From: Alphaproteobacteria bacterium
GTDB lineage: Bacteria > Pseudomonadota > Alphaproteobacteria > Caulobacterales > Aquidulcibacteraceae
Length of the DNA stretch: 44,100 bases
Direction of reading: 5' to 3'
Assembly (NCBI GenBank): GCA_016124255.1
Contig: WGOB01000040.1
Coordinates: 1 to 44,100, forward strand
In this document: positions 1-44,100 of the stretch, one piece after another
How the letters are laid out: each line of letters starts with the position of its first letter
Numbering within the stretch: position 1 is the first letter of the stretch
Program-made: the position numbers and the translations under genes
Notes under the pieces: generated by a model
What the model was told of the DNA's origin: nothing
The model's input: only the letters and a program-made list of their open reading frames with translations
Database searches by the model: none

Positions 1-1
1 C

Positions 2-1960
2 GGATGGTACGATTTCCCCGTCCCCCTGCTCGAAGGCGATCACGTCACCGACGATGCGGGCACGGGCTTCGTGCACACCGCGCCCGGCCACGGCGCTGAC
101 GACTTCGCCATCTGGATCGCGACGGGCCATGCGCAGAAGGACATCCCGTTCACGGTCGACGAGGAAGGCGCCTTCACCAAAGAAGCGCCGGGGTTCGAGG
201 GCCTCCACATCCTAGAACTCGACGGCAAGAAGCAGGGCAAGGACGGCCCGGCGAACAAAGCCGTCATCGATGCGCTGATCGAAGCCGGCGCGCTGCTCGC
301 GCGCGGCCAGCTCAAGCACCAATACCCGCATTCCTGGCGCTCGCGCGCGCCGCTCATCTTCCGCAACACGCCGCAATGGTTCGTGGCCATGGATCGTCCG
401 TACCGGGACGGCAAGACGCTGCGCGAAGTCGCGTTGTCGGAGATCGAGCGCGTCGATTGGGGCCAGCACCGCCTCAAGGATGAGCGCGACAAGAACCGCA
501 TCAAGGCCATGGTCGAGGAGCGCCCCGATTGGCTCGTCTCGCGCCAGCGCAATTGGGGCGTGCCGCTGGCCATGTTCGTCTCCAAAAAGGATGGCGCAAT
601 CCTGATCGACGACGCCGTCGACGCCCGCATCGTCGCCGCGATGCAGGAAGGCGGCGCCGACGCCTGGTGGGCCACGCCCGCGCAGGACTTCCTGGGCACG
701 AAATACAAGGCCGAGGACTACGAGAAGATCGAAGACATCCTCGACGTCTGGTTCGATTCCGGCTGCACGCACGCCTTCGTGCTGGAGACCAAGCCCTCGC
801 TGCCATGGCCGGCGAGCGTCTATCTGGAAGGCGCCGACCAGCATCGCGGCTGGTTCCAGTCCTCGCTGCTGGAAAGCTGCGTCACGCGCGGGCGTGCGCC
901 GTATGATCGCGCGATCACCTACGGCTTCACGGTGGCGGAGGACGGGCGCAAGATGTCGAAATCGCTCGGCAACGGCGTCGAGCCGCAGGACGTCGCCAAG
1001 CAGCACGGCATCGAGATCTTCCGCCTGCTGATCGCCGCCGCCGACTATCGTGATGAACTCCGCATCGGCAAGACCATCCTCGACCAATCGGCGGAGATGT
1101 ACCGCAAGCTGCGCAACACGCTGCGCTATCTCCTGGGTTCGCTGAACGGATACCGGACCGCCGGCGCCACCGCCGGCGAGGCGCCGGCGGTCCAGGAAGC
1201 AACGCCGCTCCTCGAACGCTGGCTCTTGCATCGCCTCACTGAACTCGATTCCGAGGTTCGCGCCGGCTACGAGACTTTCGAATTCCGCCGCGCGCTCACG
1301 GCAATCGTCGAGTTCTGCAATGTTGATCTCTCGGCGTTCTACGTCGATGTCCGCAAGGACGCGATGTATTGCGACACGGTCGACAGCGCGCGCCGTCTCG
1401 CCGCGTGCGCGGCATTGGAGGAAGTGTTCGCCCGGCTGACGGCGTGGCTTGCGCCGATCATGCCGTTCACAATGGAGGAGGCGTGGCGTACGCGGCATCC
1501 GGACGCGCGCTCGGTGCATCTGCGGCAATTGCCGGAAACGCCTGAGGCTTGGCGCGACGCTGCGGCGGCTGCCGACATGGCGCGCTTGCGCGGCGTCCGC
1601 GCCGTCGTCACCGGCGCGCTCGAGATCGAACGCCGCGAAAAGCGCATCGGATCAAGCCTTGAAGCGGCGCCGCGCGTGTTCATCGCGGATGCGGCGCTGC
1701 GCGCGCTGGTGGAGTCGGTCGATTTTGCGGAGCTGTGCATCACCAGCGGCGTCGTCATCGAAGCGGGCGAGGGTCCCGCTGAGGCGTTCCGCTTGCCGGA
1801 GACGCCCGGCGTGGCTGTGCTTGCGGCGCGCGCGGGCGGGCGCAAATGCGCGCGCTCGTGGAAGTACACCGACGATGTCGGCAGCGATCCCCGCTACCCC
1901 GATCTCTCCGCACGCGACGCCGAAGCGGTCGCCGCCTGGGACGCCGCGCGCGGGCGCTAA
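2..1960 (+). CDS. ileS: Isoleucine-tRNA ligase, C-terminal part (5' end outside window)
   Basis: Class I aminoacyl-tRNA synthetase that charges tRNA-Ile in the cytoplasm. The reading frame is open from base 2, so about 652 residues are present and roughly the first third of a normal ~950-residue enzyme lies off the left edge. Visible parts are the end of the editing (CP1) domain (GTGFVHTAPGHG), the catalytic WFDSG and GADQHRGWFQSS stretches, the KMSKS loop at bases 950-964, and the anticodon-binding helical domain. The C-terminal zinc module is degenerate: the usual first C-x-x-C pair reads C-A-R-S (Cys codon 1847-1849) and the second pair is replaced by D-L-S-A-R-D. The TAA stop overlaps the stop of the convergent downstream gene. 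Identity is very secure. Whether the lost cysteines are lineage-wide is not known from this window. Confidence 0.97.
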   Translation, partial: GWYDFPVPLLEGDHVTDDAGTGFVHTAPGHGADDFAIWIATGHAQKDIPFTVDEEGAFTKEAPGFEGLHILELDGKKQGKDGPANKAVIDALIEAGALLARGQLKHQYPHSWRSRAPLIFRNTPQWFVAMDRPYRDGKTLREVALSEIERVDWGQHRLKDERDKNRIKAMVEERPDWLVSRQRNWGVPLAMFVSKKDGAILIDDAVDARIVAAMQEGGADAWWATPAQDFLGTKYKAEDYEKIEDILDVWFDSGCTHAFVLETKPSLPWPASVYLEGADQHRGWFQSSLLESCVTRGRAPYDRAITYGFTVAEDGRKMSKSLGNGVEPQDVAKQHGIEIFRLLIAAADYRDELRIGKTILDQSAEMYRKLRNTLRYLLGSLNGYRTAGATAGEAPAVQEATPLLERWLLHRLTELDSEVRAGYETFEFRRALTAIVEFCNVDLSAFYVDVRKDAMYCDTVDSARRLAACAALEEVFARLTAWLAPIMPFTMEEAWRTRHPDARSVHLRQLPETPEAWRDAAAAADMARLRGVRAVVTGALEIERREKRIGSSLEAAPRVFIADAALRALVESVDFAELCITSGVVIEAGEGPAEAFRLPETPGVAVLAARAGGRKCARSWKYTDDVGSDPRYPDLSARDAEAVAAWDAARGR

Positions 1961-2562
1961 GGTGAGCGCCTCGCGCGTTTCGGCTGGCGCGGCTGGTTCA
2001 CGCGGATATCGCGTGCGGCGTCGCGGATGCACGCTGCGATCCGCGCGGCGCGCGTCTCAGGCTTTTTTGCAGCGCTGATCCATTCCAGGATCGCGCGCCG
2101 CGTCGAGGGCGGGAACGCCGCGAAATTCTTCGCGGCGGCTGCATCGGCCTTCAGCGCAGCGGCGAGATCGCGCGGTACGATGAGCGCGGAGGCGCTGTCG
2201 AGCTTCGTCCAGGCGCCGTTGCGTTTCGCGGTGTCGATTGCGGCGAGGCCCGGCGGCGCCATCCGCTCCGAGGCGATCAGCTTCTCAATGCGCGCCTTGT
2301 TGACGCCGGACCAGCCGCTCTTCGGCTTGCGCGGCGAGAGGCGCAGCATGGTGCGATCGGCGTCAAGCGCGCGGGGCAGCGAGTCCACCCAGCCGAAGCA
2401 CAGCGCTTCCTCCACGATCGCATCATAGGGCACATGCGGCCCCTTCCCCTTCTTATAGGTCACGAGCCAGATGCTGTTCGGCTGCGCATGATGGCGCATG
2501 AGCCAGGCGCGTAGCGCCGCCCGCGTCTTGATCTCGACACGCGCGAGATCGGCGCCGCTCAC
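1957..2562 (-). CDS. YdeI/OmpD-associated family protein
   Basis: About 201 residues with the pattern of the YdeI family (IWLVTYKKGKG, EEALCFGWVDSLPRALD, RLSPRKPKSGWSGVNKARIEKL, followed by a C-terminal helical segment with ILEWISAAKKPETRAARI). These proteins have been linked to envelope stress or peptide resistance in enterobacteria, but the biochemical role is not established. The start chosen is GTG at 2562, because it overlaps the TGA of the upstream epoxide-hydrolase gene as GTGA, implying translational coupling, and gives the usual ~200-residue length. A longer frame extends upstream to 2616 but runs inside the neighbour. The C-terminus is basic (PKRARRSP). The gene is convergent with ileS and the two stop codons overlap. 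Confidence 0.82.
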   Translation of the reverse strand: MSGADLARVEIKTRAALRAWLMRHHAQPNSIWLVTYKKGKGPHVPYDAIVEEALCFGWVDSLPRALDADRTMLRLSPRKPKSGWSGVNKARIEKLIASERMAPPGLAAIDTAKRNGAWTKLDSASALIVPRDLAAALKADAAAAKNFAAFPPSTRRAILEWISAAKKPETRAARIAACIRDAARDIRVNQPRQPKRARRSP

Positions 2563-3743
2563 AAGGAAAAGAAGAACGCGCGCATGTCGTCGGCGACCAG
2601 GCGCGGCTCTTCCCATTCGAGAAAGTGCCCGCCCGCGTCGATTTCCGTCCAGCGCGCGACCGGCCCTTGCCGCTCGATCCAGGAACGCGGCGTTCTGAAC
2701 ATGTCATGCGGGCTCATCATATACGCGGTGGGCGTCTCCACGCGGCCCCATCCGCCGCCGCCGCGCATGCTCTCATAATAGCAGCGCATCGAGGCTGCGA
2801 TCGTCTGCGTGTGCCAATAGATCGAGAGATTGGTGAGGAGGCCGTCGCGCGGGATCGGGCGGTGCGCCCAGCGATGAAATTTCTCGCCGATCCATGCGGC
2901 CATCCCCGCCGGAGAATCGTTGAGGCCGACCGCTGGCGTCTGCGGTTTCGTCGCCTGCAGCTGGAAATACGCCATCTCCTCGCGCGCCCATGCCTGCGCG
3001 GCGTCGATCATGGCTTTCTCTTCGTCGGTCGCGTCGGCGGGGATGTCGCCGATCATCGGGTTGGCGCCGCCAGTGTGGATGCCGATGAGATGCGCGGGCT
3101 GCGCCATCGCGATCTGCGAGATGACGCCGGCGCCGATGTCGCCGCCGCGCGCGGCGTAACGCTCAAAGCCCAGCGTCTGCGTCATCAGCGCGTCGAGGAT
3201 TTCGCCCATGCGCGCCACGCCCATGCCGGGCGCGGTTGGAATGTCAGAGAAGCCGAACCCGGGCAGGGACGGCGCGATCACGGTGAAGTTGCGCGGGCCG
3301 CCTCGCGTCAAGAGCGGGATGAGATCGAGCATCTGCACCACGCTGCTGGGCCAGCCGTGCAGCAGGAGGAGCGGCATTGGATCAGGGCCGTCGCCAACGG
3401 CCTTGATAAAGTGGACGCCGACGCCGTCGCTGTCGGCGCGGAAGTGCTCGAAAGCATTGAGCCGCCGCTCTTGGGCTCGCCAGTCATAGCCGTCGGCCCA
3501 GTACGCGCAGAGGTCGCGGATCGCGGCCGTGTCGGCGCCGTAGGCCCATCCGCTGTCCGGCAGCTGGTCGGGCCAGCGCGTCGCGCGCAATCGTGCGCGC
3601 AGGTCATTGAGCGCGACGTCGGGAACGGCGATTTCATAGGGCTGAAGGCCGGCCATGGCGGTGTCTCCGGGCAGGCTTGCGCAGGCCGTCAGGAGCGGTG
3701 CGGTCGCGCCGGCCGCAAGGAGGCTTCGTCGGGTGGGCTGCAC
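2559..3743 (-). CDS. Epoxide hydrolase family alpha/beta-hydrolase, predicted exported lipoprotein
   Basis: 394 residues of the microsomal/juvenile-hormone epoxide hydrolase type: an N-terminal EHN-like region (about 33-140) precedes the alpha/beta-hydrolase core. Visible catalytic features are the oxyanion-hole HGWP (129-132), nucleophile Asp202 in GGDIGAG, and the late histidine H373 in GGHFLEWEEP. The N-terminus carries TRRSLL followed by a hydrophobic stretch and the lipobox LTAC (Cys21), so it is probably exported, possibly by Tat, and lipidated. Members open epoxides to diols; the substrate here is unknown. It is the first gene of a two-gene minus-strand unit with the YdeI-like gene (GTGA overlap). 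Its start faces lspA across a ~100-bp divergent gap. Confidence 0.9.
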   Translation of the reverse strand: MQPTRRSLLAAGATAPLLTACASLPGDTAMAGLQPYEIAVPDVALNDLRARLRATRWPDQLPDSGWAYGADTAAIRDLCAYWADGYDWRAQERRLNAFEHFRADSDGVGVHFIKAVGDGPDPMPLLLLHGWPSSVVQMLDLIPLLTRGGPRNFTVIAPSLPGFGFSDIPTAPGMGVARMGEILDALMTQTLGFERYAARGGDIGAGVISQIAMAQPAHLIGIHTGGANPMIGDIPADATDEEKAMIDAAQAWAREEMAYFQLQATKPQTPAVGLNDSPAGMAAWIGEKFHRWAHRPIPRDGLLTNLSIYWHTQTIAASMRCYYESMRGGGGWGRVETPTAYMMSPHDMFRTPRSWIERQGPVARWTEIDAGGHFLEWEEPRLVADDMRAFFFSL

Positions 3744-3845
3744 AAGCTGGTCTCATACGGGCGTACGCCCCGCCGGGCCGTCCGGATCACGCCAGTATGC
3801 GCGTACGCCCTTGGCGCCTGCGCCCGCCCCTGCCATAGCCGCGCA

Positions 3846-4385
3846 ATGCTGCGCATCGGGCTGATCATCGCCGTCGCCGTCCTGATCCTCGACCAGGCGA
3901 CCAAGTATTGGGTGCTGGAAGGGTTGAATTTCAGCCCCCCCGGCTGCCGGGAATTCCACTTCCGCTGCGGCAGGATCGAGATTTCCCCGATCTTCGATCT
4001 CACGATGCTGTGGAACGAGGGGATCAGCTTCGGGCTGTTCCGGGCGGGCTCGGAGGGCGCCCGCTGGGCGCTGGTGGCGCTGCAGGGGGGGATCGCCTGC
4101 CTGTTCGGCTGGTGGCTGATGAGCGCGCGCGCCCCGATGACGGTTTGGGCGCTTGGCCTCGTCATCGGCGGGGCGCTCGGCAATGTGCTTGATCGGGTTC
4201 GGTTCGGCGCCGTAGTCGATTTTCTCGATTTCAGCGGCCTCGGATTCCCCTGGGTCTTCAACGTGGCGGACGCGGCGATCAATGTCGGCGCGGCGTTGCT
4301 GGCCGTGGAATTCCTGATCCTGCGGCGGGAAGCCAAGCTGCGCGGCGAAGACCCGGCCGCGCCGAAGTCCGACGCCGCCTCATAA
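3846..4385 (+). CDS. lspA: Lipoprotein signal peptidase (signal peptidase II)
   Basis: Inner-membrane aspartyl peptidase that cleaves the signal peptide of prolipoproteins after diacylglyceryl modification. 179 residues with four hydrophobic segments (about 3-22, 76-93, 97-113, 134-160). Family motifs are DQATKYWV near the N-terminus, NEGISFGLF (57-65), GNVLDRVRFGAVVDFLDF with catalytic Asp125, and FNVADAAINVG with catalytic Asp142. The open frame extends far upstream (to 2625) but that part is antisense to the epoxide hydrolase, so ATG 3846 is the start. It normally lies directly behind ileS in alphaproteobacteria; here two opposite-strand genes intervene. The next gene downstream encodes a lipoprotein that is a likely substrate. 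Confidence 0.96.
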   Translation: MLRIGLIIAVAVLILDQATKYWVLEGLNFSPPGCREFHFRCGRIEISPIFDLTMLWNEGISFGLFRAGSEGARWALVALQGGIACLFGWWLMSARAPMTVWALGLVIGGALGNVLDRVRFGAVVDFLDFSGLGFPWVFNVADAAINVGAALLAVEFLILRREAKLRGEDPAAPKSDAAS

Positions 4386-4490
4386 GCGCCGGGTTCGCGC
4401 GCAGTCTGGCGCGGCTGCTGTCGCCGGCATAGGCGGCCTTGTTGGCCGCGGATGCGTTCGGCTAGAACGATTTTCCAAGAGGAATCGCCG

Positions 4491-5027
4491 ATGAAGAAGT
4501 CCCCCCTGGCCAGCGCCGCGACGCTGCTCGCGATCGCCGCAGCCGCCTCCACCGCCGCGTCGTGTTCGAGTTCCCGCGAAAGCCGCGGGGCGCCCGACGA
4601 GTTCCGCGTCGTGACCCGCGCGCCGCTGGAGCTCCCGCCGGACTACGCCTTGCGTCCGCCACGCCCAGGCGAGGCGCGGCCTCAGGAGCTGCAGCCGAAC
4701 GAAGAAGCCCGCACCGCGCTTTTCGGCCAGGACCTCGGCCGCGACGCCACGGACGGCGAGCGCGGCCTGGTTGCGCGCGCCGGCGCTGAAACCACCGACG
4801 CCAACATCCGCTCCACCGTCGATTTCGAGGGGGCCAACATCGTCCATCGCGACGAGGCGTTCGCCGATCGGGTTATCGCGTTCCAAGGCGCGGACGCCGA
4901 AGCGAACAACGCCGCCGTTTCCGCCGAACAGCGCACGGCCGAAGAGGAAGCGACGCGGCGGGTCACCGGCGGCGCCGAGGTCACGATCGAGCGCCGGGAG
5001 ACCGGCTTCAAGCTCCCCGGCACCTGA
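4491..5027 (+). CDS. DUF3035 / BamF-like lipoprotein
   Basis: 178-residue predicted outer-membrane lipoprotein. ATG 4491 is preceded by AAGAGGA; an in-frame start at 4452 would spoil the signal peptide. The N-terminus is KK, then an Ala-rich hydrophobic stretch, then a lipobox ending AASC (Cys25). The mature part starts with APDEFRVVTRAPLELPPDY followed by LRPP, the hallmark of the DUF3035 family. That family is annotated as beta-barrel assembly subunit BamF in alphaproteobacteria. The remainder is polar and helical with no other recognisable domain. Its place between lspA and the M16 pair is the conserved alphaproteobacterial order. Family assignment is good; the BAM role rests on work in other species. 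Confidence 0.85.
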   Translation: MKKSPLASAATLLAIAAAASTAASCSSSRESRGAPDEFRVVTRAPLELPPDYALRPPRPGEARPQELQPNEEARTALFGQDLGRDATDGERGLVARAGAETTDANIRSTVDFEGANIVHRDEAFADRVIAFQGADAEANNAAVSAEQRTAEEEATRRVTGGAEVTIERRETGFKLPGT

Positions 5028-5031
5028 TCCG

Positions 5032-6441
5032 ATGACGCGCGGCGGCGGGGCGGGAAAACGCTGGCGCGGGGCGCTGGCTGTGCCGTTGCTGGCCGCCTCG
5101 GCGCTGAGCTTCGCTACGCCGTTCAGCGCTGCAACCGCGGCTGAGTCCGAGGCGCTCGCGCCGGAGACCTTCACGCTGCGCAACGGCATGGAGGTGGTCG
5201 TCATCACCGACCGCCGCGCGCCGGTGGTCACGCACATGGTCTGGTACCGCGTCGGCGCCGCTGATGAGCCGCACGGCCAGTCCGGCATCGCGCACTTCTT
5301 CGAACATCTCATGTTCAAAGGCACCGACCGCATCCCGGTCGGCGAGTTCTCGCGCATCGTTCAGCGCAATGGCGGCCAGCTCAACGCGTTCACCAGCTGG
5401 GACTACACCGCCTATTACGAGCGCATCGCCCGCGACCGCCTTGAGCTCGTGATGGGCATGGAAGCGGACCGGATGCGCCGCCTCAACTTGCCCGCCGAGC
5501 TCATCGCATCGGAGCGCGACGTGATCGTTGAAGAGCGGCGCAGCCGCATCGACAACAACCCATCCGCGGTCCTCAACGAGCGGATGCGCGCGATGCTCTA
5601 TCCGAACCATCCTTACGGCGTGCCGGTGATCGGCTGGCTGCATGAGATCCAGGATCTAGAACATGACGAGGCGCTGGACTTCTACCGGGTCTGGTACGCG
5701 CCGAACAACGCGATACTCGTCGTCGCCGGCGATGTCGACGCCGCCGAGTTGCGGCCGCTGGCGGAGCGGCATTACGGGCGCCTGCGTCCGACGCGCGACC
5801 TGCCTGCGCGCACGTGGACGCGGGCGCCGCCGCCGGTCGGGCCGATGCGCGTCACGCACAGCGATCCCAAGGTGCGCCAGCCCTCGCTCCAGCGGCTCTA
5901 TCCCAGCATCAGCTACGGCACCGATGTCGGGCGCCAGGCGCATGCGCTCGACGTCGCCATGGAAATCCTCGGCGGCTCCGAAACCAGCCGGCTCTATCGC
6001 GCGCTGGTGGAGGACGAGCGCCTCGCCGTCAGCGCCGGCGCCAGCGGGCGCACGTCCGGCCTTGCCGGCGGCGACGTCAGTTTCTGGGCGACGCCGGCCG
6101 AAGGCGTGACGCTGGAACGCCTCGAGACGGCGATGGACGCTGTCGTCGCGCGTTTCCTCGAGGACGGGCCGACGGAGCAGGAACTCGTCCGCGCGCGCTC
6201 CAATCTCGCCGCCGCGGCGATCTACGCCCGCGACAGCCAGACCTCGCTCGCCAACATCTTCGGCGCGTCGCTGGCGATGGGGGAATCGATCGCGGACATC
6301 CTGAATTGGCCGGACGACATCGAGGCGGTGACGCGCGACGAGGTGATGGAAATCGCCCGCGCCACGCTCGACGCCAGCGCCTCCGTGACCGGGCATCTGC
6401 TGCCCGAGGCGGCCGCGGTCGATCAGGCGCCGCCGGAATGA
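5032..6441 (+). CDS. M16 family zinc metallopeptidase, catalytic subunit, exported
   Basis: 469-residue processing-peptidase-like M16 protein. A signal peptide (about 1-36, cleavage near TAA-ES) predicts periplasmic location. The inverted zinc motif HFFEH is at 88-92, with the distal glutamates EE at 167-168 in VIVEERRSRIDNNP, so this subunit should be active. The M16 C-terminal domain follows (NNAILVVAGDV, then SETSRLYRAL). ATG 5032 lies four bases after the DUF3035 stop; upstream in-frame codons overlap the previous gene and lack a signal sequence. It is coupled to the next gene by an ATGA overlap. The substrate is unknown; paired M16 proteins of this kind are usually envelope proteases. 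Confidence 0.94.
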   Translation: MTRGGGAGKRWRGALAVPLLAASALSFATPFSAATAAESEALAPETFTLRNGMEVVVITDRRAPVVTHMVWYRVGAADEPHGQSGIAHFFEHLMFKGTDRIPVGEFSRIVQRNGGQLNAFTSWDYTAYYERIARDRLELVMGMEADRMRRLNLPAELIASERDVIVEERRSRIDNNPSAVLNERMRAMLYPNHPYGVPVIGWLHEIQDLEHDEALDFYRVWYAPNNAILVVAGDVDAAELRPLAERHYGRLRPTRDLPARTWTRAPPPVGPMRVTHSDPKVRQPSLQRLYPSISYGTDVGRQAHALDVAMEILGGSETSRLYRALVEDERLAVSAGASGRTSGLAGGDVSFWATPAEGVTLERLETAMDAVVARFLEDGPTEQELVRARSNLAAAAIYARDSQTSLANIFGASLAMGESIADILNWPDDIEAVTRDEVMEIARATLDASASVTGHLLPEAAAVDQAPPE

Positions 6442-7847
6442 AGCTGCGTCCGCGACCCGGACCCGCGGCGCTCGCCGCGCTGGCGCTTGCAGCGGCGGCC
6501 CCGCTCGCGCCTGCGCCCGTGCTGGCGCAGCCGCGCGCGGACGCGCAGACGGCGCAACATGGCGTGCCGGTCCAGGAGGTCGTGTCTCCCGGCGGCGTGC
6601 GCGCGTGGCTCGTGTCCGATTCCACCGTGCCGATCATTCAGCTGCGCGCCTATTGGCGCGGCGGCGGCGCGTCGGAGCCCGACGAGATCGTCGGGGCGAC
6701 GGCGATCATGGCCGACATGCTGGGCGAGGGCGCAGGGTCCTATGATGCGAACGCGTTCAAGGAGCGCCTGGAGGAGCTGCACGTCTCGCTCTCTTATTCC
6801 GCCGGCGTCGACGGCGTCGGGCTCAGCCTGCAGACGCTTTCCGAACATCGCGACGCGGCGTTCGATCTGGTGCGGCTCACGCTGGCCGAGCCGCGTTTCG
6901 ATGATGCGCCGCTCGCGCGCATCAAGCGCCAGGTCGCGGTGTCGATCCGCCAGCGTGATACGAATCCCGGCTATATCGCCAATCTCGCGCTCGATCAGGC
7001 GCTGACGCCTGGGCATCCGTACGCGCGGCGCGTCTCCAACGAGAGCCTCGCGCGCATCGACGCCGACATCCTGCGCGCGCGGCGCGATGCGCTCGTTACG
7101 CGCGCAGGGCTTCGCGTCACCGTCGTCGGCGACATCAGCGCAGACGCGCTTGCGCCGCTGCTCGATCACATGTTCGGCGTGTTGCCTGAAGGCGCGCCCG
7201 TGGCTGAGCCTGTGCAAGCGACGCCCGCGGCGGCGACGCCGCTCATCGTGCGCCCGCTGCCGCAGCCGCAGAGCCTGATCCTCTTCGCTGCGCCTGGCAT
7301 CCAGGACGAGGATTCCGATTTTATTCCGCTTGCGGTCGCCAACTACATTCTCGGCGGCGGCGGATTCTCGTCGCGGCTGATGGACGAGGTGCGCGAGAAG
7401 CGCGGACTCGTCTACGGCATCGGCACGGGGCCTGCGATCTATGATCAGCTCGCGCTCTTCCGCGGTTCGGCCCAGACCGAGAACGATGACGTGCGCGAAG
7501 CGCTTGAGGTCATTCGCGCCGAGGTGGCGCGGATCTATGCCGACGGCGCGACGCAAAAAGAAGTGGACGACGCCATCGCCTACCTCACCGGCTCGTTCGC
7601 GCTCAGCCTCGATTCCAATCGCAACATAGCCGGCGTGCTGCACTCGTATCATGTGCAAGGCCGCGCGGTGGGCTATGTGAACGAGCGCAACGATCTCATC
7701 CGCGCCGTCACGCTCGATGACGTCAATCGCGTCATCCGCCGCCTATTCAACCCCGACGCGTTCACCTATGTCGTCGTCGGCCAGCCGACAGGGTTGGAGG
7801 CGGTTATGGAAGCGAGCCCGGATCGCTCAGGATCGGCAAATCGCTGA
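6438..7847 (+). CDS. M16 family protein, non-catalytic partner subunit, exported
   Basis: 469 residues, exactly the length of the upstream partner. It has a signal peptide (about 1-33, ending VLAQP) and the M16 fold, but the HxxEH zinc site is absent: the equivalent helix reads ATAIMADMLGEGAGS. It keeps the C-terminal M16 features, including GGGGFSSRLMDEVREKRGLVYG, the substrate-binding R/Y region of the inactive subunit. Known heterodimeric M16 peptidases combine one zinc subunit and one such partner, so these two probably form a periplasmic heterodimer. The start overlaps the upstream stop as ATGA. The 3' end overlaps the convergent LOG-family gene by 44 bases. Confidence 0.93.
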   Translation: MKLRPRPGPAALAALALAAAAPLAPAPVLAQPRADAQTAQHGVPVQEVVSPGGVRAWLVSDSTVPIIQLRAYWRGGGASEPDEIVGATAIMADMLGEGAGSYDANAFKERLEELHVSLSYSAGVDGVGLSLQTLSEHRDAAFDLVRLTLAEPRFDDAPLARIKRQVAVSIRQRDTNPGYIANLALDQALTPGHPYARRVSNESLARIDADILRARRDALVTRAGLRVTVVGDISADALAPLLDHMFGVLPEGAPVAEPVQATPAAATPLIVRPLPQPQSLILFAAPGIQDEDSDFIPLAVANYILGGGGFSSRLMDEVREKRGLVYGIGTGPAIYDQLALFRGSAQTENDDVREALEVIRAEVARIYADGATQKEVDDAIAYLTGSFALSLDSNRNIAGVLHSYHVQGRAVGYVNERNDLIRAVTLDDVNRVIRRLFNPDAFTYVVVGQPTGLEAVMEASPDRSGSANR

Positions 7848-8610
7848 CAGGATGGGCGGCGCCCAGGCCCTGCGCGAGCAAGGATTCCCAGGCCGCTTCG
7901 GGGGTCTCGACAAAACGCAGTAAGGCGACGTCTTCGGGCGCGATCGCGCCATGGGCGACGAGCGCCTCGAAATTGATGATCTCGCGCCAGTAGGCTTCAT
8001 CGAAGAGGACGACAGGCACGAGCGGGGCCTTGTGGGTCTGGCGCAGCGTCAGGATTTCGAACAATTCGTCGAGCGTGCCGAAGCCGCCCGGAAACACCAC
8101 CAGCGCATTTGCACGCATGGCCAGGTGCATCTTGCGCATCGCGAAATAGTGGAAGCGGAATGTCAGCGACGGTGTCGTGTATGGATTGGGCGCCTGCTCG
8201 TGCGGCAGCACAATGTTGAATCCAATCGAGGGCGCGCCGGCGTCCATCGCGCCGCGATTGGCCGCTTCCATCAGGCCCGGGCCGCCGCCGGTGGCGATCA
8301 CGTTCTGGCGCGCGCCGCGGTCTGTGATCAGCGCGCCGCCGCGCTCCGATGCGATGCGGCCAAACGTGCGCGCCGCCTCGTACCAGCGCCCGGCGCGGCC
8401 GGATGCGCCGTCCTGGAAGCGCGCGCTGCCGAACACCACGACGGTGGAATGCACGCCCCAGGCGCGCAGCGCCTGCTCGGCCTTCTCGTATTCGAGCATG
8501 AAGCGCAGCCCGCGCTGCGCATCGGAGAGGATGAAATCCTGATCGAGCGCGGCGATGCGGTAAGAGGGCGAAGCAAGCTGCTCAGGCGTCGGCGGTTTGA
8601 TCTCGGCCAT
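7804..8610 (-). CDS. LOG family protein (TIGR00730-type, lysine decarboxylase-like fold)
   Basis: 268 residues of the Rossmann-like LOG family. Characteristic motifs are GGGPGLMEAANRGA (108-121) and PGGFGTLDELFE (174-185), the PGGxGTxxE signature. Some family members are cytokinin-activating phosphoribohydrolases or nucleotide 5'-monophosphate nucleosidases, which release a base from an NMP. The N-terminal extension with YRIAALDQDFILSD resembles the larger bacterial subgroup rather than short plant-type LOG. The specific substrate cannot be read from sequence. Convergent with the M16 partner gene, overlapping by 44 bases at the 3' ends. Confidence 0.9.
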   Translation of the reverse strand: MAEIKPPTPEQLASPSYRIAALDQDFILSDAQRGLRFMLEYEKAEQALRAWGVHSTVVVFGSARFQDGASGRAGRWYEAARTFGRIASERGGALITDRGARQNVIATGGGPGLMEAANRGAMDAGAPSIGFNIVLPHEQAPNPYTTPSLTFRFHYFAMRKMHLAMRANALVVFPGGFGTLDELFEILTLRQTHKAPLVPVVLFDEAYWREIINFEALVAHGAIAPEDVALLRFVETPEAAWESLLAQGLGAAHPVSDLPILSDPGSLP

Positions 8611-8666
8611 GCAATTTTATGGACCCAGGCCGCGGCGCCCGCAATCGCGCGTTCGGACGATGCCGA

Positions 8667-10442
8667 TCACCGCGCGACACTGCGTCGGCGAAAGAGGAGC
8701 GCCCCAATAAGGCGCGCAACAAAGTAGAGCAGCCCCGCCAGGATCAAGACGATCAGCGCCAGCGCCCACCAATAGTGCGCGGCCATTTTCGCCAGCGTAT
8801 TGCGCGCAATCTGGCGGTGTACGTCATATCCTTCGGGCAGGGAAAGCACGCCGTTCTCGGCCGCATAGGCGGCATAGGCCGCTTGCATCTCGGCGAAGAG
8901 CGCCGGTTGCGCTCCAGCGAGATCGCGGGTCTCGCCGGGATCGGCGGCGATGTTGAACAGCCGCCAGCGGCCGTCGCCATAAGGAGGCATGTTGCGCACG
9001 AGCTTGTAGTCCCCACGGAAGAGCGCCGCGTTGCCCGAGACCTCGATGCCCACGGCGTGATCGGCTGGATGGATGAGCGCGGCGGCGCCCTCCAGCGCGG
9101 TGCGCATGCTGCGTCCGCTGATCGCTTGCGCGCCCTCGCGCGCCTGCGGGGACAAGCCGGCGTAATCGAGAATCGTGGGCGCCACGTCCGTGACGAACGC
9201 GGGCGCGGCGATCCGCTGCGCGTCGACGCCGGGCCCTGCAATCACCAGCGGCGCATGGAGGCCCCCGCCCGAGGCGTAGAATTTGAACAGCGACCCCGGC
9301 GATGACGTTGCGCTGGCGAATTCGGGGCCGATGAACACGTAGGAGCGCCGCTCGCCCAGGTTCGCCAGATCGCGGGTGTAGCCATGAAGCGCCATCCATT
9401 GCGCAAAGCCGCGCTCGTTGAGCGGGTTGGAGGGCTCAGGGCCGTTGTCCGAGGTGACGATGATCAGCGTGTTGTCGAGCGCGCCTCGCGCGCCGAGATA
9501 GGCGATGAAGCGCCCGATGTGATGATCCATCGCGTCAAGCATGCCGGCGTGCACGGCCATGCTGCGCGCATAGAGCGCCTGTTCGTCCGCCGTGACGGCG
9601 TCCCAGGCGCGCATCCGCGGATGAAAGCGCGGCGCGGGCGCATCGGTCGGGATGAGGCCAAGGGTTTGTGCGCGTGCGTGCCGTGCAAGACGCAGCGCAT
9701 CCCAGCCGCTGACATAGGCATCGCGATAGGGCGCGGTGAACTCCGCCGGCGCCTGCACCGGGATATGCACGGCCTGGAACGCGAGATAGGCGAAGAACGG
9801 CGCCTCGGTTTCCGCGCGCTCAAGGTAGCGGATCATCTGATCGACGATGAAGGCGGAGGAATAGAAGTCGCGCGGGAGGCGCGCCGGGCGGCCGTCTTCG
9901 AACCAGGGCGCGTTCGCGTAATAGGGCATGTAGGGGCGCTGTTCCCAATTGTCCGCGCCCGACGCATCGAGCGCAAAGGAGCGCTCGAATCCATGCGCGT
10001 TCGGCAGGTCGCCGCGCTCGTGGCCGAGGTGCCATTTGCCGGTCATGTAGGTGCGGTAGCCCGCGTCGCGCAGGCGCAGCGCCACGGTCTCCACGCCTGG
10101 CTCGAGCGCCATCGTGTAGCCCGGCCGCCCGACATGCTCCGGAGGCAGAACTTCCGGAATCGTCGCAAGCCCCGTGCGGTGATTGTCGACGCCCGTCAGC
10201 AGCATCGCGCGGGACGGCGCGCACAGCGGCGAAGTGTAGTAGCGCGTGAATTGCGCGCCCTCGCGTGCGAGCGCGTCAATATGGGGCGTGCGCGCTTCGC
10301 CGCCATAGGCGCCAAAATCGGTGAAGCCGACGTCATCGGCGACGATCAGAACGATGTTGGGCCGCTGCTCCTGCGCGGCGGCCGCGCCCGCAAACATGAG
10401 CGCCGCGCACGCCGCTCCGATCATCCGCCGCATCGTGTCCAT
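8667..10442 (-). CDS. Sulfatase (arylsulfatase) with signal peptide and C-terminal membrane anchor
   Basis: 591 residues from ATG 10442; an upstream ATG at 10484 would bury the signal peptide. The N-terminus (MDTMRRMIGA then a hydrophobic run ending AAAAQ) is a signal peptide. The alkaline-phosphatase-superfamily core has NIVLIVADDVG (metal-binding Asp36-Asp37) and the sulfatase signature CAPSR at 74-78. There, Cys74 would be oxidised to formylglycine by an FGE or anSME, neither of which is encoded here. The last ~30 residues form a hydrophobic helix (WWALALIVLILAGLLYFVA) followed by RLIGALLFRRR, so the enzyme is likely tethered to the inner membrane facing the periplasm. It hydrolyses a sulfate ester of unknown identity. 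Confidence 0.92.
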   Translation of the reverse strand: MDTMRRMIGAACAALMFAGAAAAQEQRPNIVLIVADDVGFTDFGAYGGEARTPHIDALAREGAQFTRYYTSPLCAPSRAMLLTGVDNHRTGLATIPEVLPPEHVGRPGYTMALEPGVETVALRLRDAGYRTYMTGKWHLGHERGDLPNAHGFERSFALDASGADNWEQRPYMPYYANAPWFEDGRPARLPRDFYSSAFIVDQMIRYLERAETEAPFFAYLAFQAVHIPVQAPAEFTAPYRDAYVSGWDALRLARHARAQTLGLIPTDAPAPRFHPRMRAWDAVTADEQALYARSMAVHAGMLDAMDHHIGRFIAYLGARGALDNTLIIVTSDNGPEPSNPLNERGFAQWMALHGYTRDLANLGERRSYVFIGPEFASATSSPGSLFKFYASGGGLHAPLVIAGPGVDAQRIAAPAFVTDVAPTILDYAGLSPQAREGAQAISGRSMRTALEGAAALIHPADHAVGIEVSGNAALFRGDYKLVRNMPPYGDGRWRLFNIAADPGETRDLAGAQPALFAEMQAAYAAYAAENGVLSLPEGYDVHRQIARNTLAKMAAHYWWALALIVLILAGLLYFVARLIGALLFRRRSVAR

Positions 10443-10515
10443 CCCTTTACGGACGATCGAAGCGGTTGTCGCTACCGCGGTCAAGCGCCAGTGAGGACGC
10501 GGTCGGCTCGTCGAG

Positions 10516-10587
10516 ATGCCCGGGCGCGATTCGAACGCGCTTCTCCTGACTCAAACTCAGGGATCCTACCGTTTAGACGACCGGGCA
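10516..10587 (-). tRNA. tRNA-Gln (anticodon UUG)
   Basis: A complete cloverleaf reads on the minus strand. The acceptor stem TGCCCGG/CCGGGCA has seven pairs starting U1-A72, typical of tRNA-Gln. The D-arm is GTCT...GGAT with the GG pair in the loop. The anticodon stem is CCTGA/TCAGG with loop GTTTGAG, giving anticodon TTG. The T-arm is GCGCG/CGCGC with loop TTCGAAT. CCA is not encoded. The D-arm is Glu-like, as seen in some alphaproteobacterial tRNA-Gln genes. Slightly unusual points are G at both 32 and 38 and T at the discriminator position. It lies 43 bp downstream of rtcB on the same strand. Confidence 0.9.
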
Positions 10588-10598
10588 GCACGGCGATC

Positions 10599-10628
10599 GG
10601 ACGCCGCCGCCTCGCGACGGCGGCGTCC
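10599..10628 (-). terminator. Hairpin between rtcB and tRNA-Gln, possible terminator or processing site
   Basis: A perfect 11-bp inverted repeat (GGACGCCGCCG / CGGCGGCGTCC) with an 8-nt loop sits three bases past the rtcB stop. There is no U-run on the minus strand, so it may be a Rho-assisted terminator, an mRNA-stabilising hairpin or a separator from the tRNA. Structure is certain; role is inferred. Confidence 0.55.
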
Positions 10629-10630
10629 TC

Positions 10631-11851
10631 TCAGCCCTTCACGCACACCACCTGCCTGAGCGTGTGCACGATCTCCACGAGGTCGCTTTGCGCGGACATC
10701 ACGGCGTCGATGTCCTTGTATGCGCGCGGCGTCTCGTCGATCACGCCCTTGTCCTTCCGGCACTCGACGTGCGCGGTGTCGCGGATGTGATCCTCCACCG
10801 TGAAGCGCTCCTTTGCGGCGGTGCGGCTCATCTTCCGCCCGGCGCCGTGCGAGCAGGTGTGGAAGGACGCGGCGTTGCCCTTCCCGCGAACAATGAAGCT
10901 CTTCGCGCCCATCGATCCGGGAATGATGCCGAGTTCGCCGTCGCCGGCGCGCACCGCGCCCTTCCGCGTCACGTACACGTCTTCGCCGTAATGCCGCTCC
11001 CGCGCCACGTAATTGTGGTGGCAGTTGACGGCCGTCTTCGACGTCGTGAACGGCTTCAGATGGTCGCGGAGCGCCATGAGCACGCGCGCCATCATCACCT
11101 CGCGGTTCACCCGCGCGTAGTCCTGCCCCCAGCTCACCGCTTCGACATAATCGTCGAACAGCGGCTCGCCTTCGAGGAAGAACGCGAGGTCGCGATCGGG
11201 CACGTGGTAGCCCAGCACGCGCTTGGCGAGTTCCTCGCGCGCGCGGCTGATGAAATACGTGCCGATCAGGTTTCCCGTGCCGCGCGAGCCCGAGTGCAGC
11301 ATCACCCACACGCGGTCCGCCTCATCGAGACAGATCTCGATGAAGTGGTTGCCGCCGCCGAGCGTGCCGATCTGCCTGGCGATCTTGTCGCCGCGAATCT
11401 TCGGGTGCTTCTCGACGATACGATCGAGCCGCTCCGCCAATCCGCCCTCGCGCAACGCGCTCGCTGCGGACGCAGGCGCGTCCTTGTGATCGCCGCCCGG
11501 CCCGTTGCCGTGCGGCGCCTTGCGCTCGATCTCCGTACGGATGCGCGCGAGCGAATCCGGCAGATCGTTCGCATTGAGCGAGGTTTGCACCGCCATCATC
11601 CCGCAGCCGATGTCGACGCCGACCGCTGCCGGAATGATCGCGCTCTTGGTCGGGATCACCGAACCGACGGTCGCGCCCTTGCCGATGTGCACGTCCGGCA
11701 TCAGCGCGACGTGCGAATGGATGAACGGCAACGACGCGAGGTTCTTCGCCTGCGTGATCGCGCCAGATTCAACCGGCACGCCCTTCGTCCAGGCATAGAT
11801 CGGCGCGTTTGCGCTGTCCCAGACGTCGTAATTCTTCTCATGTCCCGACAT
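10631..11851 (-). CDS. rtcB: RNA-splicing ligase RtcB
   Basis: 406-residue GTP- and Mn-dependent RNA ligase that joins 2',3'-cyclic-phosphate (or 3'-phosphate) ends to 5'-OH ends. ATG 11851 is preceded by AAGGAG at 8-nt spacing. Landmarks are the metal-site GVDIGCGM with Cys83, HIGKGATVGSVIP before it, MLHSGSRGTGN in the middle and, near the C-terminus, CSHGAGRKMSR, which holds the guanylylated histidine region. Function in bacteria is RNA repair after endonuclease cleavage. No archease gene and no RtcR/RtcA neighbours are present, so it looks like a stand-alone housekeeping copy. tRNA-Gln lies just downstream. Confidence 0.97.
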   Translation of the reverse strand: MSGHEKNYDVWDSANAPIYAWTKGVPVESGAITQAKNLASLPFIHSHVALMPDVHIGKGATVGSVIPTKSAIIPAAVGVDIGCGMMAVQTSLNANDLPDSLARIRTEIERKAPHGNGPGGDHKDAPASAASALREGGLAERLDRIVEKHPKIRGDKIARQIGTLGGGNHFIEICLDEADRVWVMLHSGSRGTGNLIGTYFISRAREELAKRVLGYHVPDRDLAFFLEGEPLFDDYVEAVSWGQDYARVNREVMMARVLMALRDHLKPFTTSKTAVNCHHNYVARERHYGEDVYVTRKGAVRAGDGELGIIPGSMGAKSFIVRGKGNAASFHTCSHGAGRKMSRTAAKERFTVEDHIRDTAHVECRKDKGVIDETPRAYKDIDAVMSAQSDLVEIVHTLRQVVCVKG

Positions 11852-11991
11852 GACGGGATCTCCTTGCTCCACCGCTCCGCGGACGATTGTGCAGCAATCG
11901 GTCCGGGGTCCATGTCGATTGCAGCATGGCCCCCGGCTCTTCGCTTCGCTCCGGCCGGGAGCGGTTGGTTCTAACGATGTCGGAAGGGCGC

Positions 11992-12028
11992 AAACAAAAA
12001 ACCCCTCCCGACGGCGCCGGAAGGGGTT
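11992..12028 (-). terminator. Strong rho-independent terminator
   Basis: On the minus strand, AACCCCTTCCG / CGGGAGGGGTT forms an 11-bp stem (one G-T pair) with a 7-nt loop, followed by TTTTTGTTTG. It ends whatever is transcribed leftward from the LysR/micro-ORF side, 25 bp beyond the micro-ORF stop, and insulates rtcB. The opposite strand has no U-run, so it is directional. Confidence 0.85.
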
Positions 12029-12052
12029 GCAGTCTCACGAAAGAAATTCGCG

Positions 12053-12139
12053 CTACAAACCAGCCTTCCGCGCACGCGCGCCCGCGCCGCCATAAGCGAC
12101 GGTCTGGACGTCTGCGCATTGCAGCGATAGCCGTTTCAT
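12053..12139 (-). CDS. Candidate 28-residue micro-ORF
   Basis: ATG at 12139 is preceded by TAGGAGTTCGTGAG, a good Shine-Dalgarno (AGGAG) at 8-nt spacing. The frame runs 28 codons to TAG and begins MKRLSLQCADVQTVAYGG; the tail is Gly/Ala/Arg-rich and ends ARKAGL. A strong intrinsic terminator follows 25 bp after the stop. No family is recognised. It has no transmembrane segment and no run of one amino acid, so it is not an obvious attenuation leader peptide. It could be an independent small protein, the coding part of a dual-function small RNA, or chance. It lies 60 bp past the LysR gene stop on the same strand. Confidence 0.45.
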   Translation of the reverse strand: MKRLSLQCADVQTVAYGGAGARARKAGL

Positions 12140-12199
12140 CTCACGAACTCCTACAGGGGCGCGGCGTTTAACACAGCATCGACAACGCCGCCAGCGGAA

Positions 12200-13090
12200 T
12201 CAGCGCCCTTCACGCACATAGGCGCCGAGCGCGTCCGCAAGAAAATCGAACGTCGCGCGCATGCGCGGACTGCCGCGCAGATCCTGATGCATCGTCACCC
12301 ACGTCTCCAGCGGGAAGGCGAATTCTTTGGCGAAGAGGCGCGTGAGTTTCGGCTCGCGCTTCGCCAACGCGACCTGGCAGATGCCGATCCCGAACCCCGC
12401 TCTCAGCGCCGCGAGCTGCGCGACCTGATCGTCGGTGCGATACGCGAAGAGATCGCGCGTGAACAGTGCGCGCACGCCGCCAAGCGCCGCGCCGCCCGCC
12501 GCGTCGCGATCGAAGCCGATGATCGCATGCCGCTTCAGATCGTCGATCGTTTTCGGCTTGCCGTGCGCCGCGAAATAATCCGGATGCGCGAACATCCCCA
12601 GCATCACGTCGCCGATCTTCTTCGCGACGAGCGCTTCCTGTTTCGGCCGCATCATCCGCACCGCGATGTCGGCATCGCGCCGCAACAGATTTGCCGGCTG
12701 GTTTGAGAGCACGACCTCGAACACCAGCCCCGGATGCGCGCGCCGGAGATCGCGCAGGATCGCCGGCAGCACCTCGCCGCCGATTACTTCGCTTGCTGTC
12801 ACCCGCACGGCCCCCGCGATGTCGCTCGCCGGCGCCGAAGCCGCACGCTCTGCAGCCGCCGCTGCCGACTCCATCGCCAGCGCGTGCGCCTCAAGTGCAA
12901 GCGCGGCCTCCGTCGGCGCAAGCCCCTGCGGCGATCGGGTGAACAGGGACGCTCCGAGGGCCGTCTCCAGCTCCTCCACGTGGCGCGCAAGCGTCGGCTG
13001 CGTGAGCCCGAGCGTTCGCGCCGCGCCCGAGAGGCTGCCGGCGCGCAACACCGCCAGAAGCGAACGATAAAGGTCCCAGGACGGGTTCAT
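12200..13090 (-). CDS. LysR family transcriptional regulator
   Basis: 296 residues, normal for the family. N-terminal winged helix-turn-helix (about 5-65, with GSLSGAARTLGLTQPTLARHV) and linker helix are followed by a periplasmic-binding-protein-like effector domain (about 90-290). The effector is unknown. It is divergent from the oxidoreductase at 13176 with an 85-bp gap, the classic LysR arrangement, so that gene is its probable target. The subgroup with a D-x-Y-R-S-L start and a substrate domain ending FDFLADAL often controls neighbouring dehydrogenases, which is only suggestive. Confidence 0.92.
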   Translation of the reverse strand: MNPSWDLYRSLLAVLRAGSLSGAARTLGLTQPTLARHVEELETALGASLFTRSPQGLAPTEAALALEAHALAMESAAAAAERAASAPASDIAGAVRVTASEVIGGEVLPAILRDLRRAHPGLVFEVVLSNQPANLLRRDADIAVRMMRPKQEALVAKKIGDVMLGMFAHPDYFAAHGKPKTIDDLKRHAIIGFDRDAAGGAALGGVRALFTRDLFAYRTDDQVAQLAALRAGFGIGICQVALAKREPKLTRLFAKEFAFPLETWVTMHQDLRGSPRMRATFDFLADALGAYVREGR

Positions 13091-13175
13091 CTATAAACGT
13101 ATATCAGCGCTACGCATTATCGCAATTTAGAATAACGCGCCGAGCGCACATCTTCGCCTCAACACGGAGGCGATC
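13091..13175. promoter_or_regulatory. Divergent LysR-oxidoreductase control region
   Basis: This 85-bp gap between two divergent starts is unusually AT-rich for the window. It holds an imperfect palindrome around TATAAACGTATAT (near 13092-13104), just upstream of the LysR start, which could be the autoregulatory operator. An ACGGAGG Shine-Dalgarno precedes the plus-strand gene. The site is inferred from position and symmetry only. Confidence 0.4.
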
Positions 13176-14156
13176 ATGACCACGGACAAACAGGCGCTCA
13201 TCCTTGGCGGAACCGGCGGTTCGGGCGGCGAGATCGGCCTGGCGCTCAAACGCCACGGCTGGCGTATCCGGGCGATGGGCCGCAATCCGCAAGCCGCCGC
13301 CAGGCAGACGCCTGCGTTCGAATGGGTGAAGGGCGACGCGATGAACCGCGACGACGTCATCGCCGCTGCGGACGGCGCGTCCGTCATCGTGCACGCCGTC
13401 AATCCGCCGGGCTACCGCAATTGGGCGGGGACGGTGGTCCCCATGATCGAGAACACGATCGCGGCGGCGCATGCTGCGGGCGCGCGGGTGGTCCTGCCCG
13501 GCACGGTCTACAATTACGGGCCCGACGCGCTGCCTCTTATCGCCGAAGATGCGCCGCAGAGCCCGCGTACGCGCAAGGGGAAGATACGCGTCGCGCTTGA
13601 AGAACGACTGGCGCAGGCCGGCGTGCGCGCACTCATTCTGCGCGCGGGCGATTTCTTCGGGCCGCGCACATCGCGGAATTCCTGGTTCGTCCAGATGGTC
13701 AAGCCGGGCAAGCCGGCGTCGTCGATCCTTTATCCTGGCCAATCCGAGGTCGGCCACGCCTGGTGCTACCTGCCTGATTTCGGCGAGACCGTCGCGCGGT
13801 TGCTGGAGCGCGAAGACGACCTTGCGCCGTTTGCGCGCTTTCATTTCGGCGGCCATTATTTTGAGCGCGGAATCGATTTCGCCGAATGCATCCGCGATGT
13901 CGTCGACGCGCGGCTCCCGATCGTTTCTCTGCCGTGGTTTGCGGTGCGTCTCGCTGCGCCGTTCAATGAAAGCCTGCGCGAGACGCTGGAGATGCGCTAT
14001 CTCTGGAGGCAGGACCTGAAGCTCGACAATTCAAGCCTGGTCCGTTTCCTGGGCGCGGAGCCGCACACGCCCATCCACGACGCGCTGCGGCGCACGCTCG
14101 AAGGCCAGGGCAGTCTGCCGCGTTCGGCGGGTGTCCGGCCCCTCGCTGCGGCGTGA
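13176..14156 (+). CDS. NAD(P)-dependent epimerase/NmrA-like oxidoreductase (extended SDR)
   Basis: 326 residues. The N-terminal Rossmann fold starts ALILGGTGGSGGEIG (GxxGxxG nucleotide-binding loop, about 10-20). VVLPGTVYNYGPD and ILRAGDFFGPR are typical of atypical/extended SDRs related to nucleoside-diphosphate-sugar epimerases. A Tyr-x-x-x-Lys catalytic pair is not evident, so redox or isomerase activity is uncertain and a sensor role is possible. Good Shine-Dalgarno ACGGAGG before ATG 13176. Divergent from, and probably controlled by, the LysR gene. Confidence 0.83.
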   Translation: MTTDKQALILGGTGGSGGEIGLALKRHGWRIRAMGRNPQAAARQTPAFEWVKGDAMNRDDVIAAADGASVIVHAVNPPGYRNWAGTVVPMIENTIAAAHAAGARVVLPGTVYNYGPDALPLIAEDAPQSPRTRKGKIRVALEERLAQAGVRALILRAGDFFGPRTSRNSWFVQMVKPGKPASSILYPGQSEVGHAWCYLPDFGETVARLLEREDDLAPFARFHFGGHYFERGIDFAECIRDVVDARLPIVSLPWFAVRLAAPFNESLRETLEMRYLWRQDLKLDNSSLVRFLGAEPHTPIHDALRRTLEGQGSLPRSAGVRPLAAA

Positions 14157-14163
14157 CCTGCGC

Positions 14164-15003
14164 TCAGCTCTTGATCGGAATCCAGATCTCGACCGCGCCG
14201 GTCTCGCTCATCGGATCGAAGTCGGCGCCGTAGCGTTCGTAGTCCGGTGCATCGTCCACGACATGCCCCGACGCCGGCAGCCATTGCATGATCGCGCTCC
14301 AGGTTCCGCGGATGCCCGAGATGTGTCCGCGATGGGTGAACACGGCATAGCGATGCGCTGGCACGCGCAGGCGCGAGAACGCCGCGGGCAAGTCGTCGAA
14401 TGCGCTGACCTCGACGCCGGCGAGGTAGTCGATGGCGCCGCTGTCGTCGGCGTTGCTGCACGCGCCGTAGGTCACGTCGCCGACCTGCCTCGGGATGGCG
14501 CCGAGATACGGGATGAAACGCCGCCACAGCGCGGGGATGTGCACGCGCGTCTCGTGATCGTAGCGTCCGGAGAGGCCCGCGAGCAGCAGGGCGCGGCCCT
14601 CTTCGATGCGCGGCGGCGAAAGCGTGGCGGCGGGTGCATCTGTCATTGTGATCGGCTCCACAAGGTCAAGGCGGCTGCAATCGCGCGCTGCGCGCACCTG
14701 TTCGGGCGTGGCGGCGAAATGGTCGCGGAATGCGCGCGTAAACGCTTCGTGAGAGCCGTAGCCCCAATCGAGCGCGACGGTGAGGATGTCCGGCGCGCCG
14801 CCGGCAAGAGCCTTGGCCGCCTCGCTCAGACGCCGCGCGCGCACGTACCCCATCACAGAGCGCCCGATCAGCGCGGGAAAAGCCCGCGCCAGATGGAACC
14901 GCGACACGCCCGCCGCCTCGGCGATGCCGTCCAGCGTCAGCGGCGCGCCGAGGCGCGCATCGATATGCCAGAGCGCGGTGCGGATCGGGTCGGGCGCGGT
15001 CAT
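14164..15003 (-). CDS. AraC family regulator with GyrI-like effector domain
   Basis: 279 residues from ATG 15003, which is preceded by GGAGGAGAG. The frame stays open upstream to 16176 but that stretch is antisense to mutL. The AraC DNA-binding domain is at the N-terminus (about 5-105: LTLDGIAEAAGVSRFHLARAF and DWGYGSHEAFTRAFRDHF are the two helix-turn-helix units). The C-terminal half (about 125-279) is the GyrI/Rob-type effector-binding domain, ending DYERYGADFDP...GAVEIWIPIK. This order (AraC then GyrI) resembles Rob, so it probably senses a small hydrophobic or cationic ligand. Convergent with the oxidoreductase gene, 7 bp apart. Confidence 0.92.
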   Translation of the reverse strand: MTAPDPIRTALWHIDARLGAPLTLDGIAEAAGVSRFHLARAFPALIGRSVMGYVRARRLSEAAKALAGGAPDILTVALDWGYGSHEAFTRAFRDHFAATPEQVRAARDCSRLDLVEPITMTDAPAATLSPPRIEEGRALLLAGLSGRYDHETRVHIPALWRRFIPYLGAIPRQVGDVTYGACSNADDSGAIDYLAGVEVSAFDDLPAAFSRLRVPAHRYAVFTHRGHISGIRGTWSAIMQWLPASGHVVDDAPDYERYGADFDPMSETGAVEIWIPIKS

Positions 15004-15096
15004 CTCTCCTCCACTCAGCAGGATCAAGATGCCCGCCGCAAGCGCAGCGCCGCTTGATCGCGCTTGCACCGGCCGCCGTGCTAAAAGAGCGAATCC

Positions 15097-16977
15097 ATGC
15101 CGATCCGACGCCTGCCTCCCGAAGCCGTGAACCGCATCGCCGCGGGCGAGGTGATCGAGCGGCCGGCCGCGGCCGCCAAGGAGCTGATCGAGAATGCGCT
15201 CGACGCCGGCGCGCGCCGCATCGTCGTCGCGATCGAGCGCGGCGGGCTTGCATCGTTGCGCGTCGAGGACGATGGCGCAGGCATCGCGAAGGATGACTTG
15301 CCGATCGCGATCGAACGCCACGCCACCTCCAAGCTCGTCGCCGGCGAAGGCGGCGACGTGGATCTCCTGAACATCGCGACTCTGGGCTTTCGCGGCGAGG
15401 CGCTGCCGTCGATCGGCGCGGTGGCGCGGCTCACGATTGTTTCGCGTGCGCAAGGGGCTGGCGAGGCGTGGCGCATCGACGTCGAGGGCGGCGCGGTGCG
15501 CCCGGTCTCGCCGATCGCGTGGACCGGCGGCGGCGCCGGCGGCACGAAAGTTGACGTACGCGATCTTTTTTTCGCGACGCCCGCGCGGCTCAAGTTCATG
15601 AAGAGCGAGCGCGCGGAGACCATGGCGATCACCGACATGGTGAAGCGCCTGGCGATGGCGCGTCCCGACGTCGCGTTCGCGCTTGAAAGCGAAGGCCGGG
15701 TGCTGTTCCGCGCGTCCGCGGAAGCCGATCCGGAAGGCGAAGGCCGCCGGCGCCGGCTTGCCGCTGTGCTCGGCGCCGAGTTCGCGCCCAACTCGATCGC
15801 GCTCGATCAGACCCGCGGCGCGGTGCGGCTCACGGGCTTCGCCGGGCTGCCCACGTTCCACCGCGGCACACGCGAGCATCAGCATCTCTTCGTCAACGGG
15901 CGCCCGGTCAAGGACAAGCTGATCGTCGGCGCCGTGCGCGCGGCGTATCAGGATCTGCTCGCGCGGGATCGTCATCCTGTCGTTGCGCTGTTCGTGGACC
16001 TGCCGTCTGAAGAGGTCGATCAAAACGTGCATCCGGCGAAGACCGAAGTGCGCTTCCGCGACGCGCAATTGGTCCGTGGGCTGATCGTTGGGGCGCTCAG
16101 CCACGCGCTCGCGGGCGCCGGGCATCGTGCAAGCACCACGACCGCCGGCGCGGCGCTTGGCGCGATCCGTCCGCATTTCGCGCCGCAGCCGCCGCTGCGC
16201 GCTTGGCAGGCGGCCGAAACCGCGCTCACCGATTTTCAGTTCGATGCGCCGTCGGGCCGCGTGTTTTCCGCGCCATCCTCGCCCGTGTACGGCGGAGGCG
16301 TCGGCGACGGCGGGGGTGCAGAAGCGGGCGGGCCCCCTCAGTCAGCTGCGCTGACGGCTCCCCCGCGTGCGGGGGAGCACGATTCTGACGCGGTCTTCTT
16401 CCCGCTGGGCGCAGCGCGCGCGCAAGTGCACGAAACCTACATCGTGTCCCAGACGGAGGACGGCATCGTCATCGTCGACCAGCACGCCGCGCACGAGCGT
16501 CTCGTCTATGAGCGCATGAAGGCGCATCTCGCTGCCGGCGGCGTCCCGCGCCAGGCGTTGCTGATTCCGGAAGTCGTCGAGCTCGATCCGGCCGAGGCCG
16601 AGCAGCTCCTCGCCCGCGCCGGCGAATTGTCCGAACTCGGATTGGTGATCGAGGGCTTCGGCGGCGGGGCGGTGCTCGTGCGCGAGACGCCGGCGCTGCT
16701 CGGCCAGATCGACGCCAAGGGCATGCTCAAAGATCTGGTCGACGACATCGCCGAACTCGGCGAGGCGCACGCGCTGAAGGAGCAACTCGAAGCCGTGTGT
16801 TCGTCCATGGCCTGCCGCGGCTCGGTGCGGGCGGGGCGGAGGCTGACGGCGGAGGAGATGAACGCGCTCCTGCGCCAGATGGAGGCGACGCCATTCTCCG
16901 GCCAGTGCAACCATGGGCGCCCCACCTATGTGGAGCTCAAGCTCGCCGACATCGAGCGCCTGTTCGGAAGGCGCTGA
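15097..16977 (+). CDS. mutL: DNA mismatch repair protein MutL
   Basis: 626-residue GHKL ATPase of methyl-independent mismatch repair. The N-terminal ATPase has [26 protein letters not shown] and [10 protein letters not shown], then the transducer domain to about 335. A variable linker (about 336-440) joins the C-terminal dimerisation/endonuclease domain. That domain contains the metal motif [12 protein letters not shown] at 461-472 (DQHAx2Ex4E) and CNHGRP at 604-609, so this MutL is predicted to nick DNA itself. Part of the linker (about residues 392-430) is encoded by DNA that looks like an intergenic palindromic repeat. No mutS in the window. Confidence 0.97.
16272..16380. repeat. Palindromic repeat element captured inside mutL
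   Basis: Within the mutL linker are two near-perfect hairpins. GTCAGC-TGC-GCTGAC spans 16341-16355 and GCTCCCCCGC-GT-GCGGGGGAGC spans 16357-16378. They are preceded by a G-rich arm (GGCGGAGGCGTCGGCGACGG) that resembles a decayed mirror of them. This composition is typical of REP-like elements usually found between genes. The frame is kept, adding a Gly/Pro/Ala-rich insert. The hairpins are seen directly; the origin as an inserted repeat is inferred. Confidence 0.7.
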
Positions 16978-17052
16978 AGAGACTGTCCAATCCTACATTT
17001 TGGAACTTGCGTTTGTGCGTCCCAGGGAGGAACGTCCGCAGGCGAGGACTGG

Positions 17053-17077
17053 GCGATTCCGCGAGCCGCGGAATCGC
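17053..17077. repeat. Perfect 11-bp inverted repeat upstream of secreted-protein gene
   Basis: GCGATTCCGCG-AGC-CGCGGAATCGC lies between mutL and the next start (17095), followed by GTTTGGGGGAGAA that includes the Shine-Dalgarno. It could be the mutL transcription end, a 5'-UTR hairpin of the next gene, or an operator. No U-run follows. Confidence 0.6.
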
Positions 17078-17094
17078 GTTTGGGGGAGAACGCG

Positions 17095-17568
17095 ATGAAA
17101 CACGTCGTGAAATCTGCGGTGGCGGCGCTCGCCCTGGCGGCGGCGATGGGCGGCGTCGGCTTCGCCCAGGATTACAACCTCAACCCGAACTATGGGCAGG
17201 CCAATCTACAAGGCGGCTTCTCGCCGGATCCCTATGTGGTGAACCTGCAGGCCGGCGGCTCGATCGACGTGTCGCAGCGCAACGGCGCCTGCCGCGGCCA
17301 CATCACGGCTGCGCCGGATTTCCGGCTCAACTTCCGGCCAGGCAGCCTGCCGCTGATCATCTCTGCGGCGTCGTCAGGCGACACCACGTTGATCATCAAT
17401 GGACCGAACGGCCAGTATTATTGCGACGACGACAGCGGCGTGAACGGGCTCAATCCCGCCATCCGCTTCGACAATCCCATGAGCGGGCGGTACGACATCT
17501 GGGTCGGCACGTTCGGCGCCCAGACCCAGCCGGCGCAGCTGCACATCTCAGAGCTCTACTCGCAATAG
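17095..17568 (+). CDS. Small secreted protein, pre-peptidase C-terminal-like beta domain
   Basis: 157 residues. ATG 17095 follows GGGGGAG; an in-frame ATG at 17080 is also possible. A clear signal peptide ends GVGFAQ-D (about residue 25). The mature part is beta-rich: residues such as ACRGHITAAPDFRLNF, PLIISAASSGDTTLIINGP, YYCDDDSG and GRYDIWVGTF resemble PPC-type domains, which pack against secreted proteins. Two cysteines could form a disulfide. No enzymatic motif is visible. It is probably periplasmic or secreted; function unknown. Confidence 0.82.
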   Translation: MKHVVKSAVAALALAAAMGGVGFAQDYNLNPNYGQANLQGGFSPDPYVVNLQAGGSIDVSQRNGACRGHITAAPDFRLNFRPGSLPLIISAASSGDTTLIINGPNGQYYCDDDSGVNGLNPAIRFDNPMSGRYDIWVGTFGAQTQPAQLHISELYSQ

Positions 17569-17573
17569 AGCGG

Positions 17574-18269
17574 CTACTCGCAGATCGCGTAGTCGCCCAC
17601 GTCGAGATGGAAATGATCGGCGTGCGCGGCGTTGTACTCGGGCGACAGCACGGCGCGGAACACCCGGCACCCGCCGTCGCGCACAGCGCGCAGGAACTGC
17701 CCTTCCGCGCTCTTTGAGCCCCAGTCCGTCCGTACGCTGACCAACCGTCCGTCCGACAGACGAAAGCCGGCGATGTCGATGGCGTCGCCGGTGGCGTGAA
17801 AGCTGACGCGCCCTTCCGCGCGGCCGTAAATCCGGCGGCAGGAATAGGCGCCCAATGTCTCGATCCGCGACACGGCGGCGCCGCCGAGATGCGCACGCGC
17901 CGCTTCGGCGACGACCTCGCGCTCCCACACATAGAGCGCCGCGGCAAGCGCGCATGACATCCGCGGCGTCTGCGAATAGGGATGCGCCGATCGCGCCAGC
18001 GTCACCGCGCCGTCCAGGCGGCAGAAGCCACGCTCGGAGATATCCGGCGTCGGCGCCACCTCCAGCCTGGACAGCGAAATGAGCCCCATGCACGCATCGG
18101 AATCGCTGCGAAGTCTGGCCAGCCGCGCGGCCGTGAACGCGCCGACCGGATCCTCCAGATTGAGCCTGGCGAACGGACGATCCTGCGGCGGCAGCGTCAT
18201 CACGCCGGCGATCACAGCGATGGCCGCGATCAGCACAAGGCTCGCGGCGAACACACGCAGCGTCCACAT
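17574..18269 (-). CDS. Extensin-like C-terminal domain protein (envelope)
   Basis: 231 residues. One N-terminal hydrophobic segment (about 4-27) acts as a signal anchor. The rest matches the bacterial extensin-like_C family: CMGLISLSRLEVAPTPD, FCRLDGAVTLA, SYSCRRIYGR-type cysteines (AYSCRRIYGR), FHATGDAIDIAGFRL and a terminal AAHADHFHLDVG. The His/Asp pattern (HATGDAID and HADHFH) is that of LAS-type peptidases, so a peptidoglycan-related metallopeptidase function is plausible but unproven. Convergent with the preceding secreted protein, 5 bp apart. Confidence 0.88.
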   Translation of the reverse strand: MWTLRVFAASLVLIAAIAVIAGVMTLPPQDRPFARLNLEDPVGAFTAARLARLRSDSDACMGLISLSRLEVAPTPDISERGFCRLDGAVTLARSAHPYSQTPRMSCALAAALYVWEREVVAEAARAHLGGAAVSRIETLGAYSCRRIYGRAEGRVSFHATGDAIDIAGFRLSDGRLVSVRTDWGSKSAEGQFLRAVRDGGCRVFRAVLSPEYNAAHADHFHLDVGDYAICE

Positions 18270-18273
18270 CCGC

Positions 18274-18348
18274 TAGTGTCCTGGATTTGAAGGTCGCTTG
18301 GTCATTGGGTCATCCGCTGAGCGACCTTCGAATCCAAGAAGGACACTA
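18274..18348. repeat. 75-bp imperfect inverted repeat
   Basis: The arms are TAGTGTCCT...GGATTTGAAGGTCGCT and AGCGACCTTCGAATCC...AGGACACTA, with a 21-bp spacer. The right arm carries 4 extra bases (AAGA) and one mismatch. It sits just upstream of the extensin-like gene start. It resembles a miniature mobile element or repeat unit; there is no coding capacity. A copy elsewhere in this window was not seen. Confidence 0.75.
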
Positions 18349-18377
18349 AGGAAGTTCTGAACAAGGCCGGCGCCTCC

Positions 18378-18486
18378 GTCATTCCGGACGCGACGAAGTC
18401 GCGATCCGGAACCTAGGGGATCATGGGGTGCAGCGTTTGCCCCTGGGTTCCGGGTTCTCGCGCTCACGCGCGATCCCCGGAATGAC
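18378..18486. repeat. REP-like cloverleaf palindrome
   Basis: Outer arms GTCATTCCGG / CCGGAATGAC enclose a second pair (GGAACCTAGGGG / CCCCTGGGTTCC, one mismatch). Two small hairpins are also present: GCGAC-GAA-GTCGC and TCGCGC-TCAC-GCGCGA. This type of CATTCCGG element is common between genes in alphaproteobacteria. Non-coding; probably a dispersed repeat. Confidence 0.75.
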
Positions 18487-18514
18487 GCCATTTGGAACGT
18501 CTTCCGAGCTTCAT

Positions 18515-18537
18515 GGGGCGAATTTCTGAATCGCCCC
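18515..18537 (-). terminator. Hairpin directly after queE stop
   Basis: GGGGCGA and TCGCCCC form a 7-bp stem with a 9-nt loop, one base beyond the queE stop codon. There is no U-run, so terminator function is a weak inference. Confidence 0.35.
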
Positions 18538-18538
18538 A

Positions 18539-19288
18539 CTAGACGCCGCGCCGCGCGCCGAAGAGGGCGATGTGCAGCCGTCCTGTATAGTTCCAGCCGG
18601 CGGCGATCACCGCATCGATCAGCGCTGCGCCGCGGGCCGCCAGCGTCTCGGCGTCCACGCCCTCCGGCATGATCCAGATGCGATCCGGCGCGATCGCGTA
18701 GTTTTGCGCAAGCGCCGCGACCGTCTGCAGATCCGAGCTCTCGCGCACGACGATCTTGAACACCGCATTTTCCAGCGTCGCAAACGCCGCCAGCGCTTCC
18801 GGCCTGATCGCCAGCGCGCCGTTTCCCGCGTGCGGCAGCTTTGGCGAGACCACGAACAGCGCAACGCGCGCGACGAGCGCCGGCGATGGCGCAATCGTGC
18901 CGTTGGTCTCGATCTCGACGTGGGGTGCGCCCAGCGCATCAATCAGCGCCGCTACGCCCTCGCTTTGCAGGAGGGGTTCGCCGCCGGTGATCACCAGCGC
19001 CTCGGCGCCGCACGCGCGCACCAGCGCCGCCGTCTCCGCGACCGAGAGCTTCGCCATCTCGGCTGCGGGATCGAATGTGTGCGGCGCGCCCGGACGATCG
19101 CGCACATGCGCAAACGCGCCGCCGCGCCAGTTCCATGTGTACGCGGTGTCGCACCAGACGCAGTGCAGATTGCAGCCGGAAAAGCGCACGAAGGTGCGCG
19201 CGCGGCCGCTCATCGGGCCTTCGCCCTGGACGGAACGGAAGATTTCCGGCCGCCCGTCGTCGGTGCGCGCAAGCTTGAGTTCGATCAT
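18539..19288 (-). CDS. queE: 7-carboxy-7-deazaguanine synthase
   Basis: 249-residue radical SAM enzyme that converts CPH4 to 7-carboxy-7-deazaguanine in queuosine/preQ0 synthesis. It starts MIELKLARTDDGRPEIFRSVQGEGP. The iron-sulfur motif SGCNLHCVWCDT has Cys39, Cys43 and Cys46, the CX3CX2C pattern. ITGGEPLLQ and ETNGT follow, as in QueE. The open frame continues to 21208 antisense to the TIR and M15 genes, so ATG 19288 is taken. No other queuosine gene is adjacent and no preQ1-type leader structure was recognised in the 117 bp upstream. Confidence 0.95.
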   Translation of the reverse strand: MIELKLARTDDGRPEIFRSVQGEGPMSGRARTFVRFSGCNLHCVWCDTAYTWNWRGGAFAHVRDRPGAPHTFDPAAEMAKLSVAETAALVRACGAEALVITGGEPLLQSEGVAALIDALGAPHVEIETNGTIAPSPALVARVALFVVSPKLPHAGNGALAIRPEALAAFATLENAVFKIVVRESSDLQTVAALAQNYAIAPDRIWIMPEGVDAETLAARGAALIDAVIAAGWNYTGRLHIALFGARRGV

Positions 19289-19405
19289 GTCGCCGCGATC
19301 GTAGGCGTCCGCGTGACGCCGGTCATCTTCCAGCCGCCGTCCCCATGGCCTATGAGTGCGCCACCGCGGACGCGGGACGCCCACGCCGGGATGCGGGAGC
19401 CCTGA

Positions 19406-20806
19406 ATGGCCGACATCTTCCTCTCCTACGCCAGCGAGGATCGCGACCGGGTCCGCCCGCTTGCGGAGGCGCTGCAGGCGCGGGGCTATTCCGTCTGGTG
19501 GGACCGCTCCATCGCCGCCGGCGACGATTTCAGCGCCGTCATCCAGCGCGAACTCGCCGCAGCCAAAGCCGTGATCGTGGTGTGGACAGAGCGCTCGGCG
19601 GCAAGCGTCTGGGTGCGCGACGAGGCCGGGCGCGCCCGCGACGACGGGCGCCTCGCGCCGGTCATGCTCGACCCTGTGGACATCCCGCTCGGCTTCGGCG
19701 CGATCCAGGCGGAGGACTTCACCCGCTGGAACGGCGCGCCGAACGCCGCGCAGATGCAGATCCTTGAGGAGGCGCTCAAAGCCAAGATCGAAGGCCGCGG
19801 CGTCGATGGCGCGGCCGTCGCGCAGAAGCGCCGCCGGCTGATGAACCGCATCCGCATCGTCTCGGTGCTCACCGTGCTCGCGGCCGTGGTCGGGATCGCT
19901 GCGGGACTGAACACCATCTTCAACCGCCCCGATGTGATCATCGATGGCGGCAAGCAGCAGGACAACATGGCGCATCTCCTGCGCCTGCTCGACGAAGGCA
20001 AGTTGAGCGCGGAACAGGCGCTCGAGCTTGCGCGCCTGTTGGAGACGCAGACCTTCGCCAGCGCCGACGCCGCGCTGGCCGAGCCTGCGCCGCCGAGTGG
20101 ATCGACCGCGTCGCCGTCTCCGTCCGCCCCCGGCCGCACCGAGGATGCGCCAAGCGCTGCGGAGGAGGCCGAGGCGCCCGTCGCGATGGCGAGCGCCGTC
20201 ACCGCGGGCGAGTTCAACGAGGCCGCGCGCGAAGCGTACACACAAGCCGCGCAAGCGCTCTTGCAGGATTCCGATCCGCGGGTGCGCACCGCCGTGCTCG
20301 AACTCCGCAACGACGCAACGCGCGACGGCGCAATGCAGACGCTGTGGGACATCGCCCGCGACAGCCCGCCGGAAAAGCAGACGCTGATCTACACGGTCTG
20401 CGGCGCGGTCGGGCAGGCGGACGATCATCCGCTCGGCCTGCGCGCACTCGAACGCCTGCGCGAACTGCGCCCGGAGGACGCCGAGGTCTGGCGCATGCTG
20501 AGCTTCGGGCTCAGCCGCTCGAACCGCGCCGCGGAAGCCCAAGGCGCAGCGCTCGTCAGCGAAGGGCTGACGACCGCAAATCCCGCCGTGCGCGAAGAGC
20601 GCCTGCGCGCCGCGCTGCCGACGCTGCGCGACAGCGCGATCGCGCGCGATTTCGTGGAGCGCCAGGCCGACGACGCATGCGTCGCCGCGGTCGAGGGCGG
20701 CGCAGCGAGCGGCGCGCAGCAGGAGCGTTGCGTCGAACGCCCCAGCGTGCGCACGCGCATCCCGGCGGAACGCCTCGCGCCAACGCTGCAGCAGCGCAGC
20801 AATTAG
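19406..20806 (+). CDS. TIR domain protein with transmembrane segment and TPR-like C-terminal region
   Basis: 466 residues. Residues 1-130 are a TIR domain: DIFLSYASEDRDRVRPLAEA, GYSVWWDRSIAAGDDF (BB-loop region) and VIVVWTERSAASVWVRDEA. The WVRDE (69-73) matches the W-V-x-x-E that holds the catalytic Glu of NAD-cleaving TIR domains, so NADase activity is possible. A single transmembrane helix is at about 150-169, a Pro/Ser/Ala linker at 210-260, and a helical repeat region (about 265-430, with ALERLRELRPEDAEVWRML) that looks TPR-like and would be periplasmic. The start follows GCGGGAG. The next gene begins 12 bp downstream. Role (defence, signalling or envelope scaffold) is not determinable. 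Confidence 0.85.
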   Translation: MADIFLSYASEDRDRVRPLAEALQARGYSVWWDRSIAAGDDFSAVIQRELAAAKAVIVVWTERSAASVWVRDEAGRARDDGRLAPVMLDPVDIPLGFGAIQAEDFTRWNGAPNAAQMQILEEALKAKIEGRGVDGAAVAQKRRRLMNRIRIVSVLTVLAAVVGIAAGLNTIFNRPDVIIDGGKQQDNMAHLLRLLDEGKLSAEQALELARLLETQTFASADAALAEPAPPSGSTASPSPSAPGRTEDAPSAAEEAEAPVAMASAVTAGEFNEAAREAYTQAAQALLQDSDPRVRTAVLELRNDATRDGAMQTLWDIARDSPPEKQTLIYTVCGAVGQADDHPLGLRALERLRELRPEDAEVWRMLSFGLSRSNRAAEAQGAALVSEGLTTANPAVREERLRAALPTLRDSAIARDFVERQADDACVAAVEGGAASGAQQERCVERPSVRTRIPAERLAPTLQQRSN

Positions 20807-20818
20807 GCTCGCTGCACG

Positions 20819-21430
20819 ATGCGGCGATCGGCGTTGGCGGCGCTCTGTCTGCTCGTTGCGATCGGGTGCGGCGGTCCCGCGCCATCGGAAGAGACGCGGT
20901 TTCGCGCCTGGCTTGCGGAAAATTCGGCCCGGGGCGCCGCGTTCTCCCGCTTTGAGGCGCTGCTTGCGGAGTCCGGGGTCGCGAGCGTCGTGCCGAACCA
21001 TCAGCTTTGGCGGGTCGATCAGCTGCGTGCAGCGTGCGCCGACACGGCGTTCCAGCAGCCGCCAGAGCGCTTGTGGCGCAATATCGTTCCGACGCTGCGG
21101 TACATCCGGGATCATGTCAGACCTGCGCTCGGATCGCTCCAGGTGGTCTCGGGGTATCGTTCGCAGGCGTTCAACGCTTGCATCGAGGGCGCCTCCCGAA
21201 GCGCCCATCTCGACTTCGCCGCGCTGGATCTCGAGTCGGTCGACCGCGCCGTCACCCGCGATGTGCTGATCGCACGCCTATGCCCGCTTCATGCGCGCGG
21301 CGGCGCGGCGGGTCGCATCGGGCTGGGCATCTACGCCGGACGCCGCTTTCACCTCGACGCGCGCGGCCATCGCGGCTGGGGCTCCGATCATCGGCGCGCG
21401 AGTTTTCCGTGCGTGGAAGACGGCGAGTGA
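20819..21430 (+). CDS. M15-type D-Ala-D-Ala carboxypeptidase-like lipoprotein
   Basis: 203 residues. The lipobox is AIGC (Cys17). The mature domain has VVSGYRSQAFNACIEGAS, SAHLDFAALDLE and FHLDARGHRGWG. These give the His-x(n)-Asp and distal H-x-D arrangement of M15A peptidases, which trim peptidoglycan stem peptides. The usual SxHxxGxAxD pattern is modified to S-A-H-L-D-F-A-A-L-D. The gene starts 12 bp after the TIR gene, so both are probably co-transcribed; whether they cooperate is unknown. Confidence 0.84.
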   Translation: MRRSALAALCLLVAIGCGGPAPSEETRFRAWLAENSARGAAFSRFEALLAESGVASVVPNHQLWRVDQLRAACADTAFQQPPERLWRNIVPTLRYIRDHVRPALGSLQVVSGYRSQAFNACIEGASRSAHLDFAALDLESVDRAVTRDVLIARLCPLHARGGAAGRIGLGIYAGRRFHLDARGHRGWGSDHRRASFPCVEDGE

Positions 21431-21440
21431 CCGGCGTCTG

Positions 21441-22043
21441 CTAGGAACAGCCCTCGACAAGCTGAATCGCCGGTCCGCCGGCGTGGATCGCCGTCACCGC
21501 GCCGTCGCCGCCGATCTCGTAGCGGACGCCGCGCGCGGCGGCGTCCTCGACATAGGTCTCGCCTGATGGGCGCGGCTGCGTCCACACCGTGATGTAGTGC
21601 GCGGGCGGGTCCTGATATTTGTGCGGCTCGGCGCGTGCGCGATCGCCATAGGCGCGCATGACATCGGCGGCCGAGGCGCCGAGGCCGAAGCCGTCGCCGG
21701 TCTCGACCGCCGCGTCGCGGATCAGCGAAATGCGCGAGAGCCGCTCCTCGATCACCATTACGAGCATGCCGGCAGGCGCGCGCGCCGGGTGGAGTTCCTC
21801 GCAGGCCTCGGGTTCGGCGCCGCCGGCCGCGTTGGGCGCATCGTCGTGGCCGAGTGCAGCCTCGATCTCGGCGCGCGTCATGCCGATGCGCAGCGGGCCC
21901 CAGCCTTCCGCCGTCAGCGCTTGGGCGTCCGCGGACGCGTCGGTCTCTGTTTCGCTCGATGGCGTCAAAGGCCCGGCGTCCGTCGCCGGCTGGCCGCACG
22001 CGACCGCCGCCGCAGCCGCCAGAACGATGATCACGTGGCGCAT
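21441..22043 (-). CDS. Putative lipoprotein of unknown function
   Basis: 200 residues from ATG 22043 (GGAGG at 5-nt spacing). The signal peptide ends in lipobox AVAC (Cys16). A low-complexity Asp/Thr/Ser spacer leads into a domain beginning GWGPLRIGMTRAEIEAALG. This is the pattern of small exported proteins that carry an SmpA/BamE- or DUF-like fold (GMTxxEVxxxLG) and it ends with a Gly-rich segment. Two late cysteines are present. Specific function is unknown. Convergent with the M15 gene. Confidence 0.75.
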   Translation of the reverse strand: MRHVIIVLAAAAAVACGQPATDAGPLTPSSETETDASADAQALTAEGWGPLRIGMTRAEIEAALGHDDAPNAAGGAEPEACEELHPARAPAGMLVMVIEERLSRISLIRDAAVETGDGFGLGASAADVMRAYGDRARAEPHKYQDPPAHYITVWTQPRPSGETYVEDAAARGVRYEIGGDGAVTAIHAGGPAIQLVEGCS

Positions 22044-22075
22044 CGCATCCTCCACAGGTTTAACGCCGCGCAAGC

Positions 22076-22642
22076 TCAGCGCGTTCCGGCGCGCAGGAAC
22101 AGCGCCTTCGCCGCGCCGTAGGTGCGTTCGTCGAGCGTTTCGAACGCGCCGACGTCCGGGGTTTCGTCGGCGCCGCACTCGAACACCACGAGCGCGTCGT
22201 CGGTGATCCAGCCGCCCGGCGCAAGGCGCGACAAAGCCAGGCTCCCAAGCCCGCGCCCATAAGGCGGGTCCAGGAACACCAAGTCGAACGGGGCGCCGAG
22301 CCCTGCGGGGCGCGTCCCGAGATCGGTCGCGTCGCGGCGGTGCACGCGCGTTCGTCCGAACACGGAGAGCGTCTCGATGTTGCGCCGGATCGCGCCGCGC
22401 GCGGCTTCGTCCGTCTCCACGAACAGCGCGAACGCCGCGCCGCGGGAGAGCGCCTCCAGCCCCATCGCCCCGGCGCCGGCGAAGAGATCGAGCACGCGGC
22501 GGCCCTCAAGGCCTGGAGACCAGTCCGCGTGCGCGAGAATGTTGAAAATCGCCTCGCGCGCGCGTTCGCCGGTGGGGCGTGTGCCCTGGCCCGCCGGCGC
22601 GGCCAGCGCGCGCCCCCTGAACTCGCCGCCCACGATCCGCAT
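22076..22642 (-). CDS. rsmD: 16S rRNA (guanine(966)-N(2))-methyltransferase
   Basis: 188 residues. It begins MRIVGGEFRGRALAAP and contains TRPTGERAREAIFNIL, the SAM-binding LDLFAGAGAMGLEALSRG (51-68) and catalytic motif DPPY (125-128), the RsmD family signature. It methylates N2 of G966 in 16S rRNA during 30S assembly. An alternative ATG at 22681 adds 13 residues, but the family usually starts at MRIVGG. Downstream on the same strand is the lipoprotein gene, 32 bp away. Confidence 0.95.
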   Translation of the reverse strand: MRIVGGEFRGRALAAPAGQGTRPTGERAREAIFNILAHADWSPGLEGRRVLDLFAGAGAMGLEALSRGAAFALFVETDEAARGAIRRNIETLSVFGRTRVHRRDATDLGTRPAGLGAPFDLVFLDPPYGRGLGSLALSRLAPGGWITDDALVVFECGADETPDVGAFETLDERTYGAAKALFLRAGTR

Positions 22643-22735
22643 CGCCCGCTCATGGCGCGCGGGCCCGAAACGTGCAAGCATGGCCCTGCATCCATGATCA
22701 GAGGCGCTCAAGACCTCGATCTCGGGAGGACAGGC

Positions 22736-23530
22736 ATGACGGCAGTGAGCGCGTCCCGCCACGGGCGCACCGAACTTCTCCGCTATCACAACGCCCCTGA
22801 CGGCTACATGAATTCCGAAGGCGCCAAGGCGCTCCTGGCCGAGGTTCGCCGCGCCGGCGCCGACCGCGAAGTCGCCGTCATCGTGGTCGCCGGCGAGGGC
22901 GGCGTCTTCGTCCGCCACTACGACGTCAACGAGCTGGTGCAGGTTGGCGATGCGCTCCGCGCCGGCGCGATCACCTCGCGCCAGTTCGATCATGCGCCGT
23001 TCTTTGATCTTGGCGATCAGATCGCGGCGGCGCCCAAGCCGGTCATCGCCGCCATCAACGGCGCGTGCATGGGCGGGGGCTTTGAGCTGGCGCTCGCCTG
23101 CGATCTCCGCGTCGCCTCCGCCGACGTGACCGAGATCGGGCTGCCGGAGACGCAGGTCGGCATCTTCCCCGGCGGGGGCGGCACGCAGCGCCTGCCGCGC
23201 CTGATCGGGGAAGCCAAGGCGATGGAGCTCATCCTCTTCGGCCGGCTGATGGACGCCCGCGCCGCCGCAGCCTGCGGCCTCGTCCACGCCGTCGCGCCGG
23301 ACGCGGTGGCGGAAGCGCTGCGCATGGCGGAAGAACTCGCGCAGAAGCCGGCCGGCGCGCTCGCCGCTGCTAAGCGCCTCATCCGCGGCGCGGTGGAGAC
23401 GCGCGATTTCACCGCGGGCCTGATCGCGGAGCGCCGCGCGTTTGCGGATCTGCTCCGGACCGAAGACGCGAGTCTGGAGCGCCTGCGCCGCTTCGTCGCG
23501 GACGGCGAGCGTCTCAGCGCCGTGCGCTGA
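22736..23530 (+). CDS. Enoyl-CoA hydratase/isomerase (crotonase) family protein
   Basis: 264 residues with a standard crotonase fold: oxyanion-hole segments VIVVAGEGGVFV and INGACMGGGFELALACD, then EIGLPETQVGIFPGGGGTQRLPRLIG. Both catalytic glutamates of hydratases (in GGGFEL and GLPE) are present, so hydration of an enoyl-CoA is likely. The substrate chain is unknown. ATG 22736 is preceded by GGGAGGA. Divergent from rsmD. Confidence 0.92.
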   Translation: MTAVSASRHGRTELLRYHNAPDGYMNSEGAKALLAEVRRAGADREVAVIVVAGEGGVFVRHYDVNELVQVGDALRAGAITSRQFDHAPFFDLGDQIAAAPKPVIAAINGACMGGGFELALACDLRVASADVTEIGLPETQVGIFPGGGGTQRLPRLIGEAKAMELILFGRLMDARAAAACGLVHAVAPDAVAEALRMAEELAQKPAGALAAAKRLIRGAVETRDFTAGLIAERRAFADLLRTEDASLERLRRFVADGERLSAVR

Positions 23531-23635
23531 TGGTCGCGGGGCGCCGGCCTTGACCTGCAAACGCGCGCGGCCGATCTAGCCGCGTAAGGGCGTCGCACAC
23601 GGCCAGCGGCGGATCATCACGAGGGGCGCGCGTCC

Positions 23636-24337
23636 GTGGATTCCATGATTGCTGACATCACGGCGTTCGTCTCCGTCATTCTCATCGACCTCGCGCTCGC
23701 CGGCGACAACGCCGTCGCCGTGGGCCTTGCCGCCTCGCGTCTCGATGAGCAGCGCCGCCGCCAGGTGATCTTCCTGGGCGTTGTGATGGCGCTCGTTCTG
23801 CGCATCATCTTCGCGGTCATCACGCTGATGATCTTCAATCTCACCGCGATCACCGGCATCCTGTTCCTGGGCGGGCTGTTGCTGGTGTGGGTCGCCTGGC
23901 GCATGTGGCAGGATTACCAGGCCCACGAAGCGTCGATCACGGTCGGCGATCCCGACACGGGCGCAGGCATCGCCGCAGGCGCCGCCAAGAAGGTCGCGGC
24001 GCCCGCCACGTTCGCGGGCGCGCTGCTGACTGTGGTGATCGCAGACGTCTCGATGTCGCTCGACAACGTGCTCGCGGTCGCGGCGGTCGCGCGTCACAAC
24101 ATGTGGATCATGGTGTTCGGGCTCATCCTGTCAGTCGTGCTGATGGGCGTGGCGGCGAGCTTCATCGCGCGCGTGATCGAACGCTATCGCTGGATCGCGC
24201 TCGTCGGCATCGTGATCATCCTTCTCGCGGCCGCGCGGATGATGTGGGAAGACCTCCACGTCTGGTTCCCGGACTTCATTCCCGGCATGCCGTCCTGGAT
24301 GACCGGCGGTCACGCCCCCGCCGCCGCCGCGCACTGA
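23636..24337 (+). CDS. TerC/YjbE family integral membrane protein
   Basis: 233 residues with about seven hydrophobic segments. The N-terminal LIDLALAGDNAVAVGLA and the internal repeat IADVSMSLDNVLAVAA are the paired Asp-containing motifs of the TerC superfamily. Members are implicated in Mn2+ export and metal homeostasis, with tellurite resistance historically. A His/Ala-rich tail follows. The GTG at 23636 has GAGGGG upstream; ATG 23645 is an alternative start. No manganese riboswitch-like leader is recognisable. Confidence 0.9.
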   Translation: MDSMIADITAFVSVILIDLALAGDNAVAVGLAASRLDEQRRRQVIFLGVVMALVLRIIFAVITLMIFNLTAITGILFLGGLLLVWVAWRMWQDYQAHEASITVGDPDTGAGIAAGAAKKVAAPATFAGALLTVVIADVSMSLDNVLAVAAVARHNMWIMVFGLILSVVLMGVAASFIARVIERYRWIALVGIVIILLAAARMMWEDLHVWFPDFIPGMPSWMTGGHAPAAAAH

Positions 24338-24660
24338 TTGTTTGCGCGCCGGCGCCGTGACGGCGAGCGGGGCTGTCGCGGCGCGCGAAGGGCCGTCGCC
24401 GGCCGTGTGCGTGGAGGGGGGAATCGCCCCGTGATCCACGTGGCGTTTTGGTGCGCGCCTGCGCCGTGACGGAGACCCCGTCGTGGCGGCGCGCCGATCG
24501 CCGGCGCCGGCCATGCCCGTCGGAACGTGTTTGTCCCGCCGCCTAGGTCGCGGTGGAGTTGTGCTCACCCACCGTTCCCCGGATTGCGCGCAGCGCAAGT
24601 CCGGGGCCCGCAGACCATCGCGCGCCTCGGCGACGGGGTCTCCGCTCCGGCGTCGGGGCG
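24338..24660. repeat. Repeat-rich intergenic region, no gene
   Basis: This 323-bp gap between terC and rluB holds no convincing gene. It contains a near-perfect hairpin CCCCGGATTGCGC...GCGCAAGTCCGGGG (24577-24606). A widely spaced 13-bp inverted repeat is also present: GGAGACCCCGTCG (24471-24483) and CGACGGGGTCTCC (24631-24643). Two loosely similar blocks carry GCGCCGTGACGG (near 24353 and 24461). It looks like nested or decayed REP-type elements. Confidence 0.65.
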
Positions 24661-25386
24661 CTAGATGATCAGCTTCTTCGGCACTTCTTCGACGTCGCCG
24701 ATCTTCAGCGTGCCGAGCGCGAACGGTCCGTATGCGGTGCGAATGAGCCGGTTCACCTTCAGCCCCAGCGATTCCAGCACGCGGCGCACTTCACGGTTCT
24801 TGCCTTCGCTGATGGAAATGTTGATCCACGCGTTGCCGCCCTGTTTGCGGTCAAGCTGCGCATCGATCGGGCCGTAGCGCACGCCCGCGATCTCCACGCC
24901 CTCGCGCAAGGCGTCCAGGTCGGCCTGCGCAACCGCCCCGAACGCGCGCGCGCGATAGCGCCGCACCAAGCCCGTTGACGGCAGTTCCAGGCGCCGGGCC
25001 AACGCGCCGTCATTGGTGAGCAGCAGCAGGCCTTCGCTGTTGAGATCGAGCCGGCCGACCGAGATCACGCGCGGCAGCGACAGCGGCAAGGTCTCGAACA
25101 CGGTCTTGCGGCCCTGGGGATCGCGGTGCGTCGTGACCAGCCCCGGCGGCTTGTGGTAGCGCCAGACCCGCGTCGGCGCCGCCGCGCGCACCCGCCGGCC
25201 GTCGACCGCGATCACGTCCTGCGCCGTCACGTTGAAGGCGGGGGAGGCGAGCACGCGCCCGTTCACGCTCACGCGGCCGGCGTCTATCAGCTTCTCCGCA
25301 TCCCGCCGCGAGCACACGCCGGCGCGCGCCAACGCCTTCGCGATCCGTTCGCCAGGAGGCGGCGCAGGGGGGGGCGGAGAGGGCAT
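24661..25386 (-). CDS. RluB/RsuA-type pseudouridine synthase
   Basis: 241 residues from ATG 25386; a TTG at 25422 is a less likely start. The S4 RNA-binding domain at the N-terminus (ARAGVCSRRDAEKLIDAGRVSVNG, about 15-60) is followed by the catalytic domain with RVISVGRLDLNSEGLLLLTNDG. The Asp in GRLDLNSEGLL is the nucleophile. The length and S4 domain fit rRNA pseudouridine synthases of the RsuA/RluB/RluE/RluF group; rluB is the most common alphaproteobacterial member, but the target uridine is not certain. The Pro-rich N-terminus is unusual but harmless. Confidence 0.9.
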   Translation of the reverse strand: MPSPPPPAPPPGERIAKALARAGVCSRRDAEKLIDAGRVSVNGRVLASPAFNVTAQDVIAVDGRRVRAAAPTRVWRYHKPPGLVTTHRDPQGRKTVFETLPLSLPRVISVGRLDLNSEGLLLLTNDGALARRLELPSTGLVRRYRARAFGAVAQADLDALREGVEIAGVRYGPIDAQLDRKQGGNAWINISISEGKNREVRRVLESLGLKVNRLIRTAYGPFALGTLKIGDVEEVPKKLII

Positions 25387-25393
25387 CGCAGGA

Positions 25394-25472
25394 GGCAGTA
25401 GGGCAGTACGGCGGTAGGGCAATAGGAATTGCAGCGCTATGTAAGTCCTACTGCCTTATTCCCTTACTGCCC
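25394..25472. repeat. GGCAGTAGGG-type short repeats, inverted
   Basis: In the gap between rluB and the next start, the left block GGCAGTAGGGCAGTACGG (25394-25411) continues with GGTAGGGCAATAGG. Its mirror is CCTACTGCCTTATTCCC and TTACTGCCC (25447-25472). It is an imperfect inverted repeat of a 9-10 bp unit. A long hairpin could form in the transcript. Non-coding. Confidence 0.65.
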
Positions 25473-25489
25473 TCGTGGCGGAGCAGCCC

Positions 25490-25804
25490 ATGTTCGCCGT
25501 CGTCTATCGCTGGAAGATCAAACCGGGCCTCGAAGCCAAGTTCGAAGAGGGCTGGCGCAAGGGCACCCGCGCCATCCGCCGCGACCTCGGCGGGCTCGGC
25601 TCGCGCCTGCACAAGATCGCCCCCGGAGAATATTTCGCCTACGCGCAATGGCCCGATCGCGCGCGCTTCGAGGAGAACCGCGCACAGCGCATGCCGTATG
25701 ACGATCCCGAGGCGCGCCGGCTCTATACCGATGCGCTGCAGGACAGCGAGGTTGAGACGCTCGTCGTCGGCGAGGTGCTCGACGATCTCCTGATCCAGCC
25801 ATGA
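25490..25804 (+). CDS. Antibiotic biosynthesis monooxygenase (ABM)-like small protein
   Basis: 104 residues from ATG 25490, chosen because GGCGGAG precedes it; an in-frame GTG at 25475 lacks a ribosome-binding site. The dimeric alpha-beta barrel pattern (FAVVYRWKIKPGLEAKFEEGW, then YFAYAQWPDRARFEE) fits ABM/YgiN-like proteins. Activity could be oxygenation of a quinol or heme-like substrate, or only ligand binding. The stop overlaps the tadA start (ATGA), so they are co-translated. Confidence 0.8.
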   Translation: MFAVVYRWKIKPGLEAKFEEGWRKGTRAIRRDLGGLGSRLHKIAPGEYFAYAQWPDRARFEENRAQRMPYDDPEARRLYTDALQDSEVETLVVGEVLDDLLIQP

Positions 25805-26256
25805 GCGACGCCGCGTACATGGACCGCGCGCTCGCCTGCGCGCGGCGCGCGGCGGATGCGGGCGAAACGCCCGTCGGCGCCGTGATCGTGGACGAAGCCG
25901 CCGGCGAAATCGTCGCTGAAGCGCACAACGCCCCGATCGGCCTGCATGATCCCACCGCGCACGCGGAAATCCTCGCGATCCGCGCCGCCGCCGCCGCGCT
26001 CGGCAATTATCGCCTGCGCGAGGGGCTCACGCTCTATGTGACGCTGGAGCCGTGCGCGATGTGCGCCGGCGCCATCGCCAACGCGCGCATCGCGCGTCTG
26101 GTCTACGGCGCCGATGACGAGAAGGGCGGCGCGGTCGCCCATGGTCCGCGGTTCTTCGAGCAGCCGACGTGCCATTGGCGCCCGGCGATCGCGTCGGGCG
26201 TCGCGGCGGCGGACTCCGCGGCGCTGCTCCGCGCGTTCTTCCGCGCCCGCCGCTAA
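25801..26256 (+). CDS. tadA: tRNA-specific adenosine deaminase
   Basis: 151 residues of the cytidine deaminase fold. H54-A-E56 and PCAMCAGAI with Cys85 and Cys88 are the zinc and proton-shuttle residues. The TadA-specific context (PVGAVIVDE, ARIARLVYGADDEKGGA) supports deamination of A34 in tRNA-Arg(ACG). The C-terminus is shorter in the region before FFRARR than some TadA but within family range. A guanine-deaminase paralogue is a less likely alternative. Overlaps the ABM-like gene (ATGA) and the convergent TsaC gene by 4 bp. Confidence 0.93.
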   Translation: MSDAAYMDRALACARRAADAGETPVGAVIVDEAAGEIVAEAHNAPIGLHDPTAHAEILAIRAAAAALGNYRLREGLTLYVTLEPCAMCAGAIANARIARLVYGADDEKGGAVAHGPRFFEQPTCHWRPAIASGVAAADSAALLRAFFRARR

Positions 26257-27188
26257 GCCGGACGAAACGCCGCCCGCTGAAGGCGGTCGTTGATCGCCTC
26301 GCCCAGGCCCGTGTGTGGGATCGGCGCGACGGCGATCGCCTCGGCGCCGGTCGCATCGAGCGCGCGCAGCATCGCGTAGAGATTGGCGGCCGCCTCCTCA
26401 AGATCGCCGCGCGCGGAGAGCGTGCGTTCTCCGTGTGCGTGCACGCCAAAGCCAAGATAAAGTTCGTCCGGGTGCGGCGCTTCGACGTTCAGCCGCAGCC
26501 GCGCGCGCGGTGCGTAATGGGCGCTGAGCATGCCGGGCGCGTCCACGCCATCTCCGGGCGCCGCCAGCGGCCCGGTGATCGCCTCGATGTCGCTGCGTGC
26601 GATCGCGCCGGGGCGCAGCAGCGTCCCGCGTCCGTCCGGCGCGATCGCGACGATGGTCGATTCAAGCCCAAGCCTTGAGGGGCCGCCATCGAGGATGAGA
26701 TCGACATCGTCGCCAAGATCGGCGGCGACATGCTGCGCCGTCGTCGGGCTCACGCGCCCGGAGCGATTGGCGCTCGGCGCCGCGAGCGGCGCCCCGAACG
26801 CTGCGATCAGCGCCTGCGCTGCTGGATGCGCCGGCGCGCGCACCGCGATCGTGGCGAGCCCGGCGCAGGCGAGATCGCACACGCGTCCGTCCGCGGCGCG
26901 GGGCGCAACGAGCGTCAGCGGGCCGGGCCAGAACGCGCGCGCCAGTTCTTCGGCCCGCGGATGAAACGCCGCCTCGCGCCGCGCGGCGCCAAGGTCCGGG
27001 ACGTGGGCGATCAGCGGATTGAAGTGCGGGCGCCCTTTCACCGCGAACAGATGCGCCACGGCGCGGGGGTTGGTCGCGTCCGCCGCGAGGCCGTAGACGG
27101 TTTCCGTCGGCATCGCGACAAGGCCGCCGCGCTGGAGGATCGTGGCCGCATCCGCGATCGCGGCGCCCTCGGCCAATGCGATCCTCAT
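26253..27188 (-). CDS. Threonylcarbamoyl-AMP synthase (Sua5/YrdC)
   Basis: 311 residues, the long Sua5 type. The N-terminal YrdC domain (about 1-205) starts GGLVAMPTETVYGLAADA with KGRPHFNPLIAHV. It also has ATIAVRAPAHPAAQALI, the signature of ATP- and threonine-dependent TC-AMP synthesis for tRNA t6A. After SAHYAPRARLRL comes a smaller Sua5 C-terminal domain. The long antisense-looking extension upstream to 28064 lies inside the cytochrome gene in another frame and is rejected. The start overlaps the cytochrome-gene stop as ATGA, completing a three-gene minus-strand operon. Confidence 0.94.
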   Translation of the reverse strand: MRIALAEGAAIADAATILQRGGLVAMPTETVYGLAADATNPRAVAHLFAVKGRPHFNPLIAHVPDLGAARREAAFHPRAEELARAFWPGPLTLVAPRAADGRVCDLACAGLATIAVRAPAHPAAQALIAAFGAPLAAPSANRSGRVSPTTAQHVAADLGDDVDLILDGGPSRLGLESTIVAIAPDGRGTLLRPGAIARSDIEAITGPLAAPGDGVDAPGMLSAHYAPRARLRLNVEAPHPDELYLGFGVHAHGERTLSARGDLEEAAANLYAMLRALDATGAEAIAVAPIPHTGLGEAINDRLQRAAFRPA

Positions 27189-28531
27189 CGCGTCGCGACA
27201 ATACGGACGTCGACCGTCACGTCGCGGCCGATGAAATCGAACCCCGGATCGGACTCCATGCCGAGATCGAAGACGTCGCGCTGGAGGGTGAAGCGTGCGG
27301 TCGCCTCGGCGCGACCGCCCGTGATCGCGAGCGTCACCGGGATCGAGACGCGTGCGCTGCGGCCTTTCACGGTCAGCGCGCCCTGGGCGGTGTAGGTGGC
27401 GCCGCTGCGCGCGAACTGCGACAGCACAAACGTCGCCTGCGGATGATTGTCGGGATCGAAGCCTTCGGCTGCGACAAGCGATTGCTGGATTTCCGGGACG
27501 CCGATGCTGGCGGACGCGGTCTCCACCACGAAGCGCGCCTCCGCCGCGGCCGGATTGGCGGGGTCGGCGCGAATTTCGCCACGCCAGCGTGCGAAGCGCC
27601 CGCGCGCCGGCGCGCCGGTCAACGAAGCGGCGAAATTGATCGCGCTCTCGTCCATGTCGATGGTCCAGAGCGGCGCGGGCGGCGCCGGCGCCGGCGCCGC
27701 TTCTTCCACTACCGTCGGCGCGGCCGGCGCCGCGACATCCTCCATCGGCGCGGCCGGCGCCGCGACATCCTCCATCGGCGCGGCGGGCGCGGCCTCTTCC
27801 TCTTGGATCTCCGCGACGATCGCGCTCTCGGCCTGCGCCACTGGCGTTTGCGCCGGGACCGGCATCGCCAACCGTGTCGCCACAAGCGCTGCGAGCGCCA
27901 CCGCAATCACGCCAAAGCCGCCCGCCAACGCCGCGCGGCGCCGCGGCTGGTTCTCGCTCGCGCGCAGCCCCGGGAGCATCCGCGCCAACACCTCGTCGCG
28001 ATCGAAGAGATGATGCTTCAGCGCCGCCGCCGCGTGCAGCGCCAGGAGCGCCAGCATCGCCCACACGAAAAGCGCGTGGGCCTCGCTGCCGGCGTCGGAG
28101 ACCTGCGCGCGCGTTTCGATCGGCGCTGCATCGAGACCGAAGAGATGGGGAACGGGAAAGAGCCCGAAATACACCGTCTGCACCGGCAGCGGGCGCCCGT
28201 CATTCCACTGCGTGGCGACGAACACCCAGCCTGAGAACGGAATCGCGATCATCAGCGCGTAGAAGGCCCAGTGCGTCGCGTGCGCGAGCGCCTTCTCCCA
28301 GTTCTTCATCGTGTCCGGCAGCGGGGGCGCGGGATGGCCGATCCGCCACGCCAGGCGCGCGAGGCTGAGCAGCAGCAACGTCAGCCCGATCGATTTGTGC
28401 AATTGATAGGCGCCGAACACGCCCTCCATCGTCCAGCCGATCGCGGCGTTGAGCACGATCGACGCCGCGATGGCCCAGTGCAGCAGGATCGCCACCGCCG
28501 CATAGCGCGACGGCGCGGGCGCCGCGCTCAT
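27185..28531 (-). CDS. Cytochrome b561 - YceI fusion protein
   Basis: 448 residues in two recognisable parts. Residues about 1-190 form a four-helix bacterial cytochrome b561 with heme-ligand candidates H18, H45, H87 and H166. A fifth hydrophobic segment follows (201-222). A Pro/Ala/Glu-rich spacer contains a perfect 10-residue duplication around APMEDVAAPA (near 251-270, encoded by a 30-bp tandem repeat). Residues about 288-448 are a YceI lipocalin-like domain that would lie in the periplasm. YceI proteins bind isoprenoid or quinone-like lipids, so the fusion suggests membrane electron transfer linked to lipid/quinone binding. ATGA overlaps on both sides. Confidence 0.9.
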   Translation of the reverse strand: MSAAPAPSRYAAVAILLHWAIAASIVLNAAIGWTMEGVFGAYQLHKSIGLTLLLLSLARLAWRIGHPAPPLPDTMKNWEKALAHATHWAFYALMIAIPFSGWVFVATQWNDGRPLPVQTVYFGLFPVPHLFGLDAAPIETRAQVSDAGSEAHALFVWAMLALLALHAAAALKHHLFDRDEVLARMLPGLRASENQPRRRAALAGGFGVIAVALAALVATRLAMPVPAQTPVAQAESAIVAEIQEEEAAPAAPMEDVAAPAAPMEDVAAPAAPTVVEEAAPAPAPPAPLWTIDMDESAINFAASLTGAPARGRFARWRGEIRADPANPAAAEARFVVETASASIGVPEIQQSLVAAEGFDPDNHPQATFVLSQFARSGATYTAQGALTVKGRSARVSIPVTLAITGGRAEATARFTLQRDVFDLGMESDPGFDFIGRDVTVDVRIVATR

Positions 28532-29184
28532 TGCTGCACGAACTCGGCGTCGACGATGATCTCCACAAGATCGCCGGTGAAAGTGTTGAACACGCCGCGC
28601 CCCACGTTCCAGTCGCGGCGATTGATGATGGCGCGCGCCGAAAACGCAAGCACGTACTTGCCGCCGCGCGGAATGAGCACACTGCGCCCGCCGTGGAACG
28701 TCGCCTCGAATGTCGCGGGACGGGTTTCGCCGTTCATGCTCAGCGCGCCCTCGATCAGCCCCGTCGTCGGTCCGGTGCGGGTGACGGCCGTTGAAACGAA
28801 GCGGATGAACGGCGCATCGTCCGCGCCCATCGCATCGGCGAGGCGTGCGTCGAAGTCGCGCGCGGCGGGATCGTCATAGACATTGGTCGAGACCGAAGCC
28901 GCCTCCACCTGCACGTCCAGCGCGGAATTTTCCGGCGCGGCGGGGTCGAAACGCAGCGTTCCCGCGATCCGGTCGAACCGCCCGACGAAGAGCCCAAGGC
29001 TTTGGTGCCGGATCCGCCAGACCACCGACGCATGCTGCGGATCGATCGCGTACGCGCCCGCCGGCGCCTCGGCGGGATCGAGCGCGACGTTCTCCCCCAA
29101 CGGCAGCCCGGGCGGGACCTGCGCGGGCGCGCTGAGCGGGAGCAGCGGCAAGAAGGCGGCGGCGGCAAGGAGACGTAGGCGCAT
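28528..29184 (-). CDS. YceI family periplasmic protein
   Basis: 218 residues with a signal peptide (about 1-21, ending SAPAQ). The YceI fold is marked by YAIDPQHASVVWRIRHQSLG, FVGRFDRIAGTLRFDP and, near the end, a FSARAIINRRDWNVG core. YceI proteins bind long isoprenoid chains. It is the first gene of the operon, directly upstream of the cytochrome b561-YceI fusion (ATGA overlap), so the two YceI domains may act together. The start is divergent from the acyl-CoA dehydrogenase gene. Confidence 0.93.
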   Translation of the reverse strand: MRLRLLAAAAFLPLLPLSAPAQVPPGLPLGENVALDPAEAPAGAYAIDPQHASVVWRIRHQSLGLFVGRFDRIAGTLRFDPAAPENSALDVQVEAASVSTNVYDDPAARDFDARLADAMGADDAPFIRFVSTAVTRTGPTTGLIEGALSMNGETRPATFEATFHGGRSVLIPRGGKYVLAFSARAIINRRDWNVGRGVFNTFTGDLVEIIVDAEFVQQ

Positions 29185-29270
29185 GCGTTCCTGCTACCAT
29201 GCCGGGCGCGTCCGTCACCGGCCTCGCGCAAACGTGTCCGGCGGCTATGGTGGGGCGCTGGAGGAGTCGC

Positions 29271-30932
29271 ATGAGTTACGTCGCGCCCGTCCGGGACATC
29301 CGCTTCGCACTGGAGCAGTGCGCGGGGCTTTGGTCCGCGTTCGATCTCGCCGCGGACCTCGACCCTGACACGCTCGCCGCGATCCTTGAAAGCGCCGGCG
29401 GCTTCGCGGCGGACACGCTCGCCCCGCTCAATCGCCCCGCGGACCTTGAAGGCGTGCGCCTGGAGGACGGCGCGGTCATCTCCGCGGCGGGGTTCAGGGC
29501 CGCCTACGAAGCGTTCGCCGCGGGCGGCTGGCTCTCGCTCGCCGCCGATCCGGCCTATGGCGGCCAGGGCCTTCCCGGCGCCGTCGCGCTCGCCGCGTTC
29601 GAGCCGATGCACGCGGCGAACATGAGCTTCGGCCTCTGCCCGATGCTGACGATGGGCGCGATCGAAGCGCTGCATCAGCATGGAACAGAACACCAGAAGC
29701 GCGCCTACCTTGCGCCGCTGGTCAGCGGCGCGTGGACCGGCACGATGAATCTGACCGAGCCGCAGGCGGGCTCCGATCTCGGCGCGCTCACGACCAAGGC
29801 CGTTCCCTCCGTAGACGGATCATTCCGCCTCACCGGGCAGAAGATCTTCATCACCTGGGGCGAGCACGACCTGACGGACAACATTATTCACCTCGTGCTT
29901 GCGCGCATGCCGGATGCGCCGGCGGGGTCGCGCGGGATTTCGCTCTTCCTCGCGCCAAAGATGCTGCCCGACGGGATGCGCAACGCGGTGCGCTGCATCG
30001 GCCTGGAGGAAAAGCTGGGCATCCATGCTTCGCCCACCTGCACGATGGCGTTCGAAGGCGCGACAGCGTGGCTCGTAGGGGCGGAAAATCGCGGCCTCTC
30101 GGCGATGTTCACGATGATGAATTCCGCGCGCCTCAATGTGGGGCTGGAAGGCGTCGCGATCGCGGACGCGGCCTATCAGAAGGCGCTCGCCTACGCCAAG
30201 ACGCGCGTGCAGGGCGGATCGCTGATCATTGCGCATCCCGATGTGCGCCGCATGCTGATCACGATGAAGGCCAAGACGCTCGCCGCGCGTGCGATCTGCT
30301 ACGCGACGGGGCTGGCGGCCGATTGCGCCGCGCGGCTGGAGGATGACGAAGCGCGCGCGGCCGCCAAAGCGCGCGAAGACCTGTTGACGCCGATTGCGAA
30401 GGCGTGGTCCACCGAGTGGGGCGTTGAAGCCGCCAGCCTCGGCGTGCAAGTGCACGGCGGCATGGGGTTCGTCGAAGAAGGCGGCGCGGCGCAATTCTAT
30501 CGCGACGCGCGCATCGCGCCGATCTACGAGGGCACGAACGGCATCCAGGCCATCGATCTCGTCGGGCGCAAGGTGCAGGCGGACAGCGGCGCGGCGATGC
30601 GCGCGCTGATCGCAGACGCGCAGCGCGAAGCGGACGGGGCGCCGCATCTCGCCGCCGCCGCCGATGCGCTGGCGGCGGCCACAGATTTCATCGTCGCCGC
30701 CGATCGGCGCGACGCGCTCGCGGGCGCGGCCGCGTACCTCAAACTTGCAGGCGATGTCGCCGGCGGCATGCTGCTTGCGCGCGGCGCACGCGCCAGCGGC
30801 GATCCGGAGAAAACGGCGCTGGCGGCGTTCTATGAAACGCAGGTGTTGTCGGCGGCGCCGGCGGCGCTTGGGCGCATCTACGCTGGCGCCCGCCAGCTCG
30901 ACGACGAGCGGCTTTTGGACCTTGCGCTATAA
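29271..30932 (+). CDS. Acyl-CoA dehydrogenase, long form with C-terminal extension
   Basis: 553-residue FAD flavoenzyme of the DmdC-like/PF12806-bearing group. ATG 29271 follows GGAGGAG. Core motifs are MNLTEPQAGSDLGAL, QKIFITWGEHDLTDNI and GVQVHGGMGFVEEGGAAQFYRD. The catalytic base Glu is in IAPIYEGTNGIQAIDL, close to the end of the standard domain. The extra ~110 residues at the C-terminus are the AcylCoA_DH extension. The family includes 3-methylmercaptopropionyl-CoA dehydrogenase; the substrate here is unknown. An upstream in-frame ATG at 29199 lacks a ribosome-binding site. Confidence 0.94.
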   Translation: MSYVAPVRDIRFALEQCAGLWSAFDLAADLDPDTLAAILESAGGFAADTLAPLNRPADLEGVRLEDGAVISAAGFRAAYEAFAAGGWLSLAADPAYGGQGLPGAVALAAFEPMHAANMSFGLCPMLTMGAIEALHQHGTEHQKRAYLAPLVSGAWTGTMNLTEPQAGSDLGALTTKAVPSVDGSFRLTGQKIFITWGEHDLTDNIIHLVLARMPDAPAGSRGISLFLAPKMLPDGMRNAVRCIGLEEKLGIHASPTCTMAFEGATAWLVGAENRGLSAMFTMMNSARLNVGLEGVAIADAAYQKALAYAKTRVQGGSLIIAHPDVRRMLITMKAKTLAARAICYATGLAADCAARLEDDEARAAAKAREDLLTPIAKAWSTEWGVEAASLGVQVHGGMGFVEEGGAAQFYRDARIAPIYEGTNGIQAIDLVGRKVQADSGAAMRALIADAQREADGAPHLAAAADALAAATDFIVAADRRDALAGAAAYLKLAGDVAGGMLLARGARASGDPEKTALAAFYETQVLSAAPAALGRIYAGARQLDDERLLDLAL

Positions 30933-31031
30933 CGTCGGGTGCATCGGGGCCGCGCCGACATGGCGACTTGGCGATAGTGGCCGCGCACGCCATGTGCTAG
31001 GCCAAGCTCACATCACACTGAGGAGACGCAC

Positions 31032-31697
31032 ATGTCGCTGCGCATCGGCGATGCCGCCCCCGATTTTGAAGCCGACACCACCAAGGGCCGGATCAAATTC
31101 CACGAATGGCTCGGATCGTCCTGGGGCATTCTGTTTTCGCACCCCAAGGACTTCACGCCCGTCTGCACCACCGAGCTCGGCGCGCTCGCCAAGCTTGAGC
31201 CGGACTTCGCCAAACGCGACGTGAAGGTGATCGGCCTCTCGGTCGATCCGGTCGATGATCACAATCGCTGGGTCGGCGACATCAAGGACGTGACCGGGTT
31301 CCTGCCGTCCTATCCGCTGATCGGCGATCACGATCTCAACGTCTCTAAACTCTACCACATGCTGCCGGCGGATGCAGGGTCGAGCGCGCAAGGGCGCACC
31401 GCCGCGACCAACCAGACCGTGCGCGTCGTCTACATCATCGGGCCCGACAAGCTCATCAAAGCGGCGCTCGTCTATCCGATGTCGAGTGGGCGCAATTTCG
31501 ACGAGGTGCTGCGCCTGGTGGATTCCTGCCAGCTCACCGCGCAGCACAAGGTCGCCACGCCGGCGAACTGGAAGAACGGCGAAGACGTGATCATCGTGCC
31601 CGCCGTCGGCGACGACGAAGCCAAGCAGCGCTTCCCGGACGGCTGGAAGACGCTGAAGCCCTACCTGCGCGTCGTGCCCCAGCCGAAGGCCAACTAG
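31032..31697 (+). CDS. 1-Cys peroxiredoxin (Prx6 family)
   Basis: 221 residues. PKDFTPVCTTELGAL holds the peroxidatic Cys45. SVDPVDDHNRWVGDI and the C-terminal domain (PANWKNGEDVIIVP) place it in the Prx6 group, which reduces hydrogen peroxide and organic peroxides. There is a second cysteine (DSCQLTAQHK) but not at a typical resolving position, so external reductant is expected. The TGAGGAG Shine-Dalgarno is clear. Confidence 0.95.
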   Translation: MSLRIGDAAPDFEADTTKGRIKFHEWLGSSWGILFSHPKDFTPVCTTELGALAKLEPDFAKRDVKVIGLSVDPVDDHNRWVGDIKDVTGFLPSYPLIGDHDLNVSKLYHMLPADAGSSAQGRTAATNQTVRVVYIIGPDKLIKAALVYPMSSGRNFDEVLRLVDSCQLTAQHKVATPANWKNGEDVIIVPAVGDDEAKQRFPDGWKTLKPYLRVVPQPKAN

Positions 31698-31831
31698 GGA
31701 TCAGGGACTAGGGCTAAGGGATCCGGAGGCTGGGTGAAGTCCTTCTCCCGCCCATGCGGGCGAAGGGCGGGCCCGCATCCCTCTTCCAGGGGCAGCATGC
31801 GCCGCGTAGACTCGCCCTCAAGGAGCAACCC
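31698..31831. repeat. Intergenic repeats before MBL-fold gene
   Basis: A run of AGGGACTAGGGCTAAGGGAT (a GGGNNTA-like microrepeat) is followed by a hairpin-prone stretch, CCCGCCCATGCGGGCG then GGGCGGGCCCGC. Short REP-like material; no coding sequence recognised. Confidence 0.45.
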
Positions 31832-32896
31832 ATGAGCGCGATGGACGGTCTGGAGGAGGCGGAGGCGCGCCCGAAGCTTGCCTATCCGTGCGGCGAGCCG
31901 CCGGCGGCGGGCGAGACGAAAGCGGTTGCGCCCGGCGTGCTCTGGGTGCGCATGCCGCTGCCGTTCGCGCTCAAATGGATCAATCTCTGGCTTCTGGAGG
32001 ACGGCGAGGGCTGGACCATCGTCGACACCGGCGTCGCGCTCGATGAATCGCGCACGCACTGGCGGGCGATCTTCGCCAGCCCGGCGCTTAAGGGGAAACC
32101 GGTCACGCGCGTGATCGTCACCCACATGCATCCCGATCACATCGGCCTCGCCGGCTGGATCACACGCAAATTCCAATGCCGGCTGTGGATCACGCGGCTC
32201 GAATACACGACCTGCCGCATGCTGGTCGCAGACACCGGCCGCGAGGCGCTGGACGAAGGCGAGCGCTTCTTCCGTGCTGCGGGCTGGAACGAGGATCAGC
32301 TCGATTCCTATCGCGTGCGCTTCGGCGGGTTCGGCAAGGGGGTCTCGCGGCTGCCCGACGCCTACCGCCGCCTCGAAGACGGCGACGCCGTCGAGATTGG
32401 CGCGCACACATGGCGCGTCATCACCGGCTGCGGCCATTCGCCGGAGCATGCATGCCTCTACAACGAAGCGCTCAACATTCTGATCTCCGGCGATCAGCTC
32501 TTGCCGCGCATCTCGTCAAACGTCTCCGTCTTCCCGACAGAACCTGAAGCCGATCCGCTCACGGATTGGCTGCGCTCCTGCGCCAAGCTCAAGGTCAACA
32601 TTCCGGGCGACGTGCTGGTGCTGCCGGCGCACAACGAGCCGTTCACCGGCGCCCACGCGCGGCTCGATGATCTGATCAACGGGCACGAGCGCGCGCTCTC
32701 GCGCCTCGAACAGCGCCTGGCCGAGCCCAAGCGGGCCGTCGACCTCTTCGGCGCCATCTTCGCGCGCAAGATCGACGACGATCTCATCGGCATGGCGACG
32801 GGCGAAACGATCGCGCATCTCAATTGCCTGATTGGGCGCGGGCGCGTGCGCGCGGCGTCCGGTCCTGATGGAGCAACCCTCTATGAACGCGCCTGA
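31832..32896 (+). CDS. MBL-fold metallo-hydrolase
   Basis: 354 residues. Zinc motif HMHPDH (98-103; H98, H100, D102, H103) sits in VTRVIVTHMHPDHIG, with later ligands expected in GCGHSPEHAC and SGDQLL. A C-terminal helical extension follows, as in the LACTB2-like/ABC hydrolase group. Substrates vary widely (thioesters, lactones, sulfur compounds), so none is assigned. The AAGGAG before ATG 31832 is good. The 3' end overlaps the next gene by 14 bp. Confidence 0.9.
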   Translation: MSAMDGLEEAEARPKLAYPCGEPPAAGETKAVAPGVLWVRMPLPFALKWINLWLLEDGEGWTIVDTGVALDESRTHWRAIFASPALKGKPVTRVIVTHMHPDHIGLAGWITRKFQCRLWITRLEYTTCRMLVADTGREALDEGERFFRAAGWNEDQLDSYRVRFGGFGKGVSRLPDAYRRLEDGDAVEIGAHTWRVITGCGHSPEHACLYNEALNILISGDQLLPRISSNVSVFPTEPEADPLTDWLRSCAKLKVNIPGDVLVLPAHNEPFTGAHARLDDLINGHERALSRLEQRLAEPKRAVDLFGAIFARKIDDDLIGMATGETIAHLNCLIGRGRVRAASGPDGATLYERA

Positions 32897-33203
32897 TCCG
32901 TCTGCGACAGAGAAGCCAAACCCCGAACGGCGCTCCAATTCTGCGCTCCTGTGCCTGTGCATCGGCATAGGGCTCATCTTCCTGGCGCAATTCCTCGGCG
33001 TCGGCGTCGCCTTCACCGCGGCGCTGTCGGGCGGCTCCCCGGTCGCCGTCGTCGGCGGTCTGGGCGCGTTCATCGGGATCATGTTCGCGGTCGTCGCCGG
33101 CGTGATCTTGTCGCTGATCGGCGGGATCTGGCTCGCCATCCGCGTCATCGCCGACCAGACCGGCGATAAAGAAGAGCGCCGCTACCGCAATGTCGAGCGG
33201 TGA
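32883..33203 (+). CDS. Small two-helix membrane protein
   Basis: 106 residues, starting inside the end of the MBL gene at ATG 32883 (GGAG at 9 nt). Two or three hydrophobic segments (about 21-42, 52-82) with conserved-looking Gly spacing and a polar basic tail (KEERRYRNVER). No family recognised. Probably inner-membrane and co-translated with the MBL enzyme. 24 bp upstream of the YbjQ-like gene. Confidence 0.72.
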   Translation: MNAPDPSATEKPNPERRSNSALLCLCIGIGLIFLAQFLGVGVAFTAALSGGSPVAVVGGLGAFIGIMFAVVAGVILSLIGGIWLAIRVIADQTGDKEERRYRNVER

Positions 33204-33227
33204 GTTTAAATCCTATTGGAGCTCTGC

Positions 33228-33545
33228 ATGATCCTCTCCACCACTTTTGACGTTCCGGGCCGCTCTATCGGCGCCATCGTCGGCCTGGCGCGCGGCAATG
33301 TGGTGCGGTCGCGCTTCATCGGGCGCGATATCGTGGCCGGCTTCCGCATGGTGATCGGGGGAGAAGTGCACGAATACACCAAGCTGCTCGCGGAGAGCCG
33401 CGAACAAGCGCTCGACCGCATGATGGACAACGCCAAGGCGATGGGCGCGGACGCCGTGGTCGGTCTGCGCTTTGAAACCACCGACGCCGCTGGCGGCCAG
33501 GCCACCGAAGTGCTCGCCTACGGCACCGCGGTGAAGTTGGCGTAG
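33228..33545 (+). CDS. YbjQ/UPF0145 family protein
   Basis: 105 residues, starting MILSTTFDVPGRSIG. ARGNVVRSRFIGRDI, then SREQALDRMMDNAKAMGADAVVGLRFETT identify the YbjQ heavy-metal-binding-like family, which forms pentamers. Function is unknown. GGAG precedes ATG 33228; a leftward extension to 33216 is not supported. The stop overlaps the convergent membrane protein by 28 bp. Confidence 0.9.
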   Translation: MILSTTFDVPGRSIGAIVGLARGNVVRSRFIGRDIVAGFRMVIGGEVHEYTKLLAESREQALDRMMDNAKAMGADAVVGLRFETTDAAGGQATEVLAYGTAVKLA

Positions 33546-34204
33546 CGCGTCTCGCCGCGCGCGAGGCGCCAGACGATCATCGCCATCACGCCCGCAGACA
33601 GATCCGGCGACGCGACATAGGCGGCGAGAAAGAGCACATGATGCGCCGCCGCATGGCGCACGGTGCCGCCGTCGCGAACGCCGAGGCGCCAGTCCGTCAG
33701 CCGCCGCATCCCCCAGTCGAACAGCATCGCCGCCGCCGCGAAGCCGAACACGAGCGGCGCGATCAGCGGCGCATGCGGCAGATCGAGGGGCAGGCCAAGC
33801 AGGAGGTGCGGGGCGGTGTAGGCCGCGACCGCAAGCGCCAGGACCGGCGTCGCAAAATAATGCGCGCGCTTGAGCCCGCGCTCGGCACGGCCGGCCACGC
33901 GCGCGAGACGTTGGCCTTCCTGCGCCGACCAGCCCGCGTCCGCCAGCACGCGCCAGACAAAGAACGCGCCGACCGCTGCGCCGAGGCCCCAGGCGACACC
34001 GACGATCAGCATCGCCAGCGCCGGGCCCGCGACGCCGCGCAGATCGAACGCCAGCGCGCCGCGCGCCAGCGCAAACGACAGCGCAGCCGCCGCACACAGC
34101 GCGGCAAGCGCCGGCGAGGCCAATCCTGCGGCAAGCGTGACGGCGGCCGCGAGCGGCGCCGCGATTGCGACGTCGCGACGATGGGGGAAGGCGAGCGCCG
34201 TCAT
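33518..34204 (-). CDS. Polytopic membrane protein, unknown function
   Basis: 228 residues with about five to six hydrophobic segments (roughly 12-35, 40-80, 118-140, 143-165, 185-215) separated by short basic loops (GQRLARVAGRAERGLKRAHYF). No catalytic motif. No relation recognised, though overall organisation is like small enzyme-less inner-membrane proteins of proteobacteria. It overlaps YbjQ at its 3' end and lies downstream of the secreted protein 34279-34926 on the same strand, 74 bp apart. Confidence 0.6.
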   Translation of the reverse strand: MTALAFPHRRDVAIAAPLAAAVTLAAGLASPALAALCAAAALSFALARGALAFDLRGVAGPALAMLIVGVAWGLGAAVGAFFVWRVLADAGWSAQEGQRLARVAGRAERGLKRAHYFATPVLALAVAAYTAPHLLLGLPLDLPHAPLIAPLVFGFAAAAMLFDWGMRRLTDWRLGVRDGGTVRHAAAHHVLFLAAYVASPDLSAGVMAMIVWRLARGETRYANFTAVP

Positions 34205-34278
34205 CGCCCAAAGCTCTGCGCGCGGCGCCGTGAAAGCCTCGTAAACGGCGCGCCGTCCGCGGGCGCGCCGTCACTGGA

Positions 34279-34926
34279 TCATTGCGCTTCCGGTTGCGCG
34301 GGCGTCGCCGAAGCCGCTGCGTCGAAGCTCGCGCGCCATTCGGCGTCGCGGCCGGTGGCGATCGAGCCGATCAGGCGGTCATAGGCCGCCACGTTCGGCT
34401 GCTCCTCGCCGGCCAGTTCCGGCCACACATGGCAAAAGGACTGGATCTCGATCCCCGGGCGGCCCTGGAGCGCGGCGTAGATCGCCAGCCCGCCGACCTG
34501 GAACTGCGCCCGCTGCACCGGCCAGAAGCCGCTTTCATCGACGCGCGTCTCAACCACGGTCGGCGTTTCGCTGGAGCCGGCGCGCCGGCCAGCGTCCGCA
34601 GCCAGCGCTTCCCAGCCGGAGGCGGCGATGGGCGTGGCGAACGCGCGGCGCACATCCGCTACGGAGCGATCGGCGAGGGTGTCGCGCTGGATCGAAAAGA
34701 TGTGGCAGAGGTCCGATCCGGTCGACGTCTGGACATAGAGCATGCCGGCCTGGGGTTCCCGCGGGTCGTTCGCGTCCCAGCCCGAATTGGGATAGGTGAA
34801 GCTCAGCCGGCCCTGGCCGTCGCTGAAGCCTCGCCCGGTTTGCGCCGCAGCGCCGCCCGTCACGGCGCCCGCGACCAACAGCGCCGCCGCCAGCGCGCCC
34901 GCGGCGGCCGTCGCGAATTTCCGCAT
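34279..34926 (-). CDS. Secreted/periplasmic protein, unknown function
   Basis: 215 residues. A signal peptide ends at GGAAAQ-T (about residue 29). The mature part has Gly/Asp-rich strands (GFSDGQGRLSFTYPNSGWD) and two cysteines (DLCHIF and SFCHVWPEL) that may pair. The C-terminus is Ala-rich. A coherent exported protein by signal peptide and codon use, but no family was recognised. Divergent from the SDR gene; a separate promoter is expected. Confidence 0.7.
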   Translation of the reverse strand: MRKFATAAAGALAAALLVAGAVTGGAAAQTGRGFSDGQGRLSFTYPNSGWDANDPREPQAGMLYVQTSTGSDLCHIFSIQRDTLADRSVADVRRAFATPIAASGWEALAADAGRRAGSSETPTVVETRVDESGFWPVQRAQFQVGGLAIYAALQGRPGIEIQSFCHVWPELAGEEQPNVAAYDRLIGSIATGRDAEWRASFDAAASATPAQPEAQ

Positions 34927-35072
34927 GTGTGTTCTCCTGCTGGGCCTTTGGCGGCCCTATGCTTGTCCCTGCAGCGCTGAATCTAGGCTGCGCGCCGCGC
35001 GTCGTCAAAGCGTCGGGACCGGGCGCCAATGAGGCCATTTCAGGGCTATAAGCCCCTCCGGGAGGATTACGC

Positions 35073-35945
35073 ATGAGCCTGAAGGGCAAGACCCTGTTCA
35101 TCACCGGCGCGAGCCGCGGCATCGGCCTTGCGATCGCGCTGCGCGCGGCGCGCGACGGCGCCAATGTCGCGATCGCGGCCAAGACCGCCGAACCGCACCC
35201 GAAGCTGCCCGGCACGATCTACACCGCCGCCGAAGAGATCGAAGCCGCGGGCGGGCAGGCGCTGCCGCTCATCGTCGACGTGCGCGACGAAGCCAATGTG
35301 CAGCAGGCCGTCGCCGATACGGTCGCGCGCTTCGGCGGGATCGACATCTGCGTCAACAACGCCTCCGCGATCCAGCTGACCGGCACGCTGCAGACGGACA
35401 TGAAGCGCTACGATCTCATGCATCAGATCAACACGCGCGGCACGTACGTCACGTCGCGCGCGTGCATCCCGCATCTGAAGCAGGCCGCCAATCCCCACGT
35501 GCTCAATCTTTCGCCCCCGCTCGACATGAGCGCCAAATGGTTCGCCGGCCACGTCGCCTACACGATGGCGAAGTTCGGCATGTCGATGTGCGTGCTCGGC
35601 ATGGCTGAGGAGTTTCGCGACGACGGCATTGCGTTCAACGCGCTCTGGCCGCGGACGGCGGTGGCGACCGCCGCGATCAAGAATGCGCTCGCCGGCGAGG
35701 AAGGCATGGCGCACTGCCGGACGCCCGACATCATGGCCGACGCCGCCTACGTGATTTTCAACCGCAGAAGCGCAGAGTGCACCGGCAATTTCTTCATCGA
35801 TGACGTCCTACTTTACGAGGCGGGCGAGCGCGATTTCGACAAATACCGCGTCGATCCGACGAAGGATCTGTTCCCCGATTTCTTCGTTCCCGACAGCGCG
35901 AAGCTTCCCTCCGGCGTCACGCTGGCGGCTGCGACAGCGTCGTGA
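35073..35945 (+). CDS. Short-chain dehydrogenase/reductase, HSDL2-like
   Basis: 290 residues. TGASRGIG (11-18) for NAD(P), the NNAS motif, Ser in NLSPP and the Tyr-x-x-x-Lys pair (YTMAK) are present, so it should be active. The longer-than-usual insertion TAEPHPKLPGTIYTAAEEIEA and the C-terminal SDR pattern without a SCP2 domain match the HSDL2 group; lipid or retinoid-like substrates are possible. GGGAGGA precedes ATG 35073. It overlaps the next gene by GTGA. Confidence 0.9.
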   Translation: MSLKGKTLFITGASRGIGLAIALRAARDGANVAIAAKTAEPHPKLPGTIYTAAEEIEAAGGQALPLIVDVRDEANVQQAVADTVARFGGIDICVNNASAIQLTGTLQTDMKRYDLMHQINTRGTYVTSRACIPHLKQAANPHVLNLSPPLDMSAKWFAGHVAYTMAKFGMSMCVLGMAEEFRDDGIAFNALWPRTAVATAAIKNALAGEEGMAHCRTPDIMADAAYVIFNRRSAECTGNFFIDDVLLYEAGERDFDKYRVDPTKDLFPDFFVPDSAKLPSGVTLAAATAS

Positions 35946-36397
35946 GTCGGCTTCCGCTGACCGGCGGCTGCTTGTGCGGCGCGCTGCGCTACGCGGTGCG
36001 GGAGCGGCCGTTTCTGCTCACCGCGTGCCATTGCCTCGACTGCCAGAAGCGCACGGGCAGCGCCTACAGCATGAACATGCAAGTGCGCGAAGCGGATTTC
36101 GCGATCGTCGCGGGCGCGCCTGTGGAGTCCGTGCAGCCGACGCCCAGCGGTTCGCACACGACGCATCTCTATTGCAGCGCGTGCTATGTACGCCTCGCAT
36201 CGAAGCCGAAGACGCGGCCAGGCCTCGTCAGTCTCCGCCCTGGCACGCTCGACGACACATCGTGGCTGACGCCGAACCTGCACCTCTATGCACGCAGCGC
36301 TCAGCCCGGCGCGATCCCGCCCGGCGCGTCGACGCATGCGACGATGCCGGAGGATTTCACACCGTACGTGAAAGCGTTCACCGCGGCGTGGCGCTAG
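35942..36397 (+). CDS. GFA family zinc-containing protein
   Basis: 151 residues from GTG 35942, overlapping the SDR stop (GTGA). The zinc-binding GFA core reads GGCLCGALRYAV (C10, C12) then TACHCLDCQKRTGS (C29, C31, C34) and YCSACY (C78, C81). Some GFA proteins were reported to bind glutathione and formaldehyde, but most are of unknown role. Tightly coupled within the run and 2 bp before the GNAT gene. Confidence 0.87.
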   Translation: MSRLPLTGGCLCGALRYAVRERPFLLTACHCLDCQKRTGSAYSMNMQVREADFAIVAGAPVESVQPTPSGSHTTHLYCSACYVRLASKPKTRPGLVSLRPGTLDDTSWLTPNLHLYARSAQPGAIPPGASTHATMPEDFTPYVKAFTAAWR

Positions 36398-36399
36398 CC

Positions 36400-37020
36400 A
36401 TGAGCGCGCCGCCAAAAACCCTGCTGCACGCCACGCCGGAGGAAGAGGCGGCGATCCGCGCCGCCGTGCGGGCCTCCGCAAACATGGCCTCGCCCACCGG
36501 CGAGCGCCGTCTCGCGCGCACAGAGGACGCAGCCGCGGCGGCCGCCTTCTTCGCCGACGACGCCGCCTCCGGCCCGATCTATGATCTGCCGCGTCCGTTC
36601 ACGCAGGCCAATGTCCGCGCCTGGATCGAAGGGCGCCTGGAGAGACATGCGGCCGGCGAAGCGGTGCTCACATTCGTCTACGACGGCGACGAGATCGTCT
36701 CCTACGCCGATGTCGCGATCTGGCCGCAGCATGCGTCCGGCGAACTCGCCGGCGCCGTCCGCGCTGATCGCCAGAATTCGGGGCAGGGCTCCGCCAATAT
36801 GCGCGACATGTTCGACTGGATGTTCGAGGACCTCGGCCTGCGCCTCATCTGCCTCACCGCCGCGCTCGACAACATCCGCTCGCAGCGCGGCATCGACGCC
36901 GCCGGCTTCACCCGCATGGGCGGGCGCGACGTCGTGCGCGCGGACGGCTCGATCCGCCAAAGCGTCTATTGGGAAATGACGCGCGATCAGTGGCGCGCGA
37001 GATGGAAGAGCGCCTCATGA
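36400..37020 (+). CDS. GNAT family N-acetyltransferase
   Basis: 206 residues from ATG 36400. The C-terminal half (about 70-195) carries the GNAT pattern: AVRADRQNSGQGSANMRDMF for acetyl-CoA binding, ICLTAALDNIRSQRGIDAAGF as motif B, and RQSVYWEMTRDQW at the end. The N-terminal 65 residues are Ala-rich and helical. Substrate unknown. It overlaps the next gene by ATGA, consistent with translational coupling. Confidence 0.85.
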   Translation: MSAPPKTLLHATPEEEAAIRAAVRASANMASPTGERRLARTEDAAAAAAFFADDAASGPIYDLPRPFTQANVRAWIEGRLERHAAGEAVLTFVYDGDEIVSYADVAIWPQHASGELAGAVRADRQNSGQGSANMRDMFDWMFEDLGLRLICLTAALDNIRSQRGIDAAGFTRMGGRDVVRADGSIRQSVYWEMTRDQWRARWKSAS

Positions 37021-37454
37021 GCGGCATGGCGACGGCGCTCGTCATCATTCTTCTCACGCTTGCGGCGCTGCATCTCTATTGGGGGCTCGGCGGGCGATGG
37101 CCCGGCAGGGACGAAGAGAGCCTAGTCGCCATGGTGGTCGGGCGCACCAGAAGCGGGCGCATGCCGAGCCTGCAGGCGTCCGCGCTCGTGGCGTTCGGGC
37201 TTGCGTTCGGCGCCTGGCTGGTGGCCGCCGATCGCGGCGGCCTCTCTCTCGGCGCGCCGTTTTCGCTGGTAAACGCGGGTTATTTCCTGATGGCGCTCGT
37301 CTTTGCGGTGCGCGGGATGATCACCTACGCGTTTCCCGCCGTCTTCGCCTACGCCAAGGGCACGCCGTTCGAGCGGCTCAACCGCCTCTATTATTCGCCG
37401 CTCTGCCTCTTCATCGCCTTCGGTCTGCTGACGGCGTCGCTGGGGCTGCTCTGA
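37017..37454 (+). CDS. DUF3995 family membrane protein
   Basis: 145 residues. Four hydrophobic segments with LHLYWGLGGRWPGRDEESL after the first match DUF3995. No functional residue is known. The ATG at 37017 overlaps the GNAT stop (ATGA). Inner membrane by composition. Confidence 0.83.
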   Translation: MSGMATALVIILLTLAALHLYWGLGGRWPGRDEESLVAMVVGRTRSGRMPSLQASALVAFGLAFGAWLVAADRGGLSLGAPFSLVNAGYFLMALVFAVRGMITYAFPAVFAYAKGTPFERLNRLYYSPLCLFIAFGLLTASLGLL

Positions 37455-37475
37455 TCATTCCTTGGGGACCACGCC

Positions 37476-37862
37476 ATGCCTGATTTCGACAATCCATCTT
37501 CCGTCCATGCGCCCGCCGGGCTCTACAGCCACGCCGCGACGGTGAAGGCGGGGGCGGAGATGCTTTTCATTTCCGGCCAGATCGGCATGCGGCCGGATGG
37601 ATCAACGCCATCGGGCGCTGCAGAACAGGCCGATCAGGTGTTCGCCAACATCATCGCCATTCTCGACGCGCATGGCATGGGGGCGCGCAACATCGTGAAG
37701 CTCACCACGTTCATGGTCGCGGGCGTCGACGGCGACGCCGTGCGCGCCGCGCGGCGCAAACATCTGGGCGATCATCGCCCCGCATCGACTGCGGTCTATA
37801 TTCCCGCGCTCGTCAGCCCGGACTACCTGGTGGAAGTCGAAGCGGTCGCCGCACGCGACTGA
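37476..37862 (+). CDS. Rid family protein lacking the RidA deaminase arginine
   Basis: 128 residues with the YjgF/YER057c fold: LFISGQIGMRPDG, QADQVFANIIAILDAHGMG and a C-terminal LVEVEAVAARD. The position of catalytic Arg105 (PARS-C/V in RidA) reads PAST-AV here, so imine deaminase activity is doubtful and it fits the uncharacterised Rid subgroups. Member of a plus-strand run, 18 bp before the HDAC gene. Confidence 0.88.
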   Translation: MPDFDNPSSVHAPAGLYSHAATVKAGAEMLFISGQIGMRPDGSTPSGAAEQADQVFANIIAILDAHGMGARNIVKLTTFMVAGVDGDAVRAARRKHLGDHRPASTAVYIPALVSPDYLVEVEAVAARD

Positions 37863-37880
37863 TGGGACTATATCACCGCC

Positions 37881-38801
37881 ATGCTTCTCTTCACCCATCC
37901 CGCCATGCTCGCGCACGCGCCGCCGCCCGGTCATCCCGAACGCCCGGCGCGCCTGGAGGCCGTCCTGCGCGGGCTTGAGCCGCTGGGCCTGCCTGTGCGG
38001 GATGCGCCGCTCGCCACGCGCGCGCAGGTCGAACGCGTGCACCCCAGGGGTCTCGTCGACGCCATGGAGGAGGCGTTTCCGAAACCTGGCGAAGGGCTCG
38101 CCGCGCTCGACGCGGACACGTTCCTCTCCGATGGCACGCGCGAAGCGGCGTGGCGTGCGGCCGGCGCCGTCGTCGCCGCGGTGGACGCGGTGACAGCCGG
38201 CGAAGACGCGCAGGCGTTCTGCGCCGTGCGTCCGCCCGGCCATCACGCCGAGCCGGCGCAGCCGATGGGCTTCTGCATCTTCAACAATGTCGCGGTCGGC
38301 GCATTGCACGCGTTGGAAGCGCACGGCCTCGCGCGCGTCGCGGTGATCGATTTCGACGTCCATCACGGCAACGGCACCCAGGCGACCGCGCAGAAGGATC
38401 CGCGGCTCTTCTTCGCCTCCACGCACCAATCGCCGCTCTATCCCGGCACCGGCCTCGCGCACGAACGCGGGCCCGCCGGCAACATCTTGAACGCGCCGCT
38501 GCCGCCTGGGGCCGGCTCAGCGGAGTGGCGCGCCGCCATGGAGCGCGAGGTGCTTCCAGCGCTTCATGATTTCGCGCCGGAGATGATTTTCGTTTCCGCC
38601 GGCTTCGACGCCCACGAGGCCGATCCGCTGGCCCAGATGCGCCTCACCGACGCCGATTACGCCTGGGCCGGGGAGCGGCTCTCGGCTGCGGCGTTAAGCC
38701 TTTGCGCGGGCAAGATTGTCTCCACCCTGGAAGGCGGATACGACTTGGGAGCGCTGACCCGCTCGACTCAGGCCTATGCGGGCGCGCTGACGCGCGCCTG
38801 A
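37881..38801 (+). CDS. Histone deacetylase family protein (zinc amidohydrolase)
   Basis: 306 residues of the arginase/deacetylase fold. RPPGHHAEPAQPMGFC and VIDFDVHHGNGTQ supply the catalytic dyad and zinc ligands, with SAGFDAHEADPL following. Bacterial members deacetylate polyamines or acetoin-related substrates. In alphaproteobacteria this gene commonly neighbours xseB, ispA and dxs, as here. No gene-specific promoter motif recognised. Confidence 0.93.
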   Translation: MLLFTHPAMLAHAPPPGHPERPARLEAVLRGLEPLGLPVRDAPLATRAQVERVHPRGLVDAMEEAFPKPGEGLAALDADTFLSDGTREAAWRAAGAVVAAVDAVTAGEDAQAFCAVRPPGHHAEPAQPMGFCIFNNVAVGALHALEAHGLARVAVIDFDVHHGNGTQATAQKDPRLFFASTHQSPLYPGTGLAHERGPAGNILNAPLPPGAGSAEWRAAMEREVLPALHDFAPEMIFVSAGFDAHEADPLAQMRLTDADYAWAGERLSAAALSLCAGKIVSTLEGGYDLGALTRSTQAYAGALTRA

Positions 38802-38843
38802 CGGGTTCGGGGAGGAGCCTGGGGCGTGCGCCGGGGACGGCGG

Positions 38844-39482
38844 ATGAGCGAACAAGACGCGGGATTGCGCGACCACCTCCTGGCCGCAGCGCCCGGCTGG
38901 ATCGTGCTCGCCCGTCACGGCAAGCCCAAGAGCGACCGCGCCGTCCGCATCGATTGGCGCGACTACGAGCACTGGTGGGCGGAATATGACCGCTCCGGGC
39001 TGATCGAGGATCAAAAGCCCCCCGAGCGGCTGCTCACCATCGCGTCCCAGGCCCACGTCATCTTCGCCTCGGTGCTGCCGCGCGCGATCGAGACCGCCGA
39101 GGCCGTCGCACAGGGCAGGGCGATCGTCCGGGACCCGGTGTTCGTGGAGGCGCCGATGCCGCCGCCCAAGCTCTGGGGCCGGCGCCGGCCCGACCATTGG
39201 GGCGTGTGGGCCCGGATCACCTGGTGGGCGGGGCTGCGCCACGGCGCGGAATCCCGCGCCCAGGCGGAGCTTCGGGCGGAAGCCGCCGCTGCGACCCTCG
39301 CCTCCCACGCCTTGCGCGGCGAGAACGTGCTCCTGTGCGGCCATGGCTGGTTCAACCGCATGATGCGCCCGGTGCTGCTGGCGCAGGGCTGGCGATGTGT
39401 GGAGGACCACGGAGACGATTACTGGACTTACCGGCGCTACGAGCGCCGGCGCCGGCCGCGCACGCTTCCCGCTGACGGGTGA
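38844..39482 (+). CDS. Histidine phosphatase (phosphoglycerate mutase-like) family protein
   Basis: 212 residues. The RHG motif (R24-H25-G26 in VLARHGKPK) and a second histidine in LLCGHGWFNR fit a branch-1 histidine phosphatase. The ATG at 38844 follows GGGGACGG; an upstream GTG at 38826 is a weaker alternative. A Trp-rich middle (WGVWARITWWAGL) is unusual. The substrate is unknown. It lies between HDAC and xseB. Confidence 0.85.
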   Translation: MSEQDAGLRDHLLAAAPGWIVLARHGKPKSDRAVRIDWRDYEHWWAEYDRSGLIEDQKPPERLLTIASQAHVIFASVLPRAIETAEAVAQGRAIVRDPVFVEAPMPPPKLWGRRRPDHWGVWARITWWAGLRHGAESRAQAELRAEAAAATLASHALRGENVLLCGHGWFNRMMRPVLLAQGWRCVEDHGDDYWTYRRYERRRRPRTLPADG

Positions 39483-39537
39483 CCGCGATTGTTCGCGCGC
39501 CTCCAGGGGCCTATTTTCACGGCCAAGGAGCGAGTCC

Positions 39538-39780
39538 ATGACCAACGAAGCCGATCCCGCCACGCTGTCCTATGAGCAGGCCGTGGCCGAGCTTGAGCGC
39601 ATCGTCCAGCACCTCGAACGCGGCGACGTCGCGCTTGAAGATTCGATCCGCCTCTACGCCCGCGGCGCGGCGCTGAAGACGCAGTGCGAAGCCAAGCTCA
39701 AGGACGCCCAGCTCAAGGTCGAGCAGATCGTCATGACCAGCGAAGGTCCCAAGCTCGAACCCGCAAAGCTCGACCGATGA
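39538..39780 (+). CDS. xseB: Exodeoxyribonuclease VII small subunit
   Basis: 80 residues: LSYEQAVAELERIVQHLERGDVALEDS and YARGAALKTQCEAKLKDAQLKVE are the conserved core. XseB binds XseA to make the single-strand nuclease; xseA is not in this window. AAGGAG precedes ATG 39538. It overlaps the next gene by ATGA. Confidence 0.96.
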   Translation: MTNEADPATLSYEQAVAELERIVQHLERGDVALEDSIRLYARGAALKTQCEAKLKDAQLKVEQIVMTSEGPKLEPAKLDR

Positions 39781-40145
39781 GCGCGCCGAAACAAGACGCG
39801 CCGCGGCCGTCGACGATTTCGTTCGACGATTTCCTCAAGGTCGACATCCGCCTCGGCACCATCGTGAAGGCGCAGGCGTTCGAAAACGCCAAGAAGGCGG
39901 CCTATCAGCTCTGGATCGATTTCGGCGAACCGCTCGGCGTCAAGAAGAGCTCCGCGCAGATCGTCAGGAATTACGCGCTCGGCGAATTGATCGGGCGCCG
40001 CGTCGCCGCCGTCGTGAACTTCGAGCCGAAGCAGATCGGGAAGTTCATGAGCGAGGTGCTGTGCCTCGGCTTCCCGGACCGCAACGGCGAGGTCGTCCTC
40101 GTCACCGTGGATCGCCCCGCGCCCAGCGGCGGGCGAATGTACTAG
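39777..40145 (+). CDS. CsaA-like tRNA-binding domain protein
   Basis: 122 residues: FDDFLKVDIRLGTIVKAQAF, the EMAP/tRNA-binding OB-fold, then VVNFEPKQIGKFMSEVLCLGF. CsaA proteins act as export chaperones or bind RNA. ATG 39777 overlaps the xseB stop; an upstream extension lies in the xseB frame-shifted sequence and is rejected. Usually xseB is followed by ispA; here this gene is first. Confidence 0.88.
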   Translation: MSAPKQDAPRPSTISFDDFLKVDIRLGTIVKAQAFENAKKAAYQLWIDFGEPLGVKKSSAQIVRNYALGELIGRRVAAVVNFEPKQIGKFMSEVLCLGFPDRNGEVVLVTVDRPAPSGGRMY

Positions 40146-40239
40146 AACGTGCGCGAAGGGGCGGGCATGGCGCGTTCATTCGCCATCTGCGAAATCCCTG
40201 GATGGAGGTTTGATCGGAGCGACGCAATAACGTGGCCCG

Positions 40240-41628
40240 CTAATTCCCTTGCATGATCTGCAGGCGGAGTTCCTGGGCCGTGCGCTGTTGCGCTTCCGCG
40301 GCTGCGGGGGCGTCGGACTCGGCGGGCGGCGGGGGATCCTCCGTCTGCGGCGTCAACAGAACCGGCCCGCCAGGCAGCGCGGGCTCGGGCGCAACGGGCG
40401 CCGCCGGGATCGGCTCATCGGCCACCGGCGCGGTCTCCAGCACGGCTGCAGTTTCTTCCGGCGTCTTCTCTTCTTCGAGCAGCGGGGGCGCCAGCCCCAG
40501 ATCGCGTTCGCGCTGGCGCAGCATCGCCATGCGGCCGCTGATCTCAGCTGAGTGGCGGGTCTCGGGGAATGACGCCAGGAACGATTGGTAGGCCTGCACG
40601 GTGTCGGTCTCGCGCGCGCGGCCGAGATAGTCGATCTCAAGGCCCTCTAGCGCCGCCTCTGCAGGCTGGCGATACTTGCCCGGCTCGCCGTCGAGGAACG
40701 CGCGCAGCGCCAGGGGATCGCTCTTGTCGAGACCTGACCAGCCGGCTTCGGCTGCAGCCGAGGTCCGTCCGGACTGGATCATCGAATAGCCGCCGATGCC
40801 GATGCCGGCGACGACCAGAAAGGTGACCACGCCGACGATCGCCAGCCGCATCGAGGATCCGCCGCGGGACTTTTCCTCTCCGCTTTGGCGGGCCTCGTAG
40901 TCATTATCGTAGCGACGCGGCGGCCGCGGTTCATAGCCGCTGCGGCCTTCTCCATACGCGCTGAATCTTGGTCCCTCGTCGGACGTCGGCTCATACTCGG
41001 TCCGTCGCGCCCGGCCGACATCGCTTGCGTCCGCGGCGCGTTCGAGCGCAGCCCAATCGGAAGCCGCTTCGCTGTGCGCCGGATCGTCCGGCGCAATCTC
41101 AGGCTCGACATAAGCCGGGGCTGGCTCAGGCGCGGGCCGGCGCGGGGGCGCGTAATGTGGCGCCGGCGGGGGCGGCGGCGGCTCAGGCTCGTAATCGCCG
41201 AACGCATCGAACGCGGCGGCCTCCTCGGCGGCGCGCGCGGCGTCCTCGTTCTCCTGGGCGGCGAGCAGCACGCCCTCGATCGCGGCCTTGAGGTTGAGCC
41301 AGCCGGCGAACGCGTCGTCGCCGCGCCAGCCTGTCAGATCAATCGAGGGATCGCCCCGGAAGAGTTCGGGCGCGGGGGTATTGTGCATCCGCGCATGGAT
41401 GAGCTTGCCGGCGCCGCGGGCGTGGCGGGCCTCGGCGACCAAGTCGGCGTTGCCGGCCGAGCGCGGCGACCAGAGCGCCACCGCGACCTCGGCGCCGCCC
41501 ATGGCGCCGCGCATCAGGCGCGGCGTCAGGTCCGTGGCGGTCTCGTGGCCGAGCGCGCGCAGCTTCGTCGCCAGCGCGTGCGCGGGCGCTGAATCCTGCT
41601 GGGCGTGGATGATCACGACCCCGGCCAT
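40240..41628 (-). CDS. TIR-like membrane protein with Pro-rich linker and extracytoplasmic C-terminal domain
   Basis: 462 residues. Residues 1-125 look like a divergent TIR fold: VVIIHAQQDSAPAHALATKL, EVAVALWSPRSAGNADLVAEA (Glu66 sits where NAD-cleaving TIR domains have their Glu, but the usual Trp is absent). A Pro/Glu/Ala-rich linker runs 145-255, including PEPPPPPPAPHYAPP. A single transmembrane helix (261-283) comes next, then helical repeats with LASFPETRHSAEISGRMAML, and an Ala/Pro-rich tail. The architecture mirrors the TIR protein at 19406-20806. The TIR call is moderate because BB-loop residues are not classic. Confidence 0.65.
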   Translation of the reverse strand: MAGVVIIHAQQDSAPAHALATKLRALGHETATDLTPRLMRGAMGGAEVAVALWSPRSAGNADLVAEARHARGAGKLIHARMHNTPAPELFRGDPSIDLTGWRGDDAFAGWLNLKAAIEGVLLAAQENEDAARAAEEAAAFDAFGDYEPEPPPPPPAPHYAPPRRPAPEPAPAYVEPEIAPDDPAHSEAASDWAALERAADASDVGRARRTEYEPTSDEGPRFSAYGEGRSGYEPRPPRRYDNDYEARQSGEEKSRGGSSMRLAIVGVVTFLVVAGIGIGGYSMIQSGRTSAAAEAGWSGLDKSDPLALRAFLDGEPGKYRQPAEAALEGLEIDYLGRARETDTVQAYQSFLASFPETRHSAEISGRMAMLRQRERDLGLAPPLLEEEKTPEETAAVLETAPVADEPIPAAPVAPEPALPGGPVLLTPQTEDPPPPAESDAPAAAEAQQRTAQELRLQIMQGN

Positions 41629-41947
41629 ACGTCTCCCTCAAGCATCCAGCGGCCCCCATAGGGCCGGCCGGGCATTTTCCCAAGCCTGATTGTGCGGCCG
41701 GAGGTGTTACGGAAGACTAGCGGTGGAATTGGGGCGCCGGCCTGCGCGACGATGGCGCCGGCGTCGCGCAAGCCGCAACGTCAGGTCGAGCGCCAGCGCC
41801 GCCCCTGCGCCTCCAGGCTATTTTTTCGGAACCATCGCCGCCCCTGCGCCTCCAGGCTATTTTTTCGGAACCATCGCCGCCCCCAGGCGTATCGACTCCG
41901 GGCGCGTTGCGCGCCGGTTCCCGAAAAAGAGTTTGGAGAAGTCTGGA
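41629..41947. repeat. Divergent intergenic region with two 39-bp tandem copies
   Basis: A 319-bp gap between TIR-like (minus) and DUF4168 (plus) starts. Copies at 41797-41835 and 41836-41874 (unit begins CGCCGCCCCTGCGCC and ends TTTTTTCGGAACCAT) are identical, with 9 bases of a third. Each contains CCTG...CAGG followed by TATTTTTT, a weak terminator-like shape. A mirror of TTCGGAACC occurs as GGTTCCCGAAAAA near 41920-41935. In one frame each unit reads as 13 residues with GYFFGTIAA, but there is no start signal. Confidence 0.8.
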
Positions 41948-42445
41948 ATGAAGCTTTCGCACCTGACGGCAGCAGCGGCTGCGACCCTCGCCCTCGGCGC
42001 AACGGCGTGCGCGTCGTCCAACGACGTCGCGGCGCCTGCGCCGGCGGCGGCCGCCGCCGCGCCTGCGCCCGCGCAGACCGCACAGCCGGCGCAACCGGCT
42101 CAGCCCGCGCCGGCGCCTGCAGAAACGGCCGCCGCGCCCGCCATGCCGGCCCCGACGGCGATGACGGACGCGCAGCTCGAATCCTTCATCGCCGCGGAAG
42201 CTGAAATCGGCCCCGCAATCGCGCCGCACACCGACGCGTTGCGGACCGGCACGCCCGAGCAGCAGGCCGCGGCGCGCACGGCGATCGAGGCGGCGGTTGT
42301 GCCGATCCTTGAGCGCCATGGCCTGGACGGCCCCACCTACAACGCGATCGCCCGCGAAGCGCAGCAGAACGAGGCGTTCAATCTGCGCCTGGCGGCGCTG
42401 CGCGAAGGCGAGGGCGCGGAAGGGTCGGCGGAAGCCGCCGAATAA
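41948..42445 (+). CDS. DUF4168 lipoprotein
   Basis: 165 residues from ATG 41948 (GGAG at 8-9 nt). The signal peptide ends in lipobox ATAC (Cys21). An Ala/Pro-rich linker (25-75) leads to a DUF4168-like domain: MTDAQLESFIAAEAEIGPAI and GLDGPTYNAIAREAQQNEAFN. The frame is open further left (to 41690) through the 39-bp repeats, but no signal peptide would be at that N-terminus. Function of DUF4168 is unknown. A strong terminator follows 25 bp later. Confidence 0.82.
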   Translation: MKLSHLTAAAAATLALGATACASSNDVAAPAPAAAAAAPAPAQTAQPAQPAQPAPAPAETAAAPAMPAPTAMTDAQLESFIAAEAEIGPAIAPHTDALRTGTPEQQAAARTAIEAAVVPILERHGLDGPTYNAIAREAQQNEAFNLRLAALREGEGAEGSAEAAE

Positions 42446-42470
42446 TCCGGATACGGACTAAACTCTATCG

Positions 42471-42513
42471 GGCCTGCGCCAACGTCCGTTCCAGGACGGC
42501 GCAGGCCTTTTTT
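42471..42513 (+). terminator. Strong rho-independent terminator after DUF4168 gene
   Basis: Arms GGCCTGCGCC (42471-42480) and GGCGCAGGCC (42498-42507) with an inner GTCC/GGAC pairing, then six Ts. It separates the DUF4168 gene from ispA. Confidence 0.92.
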
Positions 42514-42585
42514 CTTGCCCGGAATCGCCGTGGCGGCGCGCTTATCCGCGTTTCCTTCCTCCGCGACGCATGCTAGGCGCGCGCG

Positions 42586-43473
42586 ATGGCTGAGATCGAA
42601 CAACGGCTCGTGGAGACGGCCGACCGGATCACCGTGGCGCTCGACCGGCTCCTGCCGCGCGCGCAGGGGCCCGAGACGCGGCTTCTGTCCGCCATGCGCT
42701 ACGCCGCGCTCGGCGGGGGCAAGCGGCTGCGTCCGTTCCTGCTGCTCGAGGCGGGGCGGATTTTCGACGCCGACGAACAGGCGCTCCTGCGCGTCGCCGC
42801 GGCGGTGGAATGCGTGCATTCGTTCTCGCTCGTCCACGACGATCTGCCGTGCATGGACGACGACGACACAAGGCGCGGCGCGCCCACCGTCCATGTCGAG
42901 TTCGACGAGGCGACGGCGCTGCTCGCCGGCGATGCGCTGCTCACCTTCGCGTTCGAGCTTCTGGCGGAGCCCGCCACCCATCCCGATCCGCAGATGCGGT
43001 GCAAGCTGATCACGGGCCTCGCCAAGGCGACCGGCCCGCAGGGCATGATTGCGGGCCAGGCGCTCGACATGGCGGGCAAGGATGTCGGCAACGACCTCAT
43101 CGCGATCACCCGGATGAACCGGCTGAAGACCGGGGCGCTGATCAATTTCTCGGTCGAGGCGGGCGCGCTGATCGGCTGTGCGCCGGACGATGCGCGCCAC
43201 GCCCTCCAGCGCTACGGCCACGATGTCGGCCTCGCATTCCAGCTGGCGGACGATCTCCTCGACCTCCAGGGCCGCCCCGACGTCACCGGCAAGGCCGTTC
43301 AGAAGGACGCCGCTGCGGGAAAAGTGAACTTCGTGACCGTGCTCGGCGCGGCGCCCGCGCGCGAGCGGATGCAGCTCCTCGCGGCGCAGGCGAAAGGCCA
43401 CCTCGCGATCTTCGGCCCCAGGGCCAAGCTCTTGGCGGCTATTGTCGATTTCGTCATGGATCGGCAACATTGA
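42586..43473 (+). CDS. ispA: Polyprenyl (farnesyl) diphosphate synthase
   Basis: 295 residues. First Asp-rich motif HDDLPCMDDDDTRRG (84-98), second ADDLLD near residue 223, plus GGGKRLRP at 43-50. This spacing and size match FPP/GPP synthases of the short-chain type, which condense IPP with DMAPP/GPP. It starts 70 bp after the DUF4168 terminator with ATG at 42586 and is followed by dxs, the usual isoprenoid cluster. Confidence 0.93.
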   Translation: MAEIEQRLVETADRITVALDRLLPRAQGPETRLLSAMRYAALGGGKRLRPFLLLEAGRIFDADEQALLRVAAAVECVHSFSLVHDDLPCMDDDDTRRGAPTVHVEFDEATALLAGDALLTFAFELLAEPATHPDPQMRCKLITGLAKATGPQGMIAGQALDMAGKDVGNDLIAITRMNRLKTGALINFSVEAGALIGCAPDDARHALQRYGHDVGLAFQLADDLLDLQGRPDVTGKAVQKDAAAGKVNFVTVLGAAPARERMQLLAAQAKGHLAIFGPRAKLLAAIVDFVMDRQH

Positions 43474-43545
43474 GGGCGTTAGGCTGCGTTAAGCCGCCGG
43501 CCGTCGGGCGCACGGATGTTCCGCGCCCGGGCCCGTGCGAAGGAC

Positions 43546-44100
43546 ATGCCGGTGCCATCCACGCCCCTGCTCGACGCCATCCAGTCCCCCGCCGATCTGC
43601 GCGCCGTCGAACATCGCCGCCTCCAGGAGGTGGCCGACGAAGTGCGCGCCGAGATGGTGGACGCGGTCTCCCACACCGGGGGGCACCTGGGCGCGGGGCT
43701 CGGCGTCGTCGAACTCACGGTCGCGCTCCACTACATCTTCGACACCCCGCGCGACGTGCTCATCTGGGACGTCGGCCACCAGGCCTATCCGCACAAGATC
43801 CTCACCGGCCGGCGCGATCGGATGCGCACCATCCGCCAGGGCGGGGGCCTCTCCGGCTTCACCAAGCGCGCCGAGAGCGCATACGACCCCTTCGGCGCCG
43901 CGCACGCGGCCACCTCGATCTCGGCCGCGCTCGGCTTCTGCGTCGCGCGCGACATCCGCGGCGACGACAACCACGTCATCGCCGTCATCGGCGACGGCTC
44001 GATGAGCGCGGGCATGGCCTATGAGGCCATGAACAACGCCGCCGAGACCACCAAGCGGCTCCTCGTCATCCTCAACGACAACGACATGAGCATCCCCCCG
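43546..44100 (+). CDS. dxs: 1-deoxy-D-xylulose-5-phosphate synthase, N-terminal part (3' end outside window)
   Basis: First enzyme of the MEP pathway, a thiamine-diphosphate transketolase-like enzyme. 185 codons from ATG 43546 remain open at the right edge; GTG 43552 is an alternative start. Motifs are [50 protein letters not shown] and the ThDP motif [17 protein letters not shown] followed by NDNDMSI. AAGGA precedes the ATG. It lies downstream of ispA on the same strand. Confidence 0.95.

Follow-up and report, generated by a model that had tools for sequence, protein, structure and literature searches.

The window analysed here, a stretch of 44,100 nucleotides from an alphaproteobacterium of the family Aquidulcibacteraceae, encodes a membrane-anchored TIR protein, and it is this protein alone that forms the conserved unit, occupying the same place in the chromosome across related bacteria. 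The M15-type peptidase gene that follows it is a bystander neighbour in the window's genome and not a conserved partner. Most of what is known about bacterial TIR proteins comes from phage-defence loci with a patchy distribution; a membrane TIR protein that has its own TPR ectodomain and is chromosomally inherited at one place is a tractable case for roles of TIR domains outside such islands.

Domain architecture of the TIR protein

The gene and the parts of its product are located as follows:

19406..20806, forward strand: TIR–membrane helix–SHOCT-like–linker–TPR protein, 466 amino acids (open reading frame; Pfam; 20 orthologs)
19415..19738, forward strand: TIR domain, residues 4-111 (PF13676, E=1.5e-24; all VIA-align rows shown are TIR-containing structures)
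19622..19624, forward strand: Glu73, the presumed catalytic glutamate (invariant; aligned with the glutamate of BtTir, AbTir and PdTir)
19856..19912, forward strand: single membrane helix, residues 151-169, predicted N-in (mean hydropathy 2.25 over 19 residues)
19979..20044, forward strand: SHOCT-like helical motif 3' of the membrane helix, residues 192-213 (PF22746, below the cut-off here)
20054..20176, forward strand: Ala/Pro/Ser-rich linker of variable length, residues about 217-257 (pLDDT below 50 at residues 216-258)
20204..20800, forward strand: TPR-like alpha solenoid, presumed periplasmic, residues 267-465, with Cys332, Cys425 and Cys442 (AlphaFold2; VIA-align; cysteine pattern)

The TIR domain scores 87.2 bits against the TIR_2 family PF13676, whose cut-off is 28, and the same family is matched at E≤0.1 by all 17 aligned members. 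The SHOCT-like family PF22746 reaches E=0.0062 in the window protein and is matched at E≤0.1 by 13 of the 17, with a best value of 5.9e-6; cytoplasmic contexts are usual for this motif, which speaks against the periplasmic reading given below. The whole-protein AlphaFold2 model, which was built from 11 sequences (mean pLDDT 75.3, pTM 0.46), comprises the TIR domain, a membrane region and linker of low confidence, and an alpha solenoid that starts at residue 267; with its low-confidence membrane region, the model is silent on assembly. Taken together, the PF13676 match, the hydropathy of residues 151-169 and the AlphaFold2 model reproduce the order of TIR domain, one membrane helix, linker and TPR-like region that an earlier note had read from the DNA. 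In three of five pairs, dN/dS is higher in the linker than in any other part of the protein. The TIR proteins of the window and of its closest relative, G002, are shorter than the other aligned orthologs (466 and 468 versus 488-556 amino acids). It was also observed that both are shortened at the C-terminal end, which corresponds to window positions 20600-20800, with the two C-terminal cysteines still kept.

The putative NADase site

The W-V-x-x-E motif to which the earlier note had drawn attention is found in the open reading frame as W69-V70-R71-D72-E73. At position 69, the orthologs have W or F and, in one case, L; invariant across the alignment of 17 sequences (16 orthologs plus the window protein) is V70-R71-D72-E73-A74. 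Glu73 is also invariant in 20 of 20 sequences of a wider set of TIR domains, some of which belong to other proteobacteria and an archaeon according to the record titles. In a profile of this set, column 73 aligns with the glutamate of BtTir (7uxr), AbTir (7uwg, 8g83) and PdTir (3h16), which we take to be the catalytic residue of these proteins. The position of the glutamate in the predicted active site had been set as a check, and it holds: AlphaFold2 places residue 73 in a predicted helix, residues 68-79, so that the glutamate of the window protein lies in the helix that follows strand C and aligns with that of known bacterial TIR enzymes, as expected for the sequence of a TIR NADase. In VIA-align comparisons, the best 50 rows for the TIR model (Z 13.1-17.5) all contain TIR domains, and the Toll-type, SPARTA, SARM1 and AbTir TIRs are the nearest among the matches listed. 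Judged by sequence and predicted structure, an enzyme-type site is present in the TIR domain, and the protein is probably an enzyme that cuts NAD inside the cell.

TIR domains self-assemble, and 21 TIR matches are found in the window's genome; the domain might therefore act as a non-enzymatic scaffold, which gathers the other TIR proteins of the cell at the membrane. However, the enzyme-type glutamate is invariant and would be needless for a pure scaffold, and we regard this alternative as quite unlikely compared with an NAD-cutting enzyme.

Membrane helix, topology and C-terminal domain

The segment 151-169 is the lone hydrophobic segment of the protein and lies after the basic sequence KRRRLMNRIR; by hydropathy, the protein thus has the receptor layout of one membrane helix between the TIR and the C-terminal domain. 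No cysteine is found upstream of the helix in 19 of 20 sequences, whereas the C-terminal part contains one cysteine (Cys332 in the window protein) in all 20 and, with the exception of G001, a further pair (19 of 20). Because of the basic residues on the N-terminal side of the helix and this cysteine pattern, a periplasmic C-terminus, with the TIR domain in the cytoplasm, fits the sequence. However, three C-terminal cysteines leave at least one of them unpaired, which counts against the periplasmic reading.

Folded alone from three sequences, the C-terminal domain is modelled by AlphaFold2 with a pLDDT of 91.7 and a pTM of 0.85. The best Foldseek rows for this model are TPR proteins such as MamA and PEX5 (E 0.028 or worse), and VIA-align also returns TPR structures, with Z up to 12.6 over about 100 residues, a range which is also seen for common helical arrangements. 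The Pfam family TPR_12 is weakly matched at E≤0.1 by 12 of the 17 aligned members (best 0.0036) and TPR_2 by five (best 9e-7), with none for the window protein itself at E≤0.1.

Orthologs, chromosomal place and inheritance

A search for the TIR protein in 61 genomes gave some match in 38 and matches over at least 412 of the 466 residues in 17, including the window's own. When 150 genomes of the order were searched with a profile built on the C-terminal domain, 17 gave clear matches (E 5e-97 or better). All 17 belong to the window's family and contain one clear match apiece, always inside the TIR open reading frame; the other 14 of the 31 sampled family genomes have no TIR ortholog. Seven further rows of this profile search are weak and partial (E 7e-6 to 1e-4), six of them outside the family and one an extra row in G029. 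The 20 loci that were compared with the window come from both lists, which overlap, four genomes being new from the 150-genome list.

The place of the gene is marked by a downstream neighbour:

22076..22642, reverse strand: rsmD-like methyltransferase gene, conserved downstream neighbour (downstream of the TIR gene in 17 of 20 loci)

This gene, presumably rsmD, is convergent with the TIR gene in 16 of these loci and on the same strand in one (G001). The convergent genes lie within 0.9 kb of each other in 15 loci and about 2.1 kb apart in G019. In the three other loci, rsmD is outside the stretch (G003, where it lies on another contig, and G157) or the contig ends first (G012). Further genes of the neighbourhood are terC, present in 15 of the 20 stretches, and rsuA and tadA, each present in 13, counts that are limited by the ends of the stretches. 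The upstream side of the TIR gene is variable among loci; in the window, an Extensin-like_C protein (PF06904, E=4.3e-52) is encoded there at 17574-18269 on the reverse strand. G034 has no TIR ortholog, yet rsmD, terC, rsuA and tadA are in place, and 11 of 12 sampled genomes of its genus have the ortholog; the TIR gene thus seems to be dispensable in G034.

Over five pairs, dN/dS ranges from 0.03 to 0.11 in the TIR domain, from 0.06 to 0.53 in the TPR part and from 0.07 to 0.35 when the whole protein is taken, with synonymous sites near saturation in some of the pairs. The TIR protein is under purifying selection, and these values for the TIR domain together with the 20 orthologs establish that the membrane-anchored TIR protein is real and above chance. 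Over 19 genomes, the pairwise distances computed for the TIR protein and for rsmD are correlated (r=0.755, permutation p=0.0002); since rsmD adjoins the TIR gene, the correlation points to a shared history of the locus, to which any relatedness of the genomes adds. Both the conserved place and this shared history speak in favour of a standing function and against a recently acquired island gene, and they are in line with resident phage defence as well as with a role in envelope physiology.

TIR-rich genomes and the question of phage defence

The window's genome contains its 21 TIR_2 matches, 20 of which are above the cut-off, in 3.34 Mb. Judged by hydropathy, a segment of membrane strength is present in at least 14 of the 21 TIR open reading frames; five of the 21 were scanned as incomplete frames (L083, L085 and L095 lack the 3' end, L096 and L098 the 5' end). 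Besides the TIR gene described here, one other of the 21 falls in the window; it is a weak match at 41308-41619 on the reverse strand (PF13676, E=3.1e-6), in a 465-amino-acid open reading frame with one hydrophobic segment (L099). The partners of the TIR domains at the loci L080-L100, labelled by eye, are WD40-like, FGE-like, PPC-like, Roc-COR-like, kinase-like and reverse-transcriptase-like. Among the 31 family genomes, TIR matches number 9-25 (median 17) in the 17 with the ortholog and 0-13 (median 1) in the 14 that lack it; high counts are also found outside the family, with up to 19 in G064. Two adjoining TIR genes were seen in G029, G019, G001, G013, G010, G023, G036, G026 and G032 (L127-L135, stretches that were chosen for two nearby TIR matches), one of them encoding a protein of about 340-370 amino acids with a single hydrophobic helix and the other a protein of about 290-330 amino acids with three.

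Many bacterial TIR proteins are anti-phage effectors, and the TIR protein could be a resident abortive-infection protein, that is, the same machine, which is triggered by phage at the envelope and stops the cell via loss of NAD+. The abundance of TIR domains in the genome, 20 of them above the cut-off, speaks for this, as do matches to PADLOC TIR models (best E 1.6e-12). However, all 14 PADLOC matches lie within residues 1-107, which is the TIR part, and two NCBIfam defence models fall far short, with 39.1 bits against a cut-off of 600 and 32.9 bits against one of 220. In addition, the place beside housekeeping-type genes and the distances that track rsmD are unlike patchy defence islands. Abortive infection is therefore a possible but rather doubtful reading of the protein.

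The M15-type neighbour gene

Two further genes lie between the TIR gene and rsmD in the window:

20819..21430, forward strand: M15_3-type peptidase-like lipoprotein gene, 203 amino acids, neighbour only (PF08291)
21441..22043, reverse strand: short lipoprotein-like open reading frame without a Pfam family (best E 0.96), found at 0 of 20 loci of relatives

The earlier note had correctly placed an M15-type lipoprotein gene 12 bp behind the TIR gene and on the same strand (TIR gene 19406-20806, M15 gene 20819-21430). The M15 protein matches Peptidase_M15_3 (PF08291) above the cut-off (E=4.8e-7, 30.3 versus 23.2 bits) and has the metal-site pattern H...A-x-D...H-x-D, which all 13 aligned M15 proteins share; both are features of an M15_3 peptidase. 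The window's M15 protein and the three homologs nearest to it have a lipobox-like cysteine. From its sequence, the protein looks intact, and phmmer found no solved relative at E≤1.

The two genes were suggested to form a unit in which the TIR protein, together with the M15 peptidase, senses the state of the peptidoglycan; the spacing of 12 bp on one strand and the finding of no terminator-like site between the genes speak for it. This unit did not survive comparison with relatives, in which the pair should have been conserved. M15 was found at 0 of the 20 orthologous TIR loci (tblastn E≤1e-4 in stretches of 6-19 kb), 19 of which can be judged, as the contig of G012 stops 15 bp past the TIR gene. 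Homologs of the M15 protein occur at E≤0.001 in 14 of 61 genomes and at E<1e-20 in 12, the window's own included; the other 11 genomes contain 12 strong loci. Four of these 12 were searched for TIR genes in stretches of 15-16 kb, and none was found within about 7-8 kb of the M15 homolog. Among 37 genomes of the family, four have both genes, 13 TIR alone, eight M15 alone and 12 neither, four weak M15 rows being excluded from the count (E 6e-4 to 1e-3; L043, L044, L046, L047), and a positive association is absent (one-sided Fisher p=0.92). In G002, which has a TIR protein of 85% identity, the interval between the TIR gene and rsmD cannot be aligned with that of the window and holds unrelated DNA with a different open reading frame of 230 amino acids, which has hydrophobic stretches (L060:10041-10733, reverse strand). 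As the closest relative holds a different open reading frame there, gene turnover seems to take place in this interval.

The conserved TIR–M15 pair is thus rejected. Since the peptidoglycan-sensing idea was built on the pairing, joint sensing by the two proteins is highly improbable, and the question of a TIR-peptidase pair is closed for the window locus. A scan for promoters and terminators gave nothing beyond what shuffled sequences give; in the window organism, the two genes could locally share a transcript.

A model for the TIR protein

The reading that we favour, and to which we would give about an even chance, is that of a stand-alone, one-component transmembrane TIR enzyme, which is gated by its periplasmic TPR domain. 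The N-terminal TIR domain would lie in the cytoplasm, one helix would cross the inner membrane, and the TPR solenoid would reside in the periplasm. There, the TPR domain may bind a ligand or partner, or lose one, thereby altering the packing of the protein in the membrane. The altered packing would let the TIR domains cluster and thus switch on the cleavage of NAD+, with ADP-ribose or a cyclic ADP-ribose as the product. Cleavage might either starve the cell or produce a signal, and its purpose could be anti-phage defence or a response to envelope stress.

It is tempting to go further and speculate that the protein is a counterpart, in layout, of Toll-type receptors and belongs to the standing gene set of its lineage. 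The periplasmic TPR domain would then read the state of the envelope, and the TIR domain would answer with an NAD-derived messenger as part of ordinary physiology, rather than as mobile phage defence, in cells with many membrane TIR proteins. This extension is tentative, and we consider it improbable in this full form.

Comparison with known systems

The best sequence matches among solved structures are BtTir, AbTir and PdTir (7uxr, 7uwg/8g83 and 3h16; E 4e-12 to 1e-8 with profile A4). They share the TIR fold and the aligned glutamate with the window protein; however, their solved chains are TIR-sized (137-184 amino acids) and lack a TPR part, whereas the window protein has a TPR-like part. 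SPARTA and SARM1 TIRs are NADases, and in VIA-align, the window TIR model matches the SPARTA TIR-APAZ protein with Z 13.3-16.3 and the SARM1 TIR with Z 13.1-15.6. The locus does not resemble SPARTA in its gene content, as the TIR protein carries no APAZ domain and no Argonaute is found by Pfam among seven scanned neighbours; likewise, no ThsA-type effector of Thoeris is encoded by these seven. By Pfam, they are of the MutL, Extensin-like, radical-SAM, M15 and TerC types, with one PPC-like protein below the cut-off and one without a family. A search of 37 genomes for STALD, the Thoeris-type receiver, gave no match and is uninformative, since the controls were equally silent.

The combination of a TIR domain with TPR repeats, and that of a TIR domain with a membrane helix, are known layouts or present in other loci (PMC7075850; L057, L058). 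According to a passage of PMC7075850, the 'group 6' bacterial TIR proteins are mainly actinobacterial, exceed 700 amino acids and resemble the window protein in having the TIR domain at the N-terminus and TPR repeats at the C-terminus; that passage does not mention a membrane helix, whereas the window protein has one and is 466 amino acids long. L057 and L058 share the TIR domain, one hydrophobic helix (residues 147-165 and 148-166) and, by eye, a TPR-like tail with the window protein; however, their tail has an 'IAVLPF' region (by eye), and tblastn of the window protein reached only residues 1-161 and 1-104, respectively. In PDB entry 9m0n, a 'Tetratricopeptide repeat protein' of 824 amino acids, residues 1-79 match the TIR profile (E=0.0018). 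Among the literature matches listed for TIR-TPR proteins, only animal work appeared, and the layout of TIR domain, membrane helix and TPR domain was in none of the titles and beginnings of abstracts listed from the open-licence literature.

If the predicted topology is right, the window protein shares a single span, a cytoplasmic TIR domain and a repeat domain on the outside with animal Toll-like receptors. However, the order is reversed, as the TIR domain is N-terminal, and TPR repeats take the place of LRRs, so that the resemblance is one of layout only. Relative to these systems, as far as the sources listed cover them, the new elements of the window protein are its lineage-specific ectodomain and its conserved chromosomal place.
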